From Herbaspirillum sp. alder98 (GTDB lineage Bacteria > Pseudomonadota > Gammaproteobacteria > Burkholderiales > Burkholderiaceae_D), in assembly GCF_020179755.1 (NCBI RefSeq), contig NZ_JAIUCY010000006.1, forward strand, positions 1 to 64,000: a DNA stretch of 64,000 nt, written 5' to 3'. The position numbers and the translations under genes are program-made. The notes beneath the pieces are model-generated. The model was given only the letters and a program-made list of their open reading frames with translations. It had not been told where the DNA came from and did no database searches. Positions within the stretch are counted from its first letter, which is position 1; the number at the start of each line of letters is the position of its first letter. Positions 1 through 64,000 of this stretch are shown here, in pieces.

Positions 1-434
1 CCGCCACCCTGGCTGTAGGTCGAACGCACGGTGTGGCCTGGCGCCTTCGGGGCGATCATGATCACGTCCAGGTCGGCGCGCGGCACGACTTGGCCGTAGT
101 GCACGTTGAAGCCGTGGGCGAACGCCAATGTAGCGCCCTGCTTGGCGTACGGCGCGACGTTCTCGGCATACACCTGGCCGATGTTTTCATCCGGCAGCAG
201 GATCATGATGACGTCGGCTTCCTTGACCGCATCGTTGACTTCAGCCACCTTCAGGCCGGCCTTCTCGGCCTTGCTCCAGGAGGCGCCGTCGCGACGCAGA
301 CCCACCGTCACCTTACAGCCCGAATCCTTCAGGTTCAGCGCGTGCGCGTGACCTTGCGAACCGTAACCGATGATGGTCACGTTCTTGTTCTTGATCAGGG
401 ACAGGTCTGCGTCTTTGTCGTAAAAAACTTTCAT
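1..434 (-). CDS. ilvC: Ketol-acid reductoisomerase, N-terminal part (gene runs off the window)
   Basis: Converts 2-acetolactate or acetohydroxybutyrate to dihydroxy acids with NADPH and Mg2+, the second common step of Val/Leu/Ile synthesis in the cytoplasm. About 144 N-terminal residues are visible of the roughly 338 expected; the rest lies before base 1. The N-terminus [12 protein letters not shown] and the Rossmann loop [13 protein letters not shown] (about residues 21-33) are typical, followed by the conserved [11 protein letters not shown] stretch around residue 105. It lies 61 bases downstream of ilvH on the same strand, so an ilvI-ilvH-ilvC operon is likely. Nothing looks broken; the truncation is only the window edge. 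Confidence 0.97.
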
Positions 435-495
435 GATTTTTCCTTGTGTTCCGAATAACTTAATGAATAGGGTGTGTGATGTCGACTACTGGCGA

Positions 496-987
496 TCAGA
501 TCTTCAGGATCCGCTCGCCGCGCCCGATGCCGGAGCCGCCGGTGCGCACTGTTTCCAGGATGGCGGTTCGATCCATGGCATCGATGAAGGCGTCCAGCTT
601 GCTCTTGTCACCGGTCAGCTCGATGGTGTAAGCCTTCTCGGTGACATCGATGATGTGACCGCGGAAGATGGACACGGTCCGGTACATCTCCTCGCGTTCC
701 TTGCCCACGGCGCGCACCTTGATCAACATCAGTTCGCGCTCGATATGCGCGCCTTCCGTCAGATCGACAACCTTCACCACCTCGATCAGGCGATTCAGGT
801 GTTTGGTGATCTGTTCGATCACATCGTCCGAACCGGATGTCACGATGGTCATGCGCGACAGGGTCGGGTCTTCGGTGGGTGCAACGGTGAGTGTTTCGAT
901 GTTGTAGCCGCGGGCGGAAAACAGACCGACCACGCGGGACAAGGCGCCAGCTTCGTTTTCGAGCAGCACGGAAATGATATGGCGCAT
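496..987 (-). CDS. ilvH: Acetolactate synthase small (regulatory) subunit
   Basis: Regulatory subunit that binds valine and stimulates the catalytic subunit encoded immediately upstream. It is 163 aa, the usual length. An N-terminal ACT domain is clear (MRHIISVLLENEAGALSRVVGLF, about residues 1-75, with the NEAGALSRV ligand-binding loop). It is followed by the family C-terminal domain ending near GRGERILKI. Its start codon is only 2 bases after the ilvI stop, consistent with translational coupling. The name ilvN would be equally valid. Confidence 0.96.
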   Translation of the reverse strand: MRHIISVLLENEAGALSRVVGLFSARGYNIETLTVAPTEDPTLSRMTIVTSGSDDVIEQITKHLNRLIEVVKVVDLTEGAHIERELMLIKVRAVGKEREEMYRTVSIFRGHIIDVTEKAYTIELTGDKSKLDAFIDAMDRTAILETVRTGGSGIGRGERILKI

Positions 988-989
988 GA

Positions 990-2708
<1,719 letters not shown>

Positions 2709-3233
2709 TACTGCTTCCTTTCAAGGTCCATTGGAAATTGATCGGATGTTCTCTCCTGGCGGAATGGCAGTCGTCTTCGTGGGCCGGTGGCTTCCCTTTG
2801 TGTGCGGTTACGTCATTTCTGCGTCCCCAACCGTAGTGAGGATCGAAATGGCGCTCAACGCGACTCGTTCAGCCTTGGACCAAGATGGATTTCTGCGAAT
2901 TCCTCGCGCTTGTGGCACGGGTTAGAACAAACAAGCTTTAATCTTAAAGCGCGTCTCTAGCGGCACGACCTTATGTGAAGCACCGGTAAAGCACATGAAA
3001 CGCCCCAAAGGTGGGAGGCGGGTGTCAAACAGTAATGCGTTGCATCATTTTGGTCAAGCGAATTCCGCTGCAAAGCGCCCGCACCAGCGGCCGAGGGGAT
3101 AAACACCACGACAAGGGAGGCCAATTTTGCTAGGATGCGGTCTGTTTTCCACGCTTGTTTACCCAACATTCCCAGGGTCGCGACCAGAAATCGGTCGATC
3201 ATTTCATGACTCGCCCCAAGGCAACCGTATTGC
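2709..3233. other. Divergent intergenic region between ilvI and the sigma factor operon
   Basis: About 525 bases without a convincing gene. It must hold the promoters of the ilv operon (leftward) and the sigma factor operon (rightward). I looked for an ilv leader peptide rich in Ile/Val/Leu codons followed by a terminator and found none that was convincing. The short frames here have no family resemblance and no good ribosome binding site. An AT-richer patch near 2925-2950 is a plausible promoter zone for ilvI, but no clear -35/-10 pair stands out. Confidence 0.5.
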
Positions 3234-3806
3234 ATGGCCACTGACAAAGAACTCTCCGATTTTCTTGAAAATGTCGAACGCCGCGCCTTCAAGCAGGCGG
3301 TTTATGCGGTACGCAAGGACGAGGCTGCCCTGGACATTGTTCAGGATGCAATGATCAAGCTGGCCGAGAAGTACGGCGACAAGCCGGCCGACGAGTTGCC
3401 GATGCTGTTCCAGCGCATCCTGCAAAACACCATCCACGATTTCTTCCGCCGCGAAAAGGTGCGCAACACCTGGGTCAGCCTGTTCTCGAGCTTCGGCCAC
3501 GGCGGCGAAGACGGACAGGATGACTTCGACGTGCTGGAAAGCCTCGAGTCGGCAGAAGGCACCGAAGCCGCAGAGTCCAGCGCCGACAAGGTCGAGCGCC
3601 AGCAAACCCTGATGCAGATCGACGCCGAGATTCAAAAGCTCCCGACACGTCAACGGGAAGCGTTCCTGATGCGTTACTGGCAAGACATGGACGTGGCAGA
3701 AACCGCTGCCGCCATGGGTTGCTCAGAAGGCAGCGTCAAGACCCATTGCTCTCGTGCAACTCATGCGCTGGCTCAAGCCCTCAGAGCCAAAGGAATCACA
3801 CTATGA
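3234..3806 (+). CDS. ECF-type RNA polymerase sigma-70 factor
   Basis: Alternative sigma factor of 190 aa. Sigma region 2 spans about residues 12-75 (YAVRKDEAALDIVQDAMIKLAEKY ... RILQNTIHDFFRREK). An acidic linker rich in E/D follows (about 80-120). Region 4 comes last (LPTRQREAFLMRYWQDMDVAETAAAMGCSEGSVKTHCSRA, about 137-176), with the helix-turn-helix in CSEGSVKTHCSRA. The stop overlaps the next start (ATGA at 3803-3806), so it is translationally coupled to the DUF3619 membrane protein, a position often held by anti-sigma factors. The regulon is unknown. This gene set beside ilvIHC is a familiar Burkholderiales arrangement. Confidence 0.93.
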   Translation: MATDKELSDFLENVERRAFKQAVYAVRKDEAALDIVQDAMIKLAEKYGDKPADELPMLFQRILQNTIHDFFRREKVRNTWVSLFSSFGHGGEDGQDDFDVLESLESAEGTEAAESSADKVERQQTLMQIDAEIQKLPTRQREAFLMRYWQDMDVAETAAAMGCSEGSVKTHCSRATHALAQALRAKGITL

Positions 3807-4204
3807 CTACCAAGGAATTGCAATTCGCCTATAAGGTGAAGCTGGCGCTGGACGCCAATCTGGACAACCTGTCTGACGACACGTTGCAACACCTCTCGGC
3901 CGCACGCCGCGTGGCCATGGCGCGCAAGAAAAAAGCCGTTGTCGTGCGCGTACAACAACCGGTACTGGCCGGCGCACTGGGCGGCTCCATGTCGTCCGAT
4001 GCACCATCGTGGCTGAGCCGGCTTGGCGTGGCGGTGCCGTTACTGGCTGGCATCATCCTGTTTGCCGGTATCTATCAGCACGAGAACGCCAAGCGCGTCA
4101 CCGAACTGGCCGAGATCGACGCTGCCGTGCTGTCCGACGAACTGCCGCTGTCGGCCTATCTCGACCACGGCTTCAATGCCTTCCTGGCCGAAAAGGGCGA
4201 ATAA
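3803..4204 (+). CDS. DUF3619 family membrane protein, possible anti-sigma factor
   Basis: 133 aa, start taken at the ATG overlapping the sigma factor stop (MTTKELQFAYKVKLALD) rather than an earlier in-frame codon. The N-terminal 70 residues are polar and helical (LDANLDNLSDDTLQHLSAARRVAMARKKK). One transmembrane segment lies at about 73-92 (LGVAVPLLAGIILFAGIYQ), and an acidic tail of about 40 residues follows. The cytoplasmic-domain, single-TM, short-outside-domain layout and the ATGA overlap suggest a role in holding the upstream sigma factor. This is inference: DUF3619 itself has no assigned function that I know. Confidence 0.85.
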   Translation: MTTKELQFAYKVKLALDANLDNLSDDTLQHLSAARRVAMARKKKAVVVRVQQPVLAGALGGSMSSDAPSWLSRLGVAVPLLAGIILFAGIYQHENAKRVTELAEIDAAVLSDELPLSAYLDHGFNAFLAEKGE

Positions 4205-4207
4205 GCG

Positions 4208-4966
4208 ATGCGCAACACCACCGGCTCCCCTGTCAAGGCAACTCGCCGCACCCCGATCGCATTGGGGGTGGCGCTGGCCGTGCTGGCTGGCGGCCTGTGG
4301 AGCGCCTGGTCGTGTGCACAGGGCACGGCGCCGGCTGCCACGCCCGCCCTGCCTGCCGTGCAGATTCCGGCCAAGGCCGGCGGCGTTGTCAAGCAGCCGG
4401 TCAAGCGCACTGACAGCAAGCTGGCCTGGGCCAGCCTGGCGCCAAAGCAGCAAGCCGCGCTCGAACCGTTGGCCGGCGAATGGCCCAAGATGAACGAAAC
4501 CCACAAAGAAAAGTGGCTGGTCATCAGCAAGAAGTTTGACCAGATGAAGCCTGAAGAGCAGCAACGCCTGCACGAGCGCATGCGCGACTGGGCCAAGCTG
4601 ACGCCTGCGCAGCGTAGCGCTGCACGCACCAATTACGCCCGTGCCAAGAAGCTCGACGCCGAAGAAAAGAGCGAGCAATGGCACAAATATCAGCAACTCA
4701 CTGCAGAGCAAAAGAAAAAACTGGCGCAAGCCAAGTTGCCCAAGCGAGTTGCCAAGCTGCCGACCGCGCCAAGTAGTGCAGCACCGGCCATCCAATTGCC
4801 CGCCGAGGCACTGGAGCGCCCTGTCCCAACACCGGCCATGCCGGTGATTTCGCCGGGCGCCCAGGCAGCTTCGCTGCCTGCGGCCGCACCAGCGAACCTG
4901 CCGATGTCCGGCGCCATTACCCCTGTTTCATCGCCATTGCCTGAACTGCCAGGCAATCGTCCCTGA
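4208..4966 (+). CDS. DUF3106 domain-containing exported protein
   Basis: 252 aa with a hydrophobic N-terminal segment (about 17-38, ALGVALAVLAGGLWSAW) likely to be a signal peptide or anchor. The DUF3106 core is at about 70-180, highly charged and helical, with repeated W-x-L-(S/T)-P-x-Q motifs (WASLAPKQQAALEPLAGEW, WAKLTPAQRSAARTNY, YQQLTAEQKKKLAQ). A Pro/Ala-rich tail of about 70 residues follows and is likely disordered. It starts 3 bases after the DUF3619 stop and belongs to the sigma factor operon. The repeats recall periplasmic stress-sensing proteins of the LTxxQ type, but the actual role is not known. Confidence 0.88.
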   Translation: MRNTTGSPVKATRRTPIALGVALAVLAGGLWSAWSCAQGTAPAATPALPAVQIPAKAGGVVKQPVKRTDSKLAWASLAPKQQAALEPLAGEWPKMNETHKEKWLVISKKFDQMKPEEQQRLHERMRDWAKLTPAQRSAARTNYARAKKLDAEEKSEQWHKYQQLTAEQKKKLAQAKLPKRVAKLPTAPSSAAPAIQLPAEALERPVPTPAMPVISPGAQAASLPAAAPANLPMSGAITPVSSPLPELPGNRP

Positions 4967-5170
4967 AGCCATCGCCATTCATGAGGCGCGGCCTGGCCGT
5001 CGCCTCTTCTTGCGCTTTCATCCCGACTGATTGACGCGTCCTTGCGCCGGCGCAAACCTGCGCATATCGGCACGATAGGCAACGCGCGGCGATTGCATTA
5101 CCATTTCGCGCAGCGTCGGCGCCATTGCGCCAGCCATTCACGAGAACCGGGACGATCCTTGAGCCACGAC

Positions 5171-5689
5171 ATGACCACGCCTTCGCTGCGCCGCCGGCTG
5201 AGCAGCATGCTGTATGAATCCATGCTGCTGTTCGGCGTCCTGTTCATGTCGGCCTGGCTGTTTTCGACGCTGTTGCAGCAACGGCATGCGCTTTACCTGC
5301 GCCATGCGATGGAAGCCTGGCTGTTCGTGGTGCTGGGGGTGTATTTCATCTGGTTCTGGACCCATGGCGGGCAGACGCTGGCCATGAAGACCTGGCGCTT
5401 CCGGCTGGTGGCCGCCGATGGCTCGCCGGTGAGCCGCTGGCGGGCGGGGCTGCGTTTTGTGCTGGCCTGGCTCTGGGTCTTGCCAGGCCTGGCCCTGGCC
5501 TCGAGCCTGCATGGAAAACAATGGATGCTGGTGCTGGTGCCGGCCGTCAACCTGCTGCTGTGGGCGGCCACCATCCTGCTCGATCCGCAGCGCCAGTTCC
5601 TGCACGATCGCCTGGCCGGCACCCGGCTGGTCGATGTCAAACCGGCAACCCGCGCGACCCCCGCCACGACCGCGACGGCCGAGCATTGA
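5171..5689 (+). CDS. RDD family integral membrane protein
   Basis: 172 aa from the ATG at 5171 (MTTPSLRRRLSSMLYESMLLFG); upstream in-frame sequence does not look coding. The RDD signature is visible: an Arg near the start of TM1 (RRRLSSMLYESMLLFGVLF), TM2 at about 48-65 (AWLFVVLGVYFIWFW), the TLAMKTWRFRLV loop, TM3 (LRFVLAWLWVLPGLALA), TM4, and the C-terminal DRLAGTRLVDV. RDD proteins are small membrane proteins of mostly unknown, sometimes transport-related, function. It sits 204 bases after DUF3106 in the same direction, so it is probably part of or next to the sigma operon. Confidence 0.9.
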   Translation: MTTPSLRRRLSSMLYESMLLFGVLFMSAWLFSTLLQQRHALYLRHAMEAWLFVVLGVYFIWFWTHGGQTLAMKTWRFRLVAADGSPVSRWRAGLRFVLAWLWVLPGLALASSLHGKQWMLVLVPAVNLLLWAATILLDPQRQFLHDRLAGTRLVDVKPATRATPATTATAEH

Positions 5690-5812
5690 TCCTCGGCGTG
5701 ACACCGTGCGGTGCACCACCATCATCAATCGGTCAAACAGCTCTGCTATGCTCTGCGCACCGCGTGCCACCGGCATGACGGATTGACCACGACAGCATCG
5801 GACCGCGCACGC

Positions 5813-6754
5813 ATGATTTCCCGTATTTCCCGCACCTTGCTGCTGATCCAGATCGGCTTGGCGGCGCTGTTTGCGCTCCTGTTTCGCCACTTCGACTGGC
5901 CCCTGGCAGTCGCCGCCATCAGCGGCATCGTGCTGGTATTGCTGATCCGGGCGCAGATCACCGCCAACAGCTTCTTCCTGACCTGGCCCTATCGCGGCCG
6001 CACCGCCAATCCGGTCGAACTGACCTGGTTGCAGATGGCGCGCCTGTTCGCGCGCGAATTTCGCGCCACCATGCTGTGCTCCTCGTGGGCCATGCCCTTC
6101 CTGCGGTTCGACCAGTTCACCTTTCCCGACACCACCTCACCGCCCGTGCTGCTGATCCACGGCTACGGCTGCAACAGCGGCTACTGGCGCTGGATGAGCC
6201 TGGCGCTGCGCTCGGCCCACATCACCCATTACGCGCTCGACATGGAACCGGTCTTCGGCAGCATCGACGGCTACGCACCGCTGGTCGACGCCGCCGTACG
6301 CCGGGTGCAAGCCGAAACCGGCCAGCAGCGCATCGTCATCGTCGCCCACAGCATGGGCGGCCTGGCCGCACGCGCCTACCTGCGCGACCATGGCACCACC
6401 CACGTGGCGAAATTGATCACGCTGGGCTCGCCCCACCATGGCACCTCGATCGCCAATTTCGGCATCGGCATCAACTGCGGCGAGATGAACTGGCTGGGGC
6501 GCTACGAAGAAGGTCGCAGCAGCGAATGGCTGCAAAAACTGGCCGCTACCGAAGAGGCCGACGACCTGGCCGCCATCGTGTCGATCTACTCCCATCACGA
6601 CAATATCGTGTCACCGCAGAGTTCAGCGCACCTGGCCGGCGCACGCAATATCGCACTGGCCGGTGTCGGTCACGTGGCGATGGCGCTGGAGCCATCGGTG
6701 CAGCAACTGGTGATCGACGAGATCCATGCCGCGCAGCGGCAGAGCGCGCCATGA
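5813..6754 (+). CDS. Membrane-anchored alpha/beta hydrolase (lipase-like)
   Basis: 313 aa from the ATG at 5813; an earlier in-frame codon would add a His-rich stretch that looks non-coding. Two hydrophobic segments open the protein (LLLIQIGLAALFALLF and WPLAVAAISGIVLVLLI). The hydrolase domain starts near VLLIHGYGCNSGYWRWMS (oxyanion HG). It has the nucleophile elbow VAHSMGGLAARAYL and a conserved lipase segment ITLGSPHHGTSIA. The terminal catalytic His is probably GVGHVAMAL. This resembles triacylglycerol lipase or PGAP1-like esterases; the substrate is unknown. It is convergent with the lipoprotein gene at 6810-7154. Confidence 0.88.
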   Translation: MISRISRTLLLIQIGLAALFALLFRHFDWPLAVAAISGIVLVLLIRAQITANSFFLTWPYRGRTANPVELTWLQMARLFAREFRATMLCSSWAMPFLRFDQFTFPDTTSPPVLLIHGYGCNSGYWRWMSLALRSAHITHYALDMEPVFGSIDGYAPLVDAAVRRVQAETGQQRIVIVAHSMGGLAARAYLRDHGTTHVAKLITLGSPHHGTSIANFGIGINCGEMNWLGRYEEGRSSEWLQKLAATEEADDLAAIVSIYSHHDNIVSPQSSAHLAGARNIALAGVGHVAMALEPSVQQLVIDEIHAAQRQSAP

Positions 6755-6756
6755 AA

Positions 6757-6788
6757 AATGCCGTCCCCCATGACGGGCGGACGGCATT
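6757..6788 (-). terminator. Rho-independent terminator of the small lipoprotein gene
   Basis: Perfect 10-bp inverted repeat AATGCCGTCC / GGACGGCATT with a 12-base loop. Read on the minus strand the stem is followed by TTTTT, so it terminates the leftward lipoprotein gene. On the plus strand no T run follows. Confidence 0.85.
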
Positions 6789-6809
6789 CGATCACTAACT
6801 CGGTATGAC

Positions 6810-7154
6810 TTACTTCTTGGCGGCGTCCTGGATCTTCTCGCCGGCCTGCTGTACTTTTTCACCCGCTTGCTGGCTCAATTCCTTGGCGCCTTCCTTGGTC
6901 TTTTCATAGGCGACCTTGGCATCGGCCTTGGCCTGGTCCAGCGCCTGACCCAGCTTGCTGCCGGTGTCCGAGGATTGTTCCTTCGCCTTGCCGGTAGCCT
7001 CTTCAAGCTGCTTGCCCGCTTCCTGCACGGCGCTGTCGATCTGCTTGCCCAGCGCCTCGGCCGGACCCGGGTCCTTTTTCTGGCAGGCATTCAGCACGAC
7101 CACGGCGGTGATGGCAGCCAGCACCAGCGCCACTCGGGAAACTGCGTTGTTCAT
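6810..7154 (-). CDS. Small helical lipoprotein (apolipophorin/LEA-like repeats)
   Basis: 114 aa. The start is set at 7154 because the AGGA motif sits 6-7 bases before it; another ATG lies two codons upstream at 7160. The signal peptide ends in the lipobox LNAC (Cys 24), so it is a lipoprotein. The mature part is Lys/Glu/Ala/Gln-rich and made of 11-residue-like amphipathic repeats (GKQIDSAVQEAGKQLEEATGKAKEQ ..., KLGQALDQAKADAKVAYEKTK). This suggests a long amphipathic helix or coiled coil. Such proteins are abundant envelope components in this group; no specific function can be assigned. Confidence 0.85.
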   Translation of the reverse strand: MNNAVSRVALVLAAITAVVVLNACQKKDPGPAEALGKQIDSAVQEAGKQLEEATGKAKEQSSDTGSKLGQALDQAKADAKVAYEKTKEGAKELSQQAGEKVQQAGEKIQDAAKK

Positions 7155-7320
7155 GTTCATCCTTTCGTTAGTGCCAATGCGAACCGTGGCGTCATGTCGG
7201 CGATTCATCGACTGAATCAAGCCCAAAAAGATAGCATATCAATGCGCAATCGCAGCAGCGCCAGCAAGCTAAATCTGCAAAATCCGTGGCAGCCCCATCC
7301 CGCTCCCGATGCATTGCGAG

Positions 7321-8157
7321 TCAAGTCTCGATATCGACCAGCATCAGCAACTCCTCTTCCGAAAAACCGGCGGCCCGCCGTGCGTCGAGGTTGAACGGCC
7401 CGCGCATCGGCGGCGCCTTGTAGCGGCGCGCCAGTTCGGCAAAGGTCGGCACCGGATCCAGCGCGCGCTGGCTGCAGAGCCAGCCGAACCAACGATTGCC
7501 GATCAGCACATGGCCGACCTCGTCGCGCAGGATGATGTCCAGGATCTGCGCCGCGGCCAGGTCGCCGGCCTGGGCCAGCTTGGCGCGTACCGGCGGCGCC
7601 GCGTCCAGGCCGCGCGCCTCCAGCGTACGGGGCACCAGCGCCATGCGCGCCAGCACATCGCCACTGGTCTTTTCACACATGTCCCACAGGCTGTTGTGCG
7701 CCGGGAAGTCGCCGTAGGCATGACCCAGCGTGACCAGATGCGCGGCCAGCAGCGAAAAATGATAAGCCTCTTCGGCCGCCACCTGCAGCCAGTCCACATA
7801 GAAGGCGCGCGGCATGTCGTCGAAGCGCCACACCGCGTCCAGGGCCAGGTTGATGGCATTGAATTCGATATGCGCCAGCGCGTGGATAAGGGCGGCGCGG
7901 CCCTCGGGCGTGCGCATCGAGCGCGACTTCACCAGCAGCGGCGACACCAGTTCGGGGCGCAGTGGCCGGCCGGGGATGCCGACTTCATCGCCAGCGGCGC
8001 GCTCAGCCAGTGTCATCTGGCCGGCATGCCAATGCGTGTGCAACGCCTTGACGGCGGCGCACTTGGCGACGGGAGATGTTTCCCTTAGGCAATCAAGGGC
8101 CGCTGCGCGCAGCTCGCTGGATGAAAGGATTTCAATTGAGGGCAAGACGTGATCCAA
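7321..8157 (-). CDS. DUF455 family ferritin-like protein
   Basis: 278 aa, complete. Helical bundle with metal-ligand-like motifs in the order expected of ferritin-like diiron folds: HALAHIEFNAINLALDAVWRF (about 92-112), WLQVAAEEAYHFSLLAAHL (about 122-140) and IILRDEVGHVLIGNRWF (about 210-226). Each pairs Glu with a nearby His. This matches DUF455, related to the tRNA-hydroxylase MiaE/ferritin group, whose substrate is not settled. It is divergent from the gamma carbonic anhydrase gene. The start at 8157 gives a normal family length. Confidence 0.88.
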   Translation of the reverse strand: MDHVLPSIEILSSSELRAAALDCLRETSPVAKCAAVKALHTHWHAGQMTLAERAAGDEVGIPGRPLRPELVSPLLVKSRSMRTPEGRAALIHALAHIEFNAINLALDAVWRFDDMPRAFYVDWLQVAAEEAYHFSLLAAHLVTLGHAYGDFPAHNSLWDMCEKTSGDVLARMALVPRTLEARGLDAAPPVRAKLAQAGDLAAAQILDIILRDEVGHVLIGNRWFGWLCSQRALDPVPTFAELARRYKAPPMRGPFNLDARRAAGFSEEELLMLVDIET

Positions 8158-8255
8158 GGATGCTTCTTTCTAGGGACGGTAAAATACGCGGTTGACAGTA
8201 ACGACCGCGTCCCCACATGAGGGACTGTGGCAGACCACCAGGAGACGATTTTATT

Positions 8256-8780
8256 ATGGCCATCTACCAATTGGAGCAAGACATCCCCGAAATCGATCCG
8301 ACCGCCTTCGTGGCCGAGTCGGCAACGGTGGTGGGCAAGGTCAACATGGAAGCGCACTCCAGCGTCTGGTTCAACGTTGCCATCCGCGGCGACAACGAAC
8401 TGATCACCATCGGTGAAAACAGCAACGTGCAGGAAGGCGCGGTGCTGCACACCGACATCGGTTATCCGATGCACATCGGCAAGAACGTGACCGTCGGCCA
8501 CCAGGCCATGTTGCACGGCTGCACCATTGGCGAAGGCGCCTTGATCGGCATCCAGGCGGTGGTGCTGAACGGCGCCAAGATCGGTCGCAACTGCCTGGTG
8601 GGCGCCGGCGCACTGGTGACCGAGGGCAAGGAATTCCCCGACAATTCGCTGATCATCGGCGCCCCGGCCAAGGCCGTGCGGCAACTGAGCGAAGAAGACA
8701 TTGCGCGCATGCACGCCGGCACCGACAGTTATGTCGAGCGCGCACAACAGTTCAAGACCAAGCTCAAGCGCATCGCCTGA
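8256..8780 (+). CDS. Gamma-class carbonic anhydrase family protein
   Basis: 174 aa from the ATG at 8256, preceded by AGGAGA; an earlier in-frame codon at 8217 is rejected. It is a left-handed beta-helix built of hexapeptide repeats. The His ligands of the gamma-CA family are visible in GAVLHTDIGYPMHIG and VTVGHQAMLHGCTIGEG. The C-terminus is the usual helix (RMHAGTDSYVERAQQFKTKLKRIA). Members hydrate CO2 or act as metal-binding isomerase or transferase relatives (YrdA/CaiE type). Enzymatic activity of this copy is not proven by sequence. Confidence 0.93.
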   Translation: MAIYQLEQDIPEIDPTAFVAESATVVGKVNMEAHSSVWFNVAIRGDNELITIGENSNVQEGAVLHTDIGYPMHIGKNVTVGHQAMLHGCTIGEGALIGIQAVVLNGAKIGRNCLVGAGALVTEGKEFPDNSLIIGAPAKAVRQLSEEDIARMHAGTDSYVERAQQFKTKLKRIA

Positions 8781-8844
8781 GCAGCGTGACCGGAACTGGC
8801 ATTAACGAGCAAGGCGGCGCCGGCGCGTCGCCTGGAAAGAAAGT

Positions 8845-9777
8845 ATGAAAGATACGCTGCAAAAATTCATGGTCGACAACGCTGCGGTACGGGGCGAACT
8901 GGTCGAGATTTCGGACACCTGGCAACAGGTGCAGGCCCGCCGCGACTATCCCGCTGCAGTCAAGACCCTGCTGGGCGAGATGCTGGCCGCCGCTGCCCTG
9001 TTGTCGGCCAACCTGAAGTTCAACGGCATGATCGTCATGCAGATCCATGGCGACGGCCCGGTCAAGCTGCTGGTGGTGGAATGCGATTCGGAACTGCATC
9101 TGCGCGCCACCGCCAAGGTGGTCGAAGACGCGGTCATCGCCGACGACGCCACGCTCGGCGCGCTGGTCAACGCCACCGGCAATGGCCGCTTCGTGATCAC
9201 CCTCGATCCGCGCGACAAGTTGCCGGGCCAGCAAACCTACCAGGGCATCGTGCCACTGGATGGCGACAGCGTAGCCACCGTCATCGAGAACTACATGCTG
9301 CGCTCCGAACAGCTCGACACCAAGCTGTGGCTGGCGGCCGACGGCCAGGTATCGCGCGGCCTGCTGCTGCAGAAGCTGCCGACCGAAGGCGGCATCGCCG
9401 CCCCCACCGCGCAGCCCGAGGACGATGCCCAGGAAACCTGGAACCGCATGGTCATGCTGGGCAATACGCTGCGCGCCGACGAGTTGCTGTCGACCGATAT
9501 CGCCACCTTGATGCGCCGCCTGTTCTGGGAAGAGACCATCCGCGTATTCGAGCCACAGAATCCGCAGTTCCGTTGCACCTGCTCGCGCGAGAAGGTCGGC
9601 AACATGCTCCGGATGCTGGGCGCCGAAGAAGTGGAAGATGCCCTGTCGCAATCCGAGACGCTGGCCGTCGACTGCGACTTCTGCGGCCAGCACTACGAGT
9701 TCGATGCTGTCGATTGCGCGCAATTGTTTGCCACCGACACCACGGTGGGTATCGAAGCGCCTGCGGCCAGGCACTGA
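8845..9777 (+). CDS. hslO: Redox-regulated chaperone Hsp33
   Basis: 310 aa. A holdase that becomes active when its zinc centre is oxidised. The N-terminal substrate domain starts MKDTLQKFMVDNAAVRGELVEI, with the family GDGPVKLLVVECD segment. The C-terminal redox switch has both cysteine pairs: RCTCSREKVGNML (CxC) and CDFCGQHYEFD (CxxC), the four zinc ligands. The gene is preceded by a GGAAAGAAAGT ribosome binding site and closed by a strong bidirectional terminator at 9805-9843. Confidence 0.97.
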   Translation: MKDTLQKFMVDNAAVRGELVEISDTWQQVQARRDYPAAVKTLLGEMLAAAALLSANLKFNGMIVMQIHGDGPVKLLVVECDSELHLRATAKVVEDAVIADDATLGALVNATGNGRFVITLDPRDKLPGQQTYQGIVPLDGDSVATVIENYMLRSEQLDTKLWLAADGQVSRGLLLQKLPTEGGIAAPTAQPEDDAQETWNRMVMLGNTLRADELLSTDIATLMRRLFWEETIRVFEPQNPQFRCTCSREKVGNMLRMLGAEEVEDALSQSETLAVDCDFCGQHYEFDAVDCAQLFATDTTVGIEAPAARH

Positions 9778-9804
9778 TGGCATTGGGCTAACTAAAGACC
9801 TAAG

Positions 9805-9843
9805 AAAAACGGACCGATCGCAGCCATGCGACGGTCCGTTTTT
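9805..9843. terminator. Bidirectional terminator between hslO and rsuA
   Basis: AAAAACGGACCG and CGGTCCGTTTTT arms flank an inner CGCA/TGCG pairing. A-run and T-run on opposite sides make it work in both directions, fitting the convergent genes. Confidence 0.93.
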
Positions 9844-9891
9844 CGTTGGACGGCGGCCGCTGAAGAGCGCGCCCCCGCCCTGATCAGGTGA

Positions 9892-10614
9892 TCAGGCCTG
9901 GTCCGGCACCAGCAACGCCAGTTGCGCCGCATCGAGGTAGGTCCACTGCCCCGACGCCAGTCCCAATGCCTCCAGTTGCAGGCCGCCGATGGCGACCCGG
10001 CTCAAGGCGCTGCAATGATTGCCGGCGGCGGCCAGCATGCGCTTGACCTGGTGATACTTGCCCTGCTCCAGCACGATCTCGATCTGGAACTCGCCGACCT
10101 GGCGGCAACGCACGGCGGCCAGCGGCGCCGGCTCGTCGTGCAACTGCACCCCACCCAGCAATTGCGCCACCAGCGCCTGGCTGACCGGCTCGGCAGTGGT
10201 GGCCAGGTAGACCTTGGGGACGTGCCGCTTGGGCGACGATTGGGCGTGGATGAAAGCGCCATCGTCCGACATCAGCAACAGGCCCGTGGTGTCGTGGTCG
10301 AGCCGGCCCACCGGTTGCACATCGCGCCACGAAAATTGCTCGGGCAGGATGCTCAATACGCCCGGATGGTGGCTGGGCTTGCGCGAGCACTCGATGTCGC
10401 TCGGCTTGTTGACGGCGATATAGACGTGTTCGCGATAGCGCCACTCTTCCTCGAACAGGGTCAGGGTCAGGTCGTCGGGGTCGGGCATGGCGCGGTAATC
10501 GGTGACGACTTCGCCATTGACGGCGACTTCACCATCCTCGATCAGTTCGCGGCAGTATTTGCGGGAGCCGAAACCCTGCGATTGCAGGATCCGGTCCAGG
10601 GTCAGCTTAGCCAT
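9892..10614 (-). CDS. rsuA: 16S rRNA pseudouridine-516 synthase
   Basis: 240 aa from the ATG at 10614 (MAKLTLDRILQSQGFGSRK). The N-terminal S4 RNA-binding domain is at about 1-55 (RKYCRELIEDGEVAVNG). The RsuA/RluB/E/F catalytic domain has the Asp motif VGRLDHDTTGLLLMSDDG and the later YHQVKRMLAAAGNHC. Assigned to RsuA rather than RluE/F on overall length and the MAxLxxDRILxxQGFGSRKxCR start; the exact target uridine cannot be read from sequence. It lies 4 bases downstream of trmJ, so both are RNA modification genes in one transcription unit. Confidence 0.9.
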   Translation of the reverse strand: MAKLTLDRILQSQGFGSRKYCRELIEDGEVAVNGEVVTDYRAMPDPDDLTLTLFEEEWRYREHVYIAVNKPSDIECSRKPSHHPGVLSILPEQFSWRDVQPVGRLDHDTTGLLLMSDDGAFIHAQSSPKRHVPKVYLATTAEPVSQALVAQLLGGVQLHDEPAPLAAVRCRQVGEFQIEIVLEQGKYHQVKRMLAAAGNHCSALSRVAIGGLQLEALGLASGQWTYLDAAQLALLVPDQA

Positions 10615-10618
10615 GCTG

Positions 10619-11449
10619 TCACTCTCCTTCTGATGATTGATCGCGTGGCGCCGGGCGGGCGCCGCCGGCCTTGGGCGCCAGGATCTGGCGCGCCAGGCCA
10701 CGCAGGATATTGACCTCTTCGGTCTCCAGCTGGGCGCGCGCAAACAGGCGCTTCAGGCGCGGCATGAGTTTGCGGGGATTATCGGGATCGAGAAAATCGA
10801 TCGACACCAGGGCCTGCTCCAGATGGGCGAACATGCCCTCGATCTCGGTCACGCTGGCACTGCTGCCCTGAAAGCCGACGTCGCCCGGCGCCCGTGCATC
10901 GCCACTGGTCTGCATCGGCCCGCCGCGGGTCTCGAGTTCGGTCATGCGGCATTCGTAGGCCAGCACCTGGACGGCCTGCGCCAGGTTGAGCGACGAATAA
11001 TCGGGATTGGCGGGGATGTTGATCAGCGCCTGGCACTTCTGCACCACCTCGTTGGGCAGGCCGAAGCGCTCGTTGCCGAAGACCAACGCTGCATTCAGGG
11101 TGACATCGCCGCTCAGTTGCGCCGCCAACACGCGCGGCGACACCACCGGGGGCGAGAATTCGCGCAGGCGCGCGCTGACGGCGGCGGCGTAGTTGCAATC
11201 TTGCAACGCCTCCTCGACCGTCTCGACCACCCGGGCCGACTCCAGCACGTCGAGCGCGCCGCTGGCGAACGCCACCGCCTGCTCGGCGTGGATGGCGTCG
11301 GCAAAGCGCGGGCTGACCAACACCAGCTCCGAAAAACCCATGGTCTTGATCGCGCGGGCAGCCGCGCCGATATTGCCCGGACTGCTGGTATTGACCAACA
11401 CAAAGCGCAATCGCGAAAAAAGAGAATAGTCGGTTTGTTGCTTGTTCAT
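10619..11449 (-). CDS. trmJ: tRNA (Cm32/Um32) 2'-O-methyltransferase, SPOUT family
   Basis: 276 aa. SpoU/TrmH-type knot methyltransferase using SAM. Motif 1 is FVLVNTSSPGNIGAAARAIKTMGF. Motif 2 is ALVFGNERFGLPNE, and motif 3 is IPANPDYSSLNLAQAVQVLAYECR. The C-terminal extension of about 90 residues (FAHLEQALVSIDFLDPDNPRK ... ILRGL) is characteristic of TrmJ and separates it from short TrmL. It is divergent from suhB, an arrangement also known in enterobacteria where trmJ and suhB are neighbours. Confidence 0.93.
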   Translation of the reverse strand: MNKQQTDYSLFSRLRFVLVNTSSPGNIGAAARAIKTMGFSELVLVSPRFADAIHAEQAVAFASGALDVLESARVVETVEEALQDCNYAAAVSARLREFSPPVVSPRVLAAQLSGDVTLNAALVFGNERFGLPNEVVQKCQALINIPANPDYSSLNLAQAVQVLAYECRMTELETRGGPMQTSGDARAPGDVGFQGSSASVTEIEGMFAHLEQALVSIDFLDPDNPRKLMPRLKRLFARAQLETEEVNILRGLARQILAPKAGGARPAPRDQSSEGE

Positions 11450-11674
11450 TTAAAATAACGGATTCGCGCCAGGAAGGAATTGCTGTCGATATGACAACAA
11501 GGATGTGGTTCATGAACCGCACCGCCTTTTCGGCAAGCCCGCAAGCATACAGCCACGGGCGGCGCATCGCTCATTAATTTCACTGTCGTTTCACTGTCAT
11601 GCCGGCTTGCGCGCGGCACGGGGACGACGGCGTCCATCGAACGCGGTCATCGCAATTTTAACGGAACCACCCGA

Positions 11675-12472
11675 ATGCTCATCCCACCCATGCTCAATAC
11701 GGCGATCAAGGCAGCACGCCGCGCCGCTACCATCATCAACCGGGCGTCATTCGACGTGTCCCTGCTGACAGTGTCAAAGAAGGCCCACAACGACTTCGTC
11801 ACCGAAGTCGACAAGGCGGCCGAAGAAGCCATCATCGATGTCCTCAAGACCGCCTATCCGGACCACGCCATCCTGGCCGAAGAGTCCGGCGCTTCCGACA
11901 ACCTGCACGACGAAAATCCCAACGTCTGGATCATCGATCCGCTCGACGGCACCACCAACTTCATCCACGGCTTCCCGCAGTACTGCGTATCGATCGCGTT
12001 GCAGCAGCGCGGCATCATCACCCAGGCGGTGGTGTACGACCCGACGCGCAACGACCTGTTCACGGCGTCCAAGGGCGCCGGCGCCTATCTGAACGAAAAG
12101 CGCATCCGCGTCGGTAAGCGCGACAAGATCGCTGATGCCCTGCTGGGCACCGGCTTCCCGTTCCGCGACCTCGACGGCCTGGACGAATACGTCAAGATGT
12201 TCAAGGTCATGACCGAGCACAGCGCCGGCCTGCGCCGCCCTGGCGCGGCTGCGCTGGACCTGGCCTACGTCGCCGCCGGCCGCCTGGATGGTTTCTTCGA
12301 GAAGGGCCTCAAGCCATGGGACATCGCCGCCGGCTCGCTGCTGGTGACCGAGGCCGGTGGCCTGGTGGGCACCTTCAAGGGCGACTCCGACTACCTGTAC
12401 AAGGGTGACGTGATCGCCGGCAGCCCGAAGATCTTCTCGCAATCGGTCAATCTGCTGTCCGAATTTGCCTGA
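11675..12472 (+). CDS. suhB: Inositol-1-monophosphatase / rRNA antitermination factor
   Basis: 265 aa. Mg2+-dependent phosphatase of the IMPase family; E. coli SuhB also binds RNA polymerase in rRNA antitermination complexes. Metal-site motifs are LAEESG (about residue 69), [17 protein letters not shown] (about 86-102) and the C-terminal [17 protein letters not shown]. The start is either 11675 ([18 protein letters not shown]) or 5 codons later; the former resembles MHPMLN of E. coli. Divergent neighbour of trmJ. Confidence 0.95.
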
Positions 12473-12557
12473 TTCTTGCTGGAGTGTCGCTCCTCGGCGC
12501 TGCCGACAAGCCGTTGCGGTATAGTGTGCAACCGCCGGCCAAGACCGAGGAGACGAC

Positions 12558-13091
12558 ATGCCCAGCCAGCCCACCGCCCCGGCGGACGCCAGTTCCGCGA
12601 TTGCCCCCGACTCCTGCATCCTGCCGCCGGGCTATCACAGCGTTACTCCCTACCTCATCGTCAATAGCGCCGCGGATGCCATCGCGTTCTATCGGCACGC
12701 CTTCGGCGCGACCGAGATCATGCGGCTCGACGGCCCCCACGGCAAGACCTGGCATGCCGAGATACAGCTCGGCAATACCCGCGTGATGCTGGCCGATGAG
12801 CACCCAGAGCTCGGTTTCTTCAGTCCCCAGACGCTGGGCGGCGCCGGTGTCAGCCTGCTGGTCTACGTGGCCGACGTCGACGCCATCTTCGCCCAGGCGC
12901 TGGCGGCCGGCGCGACCCGGCTGCGCGCGGTGCAAGACCAGTTCTACGGCGACCGCTCCGGCATGTTGCGCGATCCGTTCGGTCATGTGTGGTCGATCGC
13001 CACCCATATCGAAGACCTCTCCACCGAAGAAATCTGCGCCCGCTCCAGGGCATTGCTGAGCAAGCGCTGCAAGAGCGCCATCAATAACTGA
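12558..13091 (+). CDS. VOC superfamily (glyoxalase/PhnB-like) protein
   Basis: 177 aa. It contains the paired beta-alpha-beta-beta-beta modules of vicinal oxygen chelate proteins: YHSVTPYLIVNSAADAIAFY RHAFGATE (about 32-57) and VSLLVYVADVDAIFAQALAAGA (about 97-118), then YGDRSGMLRDPFGHVWSIATH. The pattern matches the PhnB/YdcE-like group, which has unknown substrates (some are antibiotic-binding or isomerases). It is followed after 12 bases by an alpha/beta hydrolase, so they may form a two-gene unit. The ATG at 12558 follows GAGGAGACGAC. Confidence 0.88.
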   Translation: MPSQPTAPADASSAIAPDSCILPPGYHSVTPYLIVNSAADAIAFYRHAFGATEIMRLDGPHGKTWHAEIQLGNTRVMLADEHPELGFFSPQTLGGAGVSLLVYVADVDAIFAQALAAGATRLRAVQDQFYGDRSGMLRDPFGHVWSIATHIEDLSTEEICARSRALLSKRCKSAINN

Positions 13092-13103
13092 CTTCACTCG
13101 ACC

Positions 13104-13856
13104 ATGCCATTTGCCCACAGCGACGCCGGCCGCATCCACTATCAGGTAGAGGGCGACGGCCCGCCGCTGTTGCTGCACCATGGCTTCACCAGCAGCCTCG
13201 AGGCCTGGCGCTTCTTCGGCTTTACCGAGGCGCTGCGGCCCCATTACCGGGTCATCATGTTCGATGCGCTGGGCCACGGCCAGAGCGACAAGCCGCACCA
13301 GACCGAGGCCTACAGCCAGTTGCAGCGCTGCCGCGATGCGCTGGCGGTGCTGGACGCGCTGGACATCGAACGGGCCCATTTCTTCGGCTATTCGCTGGGC
13401 GGCTGGGTCGGCTACGGCCTGGTACGCCATGCGCCTGCGCGCTTGTCGAGCCTGGTGCTGGGCGCGGCCCATCCCTATGCCGATACCAGCTGGAACGGTT
13501 TTCACGGTATCGACGGGCGTGACCCGGAAGCCTTCATCGCCACCTTCGAGACCCTGCTTGACGAGCGCATCTCGCCGCAGGTGAAGATGCTCATCCGTGG
13601 CAACGACCTGGTGGCGCTGGCCGTCGCCGCACAACAGCCCCGCCCCTCGCAGGAAGACCTGCTGGCCCATATGGACCTGCCCTGCCTGATGTTCTGCGGC
13701 GACGCCGACGCCCGCCATGACGCCGTGCGCCGTACCGCCGCGCTGCTGCCCCGGGGCCAATTCGTCAGCCTGCCGGGGGTGACCCATTTCGGCGGCCTGA
13801 TGCAGAGCCAGCTGGTGTTGCCGCCGGTGCTGCAATTCCTGGCGCAACAGGCCTGA
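13104..13856 (+). CDS. Alpha/beta hydrolase
   Basis: 250 aa, soluble, no signal peptide. Oxyanion motif LLLHHGFTSSLEAWRFFGF, then DALGHGQSDKPHQ, nucleophile elbow FFGYSLGGWVGYGLV (Ser about 96), probable acid in MFCGDADARHDAVRR, and terminal His in LPGVTHFGGLMQS. This fits the small esterase/haloalkane-dehalogenase-like subfamily; the substrate cannot be inferred. It probably shares a transcript with the preceding VOC gene. Confidence 0.88.
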   Translation: MPFAHSDAGRIHYQVEGDGPPLLLHHGFTSSLEAWRFFGFTEALRPHYRVIMFDALGHGQSDKPHQTEAYSQLQRCRDALAVLDALDIERAHFFGYSLGGWVGYGLVRHAPARLSSLVLGAAHPYADTSWNGFHGIDGRDPEAFIATFETLLDERISPQVKMLIRGNDLVALAVAAQQPRPSQEDLLAHMDLPCLMFCGDADARHDAVRRTAALLPRGQFVSLPGVTHFGGLMQSQLVLPPVLQFLAQQA

Positions 13857-14009
13857 AAATATTTCTCGTGTGACAGGGGGACGCGCTGTTATACTTCGGC
13901 CAGCGCGGCATAGCTCCAGTCCTGCCAGTCGCTCTCTCCAAGTTTCAACCCCGTCTGCCTGAGACTGGCGCCCTTCGCGGCGACAGGCCGAACCCACTTT
14001 GCGAATCTA

Positions 14010-15539
14010 ATGTCATTTTCTGCGCTCGGCTTGTCCGACGAAATCGTTCGTGCAGTTTCCGAACAAGGCTACACCTCCCCAACTCCAATCCAGGCCCAGG
14101 CTGTCCCCGCCGTGCTTTCAGGCGGCGACCTGATGGCTGGCGCCCAGACCGGCACCGGCAAGACGGCAGGTTTCACCCTGCCGCTGCTGCAGCGCCTGTC
14201 GGCCGTGCAACGTGCCAAGATCAACGGCCAGATTCCGATCCGTGCGCTGATCCTGGCGCCGACCCGCGAACTGGCTGCCCAGGTCGAAGAAAGCGTGCGC
14301 CTGTATGGCAAGTACCTGGACCTGACCTCGGCCTGCATCTTCGGCGGCGTCGGCATCAATCCGCAGATCGCGCTGCTCAAGCGTGGCGTCGATATCCTGG
14401 TGGCGACACCGGGCCGTCTGCTGGACCACATGCAACAAGGCACGGTCAACCTGCAGCACGTGCAGATCCTGGTGCTGGACGAAGCCGACCGCATGCTCGA
14501 CATGGGCTTCATCCGCGACATCCGCAAGGTGCTGGCAGTATTGCCGCCCAAGCGCCAGAACCTGCTGTTCTCGGCCACCTTCGCCGATGAGATCAAGAAG
14601 CTGGCCGACAGCCTGCTGACCAACCCGGCCCTGATCGAAGTGGCGCGCCGCAATTCGACGGTCGAAGTGATCGGCCAGAAGATCCACCCGGTCGACCGCG
14701 ACAAGAAACATCCGATGCTGGCGCACCTGATCCAGACCCATGGCTGGAAGCAGGTGCTGGTGTTTACCCGCACCAAGCACGGCGCCAACAAGCTGGTCGA
14801 ACAACTGGCGCGTGACAACATCACCGCCATGGCGATCCACGGCAACAAGAGCCAGTCGGCGCGCACCAAGGCGCTGGCCGAATTCAAGGACGGCAAGCTG
14901 ACCGCACTGATCGCCACCGACATCGCCGCGCGCGGTATCGATATCGACCAGTTGCCGCACGTGGTCAACTATGACCTGCCCAACGTCCCCGAAGATTATG
15001 TCCACCGCATTGGCCGTACCGGCCGTGCCGGCGCCACCGGCGAAGCCGTGTCGCTGGTCTGCGTGGACGAACGCGACCTGCTGCATGATATCGAGCGCTT
15101 CATCAAGCGCGAGATCCCGGTCGAGGTGATCGCCGGTTTCGAACCCGACCCAACTGCCAAGCCGCAGCCGATCCAGCTGCGCAGCGGCGGCGGTGGCGGT
15201 CGTGGCCAGGGTGGCGGACGTGGCGGCCAGCGCAGTGCGCCACGCGCCGGCGGCGGTGCAGCCAAGCCAGCCCAGGGTGGTCGCGGCAATGGCGGCAACA
15301 ACGGTGGCGGTGGCGGCAATCGCAACTCCACCGGCGGCCAGCCAGCCGCCAAGCCACGCGCACCGGGCAATGGCCCGGCTGCTGCCGGCAACCCGCAACG
15401 CAAGCCGGCGCCGCGTCCCAAAGGGGCGTCGCACGGTGGCGGCAATGCCGGCGGCGGTAGTCAACGTGCCGGCGGCGGCCAGCGTCAAGGTGGCGGCAAG
15501 CCGTCGGCGCTGACCCATGGCGGCTCGCGCGGCAAGTAA
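14010..15539 (+). CDS. rhlE: DEAD-box ATP-dependent RNA helicase
   Basis: 509 aa. All helicase motifs are visible in order: Q motif [23 protein letters not shown], Ia [49 protein letters not shown] and [24 protein letters not shown]. The last 120 residues are an unusually long Gly/Ala/Gln/Arg-rich RGG-type tail, as in RhlE proteins, likely disordered and RNA binding. The upstream 150 bases contain a good -10 (TATACT, about 13891) and a leader of about 110 nt, compatible with post-transcriptional control. Confidence 0.95.
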
Positions 15540-15545
15540 GTCAAC

Positions 15546-16031
15546 ATGATGGTCGACATCGTCAAGGCCGATCTCGCCGATCCGGTGCACGCCCGTGCAC
15601 TGGTCGATGTGCTCGACGTCTATGCCTGCGACATCATGGGCGGTGGCACGCCATTGTCGGCATTCACCCGCGCCAACCTTGCCGCCGAACTGGGCAAGCG
15701 CGCGGGGGTGCATGTGTTCCTGGCGTTCGATGGGCAGCAAGCGGTCGGGCTGGCCAATTGCATCGAAGGATTTTCATCCTTCGCCTGCAAGCCCCTGCTC
15801 AATATCCATGACCTGGCGGTGACGCCGGCGGCGCGCGGCCAGTGCATCGGCCGTCGACTGATCGAACGGGTGGTGCAAGAAGCCCGTGCGCTCGGTTGCT
15901 GCAAGGTGACGCTGGAAGTACTGGAAGGCAATGCCGTGGCGCAGTCGCTGTATCGCGCCACCGGTTTCGCCGGCTACGAACTCAAGGCCGAGAGCGGGCG
16001 AGCGATGTTCATGCAGAAAGTGCTGGACTGA
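15546..16031 (+). CDS. GNAT family N-acetyltransferase
   Basis: 161 aa. Acetyl-CoA binding motif A is VTPAARGQCIGRRLIERVVQEARALGC (about 94-120), with the R/Q-x-x-G-x-G/A pyrophosphate loop as RGQCIG. Motif B is VLEGNAVAQSLYRATGFAGYELK near the C-terminus. It starts 6 bases after the rhlE stop and may be cotranscribed. The substrate is unknown; the C-terminal motif resembles amine/amino-acid acetyltransferases. Confidence 0.9.
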   Translation: MMVDIVKADLADPVHARALVDVLDVYACDIMGGGTPLSAFTRANLAAELGKRAGVHVFLAFDGQQAVGLANCIEGFSSFACKPLLNIHDLAVTPAARGQCIGRRLIERVVQEARALGCCKVTLEVLEGNAVAQSLYRATGFAGYELKAESGRAMFMQKVLD

Positions 16032-16078
16032 GCAGGCTGCCACATCTGCAATCGGCAGCGCCCTATACAGAAAAGCCG

Positions 16079-16107
16079 CTGGGTCCTGACGTTCGTCAGG
16101 ACGACGG
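16079..16107. repeat. Solitary REP-like hairpin element
   Basis: A single arm CTGGGTCCTGACGTTCGTC..., nearly identical to arm 1 of the tandem array at 55439-55981. The core is a perfect stem GTCCTGAC / GTCAGGAC. It lies between the convergent GNAT and aldolase genes and may help terminate both. Confidence 0.85.
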
Positions 16108-16133
16108 CGGTAGACGGCTAGACAATCTTGCCA

Positions 16134-16934
16134 TCAGCAGCGATACCCGCTGCCCTCCTCCTGAATCAACCGTAACGCCGACTGCCACGCCAGGTCGATG
16201 ATGCCGCTGGCATTGTCGTTATCGAATTGCGCCGCCGTGCGCAATCGCACCGCTTCCGGCGGCAGATTCAACGGCTGGCCACCAGCCAGCGCCGCCACTT
16301 GCGCCTGACAGGCGCGCTCCAGAAAATAGATCTCATGAAACGCTTCGGCAGCGGTAGCGCCCGCGGCCAGCAAGCCGTGATTGCGCAGGATCAATGCCTT
16401 GTGCCCGCCCAACGCCGCCACCAGCCGCTCGCGCTCGGCCAGGTCGAGCGCGATGCCTTCGTAGTCGTGATAACCCAGCTTGCCGTAGAACTTCAATGCA
16501 TGCTGGCTGATCGGCAGCAACCCGGCCTGTTGCGCCGCGACCGCGATGCCGGCGCTGGTATGGGTGTGGATCACGAAGTGCAGGTCGGGCCGCGCCTGGT
16601 GTACCGCCGAATGAATCGTGAAGCCGGCCTTGTTGACCCGTTGCCCGGCGGTCGCATCGCGCCCCACCTGCAACGCGCGCCCCTCCTCATCGACCTTGAC
16701 CAGGTCGCTGGCGCGCATCTCGTGAAACAGCACGCCGTAGCGGTTGATCAGGAACTGGCCTGACTGGCCCGGCAGACGCGCCGAGATGTGCGTGTCGATC
16801 AGGTCGGTCATCCGGAAGTGCGCCGCCAGCCGGTACAGCGCGGCCAGCTCGCAGCGGGTGTGCCACTCGGCGCTGTCAGCGCCTTCCAGCCCCAGCGCGC
16901 GGGCGCTGGCGTGTTCGTCATCGCGCGCTGGCAT
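16134..16934 (-). CDS. Class II aldolase/adducin family protein
   Basis: 266 aa. Zn2+-dependent aldolase or decarboxylase fold. Metal-site histidines are visible in HFVIHTHTSAGIAVAAQ (about 120-136) and in ALILRNHGLLAAGATAAEAF (about 180-199). An acidic residue of the DTHISARLPG start region (about 47-56) completes the usual pattern. It starts 3 bases after the binding-protein gene and is the last gene of the LysR-linked operon (16134-21869). Its role there is open: aldol cleavage or decarboxylation of a carbon skeleton released by the lyase/ureohydrolase is an inference. Confidence 0.85.
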   Translation of the reverse strand: MPARDDEHASARALGLEGADSAEWHTRCELAALYRLAAHFRMTDLIDTHISARLPGQSGQFLINRYGVLFHEMRASDLVKVDEEGRALQVGRDATAGQRVNKAGFTIHSAVHQARPDLHFVIHTHTSAGIAVAAQQAGLLPISQHALKFYGKLGYHDYEGIALDLAERERLVAALGGHKALILRNHGLLAAGATAAEAFHEIYFLERACQAQVAALAGGQPLNLPPEAVRLRTAAQFDNDNASGIIDLAWQSALRLIQEEGSGYRC

Positions 16935-16937
16935 GGC

Positions 16938-17774
16938 TTACTTGCCCTGATTCAGCGCGGCCGGCATGGCACTGCCCTGCAACTTGTACTTGGCCAGCAA
17001 TTTATCGTAGGTGCCATTGGCTTGCAGCCGCTTCAAGGCGCCCAGCACCGCATCGCGCAGCGCCGGCTCGCTCTTCGACACGGGAATGCCGGTCTCCTGC
17101 GCAAACAACGGCTGGCCCAGCAGGACGTAGGTGTTGGCTTCCATGCTCAGGAAGTACGGCAGCGTTTCGCTGCCCTGCACGGCGACGTCGATGCGACCGG
17201 TCTTGAGTTGGGTGCGCGCATCCACCGAACCCTCGGTGCCGATCACGGTGATGGCCGCACGGCCCTTGGCCACGCAGTTGTCGTTGCTCCAGCCGGCGAT
17301 CTGGCCGGGCCAGTTGGTGTTGCGGCTGGCGCCGACCTTGGTGCCGCAGACATCGGCAATGCTCTTGATGCGGGCGGCATTGGCTTGCAGGGTGAAGAAC
17401 TGGGGACCGGTCTTCATGTAGTCGATGAAATCGGCCACCTTCTGTCGTTCGGCCGTGTCGCTGATGGCGACCATGGCGATGTCGGCGCGACCGGTGGCCA
17501 GCGAGCTGAAGACCTGCGCGAAGGCGGTCTCCTGGTACTCGGCCTTGACCCCGAGCTCCTTGGCGATGGCCGCGCCCAACTCGATGTCGAGCCCGATCAA
17601 CTCGCCGCTGGCCGGATCCTTGTAGGCGATCGGCGGATAGTTGGCCTGCGAGGCGATCACCAGCTTGCCGGCCTTCTTGATGCGCTCGGGCAGATCGGCG
17701 GCAACGGCCTGGAAGGAGGTGGCGAGCATGGCGCCGGCGACCAGGCCGAGCAGCGTCTTGTTCTTCAGTTTCAC
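16938..17774 (-). CDS. Polar amino acid ABC transporter, substrate-binding protein
   Basis: 278 aa with a Sec signal peptide (cleavage near AVA-ADLPER, about residue 26). SBP_bac_3 fold: GKLVIASQANYPPIAYKDPASGELIGLDIELGAAIAKELG, the ATGRADIAMVAISDTAERQKVADF motif, and GRIDVAVQGSETLPYFL. Works with the ATPase and permease encoded just upstream in the same operon. The context (ureohydrolase and argininosuccinate-lyase homologue) suggests a guanidino or aspartyl-conjugated amino acid as ligand; this is inference. Confidence 0.92.
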   Translation of the reverse strand: MKLKNKTLLGLVAGAMLATSFQAVAADLPERIKKAGKLVIASQANYPPIAYKDPASGELIGLDIELGAAIAKELGVKAEYQETAFAQVFSSLATGRADIAMVAISDTAERQKVADFIDYMKTGPQFFTLQANAARIKSIADVCGTKVGASRNTNWPGQIAGWSNDNCVAKGRAAITVIGTEGSVDARTQLKTGRIDVAVQGSETLPYFLSMEANTYVLLGQPLFAQETGIPVSKSEPALRDAVLGALKRLQANGTYDKLLAKYKLQGSAMPAALNQGK

Positions 17775-17822
17775 GGGTTTCTCCTTCTGGGTTGGAATGC
17801 AATCAACAGGGTGGGGCAGGAT

Positions 17823-18590
17823 TCAGGCCAGGATGGCGGCGATGAATTCCTGCGTACGAGGGTGCTGCGGGCGCGACAGTACCTCGCCCGGGGTGCCGCT
17901 TTCGATCACCTGTCCGCCATCCATGAACACCACGCGATTCGATACTTCGCGCGCAAAGCCCAATTCATGGGTGACCACGATCATGGTCATGCCGCTCCTG
18001 GCCAGGTCCTTCATGACGGCCAGCACTTCACCCACCAGTTCCGGGTCGAGCGCCGAGGTCGGCTCGTCGAACAGCATCAGCTTGGGCCGCATGGCCAGCG
18101 CCCGGGCAATCGCCACGCGCTGTTGCTGGCCACCCGACAATTCGGTCGGATAGGCGTTGGCGCGCTCGGCCAGGCCCACCCGCGCCAGCAGCGCCATGGC
18201 TTCCTCGCGGACCTCGGCGCGGCGGCGCTTCTGCACCACGACCGGGCCTTCCATCACGTTCTGCAATGCCGTCATGTGGCCGAACAGGTTGAAGCGCTGG
18301 AACACCATGCCACTCAACAACCGCTGGCGGGCGATATCGCTATCCGACAGCGGCACCAGCAGCTCGCCCCGACGGCGATAGCCCAGCAGTTCGTCACCGA
18401 CCCAGATGGCGCCGCCGTCGACCGCTTCGAGCTGGTTGATACAGCGCAGGAAAGTGCTCTTGCCCGACCCCGACGGGCCGACGATGCAGCATACCTCGCC
18501 GGCCGCCACCGTCAGGCTCACGCCCTTGAGGGCATGGAATGCGCCATAGTGCTTCTGCACTTCGTGGGCCACGATCATCGGTGTGCTCAT
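17823..18590 (-). CDS. Polar amino acid ABC transporter, ATP-binding protein
   Basis: 255 aa. Walker [15 protein letters not shown] (about 35-48), Q-loop [14 protein letters not shown], signature [15 protein letters not shown], Walker [16 protein letters not shown], and the H-loop VTHELGFA. It closely follows the GlnQ/HisP pattern. Its start overlaps the permease stop by 4 bases (18587-18590). It contains a longer than usual stretch after the Q-loop region ([21 protein letters not shown]), as in HisP/OccP-type ATPases. Confidence 0.94.
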
Positions 18591-19432
18591 GACTTGCCTC
18601 CCGCGCTCTTGCGGGCAAACGCCTGCTCGAGAAAATACTGGCCGATGGAAAACACCGTCACCACCGCCAGGTACCAGACGGTCGCCACGATCAGCAGTTC
18701 GATCACGCGCGCATTGGCAAAGTAGATGGTCTGGGCGTTGTGCAGGATTTCCGAAAACTGGATCACGCTGGCCACCGAGGTCAGCTTGATCATGCTGATG
18801 ACTTCATTGCCGACCGGCGGAATGATCACCCGCATCGCCTGTGGCAACACGATGCGCCTCAGCGCGGTCAGGCGCGTCATGCCGATCGCCTTGGCCGCTT
18901 CGGTCTGGCCATGGTCGACCGACAGGATGCCGCCCCGCACCACCTCGGCCGTATACGCGCCCTGCCCGATCCCCAGGCCCAGCAGGCTGGCCACGAACGG
19001 GGTAATGATATCGACCGTGCGGGCCTCGAACAGGCCCGGGATGCCCAGCATCGGAAACACCAGCGCCAGGTTGAACCACAGCAGCATCTGCAACAGCAGC
19101 GGCGTGCCGCGGAAGAACCAGATGTAGAACGCGGCCACCCCGCGCACCACCGGGTTGGGCGACATCACCATGACGGCGAAGATGACGCCCAGCACAATGC
19201 CCACCACCATCGCATAGATGGTCATCAGGATGGTATTGACCAGGCCGTGCATGATGACCTTGGCGGTCATGAACTGGGCCACGATCTTCCATTCGATCTG
19301 GCCATGGGAGAAGGCATTGATGATCAGGCCCATCACGGCCAGGATCACGGCCGCGGTCAGCCAGCGCCCGTAGAAACGACGCGGCGCTACCTTCAGGTGA
19401 TCGATGGCGTAAGTCGACGGCGTGCTGTTCAT
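18587..19432 (-). CDS. Polar amino acid ABC transporter, permease
   Basis: 281 aa, about five to six transmembrane helices ([39 protein letters not shown], and others). The permease motif contacting the ATPase is [33 protein letters not shown] (about 190-222). A single HisM/GlnP-type permease is present, so a homodimer is expected. Overlaps both neighbours by 4 bases (argininosuccinate-lyase homologue before, ATPase after), strong evidence for one operon. Confidence 0.93.
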
Positions 19433-20862
19433 GCCGCACCTGCCGCAGCGGTGATGACGACGGACTGGCTCCAGGCGCGTTGCCCGGCGACCGTGCCGCG
19501 CAAGCGCTCAAGCTGCGCGCGCACCTGCTGCGGCGAGGTGCCGCCATAGCCACTGCGCGCGGCCACGGCGACCTCGGGCGTGAGCACGGCACGCACCTGT
19601 GGTCCCAGATCGGGACTGATGGCGGCCAGTTCGGCGTCATCCAGCTGATGCAGCTCCAGCCCCAGGTCTTCGCAGCGGCGCACCATGGCGCCGGTGATCT
19701 CATGGGCCTGCGCAAATGGCACGCCCCGGCGCGACAGCCAGTCAGCCACTTCGGTGGCCAGCGTGAAGCCCTGGGTGGCATCGGCACGCATGCGTTCAGT
19801 GTTGACCCGCATGGTGCGCACCATGCCGGCCATCGCCGGCAGCACCATGTGCAGCACGTCGATGGCCTCAAAGGCGGCGTACTTGTCTTCGGACAAGTCA
19901 CGGTTGTACGAGAACGGCAAGCCCTTCAGCGCCACCAGCATATCCATGAGCAACGAGATCAGGCGCGCCGAGCGACCGCGCGCGAGCTCGGCGATATCCG
20001 GGTTCTTCTTCTGCGGCATAATCGAACTGCCGGTCGAGAAGGCATCGTCCAGCTCGACCCAGCGAAACTGGCGCGACACCCACAGCGTGACTTCTTCGGC
20101 CAGGCGCGAGATGTGGGTGCCGAGCATGGCGCAGTCGAACAGGAACTCGGCCACATGGTCGCGACTGCCCACGGCATCGATCGAATTTTCACAGGGGCCG
20201 TCGTAACCGAGATCGGCGGCCGACAGCTCGGGATGCAGCGCAATCGCCGACCCGGCCATGGCGGCGGCGCCCAGCGGCGAGCGGGCATGCCGCCGGTCCC
20301 AGTCCTGCAGGCGCGAGAAGTCGCGGCTGAAGGTTTGCGCATGGGCCAGCAACTGGTGCGCGAAGATGATCGGCTGGGCCGCCTGCAGATGGGTGAAACC
20401 TGGCGCCAGGGTGTCGGTGTGCAGCGCCGCTTGCGCCATCAGCGCATCTTGCAGGTCAAGCAGCATGGCGCCGATCTCGCGCACCTGCTCGCGCAGGTAG
20501 AGCTTCAGGTTGTTGGCCGCCTGGTCATTGCGCGAACGGCCCGCGCGCAACTTGGCGCCGGTGGCGCCGAGCGCCTCGACCAGCACTCTTTCCATGAAGG
20601 TGTGGACATCTTCGTCGGCCGCTGTCGGTTGCAGTTCGCCTCGGGCAAAGGCCGCGCCCAGCGAGCCCAGCGTGGTGACGATGGCCGCGCATTCGGCTGC
20701 ATCCAGCACGCCGGCGCGCAACAATTCGCGCGCATGGGCCTGGGAGGCCACGATATCGAAACGGGTCAGGCGAAAATGATCGAGCCCGCCGCGCGACAGC
20801 TTCATCAAAGCCGGATCGGGCGGCGAACGAAAACGTGCTCCCCACAGGCGGGTCTCACTCAT
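19429..20862 (-). CDS. Argininosuccinate lyase family protein, probably a catabolic paralogue
   Basis: 477 aa, aspartase/fumarase superfamily. Signatures: WGARF near the N-terminus, KLRAGRSRNDQAANNLKLYLRE, THLQAAQPIIFAHQLLAHAQ (catalytic His region), and the fumarate-lyase signature GSSIMPQKKNPDIAEL with its catalytic Ser loop. The enzyme family releases fumarate from an aspartyl-N adduct such as argininosuccinate. The loop after the signature (LKGLPFSYNRDLSEDK) reads more like the actinobacterial type than the usual proteobacterial one, from memory. Packed within a transport/ureohydrolase operon rather than with arg genes, it is more likely degradative than the biosynthetic ArgH. Confidence 0.85.
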   Translation of the reverse strand: MSETRLWGARFRSPPDPALMKLSRGGLDHFRLTRFDIVASQAHARELLRAGVLDAAECAAIVTTLGSLGAAFARGELQPTAADEDVHTFMERVLVEALGATGAKLRAGRSRNDQAANNLKLYLREQVREIGAMLLDLQDALMAQAALHTDTLAPGFTHLQAAQPIIFAHQLLAHAQTFSRDFSRLQDWDRRHARSPLGAAAMAGSAIALHPELSAADLGYDGPCENSIDAVGSRDHVAEFLFDCAMLGTHISRLAEEVTLWVSRQFRWVELDDAFSTGSSIMPQKKNPDIAELARGRSARLISLLMDMLVALKGLPFSYNRDLSEDKYAAFEAIDVLHMVLPAMAGMVRTMRVNTERMRADATQGFTLATEVADWLSRRGVPFAQAHEITGAMVRRCEDLGLELHQLDDAELAAISPDLGPQVRAVLTPEVAVAARSGYGGTSPQQVRAQLERLRGTVAGQRAWSQSVVITAAAGAA

Positions 20863-20915
20863 GCTTGTTCCTTGTCTTCTGGTTGCAGCAAAAATCCTGA
20901 TGGCCGGGCCGGCCT

Positions 20916-21869
20916 TCAGCTACGGTACTTCACACCCGGGAAAATGCACAGCATTTCGTATGCCAGGTTGGCCGCGACCAAGGCGGTGGTACCGGCCTGG
21001 TCATAGGGCGGCGAGACCTCGACCAGGTCCGACGAGACGATGTCGAGCCCGCGGCAGCCGCGGATGATCTCCATGCCCTGCTGCACCGTCAGGCCGCCGA
21101 TCTCGGGCGTGCCGGTGCCGGGCGCAAAGGCCGGATCGAGGCCGTCGATGTCGAAGGTCAGGTAGACCGGGCCGTCGCCCATCTGGGCTCGCACTTCGGC
21201 CATCAAGGGCGCCAGCGAACGATGCCAGCAGTCTTCGGCCGGCACCACCCGAAAGCCCTGGGCACGGCACCAGTCGAAGTCGTCGGCGTGGTAGCCGGTG
21301 CCGCGCAGGCCGATCTGCACCACCCGTTGCGGATCCAGCAGGCCTTCTTCGAAGGCGCGCCGAAACGGCGTGCCATGGGCGATCTTCTCGCCGTTCATGG
21401 TGTCATTGACGTCGGCATGCGCATCGACATGGATCAGCCCCACCGGGCCCCGGGTCTTGGCCAGCGCGCGCAGGATCGGCAGGGTCATGGTGTGGTCGCC
21501 GCCCAGGCTGATGGTCTTGCAGCCGGTGGCATAGATGCGCTCGTAACCCTCTTCGATCAGGCGCACCGAATCCAGCAGGCTGTAGGGGTTGAGCGCGATA
21601 TCGCCGATGTCGGCGACCTTGAGCGAATCGAAGGGAGCCGCGCGGGTGGCCATGTTGTAGGGCCTCAGCAGCACCGATTCGGTGCGTATCTGGCGCGGAC
21701 CGAAGCGGGTGCCCGAGCGGTTGGACGTGCCCAGATCCAGCGGCACACCGACGAATCCGACATCGAGGCCGGTCGGATCGTCGACATAGGGCAGGCGCAT
21801 CATGGTGGCAATCCCCCCAAAACGGGGCATCTGATTGCCCCCCATGGGCTGATACAGTGCATGTTCCAT
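20916..21869 (-). CDS. Ureohydrolase of the agmatinase / guanidinobutyrase type
   Basis: 317 aa. Binuclear manganese hydrolase that splits urea from a guanidino compound. Metal motifs: ISLGGDHTMTLP, LIHVDAHADVND and LTFDIDGLDPAFAPG. The N-terminal MGGNQMPRFGGIATMMRLP and RPYNMATRAAPFDSL segments resemble Pseudomonas 4-guanidinobutyrase (GbuA) and guanidinopropionase rather than E. coli SpeB (recalled, not searched). First gene of the leftward operon, divergent from the LysR regulator, with the palindrome at 21953-21978 between them. Confidence 0.9.
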   Translation of the reverse strand: MEHALYQPMGGNQMPRFGGIATMMRLPYVDDPTGLDVGFVGVPLDLGTSNRSGTRFGPRQIRTESVLLRPYNMATRAAPFDSLKVADIGDIALNPYSLLDSVRLIEEGYERIYATGCKTISLGGDHTMTLPILRALAKTRGPVGLIHVDAHADVNDTMNGEKIAHGTPFRRAFEEGLLDPQRVVQIGLRGTGYHADDFDWCRAQGFRVVPAEDCWHRSLAPLMAEVRAQMGDGPVYLTFDIDGLDPAFAPGTGTPEIGGLTVQQGMEIIRGCRGLDIVSSDLVEVSPPYDQAGTTALVAANLAYEMLCIFPGVKYRS

Positions 21870-21952
21870 CGATATCCATCCTTGTATGTCCAGGTCTGTT
21901 ATTACCTATTCTATCGGCCTGTCATAGATGGAAATATATCGATGTCGCGACG

Positions 21953-21978
21953 TTTACATTGATAATTATCGATGTAAA
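21953..21978. promoter_or_regulatory. 26-bp near-perfect palindrome, probable LysR operator
   Basis: Left half TTTACATTGATAA is mirrored by TTATCGATGTAAA; only one base pair (T/C position 8) breaks the symmetry. It lies 84 bases before the ureohydrolase start and 26 before the LysR start, in an AT-rich island. Another ATCGATGT copy occurs upstream at about 21938. LysR-type regulators usually bind such dyads in the divergent promoter region. Confidence 0.75.
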
Positions 21979-22003
21979 AATCGAGGCTTCTCCGGGGAGT
22001 GCC

Positions 22004-22900
22004 ATGTTTAACAATGTCTTTGATCTGGACCTGCGGTTGATCCGGGTCTTCCTGGCGGTGGTCGACTCACACGGGGTATCGGCCGCGCAAGCCAAGCTCA
22101 ATGTCGGCCAATCGACCATCAGTGCGCAATTGAGCGCTCTCGAGACGCGCCTCGGATATCGGCTGTGCGAGCGCGGGCGCGCCGGCTTCAGGCTGACCGC
22201 CAAGGGCGAGAAGTTTGCCGATTCGGCGCGACGCATGATCGACGCCCTCACCGAGTTCGGCATGGAAGCGCGCAATCTCGACAAGCGGCTGGTCGGCACG
22301 CTCTCGATCGGCCTGATCGGGCATACGCCGGCGCATCACAATACCCGGCTGTCAGAGGTGATCCGGCGCTTTCGCCAGCGCGACGAAGCGGTGCGCATCG
22401 AGTTGCTGGTGCGCACGCCCAGCGAACTGGAGGAGATGCTGCTCAATGGCAGCATCCAGGTCGCCATCGGTTACTTCTGGCGCCGCGTGACGGCGCTGCA
22501 ATACACCCAACTGATGCTGGAACGCCAGGTCGCCTACTGCGCCCCGCCCCATCCGCTGTTCGACCGCCAGGGCGAGATCGAACCGGAAGAAGCCGCCAGC
22601 CACGCCTGGGCCTGGCGCGACTATCCGGTGCCGCCCGGCCATGTGCCGATCCACCGCCGCAACATCATGGCCGTGACCGGCAACATGGAAGCGATGTCGA
22701 TCCTGATCCTGTCGGGCCAGCATCTGGGTTACCTGCCCGAGGAAATGGGTCGCGACTACGTCGCGCGCGGCCAGATGCGCGCCCTGAACCGGGCCCAGCT
22801 TTCGTATGAGGTGGGGATCAGCGTGGTGACCAACCGCGTCGGCGCCGAAGAACCGATCGTGGCGGCATTTCTGGACGACCTGAAGGCCATGCAGCTGTAG
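22004..22900 (+). CDS. LysR-family transcriptional regulator
   Basis: 298 aa from the ATG at 22004; a longer frame upstream would run through the palindrome and is rejected. The winged HTH is at about 7-66 (LDLRLIRVFLAVVDSHGVSAAQAKLNVGQSTISAQLSALETRLG). The effector domain follows (GTLSIGLIGHTPAHHNTRLSEVIRRF). Divergent from the guanidino-compound operon, which it most likely controls in response to a substrate or breakdown product. The weak tail resembles regulators linked to amino acid catabolism. Confidence 0.92.
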   Translation: MFNNVFDLDLRLIRVFLAVVDSHGVSAAQAKLNVGQSTISAQLSALETRLGYRLCERGRAGFRLTAKGEKFADSARRMIDALTEFGMEARNLDKRLVGTLSIGLIGHTPAHHNTRLSEVIRRFRQRDEAVRIELLVRTPSELEEMLLNGSIQVAIGYFWRRVTALQYTQLMLERQVAYCAPPHPLFDRQGEIEPEEAASHAWAWRDYPVPPGHVPIHRRNIMAVTGNMEAMSILILSGQHLGYLPEEMGRDYVARGQMRALNRAQLSYEVGISVVTNRVGAEEPIVAAFLDDLKAMQL

Positions 22901-22965
22901 CACCGGGGATCAAGGCCATTGCTCACTGGCCTTCGCCAGGGCGCTGGGCTTGAGTGGCAAACGAA

Positions 22966-22993
22966 CCGGGCCCCTGCAAAAGCAGGGGCCCGG
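22966..22993. terminator. Strong hairpin between convergent LysR and osmoprotectant ABC genes
   Basis: Perfect 12-bp stem CCGGGCCCCTGC / GCAGGGGCCCGG with an AAAA loop. There is no T-run on either side, so it may act as an RNA stabiliser or Rho-assisted terminator rather than a classic intrinsic terminator. Confidence 0.7.
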
Positions 22994-23015
22994 CGAGATT
23001 CGACCTGCTCGACGG

Positions 23016-24149
23016 TCAGGCCGCCAGCGCCACTCCGCGCGAACGCCCCGAGCTGAGGTAGGTGGCAATCGAGTCCTGGGTGATTTCGCCCATATAGGCG
23101 CCATCGGCATCGATCACCGGCATCCAGCTGGTGCCCTGCTTGTACATCTTCGACAGCACCACCCGCAGGTTTTCGTCTGGTGCGGCATTCATCGTGAACG
23201 GACGCACCTTGCCGGCCGCTTCGCCGGCGCTGGCGCGCACGTCGCGCCGGGTCAGATAACCAAGCGCACGATTGTCGGCGTCGGTGATGGTGAGGTAGCG
23301 CGTATCTTCCTCGTCCATCAAGCCCAGCGCCTGGGTGCAGGTGACATCCGGGCGCGCCGTCACCGGCGTGGTGGCGGCTTCGCCGGCGCGCACCAGCAGC
23401 AAGCGCTTCAAGGTGTGATCCTGGCCGACGAAAGCGCCCACGAAGTCATCCTTGGGACGCGCCAGCAGAGTATCGGGATTGTCGACCTGCACCAGCTTGC
23501 CAGCGCGGAAGATGGCGACCTTGTCACCCAGCTTGATGGCTTCGTCGATGTCGTGGCTGACCATGATCACGGTCTTGTCGAGCTGGCGCTGCATCTGGAA
23601 GAATTCGTTCTGGATCGACTCGCGGTTGATCGGATCGACCGCGCCGAAAGGCTCATCCATCAGCAACACCGGGGCATCGGCGGCCAGGGCGCGAATGACG
23701 CCGATACGCTGCTGCTGCCCCCCCGACAATTCGCGCGGATAGCGACGCAGGAACTTGGCCGGATCCAGCGCCACCATCGCCATCAGCTCGGTGGCGCGAT
23801 CGCGGCAGCGCTTCTTGTCCCAGCCCAGCAGGCGCGGCACGATGGTGATGTTTTCCTCGATGGTCATGTTGGGGAACAGGCCGATCTGCTGGATCACATA
23901 ACCGATGTGGCGGCGCAGGCTCACCTCATCGATGCCGGCCGTATCCTGCCCATCCAGCAACACCCGCCCCGAGGTCGGGCGGATCAGGCGATTGATCATT
24001 TTCAGCGTGGTGGTCTTGCCGCAACCGGAAGGCCCCAGGAAAACGCAGATTTCACCCTTGGCCACCTTCAGGCTGACCGCATCGACTGCCTTGACCTGGG
24101 TACCATCTTTTTGCGTATAGGTCTTGCTGAGTTGTTCGAGTTCGATCAT
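23016..24149 (-). CDS. Osmoprotectant (betaine/choline) ABC transporter, ATP-binding protein with CBS domains
   Basis: 377 aa. Walker A FLGPSGCGKTTTLKM, signature [15 protein letters not shown], Walker B PVLLMDEPFGAVDP, H-loop VSHDIDEAI. The C-terminal 120 residues carry two CBS modules (ALGLMDEEDTRYLTITDADNRALGYLTRRDV and VVLSKMYKQGTSWMPVIDADG), the ionic-strength-sensing arrangement of OpuC/OpuA and ProV-like ATPases. The start overlaps the following permease stop by 4 bases. Last gene of a four-gene transporter. Confidence 0.93.
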   Translation of the reverse strand: MIELEQLSKTYTQKDGTQVKAVDAVSLKVAKGEICVFLGPSGCGKTTTLKMINRLIRPTSGRVLLDGQDTAGIDEVSLRRHIGYVIQQIGLFPNMTIEENITIVPRLLGWDKKRCRDRATELMAMVALDPAKFLRRYPRELSGGQQQRIGVIRALAADAPVLLMDEPFGAVDPINRESIQNEFFQMQRQLDKTVIMVSHDIDEAIKLGDKVAIFRAGKLVQVDNPDTLLARPKDDFVGAFVGQDHTLKRLLLVRAGEAATTPVTARPDVTCTQALGLMDEEDTRYLTITDADNRALGYLTRRDVRASAGEAAGKVRPFTMNAAPDENLRVVLSKMYKQGTSWMPVIDADGAYMGEITQDSIATYLSSGRSRGVALAA

Positions 24150-24796
24150 TTCTGTACTCCTTTCGGTGTCAATATTTTCTGCAGTTGCTGCAGCATCAGG
24201 TCGGCGATGATGGCGAGGATGCTGATCAGCACCGCGCCCACCACCAGCTTTTGCATGTTGCTCTGGCTGATCGCGTGCAGGATCAGCACGCCCAGCCCAC
24301 CGGCGCCGATGATGGCGGCAATCGCCATCACACCGATATTCATGACCACCGCGGTGCGCACCCCGCCCAGGATCACCGGCACCGCCAGCGGCAGGTCAAC
24401 CATGCGCAGGCGCTGCCAGAAGGTCATGCCGATACCGATGCCGGCTTCGCGAATGCCGGGCTCGATGTTGTCCAGCGCCAGATAGGTGTTGCGCATGATC
24501 GGCAGCAGCGAATACAGGAACACCGCGGTGATCGCCGGCAGCGGGCCGATGCCGGCGCCGAAGCGCGAGAACAGCGGGATCATCAGGCCGAACAGTGCAA
24601 TCGAGGGCACCGTCAGCACCACCGTCGCCAGGCCCATCAGCGGCCCGGCCAGCCAGCGCACGCGCACCACCAGGATACCCAGCGGCACACCGATCAGGAT
24701 CGCCAGGCCGACTGCGATGCCGACCAGCTTCAGGTGTTGCACGGTGAGGCCGACGATGATCGGCCAGTCTTGCTGGAGATAAGTAATCAGGTCCAT
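24146..24796 (-). CDS. Osmoprotectant ABC transporter, permease
   Basis: 216 aa with about five to six transmembrane helices. It carries the ATPase-contact motif EPGIREAGIGIGMTFWQRLRMVDLPLAVPVILGGVRTA (about 110-147), typical of OpuCB/YehY permeases. A second permease of the same kind is encoded upstream (25734-26447), so the channel is presumably a heterodimer, as in OpuC and YehWY systems. Confidence 0.93.
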   Translation of the reverse strand: MDLITYLQQDWPIIVGLTVQHLKLVGIAVGLAILIGVPLGILVVRVRWLAGPLMGLATVVLTVPSIALFGLMIPLFSRFGAGIGPLPAITAVFLYSLLPIMRNTYLALDNIEPGIREAGIGIGMTFWQRLRMVDLPLAVPVILGGVRTAVVMNIGVMAIAAIIGAGGLGVLILHAISQSNMQKLVVGAVLISILAIIADLMLQQLQKILTPKGVQK

Positions 24797-24806
24797 GCCA
24801 CGCTCC

Positions 24807-25712
24807 TCAGATCAAGCCTTCTCGTTGCAGGAAATCGGCCGCCACACGGCTCACGGCCTCTTGATCGATGTCGACCCGCTTGTTCATCTCGGTCATCTTT
24901 TCGGTATCGATCTTCGCCGCCAGCGCGTTGAGCTGCTCGGCCAGCTTGGGGTTGGCCTCCAGCGTCTTGCTGCGCACCACGGGCGTGGCCTTGTAGGCCG
25001 GGAAGTAACCCTTGTCGTCGTCCAGCAGCTTCAGGTCGAAACCCTTGATGCGGCCATCCGAGGAATACGTCAGGCCGACAAACAATTGCTCATTCTTGAG
25101 CGCCGTGTAGACCAGGCCGGGATCCATCTGCTTGACCTCGCTGCGCGACAGCGAGAAACCGTACAACTGCTGCATCGGCCCCAGGCCATCCGGGCGCGAG
25201 GCGAATTCATAATCCACCCCCACCAGGTGTTGCCGGCCGTCGCCCTCGGCATCATCGGCATTGATGCGGTCGGCCAGGTCCTGCAGGCTGTTGATGCCCA
25301 GTTCCTCAGCCAGCTTTTGCGGCATGGCGAAGGCGTAGGTGTTGTTGAGCGCCGATTCGTCGAGCCAGACCAGGCCGCGTTTTTCGTCGAGCTGCTTGAC
25401 GCGCTGGTAGGTCTCTTGCGGATCCAGCTTCTCGTTGACGTGGTTGTAGACAATCAGCGAAGTGCCGGTGTATTCCCAGACGATGTCGAGTTGCCCGGTC
25501 TCTTGCGCCTGGCGCATCAGGGTGCTGCCCAGGCCGTTCTTCAGGTCGACCTGGTAGCCCTTGGCGCGCAGGTACTGCGCCGTCATGTTGGACAGCAGCA
25601 GTTGCTCGGTGAAGTTCTTGCCGCCGATCACGACGGATTGCGCGTGGGCCGTGGCGGCGGCGAAAAAGCCAAGCGCCATGGCCAGTGCGCATGCCAGATA
25701 TTTGGTTTTCAT
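24807..25712 (-). CDS. Osmoprotectant ABC transporter, substrate-binding protein
   Basis: 301 aa with a Sec signal peptide (cleavage near AHA-QSVVIGG, about residue 24). OpuAC family: VVIGGKNFTEQLLLSNMTAQYL, the DIVWEYTGTSLIVYNH motif, and GLTYSSDGRIKGFDLKLLDDDKGYFP. The fold and spacing match glycine betaine/choline/carnitine binding proteins with an aromatic cage. It lies between two permease genes. Confidence 0.92.
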   Translation of the reverse strand: MKTKYLACALAMALGFFAAATAHAQSVVIGGKNFTEQLLLSNMTAQYLRAKGYQVDLKNGLGSTLMRQAQETGQLDIVWEYTGTSLIVYNHVNEKLDPQETYQRVKQLDEKRGLVWLDESALNNTYAFAMPQKLAEELGINSLQDLADRINADDAEGDGRQHLVGVDYEFASRPDGLGPMQQLYGFSLSRSEVKQMDPGLVYTALKNEQLFVGLTYSSDGRIKGFDLKLLDDDKGYFPAYKATPVVRSKTLEANPKLAEQLNALAAKIDTEKMTEMNKRVDIDQEAVSRVAADFLQREGLI

Positions 25713-25733
25713 GTGGTTCCTCTCTGGAATGGG

Positions 25734-26447
25734 TTAGGCGCGCAAGCCGCGACGTGCCAGGTAGATGCCCGACAAGGTGGTCACCAGCGCATCGAGGATC
25801 AGCGCCAGCAATGCGGTCGACGCCGCGCCCAGCAACAGTTGACCGTGGTTGTTCAGGTAGATGCCGGGGAAGATCAGCCCCCCCAGGCTTTCGCCGCCGA
25901 TCAGCATCGACAGTGGCGCCGAGCCGACATTGATGGCCAGCGCCGTGCGCACGCCGCCGACGATGATCGGCAAGGCATTGGGCAACTCCACCCGCAACAG
26001 GATCTGGTGCGGCTTCATGCCGATGCCGCGCGCAGCTTCCTTCATGGCGGCGGGAACGTTGCGCAAGCCCTCGTAGGTATTGCGCACGATGGGCAGCAAC
26101 GACGCCAGGAACAACGCCAGGATCGATGGCCAGTTACCGATGCCGAACATCGCCAACGCCAGCGCCAATACCGCAATCGATGGAATCGTGTTGCCGATGT
26201 TGAAGATCTGGATGAATGCCTCGGCGCTGCGTGCGGCGGCCGGGCGGGATAACGCGACCCCGGCCGGCACCCCCACCAGCAAGGCCAGCGCCATCGAATA
26301 GAACACCAGTTCCAGGTGACGGCCGGTGTAGTAGATCAGGTCGCCCTGATAGTGCCGGATGGTGTCGGGACCGATCCACCAGATCAGTCCTGCGATGACC
26401 AGCGCCAATCCTAGCGCGCCGGTGAAGACGTGACGAACACGTGTCAT
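25734..26447 (-). CDS. Osmoprotectant ABC transporter, second permease
   Basis: 237 aa. Hydrophobic start (GALGLALVIAGLIWWIG), then about five more helices and the contact loop VPAAMKEAARGIGMKPHQILLRVELPNALPIIVGGVRTALAI. First gene of the transporter operon. The 20-residue N-terminal helix is longer than in the companion permease at 24146-24796. Together the four proteins form an OpuC/YehZYXW-type uptake system for compatible solutes. Confidence 0.92.
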   Translation of the reverse strand: MTRVRHVFTGALGLALVIAGLIWWIGPDTIRHYQGDLIYYTGRHLELVFYSMALALLVGVPAGVALSRPAAARSAEAFIQIFNIGNTIPSIAVLALALAMFGIGNWPSILALFLASLLPIVRNTYEGLRNVPAAMKEAARGIGMKPHQILLRVELPNALPIIVGGVRTALAINVGSAPLSMLIGGESLGGLIFPGIYLNNHGQLLLGAASTALLALILDALVTTLSGIYLARRGLRA

Positions 26448-26928
26448 GTGACCCCCTTTGGTATAGCCGGCACGACATGACGCCGCCGCCGACGGGTTGT
26501 AGGCATGAATGAATCGAGGCCACAGCAGTTAGCCGTGACGAAGACCTGGCGCCCGAGTTGCCGCAAGACATTGGCCTGGCGGTAGATGCGGGCAAGCCCT
26601 ATTTCGATTGTGTGTGGTTCGCTGCCCCTGGTGGGCTATCGTTTGGATACGAACCGAAGCTGCCATGCAGCGATGAAACCGGAAAACTCTCCGGCAAATT
26701 GAACATCCGTCAGACGGACTGGGAACTGCTTTGCGTTGTTGAACAAGTAATGTCGCTAGGACTTTCGATAGTATAAACCAATCGCTTAATAAAGTCTAGG
26801 AATGTTATTTCTTGTAATCATAACCAGGCGATCTTAAGGAAGCCAAATAGTTCCTTAAAGCATGCAAAATTGACTACTCAAGGAGCCGAAACGGCTGAGC
26901 CGGATCAGCTCCCTGTGCCTCGGCGGGG
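26448..26928. other. AT-richer intergenic region with a dyad
   Basis: About 480 bases without a convincing gene; a 72-codon frame at 26558-26776 lacks a good start and family resemblance. The stretch 26740-26870 is clearly AT-richer than its surroundings. It holds the perfect inverted repeat TTAAGGAA / TTCCTTAA at 26834-26858 (9-base loop). The region should contain the promoter for the leftward osmoprotectant operon. Its nature otherwise is unclear. Confidence 0.5.
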
Positions 26929-27627
26929 TCAGCGAATGGCGCCGAATACCTTGCCGATGATGGCGCTACCGGAACCGATCGGATCGCGTCGGATGGCTTT
27001 TTCCTCTTCACCGATCATCAGGAACAAACCGTCCAGCGCACGTTGCGTGACATAGCCTTCGACGGTGGCCTGGTCGCCCGATACCAGCCCGGTCTTGGCG
27101 ACCTGCCCCATGGTGGCGTTATAGCGGGCCGACAGGCCGTTGCGGTCGGTAATGCCCTTGACGATGGGCAGGAACTTGCCGGCCAGCTCGCCCGAGGTCT
27201 TCTGGCGGAAGAACTCGGTCACCGAGGTCTCGCCGCCACTGAGGATGTTCTTGGCGTCAGTCACCGACATCGACTTGACGGCATTGACCAGCAACGGCTT
27301 GGCCAGCGGCACGGCAGACTCGGCCGCATGGTTCATGTCGATCACCAGCTCATCGACCTTCTGCCCCTGGCCGGTCATGCGAATGAGCGGCATGGCCTGC
27401 TCGAGCGCGCCCGGCAGGCGAATCTTGACCTTGTCGTTGTTCAGGAAGCCATTCTGCTGGCCCAGCTTGGAGACGGCGACATTGGCGCCCTTCTCCAGGG
27501 CCGCCTTGAGGCCGCTGGTGGCGTCCTGGTTACTGATATCGGACAACGAAAAGGCGCTCGCCGCGCCGGTTGCCAGCAACAGGATGGCGCTGGCAATGCG
27601 ACGGCGTGTGATTGAAATGGGGAACAT
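26929..27627 (-). CDS. DUF4197 domain-containing exported protein
   Basis: 232 aa from the ATG at 27627 (MFPISITRRRIASAILLLATGAASAFS), preceded by AACCGGAGTGAGC. Sec signal peptide of about 24 residues, then the DUF4197 domain: SNQDATSGLKAALEKGANVAVSKLGQQNGFLNNDKVKIRLPGALE and the C-terminal TQRALDGLFLMIGEEEKAIRRDPIGSGSAIIGKVFG. The domain is widespread in Gram-negative bacteria and of unknown function; most members are periplasmic or lipoproteins. It stands alone 70 bases downstream of the MFS gene. Confidence 0.88.
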   Translation of the reverse strand: MFPISITRRRIASAILLLATGAASAFSLSDISNQDATSGLKAALEKGANVAVSKLGQQNGFLNNDKVKIRLPGALEQAMPLIRMTGQGQKVDELVIDMNHAAESAVPLAKPLLVNAVKSMSVTDAKNILSGGETSVTEFFRQKTSGELAGKFLPIVKGITDRNGLSARYNATMGQVAKTGLVSGDQATVEGYVTQRALDGLFLMIGEEEKAIRRDPIGSGSAIIGKVFGAIR

Positions 27628-27697
27628 GCTCACTCCGGTTGATGAAGACTGAAGCCACATGATGGCATGCCGCCAGGCGCACGCACAGTACAGGTGA

Positions 27698-29113
27698 TCA
27701 ACCGCCGCGCGACAGTTCCACGCCGGCATTGCGCGGCAGCCGGCGCGACACCGGCACCGAAGCGATCGAGAACAGGCCAATGACCAGGAAAGCCGGCCAG
27801 AAATCGGATTCGACGATCGTGGCATGTCCCTGGACATGGTTCGACAGCTGCAGCACGATACCGGCCACGGTCACCCCCAGGCCCAGCGACAACTGCTGGA
27901 TCACGCTGGCCAGGCTGGTGACGCGGCCGGCATCGCGGTTGTCGATGTCGGCATAGGCGATCGAATTGAGGCAGGTGAATTGCAGCGCCGGAAACACCCC
28001 GCCCATCAAGACGATCAGGGCGATCAGCAGGTAAGGCGTATGGATGCTGAATACGCCATAGGCGGCCAGGGCGATGCCGGCCAGCACCGCATTGACCATG
28101 AGCGTGGTGCGAAAGCCGTAGCGGCGCAGCACCCGGGTGGCGATCAGGCGCATGAAGAGCGAACCGAACGCCGAGGCGCACGTGATGGTGCCGGCCTGGA
28201 AGGCGCTCATGCCCAGGCCTTCCTGCAACGCCAGCGGCAGCAGGAAAGGCACCGCGCCCAGGCCGATGCGAAAGAGCGATCCGCCGACCACGCTGGCGTG
28301 CAGCGTGGGAATGCGCAGCAGGCGAAAGTCGAGCAGCGGAAACTCGACCTGGCGGGCATGACGAAAATACATCGCCAGCGAGACGGCGCCGATGGCGCAC
28401 ATGGCAACCGGCGTGGCGCCATCGACCAGGTGGGTGCCGAACAGCGACAGGCCGAGCATGATCAGCGCGGCCCCCACCGAGGTCAGGATGAACCCCTTGA
28501 CGTCCAGCGGCGCGGGGTTGTCTTCGACGAAGTTCTGGATATGGCGACCGGCCAGGTACAGGCCCAGGATACAGAACGGGATGTTGATCAGGAACACCCA
28601 GCGCCAGTGGAAATAGGTCGTGATGAAGCCGCCCAGCAAGGGCCCGACCACCGGCCCCATCAGCGACGGCAGGGTCAGGTAGCTGACCGCCTTGACCAGT
28701 TCGGCCTTGGTCACCGAGCGGGCGATGATGACGCGCCCCACCGGCACCATCATGGCGCCCCCGATTCCCTGCAGGAAGCGCGCCGCCACGAAGGTCGCCA
28801 GCGAGGTCGAGACCGCGCACAGGACCGAGCCGATCATGAACACGATCATGGCCGCACGAAACACCTTGCGCGCGCCCATCTTGTCGGCCATCCAGCCGGA
28901 AATCGGAATGAACACACCCAGCGCGGCCACATAGGCGGTCATGGCCAGCTTGAGGGTGATCGGATCCTGGTTGAGGTCGCGCGCGAGCGCCGGCAGCGAG
29001 GTGGCAAGCACCGTGGCGTCCATGTTTTCCATGAACAGCGCACAGCCGACAATAAGAGGGACAAGCAACGAAGGTCGCACGATTGCAGCGGATTGGTAGT
29101 GGATGAAGCGCAA
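27698..29113 (-). CDS. MFS drug efflux transporter, DHA2 (EmrB/QacA) family
   Basis: About 471 aa, 12-14 transmembrane helices. DHA2 features: PLIVGCALFMENMDATVLATSLPALARDL in TM1 (motif D1), PISGWMADKMGARKVFR (motif A), FLQGIGGAMMVPVGR (motif B), and GPVVGPLLGGFI (motif C, antiporter). The start is uncertain. The frame is open to a TTG at 29185, but that codon lies inside the T-run of the terminator at 29184-29218, so I use TTG 29113; GTG 29080 is another option. No HlyD-type partner is adjacent, so it probably exports to the periplasm by itself. Confidence 0.9.
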   Translation of the reverse strand: MRFIHYQSAAIVRPSLLVPLIVGCALFMENMDATVLATSLPALARDLNQDPITLKLAMTAYVAALGVFIPISGWMADKMGARKVFRAAMIVFMIGSVLCAVSTSLATFVAARFLQGIGGAMMVPVGRVIIARSVTKAELVKAVSYLTLPSLMGPVVGPLLGGFITTYFHWRWVFLINIPFCILGLYLAGRHIQNFVEDNPAPLDVKGFILTSVGAALIMLGLSLFGTHLVDGATPVAMCAIGAVSLAMYFRHARQVEFPLLDFRLLRIPTLHASVVGGSLFRIGLGAVPFLLPLALQEGLGMSAFQAGTITCASAFGSLFMRLIATRVLRRYGFRTTLMVNAVLAGIALAAYGVFSIHTPYLLIALIVLMGGVFPALQFTCLNSIAYADIDNRDAGRVTSLASVIQQLSLGLGVTVAGIVLQLSNHVQGHATIVESDFWPAFLVIGLFSIASVPVSRRLPRNAGVELSRGG

Positions 29114-29183
29114 GTCTGGGCTTGCGGCAAGCGTCGAGTTTACTCCTTTTGGGGATTCCTTGCGGGCGAGCGCATCAAACCCC

Positions 29184-29218
29184 AAAAAAATAGCCCGCGT
29201 CCACTCGGACGCGGGCTA
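29184..29218 (-). terminator. Intrinsic terminator immediately upstream of the MFS gene
   Basis: Perfect 12-bp stem TAGCCCGCGTCC / GGACGCGGGCTA with a 4-base loop, followed on the minus strand by T7. It can end the transcript of the CorC-like gene, a small RNA, or an attenuated MFS leader. Confidence 0.92.
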
Positions 29219-29302
29219 CCCCACTACCTGTTACATCGATCGCCCACCCCCCACGAGAATTCTCGCAGCAGGCGACCAACATCAGTATGTCGGCACAGGC
29301 GC
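29184..29302 (-). ncRNA. Candidate small RNA or attenuator leader
   Basis: A sigma-70-like promoter (29309-29337) points into about 115 bases that hold no reading frame and end exactly in the terminator at 29184-29218. The transcript would contain an inner hairpin (GAGAATTCTC, about 29255-29264) before the terminator stem. The layout suits an independent small RNA or a 5' leader that attenuates the MFS transporter. No known RNA family was recognised. Confidence 0.45.
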
Positions 29303-29308
29303 CATCGG

Positions 29309-29337
29309 ACTATGAGAAAAGTCTCAATTTGATTCAA
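29309..29337 (-). promoter_or_regulatory. Putative sigma-70 promoter for the candidate small RNA
   Basis: -35 TTGAAT (29332-29337) and -10 CATAGT (29309-29314), each 4/6 to consensus, with the ideal 17-base spacer. It lies in the AT-richer gap after the CorC-like gene stop (29386). Confidence 0.45.
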
Positions 29338-29385
29338 TGGACTTGAGGGTTTTCGATCAGGCGCATCCGAAACGACACCGCAGCA

Positions 29386-30723
29386 TCAGGCATCGCCGAC
29401 GGCTTCCTTGCGGGCCGGCGTCTCGCTCTTTTCCTGCTTGAAACGCGTCACCAGCAGCTGGTTGATCTTGTTTCCCTCGATATCGACCACTTCGAACTTG
29501 AAATCGGAAAACAGCACGAAGTCGGTTTTCTTCGGAATCTTGCGCAGCATGTACATGATGAAACCGGCCAGCGTCTCATAGCCCACCGGATTGGGATACT
29601 CGTCGATGTCGAGTTCGCTCATCACGTCGTTGAGCGGGGTGACGCCATCCATGAGCCACGAATTCTCGTCGCGCCGCACGATCTGCTGCTCTTCTTCGGC
29701 CATCGCCAGCAAGTTGCCCATCAGCACGCTGGTGACATCGGTGATGCTGATGATGCCGACCACCAGCGCATATTCGTTGACGACGATGGCCAGATCCTCG
29801 TCCATCGCCTTCATCCGCTCCAGCACTTCCCACAGGTTCAGGCTGTCGGGAATCGACAGCGGGCTGTGCACCAGCCCCTTGTCGGCCAGCGAAAAGCTTT
29901 CGCCCTTGAGCAGGCGCTTCAATACGTCCTTGCTATCGATGTAGCCGAGCACCACATCGATATGGCCGTCGCACACCAGGAAGCGCGAATGCGGATGGTC
30001 GATGATCTTCTGGCGGATGGTTTCCTCGGTGTCCGACAGCAGGAAGTAGACGATGCTCTCGCGCTGGGTCATGGCCGACGGCACGTAGCGGCTTTCCAGC
30101 TCGAACACGTTTTCGATCAGGTGATGTTCTTGCGTGAGCAGCACACCGGCCTGGGCGCCGGCATCGACCATGGCATGGATTTCACTGGGCGTGATCACGT
30201 CCAGGCGAATCTGCGGCAGGCCCAGCAACGTGAAGATGGCCTTGCACAAGCCATTGAAGAACCACACCAGCGGCTTGAAGATTCGCCCCAGCAGCAGCAT
30301 CGGCTTGACCAGCGCGGTGGCGGCGCGTTCCGGGGCGACCATCGCCAGGCGCTTGGGCATCAGGTCGGCAAACAGGATGAAGACGGCCGTCACCGACAGG
30401 AACGACAGCGCAAAGCTGACGTTTTCCAGCCAGGGGCCCTGGTAGAACAGCGACACCAGTTCGCGCAGATGGGGCGTGAGCGCCGGCTCGCCCACCACAC
30501 CGCCAAGGATGGCCACCGCGTTCATCCCGATCTGCACCACCGTGAAAAAGTCGCCGGGCTGGGCTTGCAGCGCCAGCACCCGGTCGGCATTGGGCTCGCC
30601 TTCCTTGGACATCATCTCGAGGCGGATCTTGCGCGAGGCGGCAATCGAGATTTCGGCGCACGAAAGGAAGGCGCTGATCACGACCAGCAGCAGGATAAGC
30701 AACAGGCTGGTGAAAATGCTCAT
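29386..30723 (-). CDS. CNNM/CorC-type membrane protein (HlyC/CorC family)
   Basis: 445 aa from the ATG at 30723 (MSIFTSLLLILLLVVISAFL); an alternative start lies 10 codons upstream. The DUF21/CNNM transmembrane domain is at about 1-190 (SAFLSCAEISIAASRKIRLEMM, GEPALTP, FILFADLMPKRLAMVAPE). A CBS pair follows at about 210-330 (VPSAMTQRESIVYFLLSD ... DEDLAIVVNEYALVVGIISITDV). The CorC_HlyC domain ends near FKFEVVDIEGNKINQLLVTR. Members take part in Mg2+/Co2+ resistance or Na+-coupled Mg2+ efflux. Last gene before the candidate small RNA. Confidence 0.92.
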   Translation of the reverse strand: MSIFTSLLLILLLVVISAFLSCAEISIAASRKIRLEMMSKEGEPNADRVLALQAQPGDFFTVVQIGMNAVAILGGVVGEPALTPHLRELVSLFYQGPWLENVSFALSFLSVTAVFILFADLMPKRLAMVAPERAATALVKPMLLLGRIFKPLVWFFNGLCKAIFTLLGLPQIRLDVITPSEIHAMVDAGAQAGVLLTQEHHLIENVFELESRYVPSAMTQRESIVYFLLSDTEETIRQKIIDHPHSRFLVCDGHIDVVLGYIDSKDVLKRLLKGESFSLADKGLVHSPLSIPDSLNLWEVLERMKAMDEDLAIVVNEYALVVGIISITDVTSVLMGNLLAMAEEEQQIVRRDENSWLMDGVTPLNDVMSELDIDEYPNPVGYETLAGFIMYMLRKIPKKTDFVLFSDFKFEVVDIEGNKINQLLVTRFKQEKSETPARKEAVGDA

Positions 30724-30810
30724 GTTGTTGTTCTCGTTGTTTTGACGCCCCATTCTCTCGTGCCTTGGGGGCTAAACGCAAATAACGATGACAACCAGCA
30801 ACGATGGCGA

Positions 30811-32400
30811 CTAATAAACATCGCGCCGATAGCGCCCCTGCTCGGCCAGCGCGATCAGGGCGTCTTCGCCCAGTATTTCCTGCAGCGCCTGGGCCACGCC
30901 GGTAGCCATGCCCTGCAAACTGCCGCATACATAGATGGCGGCGCCCTGCTCGACCCATTCGCGCAGCGCCGGGGCGGCCTGGCGCAGCCGGTCCTGCACA
31001 TAGATGCGTTCGGCGCCATCGCGTGAAAACGCCAGGTCGAGGCGCTGCAGTTGTCCCCGCGCCTGCCAGGCTTCGATTTCGTCGCGATGGAACCAGTCAT
31101 GCGCGCGCGAGCGTTCGCCGAACACCAACCAGTTGCGCACATGACCGGCCGCCACCCGCGCCCGCAAATGGGCCCGCAATCCGGCCAGCCCGGTGCCATT
31201 GCCGATCAGGATCAGCGGCCGGTCATCGGGCGGAGGATGAAAGCCGCTGTTGCGGCGAATGCGCAAGGCGATGGTGGCGCCTTCGGGGGCGTGCGCGGTC
31301 AGCCAGCCCGAGCCGATGCCAGGCCGGCCATCGGCTTGCCGCATGCGCCGCACCAGTAGATCGAGCGTGCCATCCTGCGGCAGCGAGGCGATCGAGTATT
31401 CACGATGCGGCAATGGCTTCAGGCGCGCCAGCAGGGCCGGCGCCGGCAATCCCTGCAGATCCGGGAAACCGTCCAGCGGCAACACCCGCGCCGCCAGCGG
31501 TTCGACCAGGGCCGCGTCCACCAGCGACAAGGCCCGCATGAAGCGGCGTACGTCTTCGGCGCTGTTGCGCGGGCCGATCTCGGCAATATCGCCCGCCTGC
31601 CACTGCGGCGCCGGCAGGTCGAGCGGGGTCAGGGCCAGGTGAAAGGCCGGGTCGCCCAAGCTGCCCGGGTTGAGCAGCCGCCGCTCGGCCAGCCGCCAGC
31701 GGCCATAGCTGGGCGCGCTCCAGTCGCTGTCGTCGCGGTATCCGCTGATGACGCCCAATTGATGTTGCCAGTGCCGCAGCGCGCCGTCGTCGCCGTTATC
31801 GACCTCGACCACATCGAACAATGGCTGCGCTCGACGCTGCCGCAGCCAGGCCGCCAGCGCATGACCGAAGACGCAATATCGCGCATAGCTGCGGTCGCCC
31901 AGCGCCAATACGCCGAACGACAACTGCGGCAGTGGCGCGCCAGCGTGCTGCATGCGCAGCGCGAAGCCGGCGGCGCTATCCGGGGCATCGCCCTCGCCGG
32001 TGGTGCTGGCGATGAACAACGCCCGGGTGGCCGCGGCCAGGTCATCTTCGGTCAATCGCGCCAATGGCAGCACGCGCACCGCCACGTCGCCCCGGCGCAG
32101 GCTTTGCGCGGTCTGCAGCGCAAGCTGCTCGGCAAAACCGGTCTGGCTGGCAAACACCACCAGCAGCGACTGTGCTGCGGCGTCGCCATGCCACAAGGAT
32201 TCCTGCTGACGGCGCGCCCGGCGCACCTTCAGGCCGGTGACGACGCAGAACGTCATATACGCCAGGACGATCAGGGCGGCCAGCAGCCAGCGGCCTTCGC
32301 GACTATCGGTCAGGTGCGCGCGGGCGGCGCTCCAGCTGACCAGGTTGGCGCACAGCAGCGCCAGCATCCATTGCACCAGAGTGGGCATCCTGCGCATCAC
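30811..32400 (-). CDS. Membrane-anchored flavodoxin/FAD/NADPH reductase (sulfite reductase flavoprotein-like)
   Basis: 529 aa. Two N-terminal transmembrane segments (about 8-28 and 38-58) anchor the protein, with its redox domains on the cytoplasmic side by the RRARR positive stretch. An FMN flavodoxin domain follows (about 79-215: VVFASQTGFAEQLA, ASTTGEGDAPDSA, LALGDRSYARYC). Then come an FAD domain (REYSIAS) and an NADPH domain (LILIGNGTGLAGLRAHL, YVCGSLQGMATGV), ending in the typical GRYRRDVY. It is the last gene of the iron operon, 4 bases after apbE, and probably feeds NADPH electrons to the PepSY membrane protein. Confidence 0.9.
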   Translation of the reverse strand: MMRRMPTLVQWMLALLCANLVSWSAARAHLTDSREGRWLLAALIVLAYMTFCVVTGLKVRRARRQQESLWHGDAAAQSLLVVFASQTGFAEQLALQTAQSLRRGDVAVRVLPLARLTEDDLAAATRALFIASTTGEGDAPDSAAGFALRMQHAGAPLPQLSFGVLALGDRSYARYCVFGHALAAWLRQRRAQPLFDVVEVDNGDDGALRHWQHQLGVISGYRDDSDWSAPSYGRWRLAERRLLNPGSLGDPAFHLALTPLDLPAPQWQAGDIAEIGPRNSAEDVRRFMRALSLVDAALVEPLAARVLPLDGFPDLQGLPAPALLARLKPLPHREYSIASLPQDGTLDLLVRRMRQADGRPGIGSGWLTAHAPEGATIALRIRRNSGFHPPPDDRPLILIGNGTGLAGLRAHLRARVAAGHVRNWLVFGERSRAHDWFHRDEIEAWQARGQLQRLDLAFSRDGAERIYVQDRLRQAAPALREWVEQGAAIYVCGSLQGMATGVAQALQEILGEDALIALAEQGRYRRDVY

Positions 32401-32404
32401 GCCC

Positions 32405-33412
32405 TCAGTCCAGCATCGCGGCCAACGCCGGCGTCATGCTCTCTTGCAGGCCGTGCGCCGTGTCATGCAGGAACAGCGCGGCAATATTGCGCTGGCGCGC
32501 AAACGCCATGCCCTGCTCCACGCCCAGCACCGTCAGCGCGGTGGCCAGCGCATCGGCCACCATGCACTGGCGGTGCAGCACCGTGACCGACACCGGCGCC
32601 TGCCGCAATGGCTCGCCGCTGCGAGGATCGATGGTGTGCGCGTAGCGCCGTCCATCATGCTCGAAAAAACGGCGATAGTCGCCCGAGGTAGCCACCGCCA
32701 GTCCATGCAGGGCCAGACGCAGCGCCGCACTGTCGCGCCCCGGAGGACGTTCCAGTTGCACCCACCACGGCTGGCCATCGGGCTTGACGCCCAGCCCGCT
32801 CAGTTCGCCGCCGATTTCCACCAGATAGCTGGTACAGCCCAGCGCCTGCAAGGCTTGCGCGACCAGATCCACCGCATAGCCCTTGGCGATGCCCGAGAAG
32901 TCCAGGACAGCGCCACCGGGTTGCAGCACGCGCCGCGCGGTGCGATCCAGCACGATGCGCTGCCAGCCGCAACGGGCCTGCGCCTGCTGCAATTGTGCGG
33001 TGCTCGGTAATGCGTCACGATGCGCCGGGTCGGGACCGAAGCCCCACAGGTTGACCAGCGCTCCGATGGTCGGATCGAAAGCGCCCTGGCTGTCGGCGGC
33101 CATCGTCAGCGCAGCGTCCAGCACGGTAAATAATTGCGGTGGCAGCGGGTGCCAGCTGCCGGCTGCCGCCCGGTTGTACTGCGACAGCAGCGAGTCGGGC
33201 TGCCAGGTGCTCATCTGCGCAATCACCAGTTCCAGCTGCGCCTGCACCGCTTGCAGCACCTGCTGTTGCGACGGCCCGCGCGGCGCCAGCATGGCCTGCA
33301 ACGACCAGGTGGTGCCCATGCTGGCACCGGCCAGCCGACACTGCACGACGCCCGGCGCCAGCGGCGCCGGTGCACTCAGGTCCCGCGGGATCAACAGCCG
33401 TTCTGACATCAT
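32405..33412 (-). CDS. apbE: FAD:protein FMN transferase
   Basis: 335 aa. Transfers FMN from FAD covalently onto Ser/Thr of a target protein. Signatures: GASMGTTWSLQA (about 29-40), VLDFSGIAKGYAVDLVAQAL (about 170-190), YAHTIDPRSGEPL and CMVADALATALTVLG with the Mg2+-binding Asp region. Odd: no signal peptide or lipobox. The in-frame stop of the preceding gene (TGA, four codons before the ATG) rules out a longer N-terminus. Most ApbE proteins of this type are exported lipoproteins. A DGVSGAT target is encoded two genes upstream. Confidence 0.95.
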   Translation of the reverse strand: MMSERLLIPRDLSAPAPLAPGVVQCRLAGASMGTTWSLQAMLAPRGPSQQQVLQAVQAQLELVIAQMSTWQPDSLLSQYNRAAAGSWHPLPPQLFTVLDAALTMAADSQGAFDPTIGALVNLWGFGPDPAHRDALPSTAQLQQAQARCGWQRIVLDRTARRVLQPGGAVLDFSGIAKGYAVDLVAQALQALGCTSYLVEIGGELSGLGVKPDGQPWWVQLERPPGRDSAALRLALHGLAVATSGDYRRFFEHDGRRYAHTIDPRSGEPLRQAPVSVTVLHRQCMVADALATALTVLGVEQGMAFARQRNIAALFLHDTAHGLQESMTPALAAMLD

Positions 33413-33424
33413 GCCAAGGCCTGA

Positions 33425-34255
33425 TCAGGGCAGCACTTCGAGCGTGGCGGCATAGACCGCGCGACGCTGGGACGCTTGCGGCAGCGACGTCTTCTGGTCC
33501 GACACGCTGGCCTCTACCCAGTGCATGCCCGGTCCTTCCCATTTCACGCTGAACTTGCCTTCGGCATCGGTCTTGAGCTTGGCATCGTGCAGCTTGTCGC
33601 GATAGCGGATGCCACCCGGCACCACCTCGACTTCAACTCCGGCGGCCGGCTTGCCATCCAGCAGCAGCTGGAAGTTGGCCGTGTCGCCCACCACCAGGTC
33701 GGTGGGGTTCGTGATCGGCTGCAACTCGAGGCCGGAGCCGGTGATGGCCAGGGCGGTGCGGGTCGGCTTGCCCGAAGTGGCAAAGGTTTCGATGCGGCTG
33801 CTGGCCTGGGTCACCTTCAGCTCTTGCGCATTGGCCGGCACTTCCCGGGCGAAGGCCTCGGCCGATCCGCGCCAGCGTTTCTGCTGGCCATCGACCTTGT
33901 AGCTGGCGAACAGACCGTTGTTGACCACGGCGATCTTGTAGGTCCCGGGCTGGCTCAGCTGCACGTCGAACGTGCTGCGATACTTGCCGGTGGCGGCATT
34001 GACGGCTTGCACGAACTTGCCGTCGGGCGCGGTCACGGCCAGGCCATCCAGGCGCAACGGAAAGTGTTCGAAGTAGAACAGGTCGTTGGAGACGGCGGCG
34101 TCGACCGTGACCCAGGCATCCTTGCCCGAGAAGACGGTGGCCGATGGCAGCAGCCACTGGCGGTGCGCCTGGGCCGACAGCGGCAGGCTGATCGCCAGCG
34201 CCACGGCGGCCAGCTTGATCGAGGTGCGCAGGCTGCGCTTGAGGGAAGAATTCAT
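33425..34255 (-). CDS. DUF4198 domain periplasmic protein
   Basis: 276 aa with a Sec signal peptide; predicted cleavage at SAQA-HRQW leaves His 31 as the N-terminal residue. The mature protein is beta-rich: HRQWLLPSATVFSGKDAWVTVDAAVSND, then a C-terminal Ig-like/transthyretin-type module (GVEVEVVPGGIRYRDKLHDAKLKTDAEGKFSVKW). DUF4198 proteins are often found beside TonB receptors and metal transporters. An N-terminal His is also the copper ligand in CopC-type and His-brace proteins, so metal binding is possible but unproven. 12 bases before apbE. Confidence 0.88.
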   Translation of the reverse strand: MNSSLKRSLRTSIKLAAVALAISLPLSAQAHRQWLLPSATVFSGKDAWVTVDAAVSNDLFYFEHFPLRLDGLAVTAPDGKFVQAVNAATGKYRSTFDVQLSQPGTYKIAVVNNGLFASYKVDGQQKRWRGSAEAFAREVPANAQELKVTQASSRIETFATSGKPTRTALAITGSGLELQPITNPTDLVVGDTANFQLLLDGKPAAGVEVEVVPGGIRYRDKLHDAKLKTDAEGKFSVKWEGPGMHWVEASVSDQKTSLPQASQRRAVYAATLEVLP

Positions 34256-34293
34256 GTTGGCTCCGTTCGGATGAATTGGTTATTGGTCGGTTT

Positions 34294-34854
34294 TCAGGGC
34301 TTCAGTTCAAGCGACACGGCGCCCAGTTCGCTGGCGCCTTGCACGTGGCTATTCTGGGCCGATTTCGGCGGCCAGGTGAACGGCAGCTTCACCAGTTCGC
34401 GGCCCCCCACTTCGCGCGCCGCTTCCACATTGAGCACGTACTCGCCGGCAGCCAGGTCGGCCAGCGGGCCCTTGCCCGAGACGAAATTCAGCTTCTGCTC
34501 ACCGGCCGGACGGGTCGCGCCGCTGACGCCATCGACCGGCATCTGCAACTCGCGGCCGCTGCGGCGCCACCATTGGCGCAGGTCCTTGAGCCACTTCTCG
34601 CCTTCCTTGTCGCGCTTCTTGAGGTCGTACCAGACCGCCAGGTTGGCCGCCACGCTCTGGTCGGCGCGCTCGATCCAGGCGGCCAGGTAAGGACGGTGGT
34701 ACTCCGCCACATTCAGGGTCGGCACCTCGATCCTGAGGTTCAGGTCGGCGGCCGCAGCCGGCGCCATCTGCGCGAACATCGCGGTTAATGCCAAGGCCAG
34801 CACGGTCGGCTTGAGCAAACCGGACTTTCCTGTCGAATCTTGCTTGTGCTTCAT
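34294..34854 (-). CDS. DUF2271 periplasmic protein, predicted covalent flavoprotein
   Basis: 186 aa from the ATG at 34854 (MKHKQDSTGKSGLLKPTVLALALTAMF); longer frames upstream are rejected. Sec-type signal peptide of about 36 residues without a twin-arginine motif. The DUF2271 core (LNLRIEVPTLNVAEYHRPYLAAWIER) includes D108-G-V-S-G-A-T114, exactly the ApbE flavinylation consensus Dxx(S/T)GA(T/S). FMN would be attached to Thr 114. It is the likely periplasmic electron acceptor. It lies next to the PepSY protein and two genes before apbE. Confidence 0.9.
   Translation of the reverse strand: MKHKQDSTGKSGLLKPTVLALALTAMFAQMAPAAAADLNLRIEVPTLNVAEYHRPYLAAWIERADQSVAANLAVWYDLKKRDKEGEKWLKDLRQWWRRSGRELQMPVDGVSGATRPAGEQKLNFVSGKGPLADLAAGEYVLNVEAAREVGGRELVKLPFTWPPKSAQNSHVQGASELGAVSLELKP
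34513..34533 (-). other. Flavinylation motif DGVSGAT in the DUF2271 protein
   Basis: Codons GAT GGC GTC AGC GGC GCG ACC encode D108-T114. The same signature marks covalent FMN sites in NqrC, RnfG and other ApbE substrates; the last Thr carries the flavin in those. Confidence 0.85.
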
Positions 34855-34907
34855 GAAATTGACCTCGCGGACGATTGAAGAAAATGAAAGGGATAAAGCA
34901 ATGAATC

Positions 34908-35579
34908 TCAATGAATGAACAGCACGGCCAGCAGCAGCGGCACCACCAGCCCCAGCACCACCAGCGGCCAGGTAGCGGGACGCTTGGCCGCATGGATCTG
35001 CAGCAGGAACAGGCCGGTGATGCAAAACACCAGGCACGACACCGCGAAGATGTCGATGAACCAGCTCCAGGCCGCGCCCGTGTTGCGGCCCTTGTGGAGG
35101 TCATTGAAATAACTGATCCAGCCGCGATCGGTCTTTTCGACTTCGACCGTGCCGTCCTCCAGCGCCACCCGCAGCCAGGCGTCGCCGCCCGGACGCGGCA
35201 GCGACACATAGACTTCGTCAGTCGACCATTCGGCCACCTGCTCGCCCACCGTCACCTGCATGTGCTGTCCGACCCAATCGCGTACTGCAGGCGGCAACGG
35301 CTGGCGGGCCGCCGCGCTCTTGGCATCGGCCGCAGCGACCAGGGCCTGGCGCTTGAGCGGATCAAGCAGCTTGTCAGGCAGTTGCCCATCGCGCCGCTCG
35401 ACCTTGGGATGCGCTTCGATCTGCGCCGCATGATTGAGCGTGACGCCGGTGGCGGCAAAGGCCAGCATGGCGATGAGACAGATGCCGGAACTGATCCAGT
35501 GCCATTGATGCAGATGCTTGAGCCAGAATGCGCGACGTTTCTGGTCTGCTACGGGCGTGACGGCTTGGGCTGGCTTCAT
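34908..35579 (-). CDS. PepSY-associated transmembrane protein with His-rich first helix
   Basis: 223 aa from the ATG at 35579. TM1 (about 26-50) is preceded and opened by KHLHQWHW with His 22, 24 and 27. A periplasmic PepSY-like domain follows (about 55-155: HPKVERRDGQLPDKLLDPLKRQ ... GISYFNDLHKGRNTG style ending). Then come two C-terminal helices (FIDIFAVSCLVFCITGLFLLQIH, and WPLVVLGLVVPLLLAVLFIH). Related PepSY_TM proteins (PiuB/FoxB type) are inner-membrane ferric-siderophore reductases; the histidines could hold heme. First gene of the second transcription unit, downstream of a Fur box. Confidence 0.87.
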   Translation of the reverse strand: MKPAQAVTPVADQKRRAFWLKHLHQWHWISSGICLIAMLAFAATGVTLNHAAQIEAHPKVERRDGQLPDKLLDPLKRQALVAAADAKSAAARQPLPPAVRDWVGQHMQVTVGEQVAEWSTDEVYVSLPRPGGDAWLRVALEDGTVEVEKTDRGWISYFNDLHKGRNTGAAWSWFIDIFAVSCLVFCITGLFLLQIHAAKRPATWPLVVLGLVVPLLLAVLFIH

Positions 35580-35619
35580 GGACAACACAGGGACGGCCCC
35601 GGCCACCCTTTTTCTAATT

Positions 35620-35638
35620 GGTAATAATTCTCATTATA
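35620..35638 (-). promoter_or_regulatory. Fur box upstream of the PepSY-DUF2271-DUF4198-apbE operon
   Basis: GGTAATAATTCTCATTATA matches the 19-base Fur consensus (GATAATGATAATCATTATC read on either strand) at 15 of 19 positions. It lies 41 bases before the PepSY start, in the 130-base gap after the esterase gene. This splits the locus into two iron-repressed units. Confidence 0.8.
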
Positions 35639-35709
35639 ATCCAGCTGAGCAATGAGAGGACCGCCGATCGAGTCTTTTACTTGGCGATACATAACGATAC
35701 ACAGGCCCG

Positions 35710-36663
35710 CTATGGCGCCAGCCCTGCCGCGATGCGCAGCGCCGGCTGCAACGATGCCGGCAGCATGGGCCCGTGCGACATGCCCGCGAAGATGCGCAGG
35801 TCGACCGTCATTCCCGGCACGCCACGCAGGCGCGCAGCCAGGTCGGGCAATGCCTGCGGCGGCAGCTCGAGACGTCCCGCCGGCGGCTGCCGGGCACCGG
35901 CCGCGGCCGGGCGCTCGCGTCGTTCGCTGTCGCCGGCCATGAGCCAGAGTCGCCGTCCCGTCACCGGCGGCTGGGCGCGAAAGCGCTGCTCTTCTTGCAG
36001 GATGACGCCACGTCCCCACCACAGCGATGGACTGGCGGCGATGTAATCGGCAAACAGCTGGCTGCGCGAGAACAGCGTATGCAGCACGAACAGCCCGCCA
36101 TACGAATGCCCCCATAGCGCCAGCCGGCTGGAATCGACCGGCGCCATGTCGCGCACGCGCGGCAATATCTGCTGCTCGATCAACGCCAGCATGCCGTCGG
36201 CACCGCCGCCGCGCCGACCGCGCGCCAGTTCGTCATCGACCTGGCCGGCAGGAATCGGCGGTGTGTAGTCAAACGCGCGCGCCGTCACATCGAAACGCAG
36301 GTCGGTGTCATATCCGATGGCCACGATCAGCGGCGGCGTGGCGGCATCCAGCAGCTGCAATTGCGGCTCGTCGATGGCGGCCAGCGCGGCATTGCCATCG
36401 AGCAGGACGATGGCCGGATGACCGGCCGCCGGTGGCGCCTTGCGCGGGATGCCGAGCGTGATCCGGTAGCGCCGCTGGCCATCCTCCGATGGCAGCAGCC
36501 AGCGCTCGAAGCGATAGAACGCCGAGCCGGCGTCGGCGATGGTCGGCCCCAGCGGACGCGACAGGTCCGGCTGCGCCCGCACCAGCGCCGGCGCCAAGCC
36601 GCCGAGCACTGCCAGCGACGCCGCCGCCAGCAGGCGACGGCGCGAACTGAAGTGCGCCGTCAT
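35710..36663 (-). CDS. Tat-exported siderophore esterase-like hydrolase (PfeE/IroE type)
   Basis: 317 aa from the ATG at 36663, which overlaps the receptor stop by one base (TGATG). Twin-arginine signal SSRRRLLAAASLAVLGGLAPALVRA. Esterase D/Fes-like fold: the segment IVLLDGNAALAAI, nucleophile motif LALWGHSYGGLFVLHTL with Ser 187, then ASPSLWWGRG and terminal His in FAGMSHGPML. Proteins of this type (PfeE, IroE) hydrolyse the trilactone of ferric enterobactin or salmochelin in the periplasm. The preceding receptor gene supports that role. Confidence 0.87.
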   Translation of the reverse strand: MTAHFSSRRRLLAAASLAVLGGLAPALVRAQPDLSRPLGPTIADAGSAFYRFERWLLPSEDGQRRYRITLGIPRKAPPAAGHPAIVLLDGNAALAAIDEPQLQLLDAATPPLIVAIGYDTDLRFDVTARAFDYTPPIPAGQVDDELARGRRGGGADGMLALIEQQILPRVRDMAPVDSSRLALWGHSYGGLFVLHTLFSRSQLFADYIAASPSLWWGRGVILQEEQRFRAQPPVTGRRLWLMAGDSERRERPAAAGARQPPAGRLELPPQALPDLAARLRGVPGMTVDLRIFAGMSHGPMLPASLQPALRIAAGLAP

Positions 36664-38732
36664 CAGAAGCGCTGGGTCACGCTGACCCACAGGCGGCGAC
36701 CGTCGCCGACGGTGTTGAAGTCCTGTTCATCGAGTCGCTTGTCGGTGATGTTGTAGATCGCCGCCGACAGGCTGGTGAGCTTGCCGATGTCGTAGCTGGC
36801 GCCGATGTCAGCCAGCGCATAGGCCTTGTACTGCTTGGCGCCCGCACTGGAGATGGTGGTGCCGGCGGTGCCCACGCGGGCAGCGGCGTTGATCTCCTTG
36901 CCGTGGTAGTTGATGGCGCTCCACAAGGTCAGGGCATCCGACGGTGTCCAGTCGGCGCGCAGGTTGAACATGTGCTTGGGGGTACGCGCCAGCGCATAGC
37001 CGTCATAGGTGCCGCCCTTCTGGCGCGAATCGGTATAGGTGTAGTTCGACTTCAGCGCCAGGCTGCGGGTGGCCTGCCAGCGCGCGGTCAATTCCACGCC
37101 CTTGATCGTGGCGCGGTCGATGTTGTAGCTGTACCAGAGACGATAGTTGTTGTTGGCCGACCAGCGCGCAATCGAACCATCGGCGTTGTAGACCAGGGCA
37201 TTGCTGACCTTGTCCTTGAAGTCGGTGTAGAACAAGGTGGCACCGCCGGACAGGCCGGACTGGTTGTCCCACAAGGCTGCCAGTTCCCAGCTGGTGCTGG
37301 TTTCCGGCTTCAGGTTGGGGTCGCCGATGATGACGCCGCAGGTGCCGGTCGGGCCCACGGTACAACCGGCGCCGCCGGTGGTGTAGGCATAGCCCGGCGC
37401 GATGGTGCGGATTTCAGGCGCGCGGAAACCGCGCGAGACGCCGCCCTTGATGGTCAGGTTGTCGGTGCTGTGCCAGACGCTGTAGAGACGCGGGCTCCAG
37501 TGGTTGCCGTAGATCTCGTGGTTGTCCAGGCGCAAGCCGCCGGTCAGCGCCCAGGTATTGGTCAGCTTCCACTCGTCCTCGACGAACAGCGCCTTCTGGT
37601 CGATCTGGAACTGGCGCACCAGGGTCGAGCTGACGCCCGGATTGACGTCGGTCAGCTTGGCCTGGTTCCACTGCCCGCCCAGCACCAGCCAGTGCTGCCC
37701 CAGCGGCATCGAGAGCTTGCCGTCGAGCACCGTGTTCTCGATCTTCGGCGCCCGCGCGGCCTGCACGAAGTTGTCGCTGCGGGCCGGGGTTTCGGTGAAG
37801 CTCTTGCGCTGCGCCTCTTCCACCGACAGCGACACCTCGGAAGTGGCCCAGCCCCAGCGGCCGGTATGCGACAGCGAGAAATGGTCGCGCGGATTCTCGG
37901 TATAGCTGTCGGCGGTAGTCGCGGCCTGGGCCAGCGTATGTTGCGACGAACCCGAACGACGCACCTGGGAAGTGCCGGCTTCCAGCACGATGTCGTGGTT
38001 CTTGTTGGGCGTGATCGACAGGCGTGCCGTCAGGTCGGTATCGAGCGCCTTGGTGTTGCCGTTGAGGATGCGGTCTTCCTGGCGCTTGTAGACCTTGCCC
38101 CACAATTGCAGCCCCAGCAGGTCGGTGGCGATCGGACCGTTGAGATAGAACTGGCCCTGGTAAGAATCGCCGGAGTCATTGTGCTGCTGCATGATGGTGT
38201 CGACGGTAATCGCGCCGCCCCACTTGCTGGCCACCTTCTTGGTGATGATGTTGATCACGCCGCCCATGGCGTCGGAGCCGTACAGCGACGACATCGGACC
38301 ACGCACCACCTCGATACGTTCGATGGCCGACAGCGGCGGAATATACGATTGCTCGAAACCGGCATTGCCGTTGGTGCGCGCATCGCGCGTGCTCTGGCGC
38401 TTGCCGTCGACCAGGATCAACGTATAGGCACCGGGCATGCCACGGATGAAAATGTCTTTCTCCGACGAGGTGCCGGTGACGGTGACGCCCTCCATATCCG
38501 ACAGGGCATCGGTGAGATCGCGGAACTGCTTCTTCTTCAGTTGTTCGGGCGTGATCACCGAAATGCTGGCCGGCGCATCGACCACGGCCTGCTCGAAGCC
38601 GGTGGCCGTGACCACCACTTCCTTGAGGCCCTGCGCGCCGGTTTGCGCCTGCGCGCCAACGGCCAGCAAGGTCAGCGCGGTGGCGACGGCGGCGGCAACG
38701 CGGGTTGGAATGAATCGATCGGAGTGATGCAT
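36663..38732 (-). CDS. TonB-dependent ferric-siderophore receptor, catecholate type
   Basis: 689 aa from the ATG at 38732, preceded by GGGGA; an upstream TTG at 38744 is rejected. Signal peptide cleaves near AQA-QTGAQ. TonB box-like EVVVTATG (about 38-45). Plug domain: SISVITPEQLKKKQFRDLTDALSDMEGV, FIRGMPGAYTLILVDGKRQ, YGSDAMGGVINIITKK. The 22-strand barrel ends in the required C-terminal Phe (VTQRF). An extracellular loop has a CTVGPTGTCG disulfide like FepA/IrgA. Overall FepA/CirA/IrgA-like. The Fur box at 38864-38882 precedes it. Confidence 0.93.
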   Translation of the reverse strand: MHHSDRFIPTRVAAAVATALTLLAVGAQAQTGAQGLKEVVVTATGFEQAVVDAPASISVITPEQLKKKQFRDLTDALSDMEGVTVTGTSSEKDIFIRGMPGAYTLILVDGKRQSTRDARTNGNAGFEQSYIPPLSAIERIEVVRGPMSSLYGSDAMGGVINIITKKVASKWGGAITVDTIMQQHNDSGDSYQGQFYLNGPIATDLLGLQLWGKVYKRQEDRILNGNTKALDTDLTARLSITPNKNHDIVLEAGTSQVRRSGSSQHTLAQAATTADSYTENPRDHFSLSHTGRWGWATSEVSLSVEEAQRKSFTETPARSDNFVQAARAPKIENTVLDGKLSMPLGQHWLVLGGQWNQAKLTDVNPGVSSTLVRQFQIDQKALFVEDEWKLTNTWALTGGLRLDNHEIYGNHWSPRLYSVWHSTDNLTIKGGVSRGFRAPEIRTIAPGYAYTTGGAGCTVGPTGTCGVIIGDPNLKPETSTSWELAALWDNQSGLSGGATLFYTDFKDKVSNALVYNADGSIARWSANNNYRLWYSYNIDRATIKGVELTARWQATRSLALKSNYTYTDSRQKGGTYDGYALARTPKHMFNLRADWTPSDALTLWSAINYHGKEINAAARVGTAGTTISSAGAKQYKAYALADIGASYDIGKLTSLSAAIYNITDKRLDEQDFNTVGDGRRLWVSVTQRF

Positions 38733-38863
38733 GAGGTTCCCCAAGATGATGACCCGCGCCCTCGCATGTCACCAGTACGGGCGTAACGAAGCCGGCGAGC
38801 GTTCGCCTGCAAAGTCGCACCGGTTCTGGGCTGGAGAGTCGTCAGGAAGAAATGACTTAATTT

Positions 38864-38882
38864 GCAAATGAGAATTATATTC
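38864..38882 (-). promoter_or_regulatory. Fur box in the receptor / two-component divergent region
   Basis: GCAAATGAGAATTATATTC matches the 19-base Fur consensus at 13 positions. It lies in an AT-rich patch (38850-38900) between the divergent TonB receptor and response regulator genes, so it can repress both. Confidence 0.7.
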
Positions 38883-38994
38883 ATTTAAAATTATCAAAAG
38901 TATGTCAAAGTGTGGCAACCCTCCCGGTCCCCGCCACACTTTGTCGCTCCCGGCCACGAGCGGCCAACAAGCAGCCAACACCAGCAGGAACCCC

Positions 38995-39741
38995 ATGCAA
39001 GCGCAACGTCACATCCTCGTGGTCGACGACCACCTCGACATCTGTGAACCATTGGCCGCCTACCTGCGGCGCCAGGACATGCAGGTCAGCATGGCGTTCA
39101 ATGCCGCCCAGGCGCGCCGTCAGCTGGCGCAGCAGGCGTTCGACCTGGTGGTGCTGGACGTGATGATGCCGGGTGAAGATGGCTTGTCGCTGTGCCGCCA
39201 CATCGGCCAGGCCTATGGCACACCGGTGATCCTGCTGACCGCCATGTCGTCGCTGGCCAGCAAGGTCTCGGGTCTGGACAATGGCGCCGATGACTACGTG
39301 GTCAAGCCGTTCGACCCGCAGGAATTGCTGGCGCGCATCAAGACCGTGCTGCGCCGCTTGAGCCGTGCGCTGCCGGCGGCAGTCATGCCAGACACCGCCA
39401 GCCAGGCCATCCATCGCTATGTGTTCGACGAGTGGACGCTCGACGTCGAACGTCGCGAGCTGCTCGATCGCGATGGCGTGGCGGTCACCTTGTCGAGCGT
39501 CGAATACCGGCTGCTGCGGGTGCTGGTGGAACATCCCAATACCGTGCTCTCGCGAGACAAGCTGATGGATCTCACCGCCGGCGCCGATGCGCAAGTGTTC
39601 GACCGCAGCATCGACAGCCAGGTCAGCCGCCTGCGCAAGAAGCTCGAACCCGATCCGCGCCGACCCAGCCTGCTCAAGACGGTATGGGGCAACGGCTATC
39701 TGCTGGCGGCGCAGGTCAGCAGCGAAGCGGCGGCATCGTGA
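38995..39741 (+). CDS. OmpR-family response regulator (PfeR-like position)
   Basis: 248 aa from the ATG at 38995, preceded by AGGAA. Receiver domain with ILVVDDHLDICEPL, phosphoacceptor Asp 55 in LVVLDVMMPGEDG, and Lys in DYVVKPFDPQELLARI. Winged-helix DNA-binding domain at about 140-240 (EWTLDVERRELLDRDGVAVTLSSVEYRLLRVLVEHPNTVLSRDKL). It is coupled to the kinase gene through a 4-base overlap and divergent from the receptor. Expected to activate receptor expression on sensing the ferric siderophore, by analogy with PfeRS. Confidence 0.92.
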   Translation: MQAQRHILVVDDHLDICEPLAAYLRRQDMQVSMAFNAAQARRQLAQQAFDLVVLDVMMPGEDGLSLCRHIGQAYGTPVILLTAMSSLASKVSGLDNGADDYVVKPFDPQELLARIKTVLRRLSRALPAAVMPDTASQAIHRYVFDEWTLDVERRELLDRDGVAVTLSSVEYRLLRVLVEHPNTVLSRDKLMDLTAGADAQVFDRSIDSQVSRLRKKLEPDPRRPSLLKTVWGNGYLLAAQVSSEAAAS

Positions 39742-41063
39742 CACTGTGGCCGCGCACCATGGCCGCCCAACTGGTCGGCCTGCTGCTGATCGGGCTGGTG
39801 GCGGCCCATGCGGTGGGATTGTTATTGGTCGTGACCAATGGCGAAGCCATCCATTCGATCTCGCGCGAACAGATGACCGAACATGCGGCCGTCGCCTGGC
39901 GCCTGGGAACACTACCCGAGGCGCAGGCGCGTCAGGCGCTGGCGGCGGCCCGCGATGACAACGCCACCTATGCCCTGGCCACCGCCAGCGACGTCTCGCC
40001 CGGGAATGAAGAGGGCCTGGACCAGGACCTGATTCGGACGCAACTGGTGAATTCGCTCAGGCTGCCAGCCGATGCCGTGCGCGTCAGCCTGGTGCGGCTG
40101 GACAGCCGACGCGGCGACCTGCGCATCTCGCTGCGCACGCCCGGCGCACTGTGGGTCAATACCCTGCAGCATCCTGTGATGTCGCAGGCCTGGCGTCGTC
40201 CGCTGCGTTTTTCGGTGCCGGTCAGCACCTTGCCGGTGCTGGTGATCGTGTTCCTGTTCGTGCGCCGCATCCTGCGCCCGATCAAGGCGCTGGCGCATGC
40301 CGCCGAACGCGTCAGCCGCGGCGAACAGGTCGAGCCGCTGCCGGTCACGGGGCCGTCCGAAGCGCGCGAGGTGACCCAGGCCTTCAACCTGATGCAGCAG
40401 CGCATCACCCGCTTCGTGGATGATCGCACCCGCATGCTGGGTGCCATCAGTCACGACCTGCGCACACCGATCACTTCATTGCGGCTGCGAGCGGAACTGG
40501 TTGACGATGCGCCCCTGAAGGCGGCGATGATTCGCACCCTCGACGAAATGCGCGTGATGGTCGAGGAAACCCTGCGCTTTGCGCGCGACGATGCGCGCAA
40601 CGAAGATACCCGCGAAATCGACCTGCAGGCGCTGTTGCGCGATGTCGCCGACGAACAGCGCGCCCAGGGACGCGACGTGCAGGTGCACGACCTGGCGGCG
40701 AGCGCGCTGCCCTACCGCTGCCGTCCGGTCAATCTCAAGCGGGCCCTGAGCAACCTGGTCGACAATGCCGTGCACTACGGGCGGCGTGCGCGACTGGCGC
40801 TGACCAACGGGCCTGCCGGCATGCTCGAGATCCACGTGGACGATGACGGCCCGGGCATTCCAGCCGACCGCCTGCAGGACGTCTTCAAGCCCTTCGTACG
40901 GCTGGACCCGGCGCGCAGCCGCAACCGCCAGGATGCCAGCAATGTCGGACTCGGCCTGTCGATTGCGCGCTCCTGCATCGAAGCGCACGGCGGCCGGCTG
41001 GAGCTGGAAAACCGTAGCCTCGACCAACCCGGGCTGCGGGCGGTCATCAGCCTGCCGACCTGA
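39738..41063 (+). CDS. Sensor histidine kinase (PfeS-like position)
   Basis: 441 aa from a GTG at 39738 that overlaps the regulator stop (GTGA). TM1 at about 10-32 (AAQLVGLLLIGLVAAHAVGLLLV), a short periplasmic sensor region of about 110 residues, TM2 (VPVSTLPVLVIVFLFV), then HAMP (RRILRPIKALAHAAERVS). The H-box is LGAISHDLRTPITSLRLR with His 239. The ATPase domain has N-box NLKRALSNLVDNAVHYG, DDDGPGIP and GLGLSIARSCIEAHGG. The periplasmic domain is the likely ligand sensor for the siderophore or iron. Confidence 0.92.
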   Translation: MTLWPRTMAAQLVGLLLIGLVAAHAVGLLLVVTNGEAIHSISREQMTEHAAVAWRLGTLPEAQARQALAAARDDNATYALATASDVSPGNEEGLDQDLIRTQLVNSLRLPADAVRVSLVRLDSRRGDLRISLRTPGALWVNTLQHPVMSQAWRRPLRFSVPVSTLPVLVIVFLFVRRILRPIKALAHAAERVSRGEQVEPLPVTGPSEAREVTQAFNLMQQRITRFVDDRTRMLGAISHDLRTPITSLRLRAELVDDAPLKAAMIRTLDEMRVMVEETLRFARDDARNEDTREIDLQALLRDVADEQRAQGRDVQVHDLAASALPYRCRPVNLKRALSNLVDNAVHYGRRARLALTNGPAGMLEIHVDDDGPGIPADRLQDVFKPFVRLDPARSRNRQDASNVGLGLSIARSCIEAHGGRLELENRSLDQPGLRAVISLPT

Positions 41064-41066
41064 GCC

Positions 41067-41735
41067 TCACCGCAACAGTTCGTACGGGCCGCCGCGTTCG
41101 AGCGCCCGTTGATAGGCCGGGCGGGCGTGGATCGTATCGAGGTAATGCATCAGGCGCGGATAGCGCTGGTCGAGCCCGCCACGCGAGCGCAGGCCCTCGA
41201 CCGGGAAACTCATCTGGATATCGGCGGCGCTGAAGGCCGCCCCGGCAAACCAGCCGCCCTGAGCCAGTTCATTTTCCATGTATTGCAGATGGCGCCCCAG
41301 TTGCGGCGTAATCATGCGGCCCTTGAAGCCATCGGCGATCATGCGCGCGATGGGCCGGATCAGCGCCGGCACTGCCTTGGGCAGACGGCTGAAGATAAGT
41401 TGCAACAAAAGCAATGGCATGGCCGAGCCTTCGGCGTAATGCAACCAGTAGCGATAGCGCAGCCGCTCCGGCGTGCCCGCCGGCGGCAGCAGGCGGCCGT
41501 CATCGTAGCGTTCCAGCAGGTATTCGACGATGGCGCCGGATTCGGCCACCGTGACGTCGCCATCGGTGATGACCGGCGACTTGCCCAGCGGGTGCACCGC
41601 CAGCAGCTCGGGCGGCGCCAGCATGGTCTTGGGATTGCGCTGGTAGAACTTGATCTCGTACTCCAGGCCAAGCTCCTCCAGCAGCCACAGCACGCGTTGC
41701 GAGCGCGAATTGTTCAGGTGATGCACGGTGATCAT
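41067..41735 (-). CDS. Glutathione S-transferase
   Basis: 222 aa. N-terminal thioredoxin-like domain with the Ser-containing site ITVHHLNNSRSQRVLWLLEELGLEYEI, and the cis-Pro and GSH-contact motif KSPVITDGDVTVAESGAIVEYLLERY. Helical C-terminal domain about 90-220. Resembles the beta/URE2-like proteobacterial GSTs. Convergent with the histidine kinase (3-base gap) and divergent from the MocR gene, with no evident link to the iron locus. Confidence 0.92.
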   Translation of the reverse strand: MITVHHLNNSRSQRVLWLLEELGLEYEIKFYQRNPKTMLAPPELLAVHPLGKSPVITDGDVTVAESGAIVEYLLERYDDGRLLPPAGTPERLRYRYWLHYAEGSAMPLLLLQLIFSRLPKAVPALIRPIARMIADGFKGRMITPQLGRHLQYMENELAQGGWFAGAAFSAADIQMSFPVEGLRSRGGLDQRYPRLMHYLDTIHARPAYQRALERGGPYELLR

Positions 41736-41796
41736 GGTCGACGCCTTGTAGAATGCGGGGGAACAACTCTAACACCGAACCCCATCCCATCCGGCC

Positions 41797-43242
41797 ATGG
41801 CAGTCACGCCCCTCTACAAGCAATTCGCCGATCAGTTGGCGATCTCGATCCGCGACGGCGTGCTGCAGCCCGGCGAACGCATCGCCTCGGTACGCAGCGC
41901 CGCCCAGCAGAACAAGGTCAGCGTCACCACCGTGGTGCGCGCCTACGAACTGCTGGAGAGTCGCGGCATCATCGAGAGTCATCCGCAATCGGGTTACTTC
42001 GTGCGCCAGCCGGCGCCGCGCCCGGTGACCGAGGTGCGCGCCCGCAACAGCCATCAGGACAACCCGGCCTGGCAGCAATCGACCGAGGTCGACGTCAGCC
42101 GCCTGGTGCTGGCCACGCTCAAGACCATCCAGCAGGACGGCACCGTGCCACTCGGTTCGCCCTACCCCAACCCGGCCCTGTTTCCGTCGCAGCGGGTGGC
42201 GCAATATGCCGGACGCATCACGCGCGCGGCCAGCCATTCGAGCGTGTTCGACGACCTGCCCCCCGGCCACCCCGACCTGCTGCGCCAGATCGCCCGGCGT
42301 TATCTCGAGAATGGCCTCAAGGTCGATCCCGACGAGATCGTGGTGACCGTGGGCGCGACCGAGGCCATCAACCTGTGCCTGCAGGCGGTGGCGCGGCCGG
42401 GCGACACCGTGGCGGTCGAGACCCCGACCTTCTACGCCATGCTGCACGCCATCGAGCGGCTGGGCATGCGGGCGTTGGAAATTCCTACCGACCCGCACCG
42501 GGGTATCGATGTGACGGCGCTGGCCGAGATCATGCAAACCCAGCCGGTGGCGGCCTGCATGGTGATGCCCAACTTCCAGAATCCGCTCGGCTTCCAGATG
42601 CCCGACGAGGCCAAAGAAGCGCTGGTGCGACTGGCCGAGCAGCATCAGATGCCGCTGATCGAAAACGCCGTCTACGGCGAACTCTATTACGGCAACGCCC
42701 ATCCCTCGTCGCTCAAGAGTTATGACCGCGAAGGGCTGGTGCTGCATTGCTCCTCGTTCTCCAAGAGCCTGACATCGGCCTACAGGATCGGCTGGGCGAT
42801 GCCCGGGCGCTACCGGGAACAGGTCGAAAAACTTAAGTTTCTCAATACGCTGGCCACGCCCACGGCGCCGCAACGGGCCATCGCCGAATACCTCACGCAA
42901 GGCGGGTTCGAGCGTCATCTGCGACGCGTGCGACGCGCCTTCGCGCAGCAGCGCGACCTGATGCGACACTTCGTGCTGCGCTTCTTCCCGGCCGGCACCA
43001 AGGTGTCCGAGCCGGAAGGCGGGTATGTGTTGTGGGTAGAGTTGCCGCCGGCCGTGGATGCGATGGAGTTATATCGGCGCAGCCTGGCGCTGGGGATCAC
43101 GGTGGCGCCCGGTCGCATCTTTGCGGCGACCAATCGCTACAGCCATTTCATCCGCCTCAACTACAGCTATCCGTGGTCGCGCGAGATCGAGCAGGCGCTC
43201 AGGCTGGTGGGCAAGCTGGTGGAAGAACTGGCAGTGGATTGA
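41797..43242 (+). CDS. MocR/PdxR-type regulator (GntR HTH fused to aminotransferase)
   Basis: 481 aa. Winged HTH of the GntR family at about 1-75 (LYKQFADQLAISIRDGVLQPGERIASVRSAAQQNKVSVTTVVRAYELLESRGIIESHPQSGYFV). A class I/II aminotransferase domain follows, with PLP Lys in SSFSKSLTSAYRIGWAMPGRY, VGATEAINLCLQAVARPGDTVAVETPTFYAML and ASFQN-type VMPNFQNPLGFQMPDE. A transcription factor using PLP as effector platform; the target is often an adjacent gene. Divergent GST may be regulated. Confidence 0.93.
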   Translation: MAVTPLYKQFADQLAISIRDGVLQPGERIASVRSAAQQNKVSVTTVVRAYELLESRGIIESHPQSGYFVRQPAPRPVTEVRARNSHQDNPAWQQSTEVDVSRLVLATLKTIQQDGTVPLGSPYPNPALFPSQRVAQYAGRITRAASHSSVFDDLPPGHPDLLRQIARRYLENGLKVDPDEIVVTVGATEAINLCLQAVARPGDTVAVETPTFYAMLHAIERLGMRALEIPTDPHRGIDVTALAEIMQTQPVAACMVMPNFQNPLGFQMPDEAKEALVRLAEQHQMPLIENAVYGELYYGNAHPSSLKSYDREGLVLHCSSFSKSLTSAYRIGWAMPGRYREQVEKLKFLNTLATPTAPQRAIAEYLTQGGFERHLRRVRRAFAQQRDLMRHFVLRFFPAGTKVSEPEGGYVLWVELPPAVDAMELYRRSLALGITVAPGRIFAATNRYSHFIRLNYSYPWSREIEQALRLVGKLVEELAVD

Positions 43243-43354
43243 GCCTGATGTACCAGGCCCGATGCCGCAGGCGAGGCGGTCCGGTCTTCCCCATTCAGAC
43301 CAGCGAGCACGCACTGACTCCGATAGCCGAGATGCGTTAGACACCGCTAAAGTC

Positions 43355-43452
43355 GCTGGGTACCGGCCTTCGCCAGCACGACGGGGGGTACTTGTAACTC
43401 AAGCTCTGCCTTATCCCACACCGCCGTCACCCTGACGAAAGTCAGGGCCCAG
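43355..43452. repeat. Inverted REP-like element (diverged copy of the 55.4 kb repeat unit)
   Basis: Arm CTGGGTACCGGCCTTCGCC... (43355-43383) and arm CCGTCACCCTGACGAAAGTC... (43424-43452) face each other across about 40 bases. Each arm carries its own short hairpin and the outer ends pair (CTGGG / CCCAG). The two-arm plan matches one unit of the array at 55439-55981. Confidence 0.8.
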
Positions 43453-43479
43453 CGTCTTTCGTTGCGCCAGAGACAACAG

Positions 43480-43722
43480 TTACGACGCCGGCAGCAACAA
43501 CTGCACGCTACCGGTGCCGTCCTCGTTAGACACCACCGCAACCACCCCCGCCTCTTCCAGCGCCGTCAAAAAGCGCAACAAGGTGCTCATGCGCAATTGC
43601 GTGCGCTTGGACAGCCGCGCCAGCGACAGCGGCGCGCCGCCGCTGCGTTCGGCATCGGCTTGCAGCGCATCGAGAATCTGCACCAGTTCCGGCGGCAGGC
43701 CGGCATCGGCGTCGTCCGCCAT
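43480..43722 (-). CDS. Small winged-helix protein next to the FdhF-like oxidoreductase
   Basis: 80 aa from the ATG at 43722. Predicted HTH fold of ArsR/MarR size: LPPELVQILDALQADAERSGGAPLSLARLSKRTQLRMSTLLRFLTALEEAGVVAVVSNEDGTG. The turn SLARLSKRTQLRMSTLLRFL could be the recognition helix. It starts 8 bases after the oxidoreductase stop and ends a two-gene operon. Similar small HTH proteins accompany this oxidoreductase in related genomes (recalled). Function unknown; a local regulator is plausible. Confidence 0.8.
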   Translation of the reverse strand: MADDADAGLPPELVQILDALQADAERSGGAPLSLARLSKRTQLRMSTLLRFLTALEEAGVVAVVSNEDGTGSVQLLLPAS

Positions 43723-43730
43723 GGCCGGAC

Positions 43731-46055
43731 TCAGGCCGCCGCCTGTTGCTGCGCCGAACGCGACAGCAGCACCGGGATCGATTTGGACGTTGGCGTACGG
43801 GCGCCGTCGGCAAAACTTTCCAGCGGCACCAGGGGATTGGTCTCGGGATAGTAGCTGCCGATACAGCCGCGCGGAATATCGTATTCCACCAGCAGGAAAC
43901 CGTCGGCGCGACGCTCGATGCCATCGTCCCAGACGCTGACCAGGTCGACCCACTCGCCATCCTTCAAGCCCAGCAGGTCAAGGTCGGCGCGGTTGATGAA
44001 GACCACACGGCGCTGGCCGAACACGCCACGATAACGGTCGTCCATGCCATAGATGGTGGTGTTGTACTGGTCGTGCGAACGCGTGGTCATCAAGGTCATC
44101 AGCTTGTCGCCGTGGATCTTGCGGGCACGGTGGATCGGCGTGTCCTTGGGGATCGCATGGACGATGAAGTTGGCGCGGCCGCTGGCAGTCTTCCAGACCC
44201 GGTCACGCGAAGCCACGCCCAGGTGGAAGCCGCCCTTGTTGGTGATGCGCTGGTTGTAGCCCTTGAAGGCGTCGTACACTTTTTCGATGGCGTCGCGAAT
44301 GCGCGAATAATCTTCGGCATACCACAGCCAGTCGATCTTCTTGCCGTTGTTGCGCGACTTCATGGTGGCTTCGGCCAGGTGCGCCACGATGGCGGTTTCC
44401 GACATCAGCTGATCCGACGCCGGCTTGTTGATGCCGTATGAAACGTGCACCATGCTCATCGAGTCTTCCACCGTCACGCCCTGCGGACCGGACTTCTGCA
44501 CGTCGATCTCGGTGCGCCCCATGGTCGGCAGGATCAACGCATCCTTGCCATGCACCAGGTGGCTGCGATTGAGCTTGGTGGTGATATGCACGGTCAGGTT
44601 GCACGAGCGCATCGCCTCGAAGGTGCGATAGGTGTCGGGCGTGGCCATGGCGAAGTTGCCGCCCAGGCCGATGAACACCTTGGTGCGCCCTTCCAGCATG
44701 GCCATGACCGAACCGACGGTGTCATTGCCGTGGTGGCGCGGCGCCTTGAATTCGAACACCTGCTCAAGCCGGTCGAGGAAGGCCTTGGTCGGCTTTTCGT
44801 CGATGCCCACCGTGCGATCGCCCTGCACGTTGGAGTGGCCGCGCACCGGGCACAGGCCTGCGCCGGGACGACCGATATTGCCGCGCAGCATCATCATGTT
44901 GGACAACAACTGGATCGCGCCCACGGCGTGCTTGTGCTGAGTCAGGCCCATGCCCCAGGTGGCGATCACGGCTTTTCCGTTCACGTAGACCTGGGTCAGC
45001 TTTTCGATATCGTCGCGCGAGACGCCGGACTCGCCGATGATGTCGTCCCAGTTCTCGGCCCGCACATCGGCGGCGAAGTCGTCGAAGCCGGCGGTGTGCT
45101 CGGCGATGAATTGCACGTCCAGCACCCGCTCGGCGCCAGCGGCCACGGCGGCATCGTCAAGTTCGATGGTGCGCTTGATGACGCCCTTGATCAGGGCCAG
45201 GTCGCCACCCAGCTTGGGATGGATGAACATCGAACTGATCCGGGTGCTGCCCATGGTCAGCATCTCTACCTTGCTCTGCGGATCGGCAAAGCGCTCCAGC
45301 CCGCGTTCCTTGAGCGGATTGATCGCAACGATGGTGGCGCCGCGCTTGGAGGCGTGACGCAACTCGCCCATCATGCGCGGATGGTTGGTGGCCGGGTTCT
45401 GGCCGAACAGCAGCAAGGTGTCGCACAGATCGAAGTCGTCCAGCAGCACCGTGCCCTTGCCGATGCCCACCGTGCCCGGCAAGCCGACGCTGGTCGGCTC
45501 GTGGCACATGTTGGAACAGTCGGGGAAGTTGTTGGTGCCGTACTGGCGCACGAACAGCTGGAACAGGAAGGCCGCTTCGTTGCTGGCGCGGCCGGACACG
45601 TAGAAGTCGGCCATGTCGGGGTCGGGCAAGGCGTTCAAATGGCGGGCCATCAGATCGAACGCGTCTTGCCAGGCAATCGGCAGGTACTTGTCGCTCGCCG
45701 CGTCGTACACCATCGGCTGGGTCAGGCGGCCATGCTCTTCGAGTTCGTAGTCGGACTGCTGCATCAGCTCGGCCACCGTATGCTGCGCAAAGAAGTCGTT
45801 GGTCACGCGCTTCTTGGTGGCCTCGGCGGCCACCGCCTTGACGCCGTTCTCGCAGAATTCGAAGGTCGACGTATGCTCGCGGTCGGGCCAGGCGCAACCG
45901 GGGCAATCGAAGCCGTCCGGCTGGTTCTGCGACAGCAGGGTGCGCAGGCCACGGCCATCGGCGACGTGTTCCTTGACCAGGTTCAGGGCCACATACTTGA
46001 GGGCGCCCCAACCACCGGCGGGTTGGTTGTACTGTTCGATTCTTGGTTTGGACAT
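43731..46055 (-). CDS. FdhF/YdeP family molybdopterin oxidoreductase
   Basis: 774 aa from the ATG at 46055. Bis-MGD enzyme of the formate dehydrogenase H/YdeP family. N-terminal DCPGCAWPD keeps only one CxxC pair, as in YdeP, so a complete 4Fe-4S ligand set is not evident. Molybdopterin domains: FYVSGRASNEAAFLFQLFVRQYGTNNFPDCSNMCHEPTS, LLLFGQNPATNHPRMM, GNIGRPGAGLCPVRGHSNVQGDR, and a C-terminal MopB domain LMTLMTTRSHDQYNTTIYGMDDRYRGVFGQR. E. coli YdeP links to acid resistance; the substrate is unknown. It is followed by the 80-aa HTH gene. Confidence 0.92.
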   Translation of the reverse strand: MSKPRIEQYNQPAGGWGALKYVALNLVKEHVADGRGLRTLLSQNQPDGFDCPGCAWPDREHTSTFEFCENGVKAVAAEATKKRVTNDFFAQHTVAELMQQSDYELEEHGRLTQPMVYDAASDKYLPIAWQDAFDLMARHLNALPDPDMADFYVSGRASNEAAFLFQLFVRQYGTNNFPDCSNMCHEPTSVGLPGTVGIGKGTVLLDDFDLCDTLLLFGQNPATNHPRMMGELRHASKRGATIVAINPLKERGLERFADPQSKVEMLTMGSTRISSMFIHPKLGGDLALIKGVIKRTIELDDAAVAAGAERVLDVQFIAEHTAGFDDFAADVRAENWDDIIGESGVSRDDIEKLTQVYVNGKAVIATWGMGLTQHKHAVGAIQLLSNMMMLRGNIGRPGAGLCPVRGHSNVQGDRTVGIDEKPTKAFLDRLEQVFEFKAPRHHGNDTVGSVMAMLEGRTKVFIGLGGNFAMATPDTYRTFEAMRSCNLTVHITTKLNRSHLVHGKDALILPTMGRTEIDVQKSGPQGVTVEDSMSMVHVSYGINKPASDQLMSETAIVAHLAEATMKSRNNGKKIDWLWYAEDYSRIRDAIEKVYDAFKGYNQRITNKGGFHLGVASRDRVWKTASGRANFIVHAIPKDTPIHRARKIHGDKLMTLMTTRSHDQYNTTIYGMDDRYRGVFGQRRVVFINRADLDLLGLKDGEWVDLVSVWDDGIERRADGFLLVEYDIPRGCIGSYYPETNPLVPLESFADGARTPTSKSIPVLLSRSAQQQAAA

Positions 46056-46162
46056 AGCGGATGAGAACGGATTGGTTCCAGATTCGAACAGTCTAGGGCC
46101 GGCCCCTGATGGCTTGCATGCACAGTGGCCCGGGCAGAAAGAGAGTACAGTGACCAGCCGGC

Positions 46163-46651
46163 TCAGGGCTCCAGCGACAAGGCCAGGGTCTCCTTGATTT
46201 CTTCCATCACCACATAACTCTTGGATTGCGCCGCGCCGGGCAGTTGCAGCAGGATGTCGCCCAGCAACTTGCGATATTCGGCCATGCCGTGAATGCGCGC
46301 CTTGATCAGGTAATCGAAGTCGCCCGACACCAGATGACATTCCTGCACCTCGGGAATGCGCAGCACCTCGCGTCGGAACTGCTCGAACATGTTACCCGAC
46401 TTGTGATTGAGCGTGATCTCCACGAACACCAGCAGCGTCGCCCCCACCGCTTCCGGATTGACCCGCGCGTAATAACCGCTGATGACGCCATCGCGCTCCA
46501 TGCGACGCACCCGCTCGATGCAGGGCGTGACCGACAGGCCCACCAGTTCGCCCAGGTCTTTCATCGACATGCGGCCATCCTTCTGCAATGCCGCCAGGAT
46601 GCGATGGTCGAGCTTGTCGAGGGTGCGCACGGATTGCTGCTGAGTTCTCAT
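46163..46651 (-). CDS. Lrp/AsnC family regulator, divergent from dadA
   Basis: 162 aa. AsnC-type HTH (LDKLDHRILAALQKDGRMSMKDLGELVGLSVTPCIERVRRMERDGVISGYYA) then the RAM/ACT-like domain (VGATLLVFVEITLNHKSGNMFEQFRREV). Divergent from dadA across an AT-rich gap of 124 bases (46652-46775) that suits Lrp binding. A dadRA-type activator of D-amino acid (alanine) catabolism is the obvious assignment. Confidence 0.93.
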   Translation of the reverse strand: MRTQQQSVRTLDKLDHRILAALQKDGRMSMKDLGELVGLSVTPCIERVRRMERDGVISGYYARVNPEAVGATLLVFVEITLNHKSGNMFEQFRREVLRIPEVQECHLVSGDFDYLIKARIHGMAEYRKLLGDILLQLPGAAQSKSYVVMEEIKETLALSLEP

Positions 46652-46775
46652 TTTTCTACTTTTTATAAGTCGTTATTCGATGTTAATAACTAAATTAGTC
46701 TTTAAATACAGAAACATCAACTTTCAAAGCACCAATATCATAGCTGAATAATCTAAATTAATTTAAGGGGTTCCA

Positions 46776-48077
46776 ATGCGGGTCGTCATTCTTGGAAGCG
46801 GCGTCATCGGCGTCACCAGCGCCTGGTATCTGGCGCAGGCCGGCCACGAGGTCACTGTGCTGGATCGGCAGGACGGCCCGGCGCTGGAAACCTCCTTCGG
46901 CAATGCCGGCCAGATCTCGCCCGGTTATGCCTCGCCCTGGGCCGCCCCGGGCATTCCGCTGAAGGCCTTGAAATGGATGTTCCAGGAGCACGCTCCGCTG
47001 GCGATCCGCCCTGACGGCACGCTGCGCCAGTTGCGCTGGATGTGGCAGATGCTGGGCAACTGCAGCGCCGGGCGCTATGCCGTCAACAAGGAGCGCATGG
47101 TGCGCCTGGCCGAATACAGCCGCGACTGCCTGCGCGAACTGCGCGGTGCCACCGGCATCGCCTACGAAGGCCGCCAGCAGGGAACGCTGCAATTGTTCCG
47201 TACCCAGCAGCAGCTGGAAGGCGCGGCGCGCGACATCGCCGTCCTGACCGATGCCGGCGTCCCCTACGAATTATTGACAGCCGAACAACTCGGCCGCGCC
47301 GAACCGGCGCTGGAGCGGGTGCGCGACAGGCTGGCCGGTGGCTTGCGCCTGCCCAACGACGAAACCGGCGACTGCCAGCTATTCACCACCCGCCTGGCAC
47401 AGATGGCCGAACAGGCCGGGGTGCAATTTCGCTATGGAGTCGCCATCGATTCGCTGGCGATGGCCGGCGGCAAGATCGCCGGTGTGGTCTGCGGCGGCGA
47501 GCTGGTGCAGGCCGATGCCTATGTGGTGGCGCTGGGTTCGTATTCGCCGCAGTTGCTGCAACATGTTGCGGGCGTGCCCGAGATTCCGGTCTACCCGTTG
47601 AAGGGTTATTCGATCACGGTGCCGGTGGCCGACGCCAGCGCCGCGCCGGTGTCGACCATCCTGGATGAAACCTACAAGATCGCCGTGACACGCTTCGACG
47701 ACCGCATTCGCGTGGGCGGCATGGCCGAGATCGTCGGTTACGACACCACGCTCAAGGCCAAGCGTCGCGCCACGCTGGAAATGGTGGTCAACGACCTGTT
47801 CCCGGGCGCCGGCGACACGGCGCAAGCCAGTTTCTGGACCGGCCTGCGGCCGATGACGCCGGACGGCACCCCGATCGTGGGCGCCACCGCCATCCCCAAC
47901 CTGTTCCTCAACACGGGACACGGCACGCTGGGCTGGACCATGTCGTGCGGCTCGGGCCAACTACTGGCCGACCTGATCTCGGGCCGCCGCCCGGCCATTG
48001 CGCATGACGACCTGGCGCTGCAGCGTTACGCCGGCCGCGCCCAGGCTGGAGCGGTGCCGCGCCTGGCAAGCGCCTGA
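46776..48077 (+). CDS. dadA: D-amino acid dehydrogenase small subunit
   Basis: 433 aa. FAD-dependent membrane-associated enzyme that oxidises D-alanine and other D-amino acids, feeding the respiratory chain. FAD motif [32 protein letters not shown]. Family segments are [41 protein letters not shown], and C-terminal [24 protein letters not shown]. Preceded by AAGGGG. The Lrp-like gene upstream likely regulates it. No alanine racemase gene follows here, unlike enterobacterial dadAX. Confidence 0.95.
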
Positions 48078-48255
48078 CCGCCCGCGCCAAGCGCCATCTG
48101 CTGCCCTGTCGGATAAGTCCCACAACGCTTACACTGCCTGACTGACTGCCCTCGCCTGCGCTTTTATCAATAATCGGCGTGAAGATCGGTTACGTGGCGT
48201 AGCGCACAAACGCAGCCGCACCGACCGTTGTCAGACCAACAACCGGGAGGCAGGC

Positions 48256-49455
48256 ATGAGCACGATCCGACGCGAAGCCACTTCGGCAGAACAGCATGAT
48301 GAAGCTGCCGCCATCGCACGCCAGAACGGCCTGCGCTACATGAACGATGAGATGCCCGGCATCACCCGCTCGCGTCACGGCAAGGGCTTTGCCTTTCATC
48401 ATCCCAAACATGGCTTGATCACCGACAAGGAAGAAATCGCCCGCTTGCAGTCGCTGGCGATTCCCCCGGCCTGGGAGGATGTGTGGATCAGTCCTTGCGC
48501 CAACGGTCACATTCTGGCCACCGGCCGCGATGCGCGCCAGCGCAAGCAGTATCGTTACCACCCCCATTGGCGCCTGGTGCGCGACGACGCCAAGTACGAA
48601 CGCATGCTGGCCTTTGCGCAAGCGCTGCCGGCGGTGCGGCGCGCGGTGCACGAAGACATGCACAAGCCAGGCCTCAAGCGCGAGAAGGTAATTGCCTCGA
48701 TCGTGCACCTGCTGCAAGTCACCTTCATGCGCGTGGGCAACGATGAATATGCGCGCACCAACAACTCGTTCGGCCTGACCACGTTACGCCGCCGCCATGT
48801 GCGGGTCGATGGCAGTGATGTGCTGTTTCGCTTTCGCGGCAAGAGCGGCGTGCAGCACGAGATCAAGTTGCACGACCCGTACGTGGTGCGCATCATCCGC
48901 AAGATGCGAGAGCTGCCGGGGCAGGAACTGTTCCAGTATGTCGACGACGAGGGCGAGCTGCACAGCATCGATTCGGGCGACGTCAACGCCTATCTGCGGG
49001 AAGTGACCGGCGAGGATTTCAGTGCCAAGGATTTCCGGACCTGGGCCGGCACCGTGCTGGCCACCCTTGCCCTGCAAGCCTTCGAGCGCTTCGACTCCGA
49101 GGCGCAGGCCAAGAAGAACGTGGTGCGGGCCATCGAGAACGTGGCCAAGCGGCTCGGCAACACGCCGTCGATCTGCCGCAAGTGCTACATCCATCCGGCC
49201 GTAGTCGACAGCTATCTCGAAGGCAGCTTCGCCGAATTGCTGGAACAGCGGGTGCAGAAGCAGCTGGTGCAGGACCTGCACGACCTCACCCCCGAAGAGG
49301 CAGCGGTGCTGGCGCTGTTGCAGCAACGGCTGCGCGAGGCCGATGAGGATTCCGGGCGCAAGCGTACTAGCACCAGACGCAAACCTTCGGCGTCGCCACA
49401 CCGCAAACCGGCAGCGTCGCCGCCGGCCACCCAACGGCCAGCCGCCCGCGCCTAG
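48256..49455 (+). CDS. DNA topoisomerase IB (poxvirus-like)
   Basis: 399 aa. Type IB topoisomerase that nicks and relaxes DNA through a 3' phosphotyrosine. N-terminal domain RYMNDEMPGITRSRHGKGFAFHHPK. Catalytic core has the NNSFGLTTLRRRHVRVDG region with the active Arg, KDFRTWAGTVLA (Arg/His), and the Tyr nucleophile in SICRKCYIHPAVVDSYLEG. The last 45 residues are a Lys/Arg/Pro/Ser tail, probably a disordered DNA-contacting extension. It is present in a minority of bacteria. The final 4 bases overlap the convergent alkB stop. Confidence 0.94.
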   Translation: MSTIRREATSAEQHDEAAAIARQNGLRYMNDEMPGITRSRHGKGFAFHHPKHGLITDKEEIARLQSLAIPPAWEDVWISPCANGHILATGRDARQRKQYRYHPHWRLVRDDAKYERMLAFAQALPAVRRAVHEDMHKPGLKREKVIASIVHLLQVTFMRVGNDEYARTNNSFGLTTLRRRHVRVDGSDVLFRFRGKSGVQHEIKLHDPYVVRIIRKMRELPGQELFQYVDDEGELHSIDSGDVNAYLREVTGEDFSAKDFRTWAGTVLATLALQAFERFDSEAQAKKNVVRAIENVAKRLGNTPSICRKCYIHPAVVDSYLEGSFAELLEQRVQKQLVQDLHDLTPEEAAVLALLQQRLREADEDSGRKRTSTRRKPSASPHRKPAASPPATQRPAARA

Positions 49456-50105
49456 CGTGCGCGGCGCATGGTGAGGTTGTAGCGGCAAGCGCCGGTGAGC
49501 GCATGCACGCCTGCCGGCAACGGCTCGATGCCATGAAACAGCAGGCGCGCCGGACCGCCCCACACCACCACGTCACCACTTTCAAGCCGCAACCGTTGTG
49601 GACGATCGCGCCGCTCGCTGCCGCCGAACAGGAACGTCGCTGGCAGTCCCAGCGAGACCGACACGATCGGCTGTCGCATGTCCTGCTCGTCCCGGTCCTG
49701 GTGCAGCGACATGCGCGCACCCGGCGCATAGCGATTGATCAGGCAGGCATCGGGCGCAAAGTCGTCGAAGCCGGCGGCCTGCGCGGCGCGGGCGGCGAGC
49801 GTCGCGAACAAGGGCGGCATGGGCGGCCAGGGCTGCGACGACAAGGGGTCTTCTGCCTGGTATCGATAACCGCGCCGGTCGGTCACCCAGCCCAGTTCGC
49901 CGCAATTGCTCATGGACACCGACATCTTGAATCCGCCCGGCGTGACCATCTGACGCAACGGCGACTGCGCCAGCACGTTTTCTATTGCGTGCATCAGCAA
50001 CTGCGCTTGATCCGGCGCGATAAAAGCCTGCAGCAACTGGGCGCCATCGACGATGGCGAGCTGGCGCGGACTTCGCTCCTGGTCGCCGAACAGATCGCCG
50101 GTCAT
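49452..50105 (-). CDS. alkB: Alkylated DNA repair dioxygenase
   Basis: 217 aa. Fe(II)/2-oxoglutarate dioxygenase that demethylates 1-meA and 3-meC. Iron triad: HQD in MSLHQDRDEQD and the distal His in LLFHGIEPL. The 2-OG Arg lies in the C-terminal YNLTMRRAR. GDVVVWGGPARLLFHG is the family signature. The start overlaps the upstream lipoprotein hydrolase stop (50102-50105, ATGA). Last gene of the ada-hydrolase-alkB unit, so expression is likely induced by Ada on alkylation damage. Confidence 0.95.
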   Translation of the reverse strand: MTGDLFGDQERSPRQLAIVDGAQLLQAFIAPDQAQLLMHAIENVLAQSPLRQMVTPGGFKMSVSMSNCGELGWVTDRRGYRYQAEDPLSSQPWPPMPPLFATLAARAAQAAGFDDFAPDACLINRYAPGARMSLHQDRDEQDMRQPIVSVSLGLPATFLFGGSERRDRPQRLRLESGDVVVWGGPARLLFHGIEPLPAGVHALTGACRYNLTMRRAR

Positions 50106-50986
50106 GGTGCCGTGCGGGCCGGGGTCGATGCGATGAATGCATCGACCGTATCGAGCGTGGGCGCCAGCCAGCGCAACGGATAAGCCAGCGTCGCCACCAG
50201 TACCGCGTGCGAGGTATTGTCGTAATACAGCTCCTGCACCGGTACCTGCTGCTGACGCAGCAGCGTGGCCAGGCCGCCGGTATTGCGTTCGGCCTCGACC
50301 AGCTTGTCGCGATGCGAAGCGATCAGCAACGCCGGCGGTGCGGCGGCGGTGACGTGGCGAATCGGCTGCGAATCGGGCGGCGAATCGGGAAACCAGAACA
50401 CCGGTTTGACATCCGGGTTTTCGATCGGCAGGAAGTCATAGGGACCGGCCAGGCCGATGAAGCCGCGCAACTGCGTGGGCGATGCGCCGAACGCCTGCAA
50501 CCAGCGACCATCGAGCGCCACCATCGCCGCATTGTAGGCGCCAGCGCTGTGTCCCATGACGAACACCCGCTGCAGGTCGCCGCCGTAGCCGGCGATGTGC
50601 TGCAGCGTCCAGGCCACGGCGCGGGCGCTGTCCTCCACAAAGCCGGGATAGCGTACTTCCGGATAGACCCGGTAGTCGGGCAGCACCGCAATGACACCGC
50701 GCGCGGCCAACGCCGCGCCGACGAAGCGGTAGTCGCTGCGGCTGCCTTCGTTCCAGCTGCCGCCGTAGAAGAACACCACCACCGCACGCGGCGTGGCCGA
50801 TTTGGCCGCCGGCACATAGATATCAAGCTGCTGGCGCGGATTGTCGCCATAGGCGATGTTATCGGTGCGGACCAGGTCGCCTTGCGGCGAAAGCGCATTG
50901 ATGGTGGCCAGCGGTGAACAGGCCACCACCCCACCCAGCAGCATGGCTGCCGTCACGGCAATTGCAATCGGTCTGCGCGCTCTCAT
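50102..50986 (-). CDS. Lipoprotein alpha/beta hydrolase (BD-FAE/carboxylesterase type) within the ada operon
   Basis: 294 aa. Signal peptide with lipobox GGVVAC (Cys about 23), so probably an outer-membrane or periplasmic lipoprotein. HSL-like motif VVVFFYGGSWNEGSRSDYRF (HGG replaced by YGGS), nucleophile VFVMGHSAGAYNAAMV, the acid loop near IASHRDKLVEAERN, and terminal His in NTSHAVLVATL. Sits between ada and alkB with a 4-base overlap to alkB. Why an envelope esterase should be part of an alkylation-repair operon is unclear. Confidence 0.88.
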   Translation of the reverse strand: MRARRPIAIAVTAAMLLGGVVACSPLATINALSPQGDLVRTDNIAYGDNPRQQLDIYVPAAKSATPRAVVVFFYGGSWNEGSRSDYRFVGAALAARGVIAVLPDYRVYPEVRYPGFVEDSARAVAWTLQHIAGYGGDLQRVFVMGHSAGAYNAAMVALDGRWLQAFGASPTQLRGFIGLAGPYDFLPIENPDVKPVFWFPDSPPDSQPIRHVTAAAPPALLIASHRDKLVEAERNTGGLATLLRQQQVPVQELYYDNTSHAVLVATLAYPLRWLAPTLDTVDAFIASTPARTAP

Positions 50987-51023
50987 GCGGGGTCCACTCC
51001 CTGTTTATTTATTCATCGATTTA

Positions 51024-52133
51024 TTAGTCGACGCCGTCGCCGGCGAGCTCGCGTGCCAGCAAGGCCTCCTTGCGCGCAATGCCCCAGCGATATCCCGACG
51101 CCGAGCCATCCAGGCGCACCACCCGATGGCATGGCACCAGGATGGCGATTTCGTTGGCGCCGCAAGCGCTGGCCACTGCGCGCACCGAGGTCGGACTGCC
51201 GATGCGCTGCGCCAGTTCCGAATAAGTCACGGTCGCCCCCGCAGGCACCGCCAGCAGCGCCTGCCAGACACGCTGCTGGAAGGCCGTTCCCCGCACATCC
51301 AGCGGCAACCCGGCGCCGCTGCGTGGATCGTTGACGCTGGCGACGACCCGCGCCACCAGCGCCTCGAAGTCAGCATCCGCCCCCACCAGTTCGGCATGGG
51401 GAAAGCGGTCCTGCAGTTGCAGCACCAGCGCCTCGGGGTCGTCGTCGATGGCCACGGTGCAGATGCCGCGCTCGGTGGCCGCCACCAGCAATGGCCCCAG
51501 CCAGCTTTGCGCGACAGCGAAACGAATCCGCTCGCCGCGCCCGCCCTGGCGAAAGGACGCCGGCCGCATGCCAAGCTGGGCGTCGCTATTGGCATAGAAA
51601 CGCCCGCTGGAGGCAAACCCGGCCTGGTACATCGCCTCGGTCACGCTGGCCGCGCCGCTCAGGTGGCCGCGCATGCGCTCGGCGCGACGACCGTCGGCAT
51701 AGGCGCGTGGCGTCAGCCCCGTGTGGGCCTTGAACAGCCGATGCAGATGGTGCTGGCTGAGCCCGACCGCCGCCGCCAGCGTCGCCAGGTCGGGCGTGGT
51801 CCCGGCCTCGGCCTGGTCGATCAGGCGACAGGCGACCGCCACCGCCTGGGCCTGGCGCTGGGCCAAGGGCGGCTGGTCGGGCTTGCAGCGCTTGCAGGGA
51901 CGAAATCCGGCAGCCTCGGCATCACGCCGGCTGGAATGGAAGGCGACGTTCTCACGCAGCGCAGGACGCGCCGCGCACGAGGGCCGGCAATACACGCCGG
52001 TGGTGCGCACCGAATACCAGAAATGCTCGTCGGCCGCCGGGTCGCGCGCCTGCACCGCGCGCCAGCGTGCTGCGTCGCTGGCGTACAGGTCGGGTTCGGC
52101 GGGCAGACTCGAAGAAGATGGTTGGACTGGCAT
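51024..52133 (-). CDS. ada: Bifunctional methylphosphotriester / O6-methylguanine methyltransferase and regulator
   Basis: 369 aa from the ATG at 52133. N-terminal Ada zinc domain: TTGVYCRPSCAARPALRENVAF and RPCKRCKPD supply the four cysteines, including the phosphotriester acceptor. AraC HTH (LATLAAAVGLSQHHLHRLFKAHTGLTPRAYADGRRAERM). The O6-MGT domain has the acceptor in AILVPCHRVVRLDGSASGYRWG. Self-methylation turns it into an activator of ada and alkB. A clear Ada box upstream could not be identified by eye. 37 bases before the hydrolase gene. Confidence 0.95.
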   Translation of the reverse strand: MPVQPSSSSLPAEPDLYASDAARWRAVQARDPAADEHFWYSVRTTGVYCRPSCAARPALRENVAFHSSRRDAEAAGFRPCKRCKPDQPPLAQRQAQAVAVACRLIDQAEAGTTPDLATLAAAVGLSQHHLHRLFKAHTGLTPRAYADGRRAERMRGHLSGAASVTEAMYQAGFASSGRFYANSDAQLGMRPASFRQGGRGERIRFAVAQSWLGPLLVAATERGICTVAIDDDPEALVLQLQDRFPHAELVGADADFEALVARVVASVNDPRSGAGLPLDVRGTAFQQRVWQALLAVPAGATVTYSELAQRIGSPTSVRAVASACGANEIAILVPCHRVVRLDGSASGYRWGIARKEALLARELAGDGVD

Positions 52134-52220
52134 GACAATGACCGAAGTGGATGACGAAACCAGTCTAGCGCCGGGGCGACCGCTGCGCACTCCGGCGCTT
52201 GCTTTCGAATTCGGCCGTCC

Positions 52221-52739
52221 TTACTGCGAAAAACGGATGCGCTGGCGCGACTTGACCGGTTGCATCACGTGTTCCAGCGGCAACTCGTGCGACTGCTTGA
52301 CCTTCTTGAGCGTAATGTTGGACTTGACGTTGGTCACCCCCGGCAGACGCAGCAACTGGGTCATCATGAATTCGGAGAAGGCCGCCAGGTCGGAGGCCAC
52401 GATGCGCAGGATATAATCGGCCTCGCCCGTGATCGAGAAGCATTCGGTGACTTCAGGCATCGCCGCCACCGACTTCTCGAACAGTTCGCCCCGGGTCTCG
52501 CCCTGGCGATCCAGCGTCACCGTGGTAAACGACGTCACCCCGAGCCCGATCACGGCCGGGTCCAGCACGGCGGTATAGCGCTCGATCACGTGCGCCTCTT
52601 CCAGGCGCTGCACGCGGCGACTGATCTGCGAAGTCGACAGGTGTACCTTCTGGCCCAGGGCGCTGTTGGTGATGTGGCCATCGCGCTGCAACTCGGTCAG
52701 CAGGGCCAGATCGTATCGATCAACATTGATGATGCTCAT
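52221..52739 (-). CDS. Lrp/AsnC family regulator, divergent from hppD
   Basis: 172 aa from the ATG at 52739, which follows GGAGAGAG; a start 7 codons earlier is less likely. HTH: VDRYDLALLTELQRDGHITNSALGQKVHLSTSQISRRVQRLEEAHVIERY. RAM domain: GVTSFTTVTLDRQGE ... SITGEADYILRIVASDLAAFSEFM. A short C-terminal extension of about 20 residues follows. Divergent from 4-hydroxyphenylpyruvate dioxygenase, so tyrosine/phenylalanine catabolism is the likely regulon. Confidence 0.92.
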   Translation of the reverse strand: MSIINVDRYDLALLTELQRDGHITNSALGQKVHLSTSQISRRVQRLEEAHVIERYTAVLDPAVIGLGVTSFTTVTLDRQGETRGELFEKSVAAMPEVTECFSITGEADYILRIVASDLAAFSEFMMTQLLRLPGVTNVKSNITLKKVKQSHELPLEHVMQPVKSRQRIRFSQ

Positions 52740-52774
52740 CTCTCTCTCCAAATTCTTCATTAATGATTTTTTTG

Positions 52775-52799
52775 TGCATCTTACCCCCTAAATGATGCA
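52775..52799. promoter_or_regulatory. Dyad in the Lrp / hppD divergent region
   Basis: TGCATC and GATGCA face each other across 13 bases, in an AT-rich gap (52740-52882). The spacing fits a site for an Lrp-family protein. Confidence 0.45.
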
Positions 52800-52882
52800 T
52801 AGAACAATCACATTTCTCACTCCAGGCGCAATAGACTGAGCCAATAGCTGGCAACATGCCGCTAAACCACTGGAGACAAGCA

Positions 52883-53980
52883 ATGGGCCACGCAGACAAA
52901 CTCGACCAACATATCGCCGACGCGCGCGACCTGTTCGACAACCCGATGGGCACCGACGGCTTCGAGTTCGTCGAATATGCCGCCCCCGACCCGGGGCCGA
53001 TCATCGCCGTACTCGAGAAAATGGGATTCGAGGCAGTGGCCCGGCATCGCTCCAAGAAGGTCACGCTCTACCGCCAGGGCCAGATCAACTTCATCGTCAA
53101 TGCCGAGCCTGACAGCAATGCGGCCGCATTCGCCCAGGTGCATGGCGCCTCGGTCAATGCGATGGCGTTCCGGGTGCGCGATGCGGCGCAGGTGTACCGG
53201 CGCGCGCTGGAGATGGGCGCCGAGGGCGTACCGGCCAAGCTGGGGCCGATGGAACTCAATATCCCGGCCATTCGCGGCATCGGCGGCTCGCTGCTCTACC
53301 TGGTGGACCGCTACGGCGAGCGCGGCTCGATCTACGATATCGACTTCGAGTTCCTGCCCGGCGTCGAACGCCATCCGGTCGGCGTCGGCCTGACTTATAT
53401 CGATCACCTGACCCACAACGTCAAGCGCGGCGCGATGGACGTCTGGTCGTCGTTCTACGAACGACTGTTCAATTTTCGCGAGATCAAGTATTTCGACATC
53501 GAGGGCAAGCTCACCGGCCTGAAGTCACGCGCCATGACCAGCCCCTGCGGCAAGATTCGCATCCCGATCAACGAAAGCGCCGACGACAAGTCGCAGATCG
53601 AGGAATTCATTCGCCAGTACAACGGCGAGGGCATCCAGCATATCGCGCTGGGCACGGCTGACATCTACCAGACGGTGCGCAACCTGCTGGCGCGTGAAGT
53701 CCCCTTGCAAGACACCATCGCCACCTACTACGACCTGGTCGAGCGGCGCATTCCCGGCCACGGCGAAGACCTGGCGGCGCTGCGCGAACTGAAGATCCTG
53801 ATCGATGGCGCCCCGACCGCCGGCCAGGGGCTGCTGCTACAGATCTTTACCCAGAACGTGATCGGTCCGGTGTTCTACGAGATCATCCAGCGCAAGGGCA
53901 ACGACGGCTTCGGCGAGGGCAATTTCAAGGCCCTGTTCGAGTCGATCGAGCTGGACCAGATGCGCCGCGGCGTGATCTGA
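52883..53980 (+). CDS. hppD: 4-Hydroxyphenylpyruvate dioxygenase
   Basis: 365 aa from the ATG at 52883 preceded by TGGAGAC; the in-frame codon at 52856 is rejected. Converts 4-hydroxyphenylpyruvate to homogentisate. Two VOC modules; iron ligands are His in YIDHLTHNVKRGAMDVW, His in GIQHIALGTADIY, and Glu in VFYEIIQRKG near the C-terminus. Entry into the homogentisate pathway. Neighbouring pathway genes (hmgA, fah) are not in the window. Confidence 0.95.
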   Translation: MGHADKLDQHIADARDLFDNPMGTDGFEFVEYAAPDPGPIIAVLEKMGFEAVARHRSKKVTLYRQGQINFIVNAEPDSNAAAFAQVHGASVNAMAFRVRDAAQVYRRALEMGAEGVPAKLGPMELNIPAIRGIGGSLLYLVDRYGERGSIYDIDFEFLPGVERHPVGVGLTYIDHLTHNVKRGAMDVWSSFYERLFNFREIKYFDIEGKLTGLKSRAMTSPCGKIRIPINESADDKSQIEEFIRQYNGEGIQHIALGTADIYQTVRNLLAREVPLQDTIATYYDLVERRIPGHGEDLAALRELKILIDGAPTAGQGLLLQIFTQNVIGPVFYEIIQRKGNDGFGEGNFKALFESIELDQMRRGVI

Positions 53981-54081
53981 GCCAGCGGCCCTGGTTGCCA
54001 TCATTCAAGAAATCCTGCCCCCTGCCGTAACCTGTCAGTAGGAACAACAACAACTTTGCCTCTGACAGGGCAGGAGCTTTC

Positions 54082-54405
54082 ATGGCAGTCATCGCAGAAA
54101 GAGTCGAGGTCGCAGACGTCGATCAGGTCGACACCGATCCGTCCGAGCAGATCGCGCACCTGAGCAGCCGGATCGTGATCCTGCAGCAACAGGGTCGCTC
54201 GCTGGACCGCTTCCCGGGCAATCCTGACGTGCGTTTGCAGCGCAATATCCTGCAGCAGCAGATTCGTACCCTCTATCAGCAGATCTTCGTGCTCGAGCAG
54301 CAATATGCCCGCAGCCGCCAGCGCAGCGAAAACTACCTGAGCGTGGCCCTGTCGATGGCCGCGCACGCAGCCCACAACAGCAGCCGCCAGTTCTTCGCCG
54401 GCTGA
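54082..54405 (+). CDS. Small coiled-coil protein, hypothetical
   Basis: 107 aa, no signal peptide or membrane segment. The middle is Gln/Leu/Ile-rich with heptad-like spacing (IAHLSSRIVILQQQGRSLDR, NILQQQIRTLYQQIFVLEQQYARSRQRSENYL), so a coiled coil is likely. Start at ATG 54082 after GGGCAGGAGC. No family recognised. It lies between hppD and the convergent orphan binding protein. Confidence 0.75.
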   Translation: MAVIAERVEVADVDQVDTDPSEQIAHLSSRIVILQQQGRSLDRFPGNPDVRLQRNILQQQIRTLYQQIFVLEQQYARSRQRSENYLSVALSMAAHAAHNSSRQFFAG

Positions 54406-54436
54406 ATCCTCACCCTGCCCCAGCCGGGGCGGGGTC

Positions 54437-55270
54437 TTAGCGAAACGCTGAGATCGGCGTCAGTTTTTTCTCGCGGCGAATGTTGTACTTGGTCTTGGGG
54501 CCGAACCATTTGGTCCACAGGGCGTCGGTTTCGCCACTCTTTTCCAGCTTGTCGAGTGCATCGTTGACGGCCGCCAGCAAGGCCGGCTCGCCCTTCTTCA
54601 CGCCCATCGCCGTTGGCTCCCAGGCCAGCGCGCCATCGACAAACTTGTACTTCCCTTCGGAATCATTGGCAAAGCGGATCCCGGAGGGCTGCGACAAGGC
54701 CAGCCCCTGCACCTTGCCCTGCGCCAATGCCAGAAACGCTTCACGCACATCGGGCGCGGTGATGATGGTTGCCTTGGGCAACACCCGGCGCACTGCCGCC
54801 TCGGGGGTCGAATTCTTGTTGGCACTGATGTGCTTGTCGGCCAGGTCTTCGATCTTGTCGAAGCCGGCATCGCTATTGACGATAAGGCGAATCGGGTTCT
54901 GGTAATGCGAGGCGGTGAAGTCGATCTGCTGCGCGCGTTCGCGGGTGTAGCCCAGGGCAGCCACCACCAGGTCGAAACGGCCCTGCATCAATTCGGGAAT
55001 CCGATCCTGCACGCTCACACCCTGGTGTTGCATCCTGACGCCCAGTTGCCGGGCAATGGCGCTGCACATGTCCACGTCGAAACCGACAATCTCGCGACTT
55101 TGCGGATCGGCAAATCCCAGCGGCTCGCTGCTGGTCAAGGTGGCGCAGATCAATGTGCCACGCGCCTTGATATCGGCCAGGCGGTCTGCCTGTGCGGTGT
55201 TGCACACGCCCAGCATGACCACAGCCCCTGTCAACGAGTACGCAAATTTCTTGATGAAGCTCAAATTCAT
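54437..55270 (-). CDS. Orphan polar amino acid ABC substrate-binding protein
   Basis: 277 aa with a Sec signal peptide (cleavage near AQA-DRLADI). SBP_bac_3 fold: GTLICATLTSSEPLGFADPQSREIVGFDVDMCSAIARQLG, MQGRFDLVVAALGYTRERAQQIDF, and WTKWFGPKTKYNIRREKK near the C-terminus. No permease or ATPase is adjacent. It may share the membrane components of another system or act in sensing. Confidence 0.9.
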   Translation of the reverse strand: MNLSFIKKFAYSLTGAVVMLGVCNTAQADRLADIKARGTLICATLTSSEPLGFADPQSREIVGFDVDMCSAIARQLGVRMQHQGVSVQDRIPELMQGRFDLVVAALGYTRERAQQIDFTASHYQNPIRLIVNSDAGFDKIEDLADKHISANKNSTPEAAVRRVLPKATIITAPDVREAFLALAQGKVQGLALSQPSGIRFANDSEGKYKFVDGALAWEPTAMGVKKGEPALLAAVNDALDKLEKSGETDALWTKWFGPKTKYNIRREKKLTPISAFR

Positions 55271-55438
55271 TTCGCGTCCTTTACCGGTTGAATATCAGCA
55301 TAGCGCGAACCGGGGTGCTACCGGCGCAGATTTAACGGTGGAAAAGCACCTTTATTTCAGCGCTGTGCGACGTGCATCAAGGCGGTGCAGGCCGGGGGCA
55401 AGGAGTCGGAAAGAATGTGGTCGTGAAAACAACGCCGG

Positions 55439-55981
55439 CTGGGTCCTGACTTTCGTCAGGACAACGGCGGTGGTAGAGAACGTCGACCTGAAAACACCTC
55501 CCGTCGTCCCGGCGCAGGCCGGGACCCAGTGGCTTTTGTTATGGCTTGACGACCGCCGCAAGACGCTGGGTCCTGACTTTCGTCAGGACGACGGCGGTGG
55601 TAGAGAGAACGTCAACCTGAAAACACCTTCCGTCGTCCCGGCGCAGGCCGGGACCCAGTGGCTTTTGTCGTGGCCCGACGACCGTGGCAAGACGCTGGGT
55701 CCTGACTTTCGTCAGGACGACGGTGGCAGTATGGAGAACGTCGACCTGAAAACACCTTCCGTCGTCCCGGCGCAGGCCGGGACCCAGTGGCTTTTGTTAT
55801 GGCTTGAAGACCGGCGCAAGACGCTGGGTCCTGACCTTCGTTAGGACGACGGAGATCGTAGAGAGAACGTCAACCTGAAAACACCTTCCGTCGTCCCGGC
55901 GCAGGCCGGGACCCAGTGGCTTTTGTCGTGGCCCGACGACCGTGGCAAGACGCTGGGTCCCGACCTTCGTCAGGACGACGG
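55439..55981. repeat. Tandem array of REP-like hairpin units, period 127-129 bp
   Basis: Five copies of arm 1 (CTGGGTCCTGACTTTCGTC..., starts 55439, 55566, 55695, 55824, 55953) alternate with four copies of arm 2 (CGTCGTCCCGGCGCAGGCC..., starts 55502, 55631, 55760, 55889). Each arm is a perfect short stem: GTCCTGAC/GTCAGGAC and GTCCCGGC/GCCGGGAC. The two arms are inverted copies of each other, giving a BIME-like unit. Linkers alternate between two versions (TTATGGCTTGA and TCGTGGCCCGA), so a 258-bp dimer repeats. The reading frame through it is an artefact of the 129-bp period. Confidence 0.92.
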
Positions 55982-56054
55982 CGATGGTAGAGAGAATGTC
56001 GATCTGGACATAACGCCGTCATCACCGCACAGCGCGATCAATTCCAGCCCGCCC

Positions 56055-56758
<704 letters not shown>

Positions 56759-56762
<4 letters not shown>

Positions 56763-57544
56763 TCTTCTCCCAGGTAAGCCTTGATCACGCGCTCGTCGCT
56801 GCGCACCTGCGACGGCGTGCCGGTGACGATCGGCTTGCCGTGTTCCATCACCAGGATGCGGTCCGAAATCCCCATGATCAGGCTCATGTCGTGTTCGATC
56901 AGCAGCACCGCCACATCATGCTCGCGGCGCAGGCGGTCGATCAACAGCGACAGCGCCTGTTTTTCCTGCGGATTGAGGCCGGCCGCCGGCTCGTCCAGCA
57001 ACAGCAGGCGCGGCCTGGTGATCATGCAACGCGCGATCTCGACCCGGCGCTGCAATCCGTACGACAGCGTGCCGGCCTCGCGGTTGGCCAGTTCGGTCAG
57101 TCCCAGGTAATCCAGCCAGTAAGCGGCGCGCTGCAAGGCATCCCGTTCGGAGCGTCGATAGGCGCGGGTCTTCAACAGCCCCCACAACAGGTTGGTGTTG
57201 ACCTGGTGATGCTGGGCCACCAGCAGGTTCTCGACCACCGTCATCGACTTGAACAGGCGGATGTTCTGGAAGGTCCGCACCAGCCCCTGCTGCGCCACCA
57301 CGTGGCTCGGCTGGCGTGCAATCGAGGCGCCGTCCAGACTGATATTGCCCGCCGTCGGTTGATAGAAGCCGCTGATGCAGTTGAACACGGTGGTCTTGCC
57401 GGCGCCATTGGGGCCGATGATGGCGAATACCTCGCGCTCCATGACCGACAGCGCCACGCCGTCGACCGCCAGCAGACCGCCGAAACGCATCGACAGATCG
57501 CTTACCTGCAACAGGGTGCGGGCCTGGGTTTGGTTAGCGTTCAT
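56759..57544 (-). CDS. livG: Branched-chain amino acid ABC transporter, ATP-binding protein LivG
   Basis: 261 aa from the ATG at 57544. Walker [17 protein letters not shown], signature [15 protein letters not shown], Walker [18 protein letters not shown]-loop [10 protein letters not shown]. The insert after the Walker A region ([21 protein letters not shown]) is LivG-type. Overlaps livM by 4 bases (57541-57544). Confidence 0.95.
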
Positions 57545-58767
57545 TGCGGCAACTCCACATGCGGTCGGGTGGCCGGCAGCAATCCCTGCGGCCGCCATAT
57601 CATCATCAGCACCATCACCAGGCCGAAGATCAGCATCCGGTATTCGGCGAAACTGCGGGCCACCTCGGGCAACACGGTCAACAGGATGGCGGCCAGGATC
57701 ACGCCCAGCTGCGAACCCATGCCGCCCAGCACCACGATGGCCAGGATCAACGCCGATTCGATAAAGGTGAACGACTCCGGCGTCACCAACCCCTGACGGG
57801 CCGCGAAGAACGAGCCCGCCAGCCCGGCGAAGGCCGCGCCCAACGTAAAGGCCGACAGCTTCACGCGGGTCGGATTGATGCCCAGCGAACGGCAGGCGAT
57901 CTCGTCTTCGCGCAGCGCTTCCCAGGCGCGGCCCATCGGCATGCGCAACAGGCGGCTGGTCACGAAATAAGTAAACAGCACCATCAGCAAGGCCAGGAAA
58001 TACAGATAGATCACCATGTGCCCGCCCTGATAGGTCAGCCCCAGCATGTCATGGAAGGTGGTGCCGCCCTCGGTGACCGGATTGCGCGCCATGGTCACCC
58101 CGAACACGCTGGGCTTGGGAATGCCGGAGATGCCGTCCGGGCCGCCGGTGAGGCTGGTCATGTTATTGAGCAGCAGGCGGATGATCTCGCCGAACCCCAG
58201 CGTGACGATGGCCAGGTAATCGCCGCGCAGGCGCAGCACCGGAAAACCCAGCACGAAACCGAACAGCGCCGAAGCACCTGCGGCCAGCGGCACGCATTCC
58301 CAGAAGCTCAAGCCCAGATACTGGTTCAGCAAGGCATAGGTATAGGCGCCGACGGCATAGAAGCCGACATAGCCCAGGTCCAGCAGGCCGGCAAAGCCGA
58401 CCACGATGTTCAGGCCCAGCCCCAGCACCACATAGATCAACGCCAGCGTCATCACGTCCACATAGCCGCGCGAACCGAAGAAGGGCCACACCAGCGCCAA
58501 CGCAAGCAACAGCATCAAGGCCATGCGCTGCTTGCGCGGCGCCAGGCGCGGCAAGGTCGGCAGCTTGATGGCGCCGCTGTGGCGCGCCAGCGTGGGCTTG
58601 ACCAGCTGGAACACGAACACGGCCAGCATCGCCAGCAGCACCGGCGTCCAGTGCGTATTGAGCACCACCCGGTAACCCTCCAGCTGCAACTGCATGCCCA
58701 GTAATGGAATGGTCAACACGGCGGTCACCAGCGCCGCCGCTACCGCATTCTTGAACGTGACGGACAT
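57541..58767 (-). CDS. livM: Branched-chain amino acid ABC transporter, permease LivM
   Basis: About 408 aa; two adjacent ATGs (58770, 58767) follow GAGGAGGC and the second is better spaced. Long N-terminal region with two helices ([18 protein letters not shown] and [14 protein letters not shown]), then the LivM core of 8-9 helices with [30 protein letters not shown] and the ATPase loop [26 protein letters not shown]. Pairs with LivH. Confidence 0.94.
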
Positions 58768-58794
58768 CATGCCTCCTCGATCGTTACGCATCGC

Positions 58795-59721
<927 letters not shown>

Positions 59722-59739
59722 GAGGACACTCTGATATGA

Positions 59740-59771
59740 AAATGCCCCATGCACACTGCCATGGGGCATTT
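59740..59771 (-). terminator. Hairpin between livK and livH
   Basis: Perfect 12-bp stem AAATGCCCCATG / CATGGGGCATTT with an 8-base loop, followed by TTTT on the minus strand. It is probably a partial terminator that lowers the permease/ATPase transcript relative to the binding protein. Confidence 0.8.
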
Positions 59772-59814
59772 CGGTTTTGGGTCACGTTGGAAACTTTCCA
59801 CGAGACCGTGGCAC

Positions 59815-60936
59815 TTACTTGGCCTCGGTCTTGGTAGCGTCCTTGTGCCAGGTGAAGACGACGAACTTGAACGCCTTCAGGTCGCCCTTCTTGTCGAACT
59901 CGACATTGCCGATCGGAGTCTTGAAGCTGTTGGCGTGAATATACGCCGCCACCTTGGTCGGGTCGGTCGACTTGGCGCCGGCGATGGCGTCGGCGATGAC
60001 CTTCACTGCCGAATAGGCCGGCATCTGGAACGGACCGTTCGGGTCGCGCTTCTGCGCGGCGAAGGCCTTCACCAGTGCGGCATTGGCCGGGTCGGCGGCG
60101 AAGTCGGCCGGCAGCGTCACCAGCATGCCTTCGGAGGCAGCGCCGGCGATGGCGGTGATGTCCTTGTTGCCGACGCCTTCAGGGCCCATGAACACGGCCT
60201 TGACGCCCTGCTCGCGCGCCTGGCGCATGAGCAGGCCCATCTCGGGGTGATAGCCGCCGAAATAGACGAAATCCACGCCCTGCGACTTGAGCTTGGTGAT
60301 GATGGCCGAGTAATCGCTGTCACCGGCATTGATGCCTTCGAACACCGCCACCGGCACCTTGGCCGCATCCAGCGCCGACTTCACCGATGCCGCCACGCCC
60401 TGGCCATAGGACTGCTTGTCATGCAGCACCGCCGCCTTCTTGGGCTTGAGCTTTTCGATCACGTAACGGGCAGCGGCCGGACCCTGCTGGTCGTCACGAC
60501 CGATGGTGCGGAAGATGTAATTGTGCGGCTTGGCTTCGGTCAGCTGGGGCGCCGTCGCCGACGGCGTGATCATGACCACGCCTTCGTTTTCATAGATATC
60601 GGAGGCCGGAATGGTCGAGCCCGAGCAGACGTGACCGATGACGTACTTGATGCCCTGGCTGACGATCTTGTTGGCGACCGCCACGGCTTGCTTGGGCTCA
60701 CAGGCGTCATCCATCAACACCACTTCGAACTTGTTGCCGTTGGCGCCGCCGGCGGCATTGATCTGCTCGATGGCAGTCAGCGCACCGGCCTTGACCATGT
60801 CGCCATATTGCGCCACCGCGCCGGTCATCGGACCCGCGATGGCGATCTTGACGGTCTCGGCCTGCACGGGGTTCGCGAAAGCGGCAACAGTGGCAGCGGC
60901 CAGAGCGATTCTGGTCAGACGATTTACGGATTTCAT
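59815..60936 (-). CDS. livK: Branched-chain amino acid ABC transporter, substrate-binding protein LivK
   Basis: 373 aa; ATG 60936 is spaced 9 bases from GGAG, and 60942 is an alternative. Sec signal peptide ending near VQA-ETVKIAIAG. Periplasmic type I fold: VKIAIAGPMTGAVAQYGDMVKAGALTAIEQINAAGG, VIGHVCSGSTIPASDIYENEGVVMITPSATAPQLT and FVYFGGYHPEMGLLMRQAREQGVKAVFMGPEG. LivJ/LivK-like; ligand probably Leu/Ile/Val. First gene of livKHMGF. Confidence 0.94.
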   Translation of the reverse strand: MKSVNRLTRIALAAATVAAFANPVQAETVKIAIAGPMTGAVAQYGDMVKAGALTAIEQINAAGGANGNKFEVVLMDDACEPKQAVAVANKIVSQGIKYVIGHVCSGSTIPASDIYENEGVVMITPSATAPQLTEAKPHNYIFRTIGRDDQQGPAAARYVIEKLKPKKAAVLHDKQSYGQGVAASVKSALDAAKVPVAVFEGINAGDSDYSAIITKLKSQGVDFVYFGGYHPEMGLLMRQAREQGVKAVFMGPEGVGNKDITAIAGAASEGMLVTLPADFAADPANAALVKAFAAQKRDPNGPFQMPAYSAVKVIADAIAGAKSTDPTKVAAYIHANSFKTPIGNVEFDKKGDLKAFKFVVFTWHKDATKTEAK

Positions 60937-61280
60937 CGACATTTTCTCCATGATGTATTCGGTTCGGAACCAGCCTGCAGCGGGGCTTTCACCCAAATCG
61001 GACAGCGTCCTTGCACCTGCCGGTGGCTATTCGGGCCAGAGTGTAACACTGCCGTCTCAATCAATAACTTTTTTTTGAGAATTCGCCACGAAGCACCAAT
61101 TCCTTCACGACTTTTTTATTTTTTCTCTAAGTTTTTCGATTGTTTTTATCAAATTAAAAAACAGGACATCATCATGCGGCGCAGCATCGCCAACTGGCAT
61201 CCGCACCATTCGCATGCTGCCATGCGCGCGCTCAATTACAATAGCCGCGCCCTCCTCATTCAGCCCAGCCTATCGACCCG
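60937..61280. other. AT-rich divergent intergenic region
   Basis: About 340 bases between livK and the phosphodiester glycosidase gene. Holds A/T tracts (61060-61160) such as TTTTTTTT and CTTTTTTATTTTTTC, much lower GC than its surroundings, probably curved promoter DNA. A reading frame extending across it is an artefact. No gene or RNA was recognised. Confidence 0.5.
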
Positions 61281-62072
61281 ATGCGCCAGATGTTCCTGAA
61301 GTTCATTCGCCCCGGCCAGCGCCTGTTGCTGGCATCCCTGCTGAGCCTGGCCACTGCGGCCAGCGCCGCCGCCGAATTGCGTCAATACCAGTACCACCAG
61401 ACCTTCATCAACGCCTGCCGTGCCGATCCGCGCACCGATGTCATCCGCACCTACTGGAAGGATGCCAATGGCCAGCCGCTGGCGACCTTCGTGCGCCTGG
61501 ACGCCATGCTGCGCCAGCAAAGCGAAGAAATGCTGTGCGCCACCAACGCCGGCATCTACGACAAGCAACTGCAACCGCTCGGACTCTATATCGAAGATGG
61601 CAAGCTGCTGCGGCGCCTCAACACGCGCCAGAATGCCTACGGCAATTTCTACCTGCAGCCCAATGGCGTATTCGTGCTGACCCAGGATCAGGCGTTCATC
61701 GTCGAGACCGGCGCCTATGCGGCACAGTCCGAGCACTGGAACGCGACGGCGCGCTACGCCACCCAGTCAGGGCCGTTGATGATCGTCCAGGGCAAGATCA
61801 ACACCCTGTTCGACCCCGACTCGATCAACGCCGTGGTACGCAACGCGGTCTGCGTGGACAACGCCGGCATGATGGTGCTGGCAATCGCCCGCAATCCGAT
61901 CAGCTTCTACGACTTCGCGGTGTTCTTGCGCGACGAACTCAAGTGCCATGATGCCTTGTATCTCGACGGCAGCATCTCGCGCATGTATCCGACGCTGGAA
62001 GCCAACATGGGGCCAGCCTTCAGCGCCATGATCACGGTGCTCAAAAAACAGGCAAAAAAAAGCCCGCAGTAA
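61281..62072 (+). CDS. Phosphodiester glycosidase (NAGPA/DUF2233) family exported protein
   Basis: 263 aa with a Sec signal peptide (RLLLASLLSLATAASAAA). NAGPA-domain features: MLCATNAGIYDKQLQPLGLYIEDG, TQSGPLMIVQGKIN, and C-terminal FLRDELKCHDALYLDGSISRMYPT with the conserved D-G-S. The family includes lysosomal uncovering enzyme and bacterial phosphodiester glycosidases that act on polysaccharides. Substrate unknown. Start at 61281 or three codons later; no strong ribosome binding site is apparent. Confidence 0.88.
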   Translation: MRQMFLKFIRPGQRLLLASLLSLATAASAAAELRQYQYHQTFINACRADPRTDVIRTYWKDANGQPLATFVRLDAMLRQQSEEMLCATNAGIYDKQLQPLGLYIEDGKLLRRLNTRQNAYGNFYLQPNGVFVLTQDQAFIVETGAYAAQSEHWNATARYATQSGPLMIVQGKINTLFDPDSINAVVRNAVCVDNAGMMVLAIARNPISFYDFAVFLRDELKCHDALYLDGSISRMYPTLEANMGPAFSAMITVLKKQAKKSPQ

Positions 62073-62086
62073 ATCTAACCGCGGGC
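62062..62086 (-). terminator. Terminator-like hairpin at the end of the phosphodiester glycosidase gene
   Basis: GCCCGC / GCGGGC (6-bp stem) followed by T8 on the minus strand, overlapping the 3' codons of the convergent gene. Acts mainly on leftward transcription from the lipoprotein gene. Confidence 0.5.
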
Positions 62087-62196
62087 AAGTTCCCTATTCA
62101 AGGGAGGTTGAAGGAACAGTTCAACCATCGGTAGGAGTGGGGCCTGCGCAGAAAAGTTCGCCGCAATTTACGCTTGACCTCGCCCCCAATGCAAAA

Positions 62197-62222
62197 CGCC
62201 GCAACGGCAGGCCGTTGCGGCG
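62197..62222 (-). terminator. Rho-independent terminator of the small Ala/Pro lipoprotein gene
   Basis: Perfect 11-bp stem CGCCGCAACGG / CCGTTGCGGCG with a CAGG-type loop, followed by TTTTG on the minus strand. Confidence 0.8.
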
Positions 62223-62285
62223 GGTGCAGTGCTGTTCCCACTGCGGGGGATGACGCGCGGCTGCTGCCGTTCTTGTCGATAAAAC

Positions 62286-62525
62286 TTATTTCTTTTCGCC
62301 GGCGGCGTCGCCACCTGCTGCGGGTGCGGTAACAGGGGGCGCTGTGGACTCAGCAGGCGGCGTGGCAGCCGGTGCCGGCGTTGGCGCCATCGGTGCGGCG
62401 GCGGCCGGTGCCGGATCGGCAGGCGCGGCGGCGGCTGGGGTAGCAGGCGCTTCGTCGCGCTTGTTGCAACCCGCCAGTACGGCGGTAAAGACGGCAGCGG
62501 CCAGTAGTGTGTGGCGAATCAACAT
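62286..62525 (-). CDS. Small Ala/Pro-rich lipoprotein
   Basis: 79 aa. Signal MLIRHTLLAAAVFTAVLAGC with lipobox LAGC (Cys 20), then NKRDEAPATPAAAAP and a tail of nearly pure Ala, Pro and Thr. A surface or periplasmic spacer-like lipoprotein; no known family beyond low-complexity similarity. It starts after AGGAGGCAAAAC, a strong ribosome binding site. Confidence 0.85.
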   Translation of the reverse strand: MLIRHTLLAAAVFTAVLAGCNKRDEAPATPAAAAPADPAPAAAAPMAPTPAPAATPPAESTAPPVTAPAAGGDAAGEKK

Positions 62526-62719
62526 GTTTTGCCTCCTAGAGTTTGTTAATAATGAATGTGCTGAGGTTCGACTGTTTCTGATGCTGGATTATTCCCGCTT
62601 CCGGCCTTCCTGCCTGTCAGAGAACACCCCTAATTCATGTCAGCGATCACAGTCGCCCTTTCCGCAGGGCAACCAGAACACCCGCTACGAAGGCGGCAAA
62701 GCGGCTATCATTGCCGACC

Positions 62720-63568
62720 ATGAACCCGCCCCTCCCCTTCCTGTACCGTGCAGCACGCCCGCTGGTCGCCGGCATGCTGTTGAGCCTGTTGCAGATATCG
62801 CCGTCACTGGCGGCGTCGGACGCATCGACTAACATAAAGCCGCTGTCGCGCAGCCAATGCGCTGCCATGAAGCAACACCAGGTGATCAGCGCCGACAACC
62901 CGGTGCCCTGCGCGCGACTGTCGCGGGTGTCATTCGACTATCACGACTTCGACGGCAACGTCCGCCAGGGTGCGGTGGTGGTACTGGACGCGGTAGCGCC
63001 CCAGGTCGAATCGCTGTTCGGCGAACTGCTGCTGCGCTCGGTGCCGCTGGCCGGCGCACAGCCGATGGAGGCCTTCGACGGCGACGACGAGAAATCGATG
63101 GCGGCCAACAACACCTCGGCCTTCAACGGCCGGCCGATGACCGGCGGCGGTGGCTGGTCCAAGCATGCCTATGGCGTCGCCATCGACATCAACCCGCTGC
63201 AGAACCCCTATGTCAGCCAATCCGGCAACGGCCAACAGCAGGTGTTGCCTGCTGCCGGCGCCGATTTCCTGCAACGCCAGCCGGCGCAACCGGGGATGGC
63301 CGAAGACGTGGTCGGCGTGTTCTACGACCATGGTTTCCTGATCTGGGGCGGCAACTGGAAGCAGCCGATCGACTACCAGCATTTCGAGATCGGCAGCCGC
63401 GCCTTTGTCGCCCGGCTGGTCGCGCTGGCGCCGGCCCAGGCGCGCGCCGAATTCGAGCGCTACGTGGCACGCTATCGGCGCTGCACGCACACCAGCGCCC
63501 CGACCGATGACGATGCGCCCGAAGATACTGCCTTGCGCGACAGCTGCGCGGCGCGTTCACGACGCTAA
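62720..63568 (+). CDS. M15 family zinc metallopeptidase (D-Ala-D-Ala carboxypeptidase-like)
   Basis: 282 aa from the ATG at 62720; a TTG at 62711 is rejected. Hydrophobic N-terminus (RPLVAGMLLSLLQISPSLAAS) likely a signal peptide. M15 zinc motif: WSKHAYGVAIDINPLQNP (HxxxxxxD) and WGGNWKQPIDYQHFEI (final His ligand). VanY/VanX-like fold; the role is probably in peptidoglycan stem-peptide trimming. About 60 residues after the domain are low complexity and charged. Confidence 0.9.
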   Translation: MNPPLPFLYRAARPLVAGMLLSLLQISPSLAASDASTNIKPLSRSQCAAMKQHQVISADNPVPCARLSRVSFDYHDFDGNVRQGAVVVLDAVAPQVESLFGELLLRSVPLAGAQPMEAFDGDDEKSMAANNTSAFNGRPMTGGGGWSKHAYGVAIDINPLQNPYVSQSGNGQQQVLPAAGADFLQRQPAQPGMAEDVVGVFYDHGFLIWGGNWKQPIDYQHFEIGSRAFVARLVALAPAQARAEFERYVARYRRCTHTSAPTDDDAPEDTALRDSCAARSRR

Positions 63569-63698
63569 CGACAGGGGTCCGGTAAAGAGCGGTAAGTTTG
63601 GGTTAAAACCAGGGGGCGAGATGCCAGGCTTGCCTATACTGGCCTGGTTATTTCCGGTCCGGCACTGGCCGCGGCCTCACTCACCAGGGGAGCCCATC

Positions 63699-63899
63699 AT
63701 GGCGATCAATTCCGTCAATTCCACCCAGTCGGCCACTGCGCAAGCGGCCGCTGCCATCCAGTCCAACAAGAAGCCGACCAAGGCTTTCCCATCGATGGCA
63801 GAGCTGATGGCGGCCGGCCAGGCCCAGCCGAGCCAGCCGAACGATCCGACCTCGTCGATCAACTCGACCGATAGCAGCAGCCTGACCCGCCGCGCCTGA
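63699..63899 (+). CDS. Small hypothetical protein, 66 aa
   Basis: 66 aa after AGGGGAG at good spacing. Composition rich in Ser, Ala, Asn and Gln (MAINSVNSTQSATAQAAAAIQ, SSINSTDSSSLTRRA); soluble and probably unstructured. No recognised family. It is followed by an intrinsic terminator, supporting a real gene. Confidence 0.7.
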   Translation: MAINSVNSTQSATAQAAAAIQSNKKPTKAFPSMAELMAAGQAQPSQPNDPTSSINSTDSSSLTRRA

Positions 63900-63931
63900 G
63901 CCTGCCGGCACCAGGCCGGTTACCCGGATGC

Positions 63932-63968
63932 AAAAATGCCCGCTGCACTCCCGTGCGCGGGCATTTTT
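63932..63968. terminator. Intrinsic terminator after the small hypothetical gene
   Basis: AAAAATGCCCGC / GCGGGCATTTTT arms, A-run and T-run on both sides, so potentially bidirectional. Confidence 0.92.
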
Positions 63969-64000
63969 CATTCATGTCAGGCCTCACGTATACTGTGCGC

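Follow-up and report, generated by a model that had tools for sequence, protein, structure and literature searches.

Two Fur-controlled units lie side by side at 30811–41063 of the window, the 64,000-nucleotide stretch of Herbaspirillum sp. alder98 DNA analysed here, and each has a Fur box of its own. We favor, at a probability of roughly 60%, a reading in which the first, unit A, serves catecholate import and hydrolysis, while the second, unit B, is a resident, general periplasmic ferric reductase that works without unit A; in this clade A would probably feed B. The reading builds on the gene content, a flavinylation motif, conserved histidines, conservation of the Fur boxes and the presence of A and B independently of each other, all of which were observed directly. 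The class of unit B and its proposed part in iron reduction were already known, and what goes further is the catecholate cassette found beside it in a Herbaspirillum clade. This matters because the available portion of the PfeE work (PMC8001512) settles neither the identity of the reductase that frees iron from the hydrolysed siderophore, called unidentified in P. aeruginosa, nor the route by which iron crosses the inner membrane.

Gene content of the two units

The coordinates and gene content of the locus were borne out: all nine genes, in the order first described, were confirmed through Pfam models and PDB relatives, as were both Fur boxes. Unit B is encoded on the minus strand. Its PepSY_TM_like_2 membrane protein (34908–35579; PF16357, 279 bits) is followed by a DUF2271 periplasmic protein (34294–34854; 168 bits), a DUF4198 secreted protein (33425–34255; 202 bits), the FAD:protein FMN transferase ApbE (32405–33412; 296 bits), which is the sole ApbE match in the organism's own genome, and a CysJ-like reductase with flavodoxin and FAD/NADP-binding domains (30811–32400; Flavodoxin_1 78.7 bits, NAD_binding_1 38.2 bits). 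The last scores 223 bits with the CysJ model, under the model cut-off, has a hydrophobic stretch at its N-terminus by eye, and would be the cytosolic electron donor. The flavinylation motif [S/T]GA[S/T] is present in DUF2271 as DGVSGAT, just as the original prediction had it, and its T114 is retained in 99% of 84 sequences; a PDB sequence search with this protein returned matches with E above 1 throughout. In the PepSY protein, H27, H50, H162, H196 and H223 are kept in 99, 89, 100, 85 and 94% of 79 sequences, and its model has helices at 10–53, 168–197 and 203–222, features that suggest a dihaem transmembrane electron wire. No match was found for it in a PDB sequence search, and fold searches with the model gave no convincing solved relative, FoxB not being among the matches listed. 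The DUF4198 protein, whose structure model has a pLDDT of 90.8, carries His31 directly after A-Q-A, the predicted cleavage site; as first residue past the signal peptide it is a candidate N-terminal-histidine metal site. Of 84 sequences, 99% retain H31 and 80% retain H64, and in a 32-sequence set H31 is invariant and H64 nearly so. In a PDB sequence search this protein matched a pair of closely similar entries annotated as phosphoribosylglycinamide formyltransferase, the better of them at E 4e-9. The available part of one report describes a DUF4198 structure as that of a nickel binder (PMC12537917), and a metal other than iron is thus conceivable for unit B.

In the reading we favor, a ferric catecholate would be brought into the periplasm and hydrolysed by unit A (sensor kinase/regulator, CirA-like receptor and PfeE/IroE-type esterase). 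Electrons would then pass in unit B from NADPH through the FAD/FMN reductase and the PepSY protein to FMN on DUF2271, attached by ApbE to Thr114, and from there to ferric iron, and the N-terminal histidine of DUF4198 may be where the released metal is held. We infer all of these electron and iron transfer steps, the transfer from A to B and also the substrate. Reduced iron would need a way in other than FeoB, perhaps an FTR1 permease, for which the organism's own genome has a match of 119 bits. FeoB was not found in this genome and was ruled out as importer: the best FeoB_N match is Era, and FeoB_C has no match. The absence of FeoB leaves doubt about the ferrous importer, a point against the favored explanation.

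The five genes of unit B constitute a published PepSY-like flavinylation system for which iron reduction has already been proposed (Meheust et al. 2021, PMC8238504). According to the available text of that study, the PepSY-like gene of such clusters is PF03929 or PF16357, accompanied by ApbE or a flavinylation substrate; the clusters contain DUF2271 and DUF4198, 231 of them have a TonB-related gene, and flavinylation of a DUF2271 protein was demonstrated. The window likewise has PF16357 PepSY, ApbE and DUF2271 in one gene run, the defining composition, together with the DUF2271 motif and DUF4198. It differs in the catecholate cassette that adjoins it in one clade; the available main text of PMC8238504 never uses the word esterase. 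The electron route from NADPH to the DUF2271 flavin that the original prediction had drawn also appears there, likewise as a proposal. In the portions of the sources available, the Caulobacter crescentus operon CC3059–3063 (CCNA_03155–03159) is Fur-repressed and induced by iron limitation (PMC3751524). It has the gene types of unit B in the same listed order but, unlike the window locus, no receptor and no esterase as listed. CC3059 is called a transporter in one source (PMC3751524) and named PepSY-family in another (PMC11870441), and insertions in the operon lower fitness in EDTA (PMC11870441). We regard it as very improbable that unit B is instead a Fur-repressed periplasmic redox or metal (e.g. 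nickel, cobalt) system and not mainly an iron reductase. A DUF4198 protein does bind Ni2+ with a Kd of 18 nM (PMC12537917), and the missing FeoB would fit such a role. However, the Fur control (PMC3751524) and EDTA sensitivity (PMC11870441) in Caulobacter, the induction of Alteromonas DUF4198/DUF2271 genes by iron limitation (PMC7190382) and the iron reductase role reported for VciB, a PepSY-like relative (cited in PMC8238504), all argue for iron, as far as the available parts of these papers go.

Unit A was originally likened to PfeRS-PfeA-PfeE of Pseudomonas aeruginosa, with which it shares a PfeE-type esterase, a TonB receptor and a two-component system, and this parallel held best for the esterase (35710–36663, minus strand; Pfam Esterase). 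In PDB comparisons the latter was closer to PfeE (6gi0, E 1e-55 over 273 residues) than to IroE (2gzr, E 3e-46), and by relationship it is a PfeE-type trilactone esterase, putatively periplasmic. Its leader is twin-arginine-like by eye (SRRRLL), and GHS (S187) and H297 are invariant in an alignment of six sequences. The start of its gene is overlapped by the end of the receptor gene (36663–38732, minus strand; Pfam). The receptor does not fit the PfeA/FepA type: the colicin I receptor CirA is its nearest solved relative at 384 bits, whereas the ferric enterobactin receptors 5mzs and 1fep (PfeA and FepA, respectively) score 221 and 181 bits. Divergent from the receptor gene, on the plus strand, are an OmpR-type response regulator (38995–39741, alternative start 38902; Response_reg and Trans_reg_C) and an EnvZ-type sensor histidine kinase (39735–41063; HAMP, HisKA and HATPase_c). 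Their best NCBIfam models are OmpR/EnvZ, both under cut-off, and PfeRS is a label by analogy. They are only distantly similar to the regulators encoded immediately upstream of the receptor and esterase genes of Pseudomonas and its kin (96–120 bits for the response regulators and 73–88 bits for the kinases, in a comparison made outside P. aeruginosa PfeRS itself), and the pair of Azoarcus indigens scores 288 and 385 bits, respectively.

Fur boxes and upstream elements

The Fur box of the PepSY operon (35619–35633) has 2 mismatches to the 7-1-7 consensus, and that of unit A (38869–38883, 3 mismatches) sits in a conserved intergenic block (38860–38892) between receptor and response regulator. Within the window, 3 sites match at ≤3 mismatches, the third of them inside the receptor gene, against 0.48 expected; as 3 were reached in 4 of 100 shuffled windows, the count alone is modest evidence. 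Genome-wide, 110 such sites were found, compared with 29 for a reversed control. Stronger evidence for the predicted Fur control than the window count is that both boxes are kept in other Herbaspirillum, that of the PepSY operon also where the esterase cassette is lacking. Upstream of PepSY lies a further conserved block, the tandem repeat TGTATC-n4-TGTATC (35676–35701, minus strand), a candidate activator box and the sole match in the organism's own genome at ≤3 mismatches. It is an unlikely site for the cassette regulator, since it is retained in five genomes of the window's clade that are cassette-less at the locus.

Distribution and history of the cassette

The esterase cassette and the reductase operon were found together only in Herbaspirillum. 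Among 34 genomes of the genus, the two adjoin in all 11 that bear the esterase, with DUF2271 about 1 kb away, and the esterase is missing from all 7 genomes that lack DUF2271. Co-occurrence across genomes, which had been set beforehand as a test, failed outside this genus. Of 80 named esterase loci, 9 had the module (at least two of its four genes above 60 bits) nearby; all 9 are from Herbaspirillum, which leaves 0 of the 71 others. Phylum-wide, linkage was seen in at least 1 of 398 genomes, a lower bound as at most 5 esterase candidates per genome were scored. It was absent from the phylum neighbourhoods examined, 20 around esterases and 40 (of 68 places over the cut-off) around DUF2271, the rest being compared by listed coordinates only. 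In the family, 34 PepSY-bearing neighbourhoods were compared (window excluded; response-regulator rows left out, some contigs short, namely L083, L091 and L095), and in 32 of them the module had no esterase next to it. Widespread esterase–DUF2271 linkage is ruled out by the phylum-wide and named-locus counts.

The first reading was partly supported: a complete deferration pathway fused in one locus was not borne out as a general design, and the pairing was constant among the esterase-bearing genomes of the genus. That esterase and flavin chain are obligate partners in one dedicated pathway seems to us quite unlikely. The pairing in the genus, the Fur boxes on both units and genome-level co-presence across the phylum (at least 21 genomes vs 9.3 expected from 65 x 57 / 398, uncorrected for kinship and genome size) speak for it. 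Against it are the lack of linkage beyond Herbaspirillum, the separate Fur boxes, and the persistence of the module, with the repeat upstream of PepSY, where the cassette is gone.

We looked at 25 of the 27 module-bearing genomes of the genus (all except G533 and G534), 11 with the cassette and 14 without. In the window's clade the cassette is found on the deeper branches. Five genomes of this clade lack the entire cassette and retain the reductase operon with its Fur box. The flanking genes are identical in kind with and without it, and the junctions at its site are clean in the two genome pairs compared. Since the operon persists where the cassette is missing, the reductase is independent of the esterase. 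The cassette and module trees are congruent (deep-node support of the module tree, 40–90), which speaks against separate gains by different species and makes cassette loss more likely; loss followed by regain may also have occurred. The pairing in 11 genomes was probably inherited from a single ancestral arrangement and should not be counted as 11 independent events. Also unlikely, in our view, is a chance arrival of the cassette next to the module in an ancestor, with no functional link beyond Fur. The restriction to one clade, the absence from five of its genomes and the lack, by eye, of a second regulatory element common to both promoters would agree with mere neighbors. However, the arrangement is retained in ten other genomes with esterases 67–82% identical to the window's, 8 of the 40 phylum neighbourhoods of DUF2271 contain a receptor related to that of the window (>300 bits), and an esterase recurs elsewhere with a PepSY-family gene of another reductase type.

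PepSY_TM genes beside esterases in other lineages

A different PepSY_TM gene lies within 5 kb of the esterase at 18 of the 71 non-Herbaspirillum PfeE-type loci, and therefore the combination of esterase and PepSY-family reductase recurs. Pfam confirmed all 8 of these 18 that were scanned. The query was taken from an esterase locus, so that the count covers that subfamily, and controls used the same query on DUF2271 loci, not random loci. The phylum and named samples overlap, at least 2 of the 5 phylum PepSY_TM loci (L123, L124) apparently being the named L195 and L221. The family search lists the best 25 matches, and single PepSY_TM genes in A3 may be missed. This recurrence, along with the pairing throughout the genus, favors a functional link. 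PepSY_TM proteins beside PfeE-type esterases are candidates for the reductase of the PfeE pathway, and for relatives of Pseudomonas the pair adds a simpler candidate to the one in Herbaspirillum. Tentatively, and at somewhat less than even odds, this reductase would be a PepSY-family protein encoded beside the esterase, its class swapped by lineage: PF03929 PepSY_TM in Pseudomonas, Thauera and others, and the whole PepSY–DUF2271 covalent-flavin chain in Herbaspirillum, there without a detected FeoB. Herbaspirillum provides a natural test, with close relatives that have or lack the cassette between the same flanking genes and keep the reductase operon. A PepSY-family membrane protein is also linked to a siderophore receptor in the FoxB, HiuABC and XusABC operons; the available descriptions of these do not mention DUF2271 or ApbE, whereas the window has PF16357 and a predicted covalent flavin. 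In Parabacteroides distasonis, the available part of one report describes a receptor/PepSY operon that includes an esterase (PMC13142918).

Gene content of the locus and its redox module

All nine genes of the locus at positions 30811 to 41063 were borne out by Pfam. From right to left, the locus opens with a divergent regulator/kinase pair of the OmpR/EnvZ type, which is followed by a CirA-like receptor and an esterase (these four together referred to as the cassette); next comes a five-gene module encoding PepSY (PF16357), DUF2271, DUF4198, ApbE, and flavodoxin reductase proteins. The end of the receptor gene overlaps the start of the esterase gene, and the esterase and PepSY genes are about 130 bases apart, with a separate Fur box in between. 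When compared with solved structures, the esterase matched PfeE (1e-55) and IroE (3e-46); its GHS motif and late histidine are invariant in an alignment of six sequences, and its closest named relatives are from Herbaspirillum. For the receptor, CirA is the nearer relative (384 bits), with ferric enterobactin receptors reaching at most 221 bits. The window comes from a 5.34 Mb genome; of the 48 other ORFs called in the window, the 20 that were scanned belong to ordinary chromosomal families.

The redox module is already known, and its function has already been proposed. A survey of PepSY-like flavinylation clusters lists 3220 in total, 2833 with DUF2271 and 1500 with DUF4198; it shows that a DUF2271 protein is flavinylated and proposes that the clusters reduce iron, including siderophore iron (PMC8238504). 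CC3059-3063, described as a transporter, DUF2271, DUF4198, ApbE, and a sulfite-reductase flavoprotein, is strongly induced without iron or without Fur (PMC3751524); a PepSY-family protein is named at this locus, where insertions cause fitness defects in EDTA (PMC11870441). In Alteromonas, DUF4198/DUF2271 pairs are reported near iron-responsive receptors, and a PfeRS-like pair is accompanied by a receptor as well as a PepSY gene (PMC7190382).

In the window, DUF2271 carries the motif DGVSGAT and the reductase has a hydrophobic N-terminus. Five PepSY histidines are conserved among 79 sequences (H27, 99%; H50, 89%; H162, 100%; H196, 85%; H223, 94%). In the structural model (pLDDT 91.8), the first long helix (residues 10-53) holds H27 and H50, and H162 and H196 lie near opposite ends of the second, a placement that would fit two stacked haems. 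Fold searches with this model gave no convincing match to a solved structure. H31 of DUF4198 directly follows A-Q-A and is conserved in 99% of 84 sequences; a solved DUF4198 protein is reported to bind nickel via its N-terminal histidine (PMC12537917). As a guess, the DUF4198 protein here might accept released iron. Chains of PDB 9mhi-9mho, labeled phosphoribosylglycinamide formyltransferase, match the DUF4198 profile (E 4e-9 to 6e-9), a label that may be incorrect. At L062, L063, and L064, in genus g23 of the window's family, one PepSY gene is surrounded by duplicated DUF4198 and DUF2271 genes. Another type of DUF2271, with lower scores, occurs with ApbE and reductase matches at L096-L099, L101, and L102, where PepSY and DUF4198 matches are absent beside it.

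Esterase and module across genomes

The family sample of 116 genomes yielded DUF2271 in 40 and esterase relatives in 25. Excluding the window, 34 of the 41 DUF2271 neighbourhoods fetched were of the PepSY type, with PepSY absent from the other seven; only two of the 34 included the esterase, both in the window's genus. DUF2271 scored over the cut-off in 65 of 398 genomes in the phylum sample, and the esterase, with at most five candidates scored per genome, in at least 57. Both were present in at least 21 genomes versus 9.3 expected (raw Fisher p 5e-5, ignoring kinship and genome size). Among the phylum places listed, the two lay within 20 kb of each other in the window's own genome only, and the next-nearest over-cut-off pair was about 36 kb apart (G242). 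None of the 40 DUF2271 neighbourhoods fetched contained the esterase (eight had a receptor above 300 bits), and none of the 20 esterase neighbourhoods contained the module. The module adjoins nine of the best 80 of 368 esterase loci in named genomes, all in Herbaspirillum, and none of the 71 from other genera. Within the genus, DUF2271 was detected in 27 of 34 genomes and the esterase (E ≤1e-30) in 11; in each of these 11 the two lie about 1 kb from each other.

The cassette is present or absent between the same neighbours: CorC at one end and, at the other, MocR and in most cases GST. In the module tree, with which the cassette tree agrees, every deeper branch of the window's clade has the cassette. 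It is missing within the clade from L284, L283, L278, L065, and L076, which without regain would amount to five losses. Comparison of two pairs of close relatives, L283 with L075 and L076 with L273, revealed a clean absence, from just past GST to just short of a tandem repeat upstream of PepSY. A second Herbaspirillum group (L274-L277, L279-L282) has the same flanking genes and no cassette between them; a locus from another genus, L084, falls between these groups in the tree. In Azoarcus indigens (L262), relatives of the kinase, regulator, receptor, and esterase occur without the module. Because the cassette comes and goes between the same flanks and a related set occurs in A. indigens without the module, the two are separate units. 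The original prediction of one fused esterase and flavin-based deferration pathway is partly supported: the two units are neighbours in one clade, where a partnership is plausible and their linkage is repeatedly dispensable.

Fur boxes, an upstream repeat, and iron entry

Three matches to a 7-1-7 Fur consensus were found in the window at up to three mismatches (0.48 expected), two of them being the PepSY box and the receptor/regulator box; three matches were reached in 4 of 100 shuffles. Genome-wide, the pattern gave 110 sites versus 29 with a reversed control. The receptor/regulator box sits in a block that is near-invariant across eight Herbaspirillum relatives. Of 24 Herbaspirillum loci examined, 23 have a Fur-like core upstream of PepSY (239 bases upstream in L285, a locus at another site), and none was found there in L274. 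Further upstream lies a tandem repeat, TGTATC-n4-TGTATCG (window 35676-35701), which is single in the genome at up to three mismatches. The window shares it with all 15 further clade members examined, cassette present or absent, and it is in none of nine loci examined outside the clade. From sequence, the boxes and the repeat would be regulatory elements.

FTR1 is present in the genome. FeoB_C had no match and the best FeoB_N match was Era, so no FeoB was detected. As both feoB and ftr are reported for H. seropedicae (PMC6037834), feoB appears to differ within the genus.

Esterases with a different PepSY protein

The point worth following is a recurrent pairing of the esterase with another PepSY protein. 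Using the L209 protein in BLAST, a large PepSY_TM protein was found within 5 kb of the esterase at 18 of the 80 named loci, none of them in Herbaspirillum. At 14, its gene lies directly behind the esterase on the same strand (L193, L195, L201, L206-L209, L221, L225, L229, L232, L235, L243, L255). All ten proteins scanned matched PF03929 above the cut-off at 197-254 bits (L209, L217, L193, L235, L212, L129, L140, L208, L225, L243). Among named hosts, the loci come from Pseudomonas, Stutzerimonas, Azomonas, Halopseudomonas, Thauera, and a single gammaproteobacterial bin; because many loci are Pseudomonas kin, independent events are few. Near the PfeE-type esterase at L209, L217, L224, L239, and L262, in four genera, there is also a gene for a methyltransferase that carries a PF10119 regulatory domain and is not known to have a role in catecholate use.

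The PF03929 protein behind the PfeE-type esterase is a candidate reductase for PfeE pathways, the P. aeruginosa reductase being termed unidentified in one paper (PMC8001512). The pairing is not described in the accessible text of papers found for PfeE with PepSY. One Parabacteroides operon is noted to hold a PepSY gene and an esterase (PMC13142918), so the idea of combining an esterase with a PepSY reductase appears already in print there. In the phylum sample, which shares at least two esterase records with the named one, PepSY_TM occurred in 5 of 20 esterase neighbourhoods versus 1 of 40 and 0 of 41 DUF2271 neighbourhoods.
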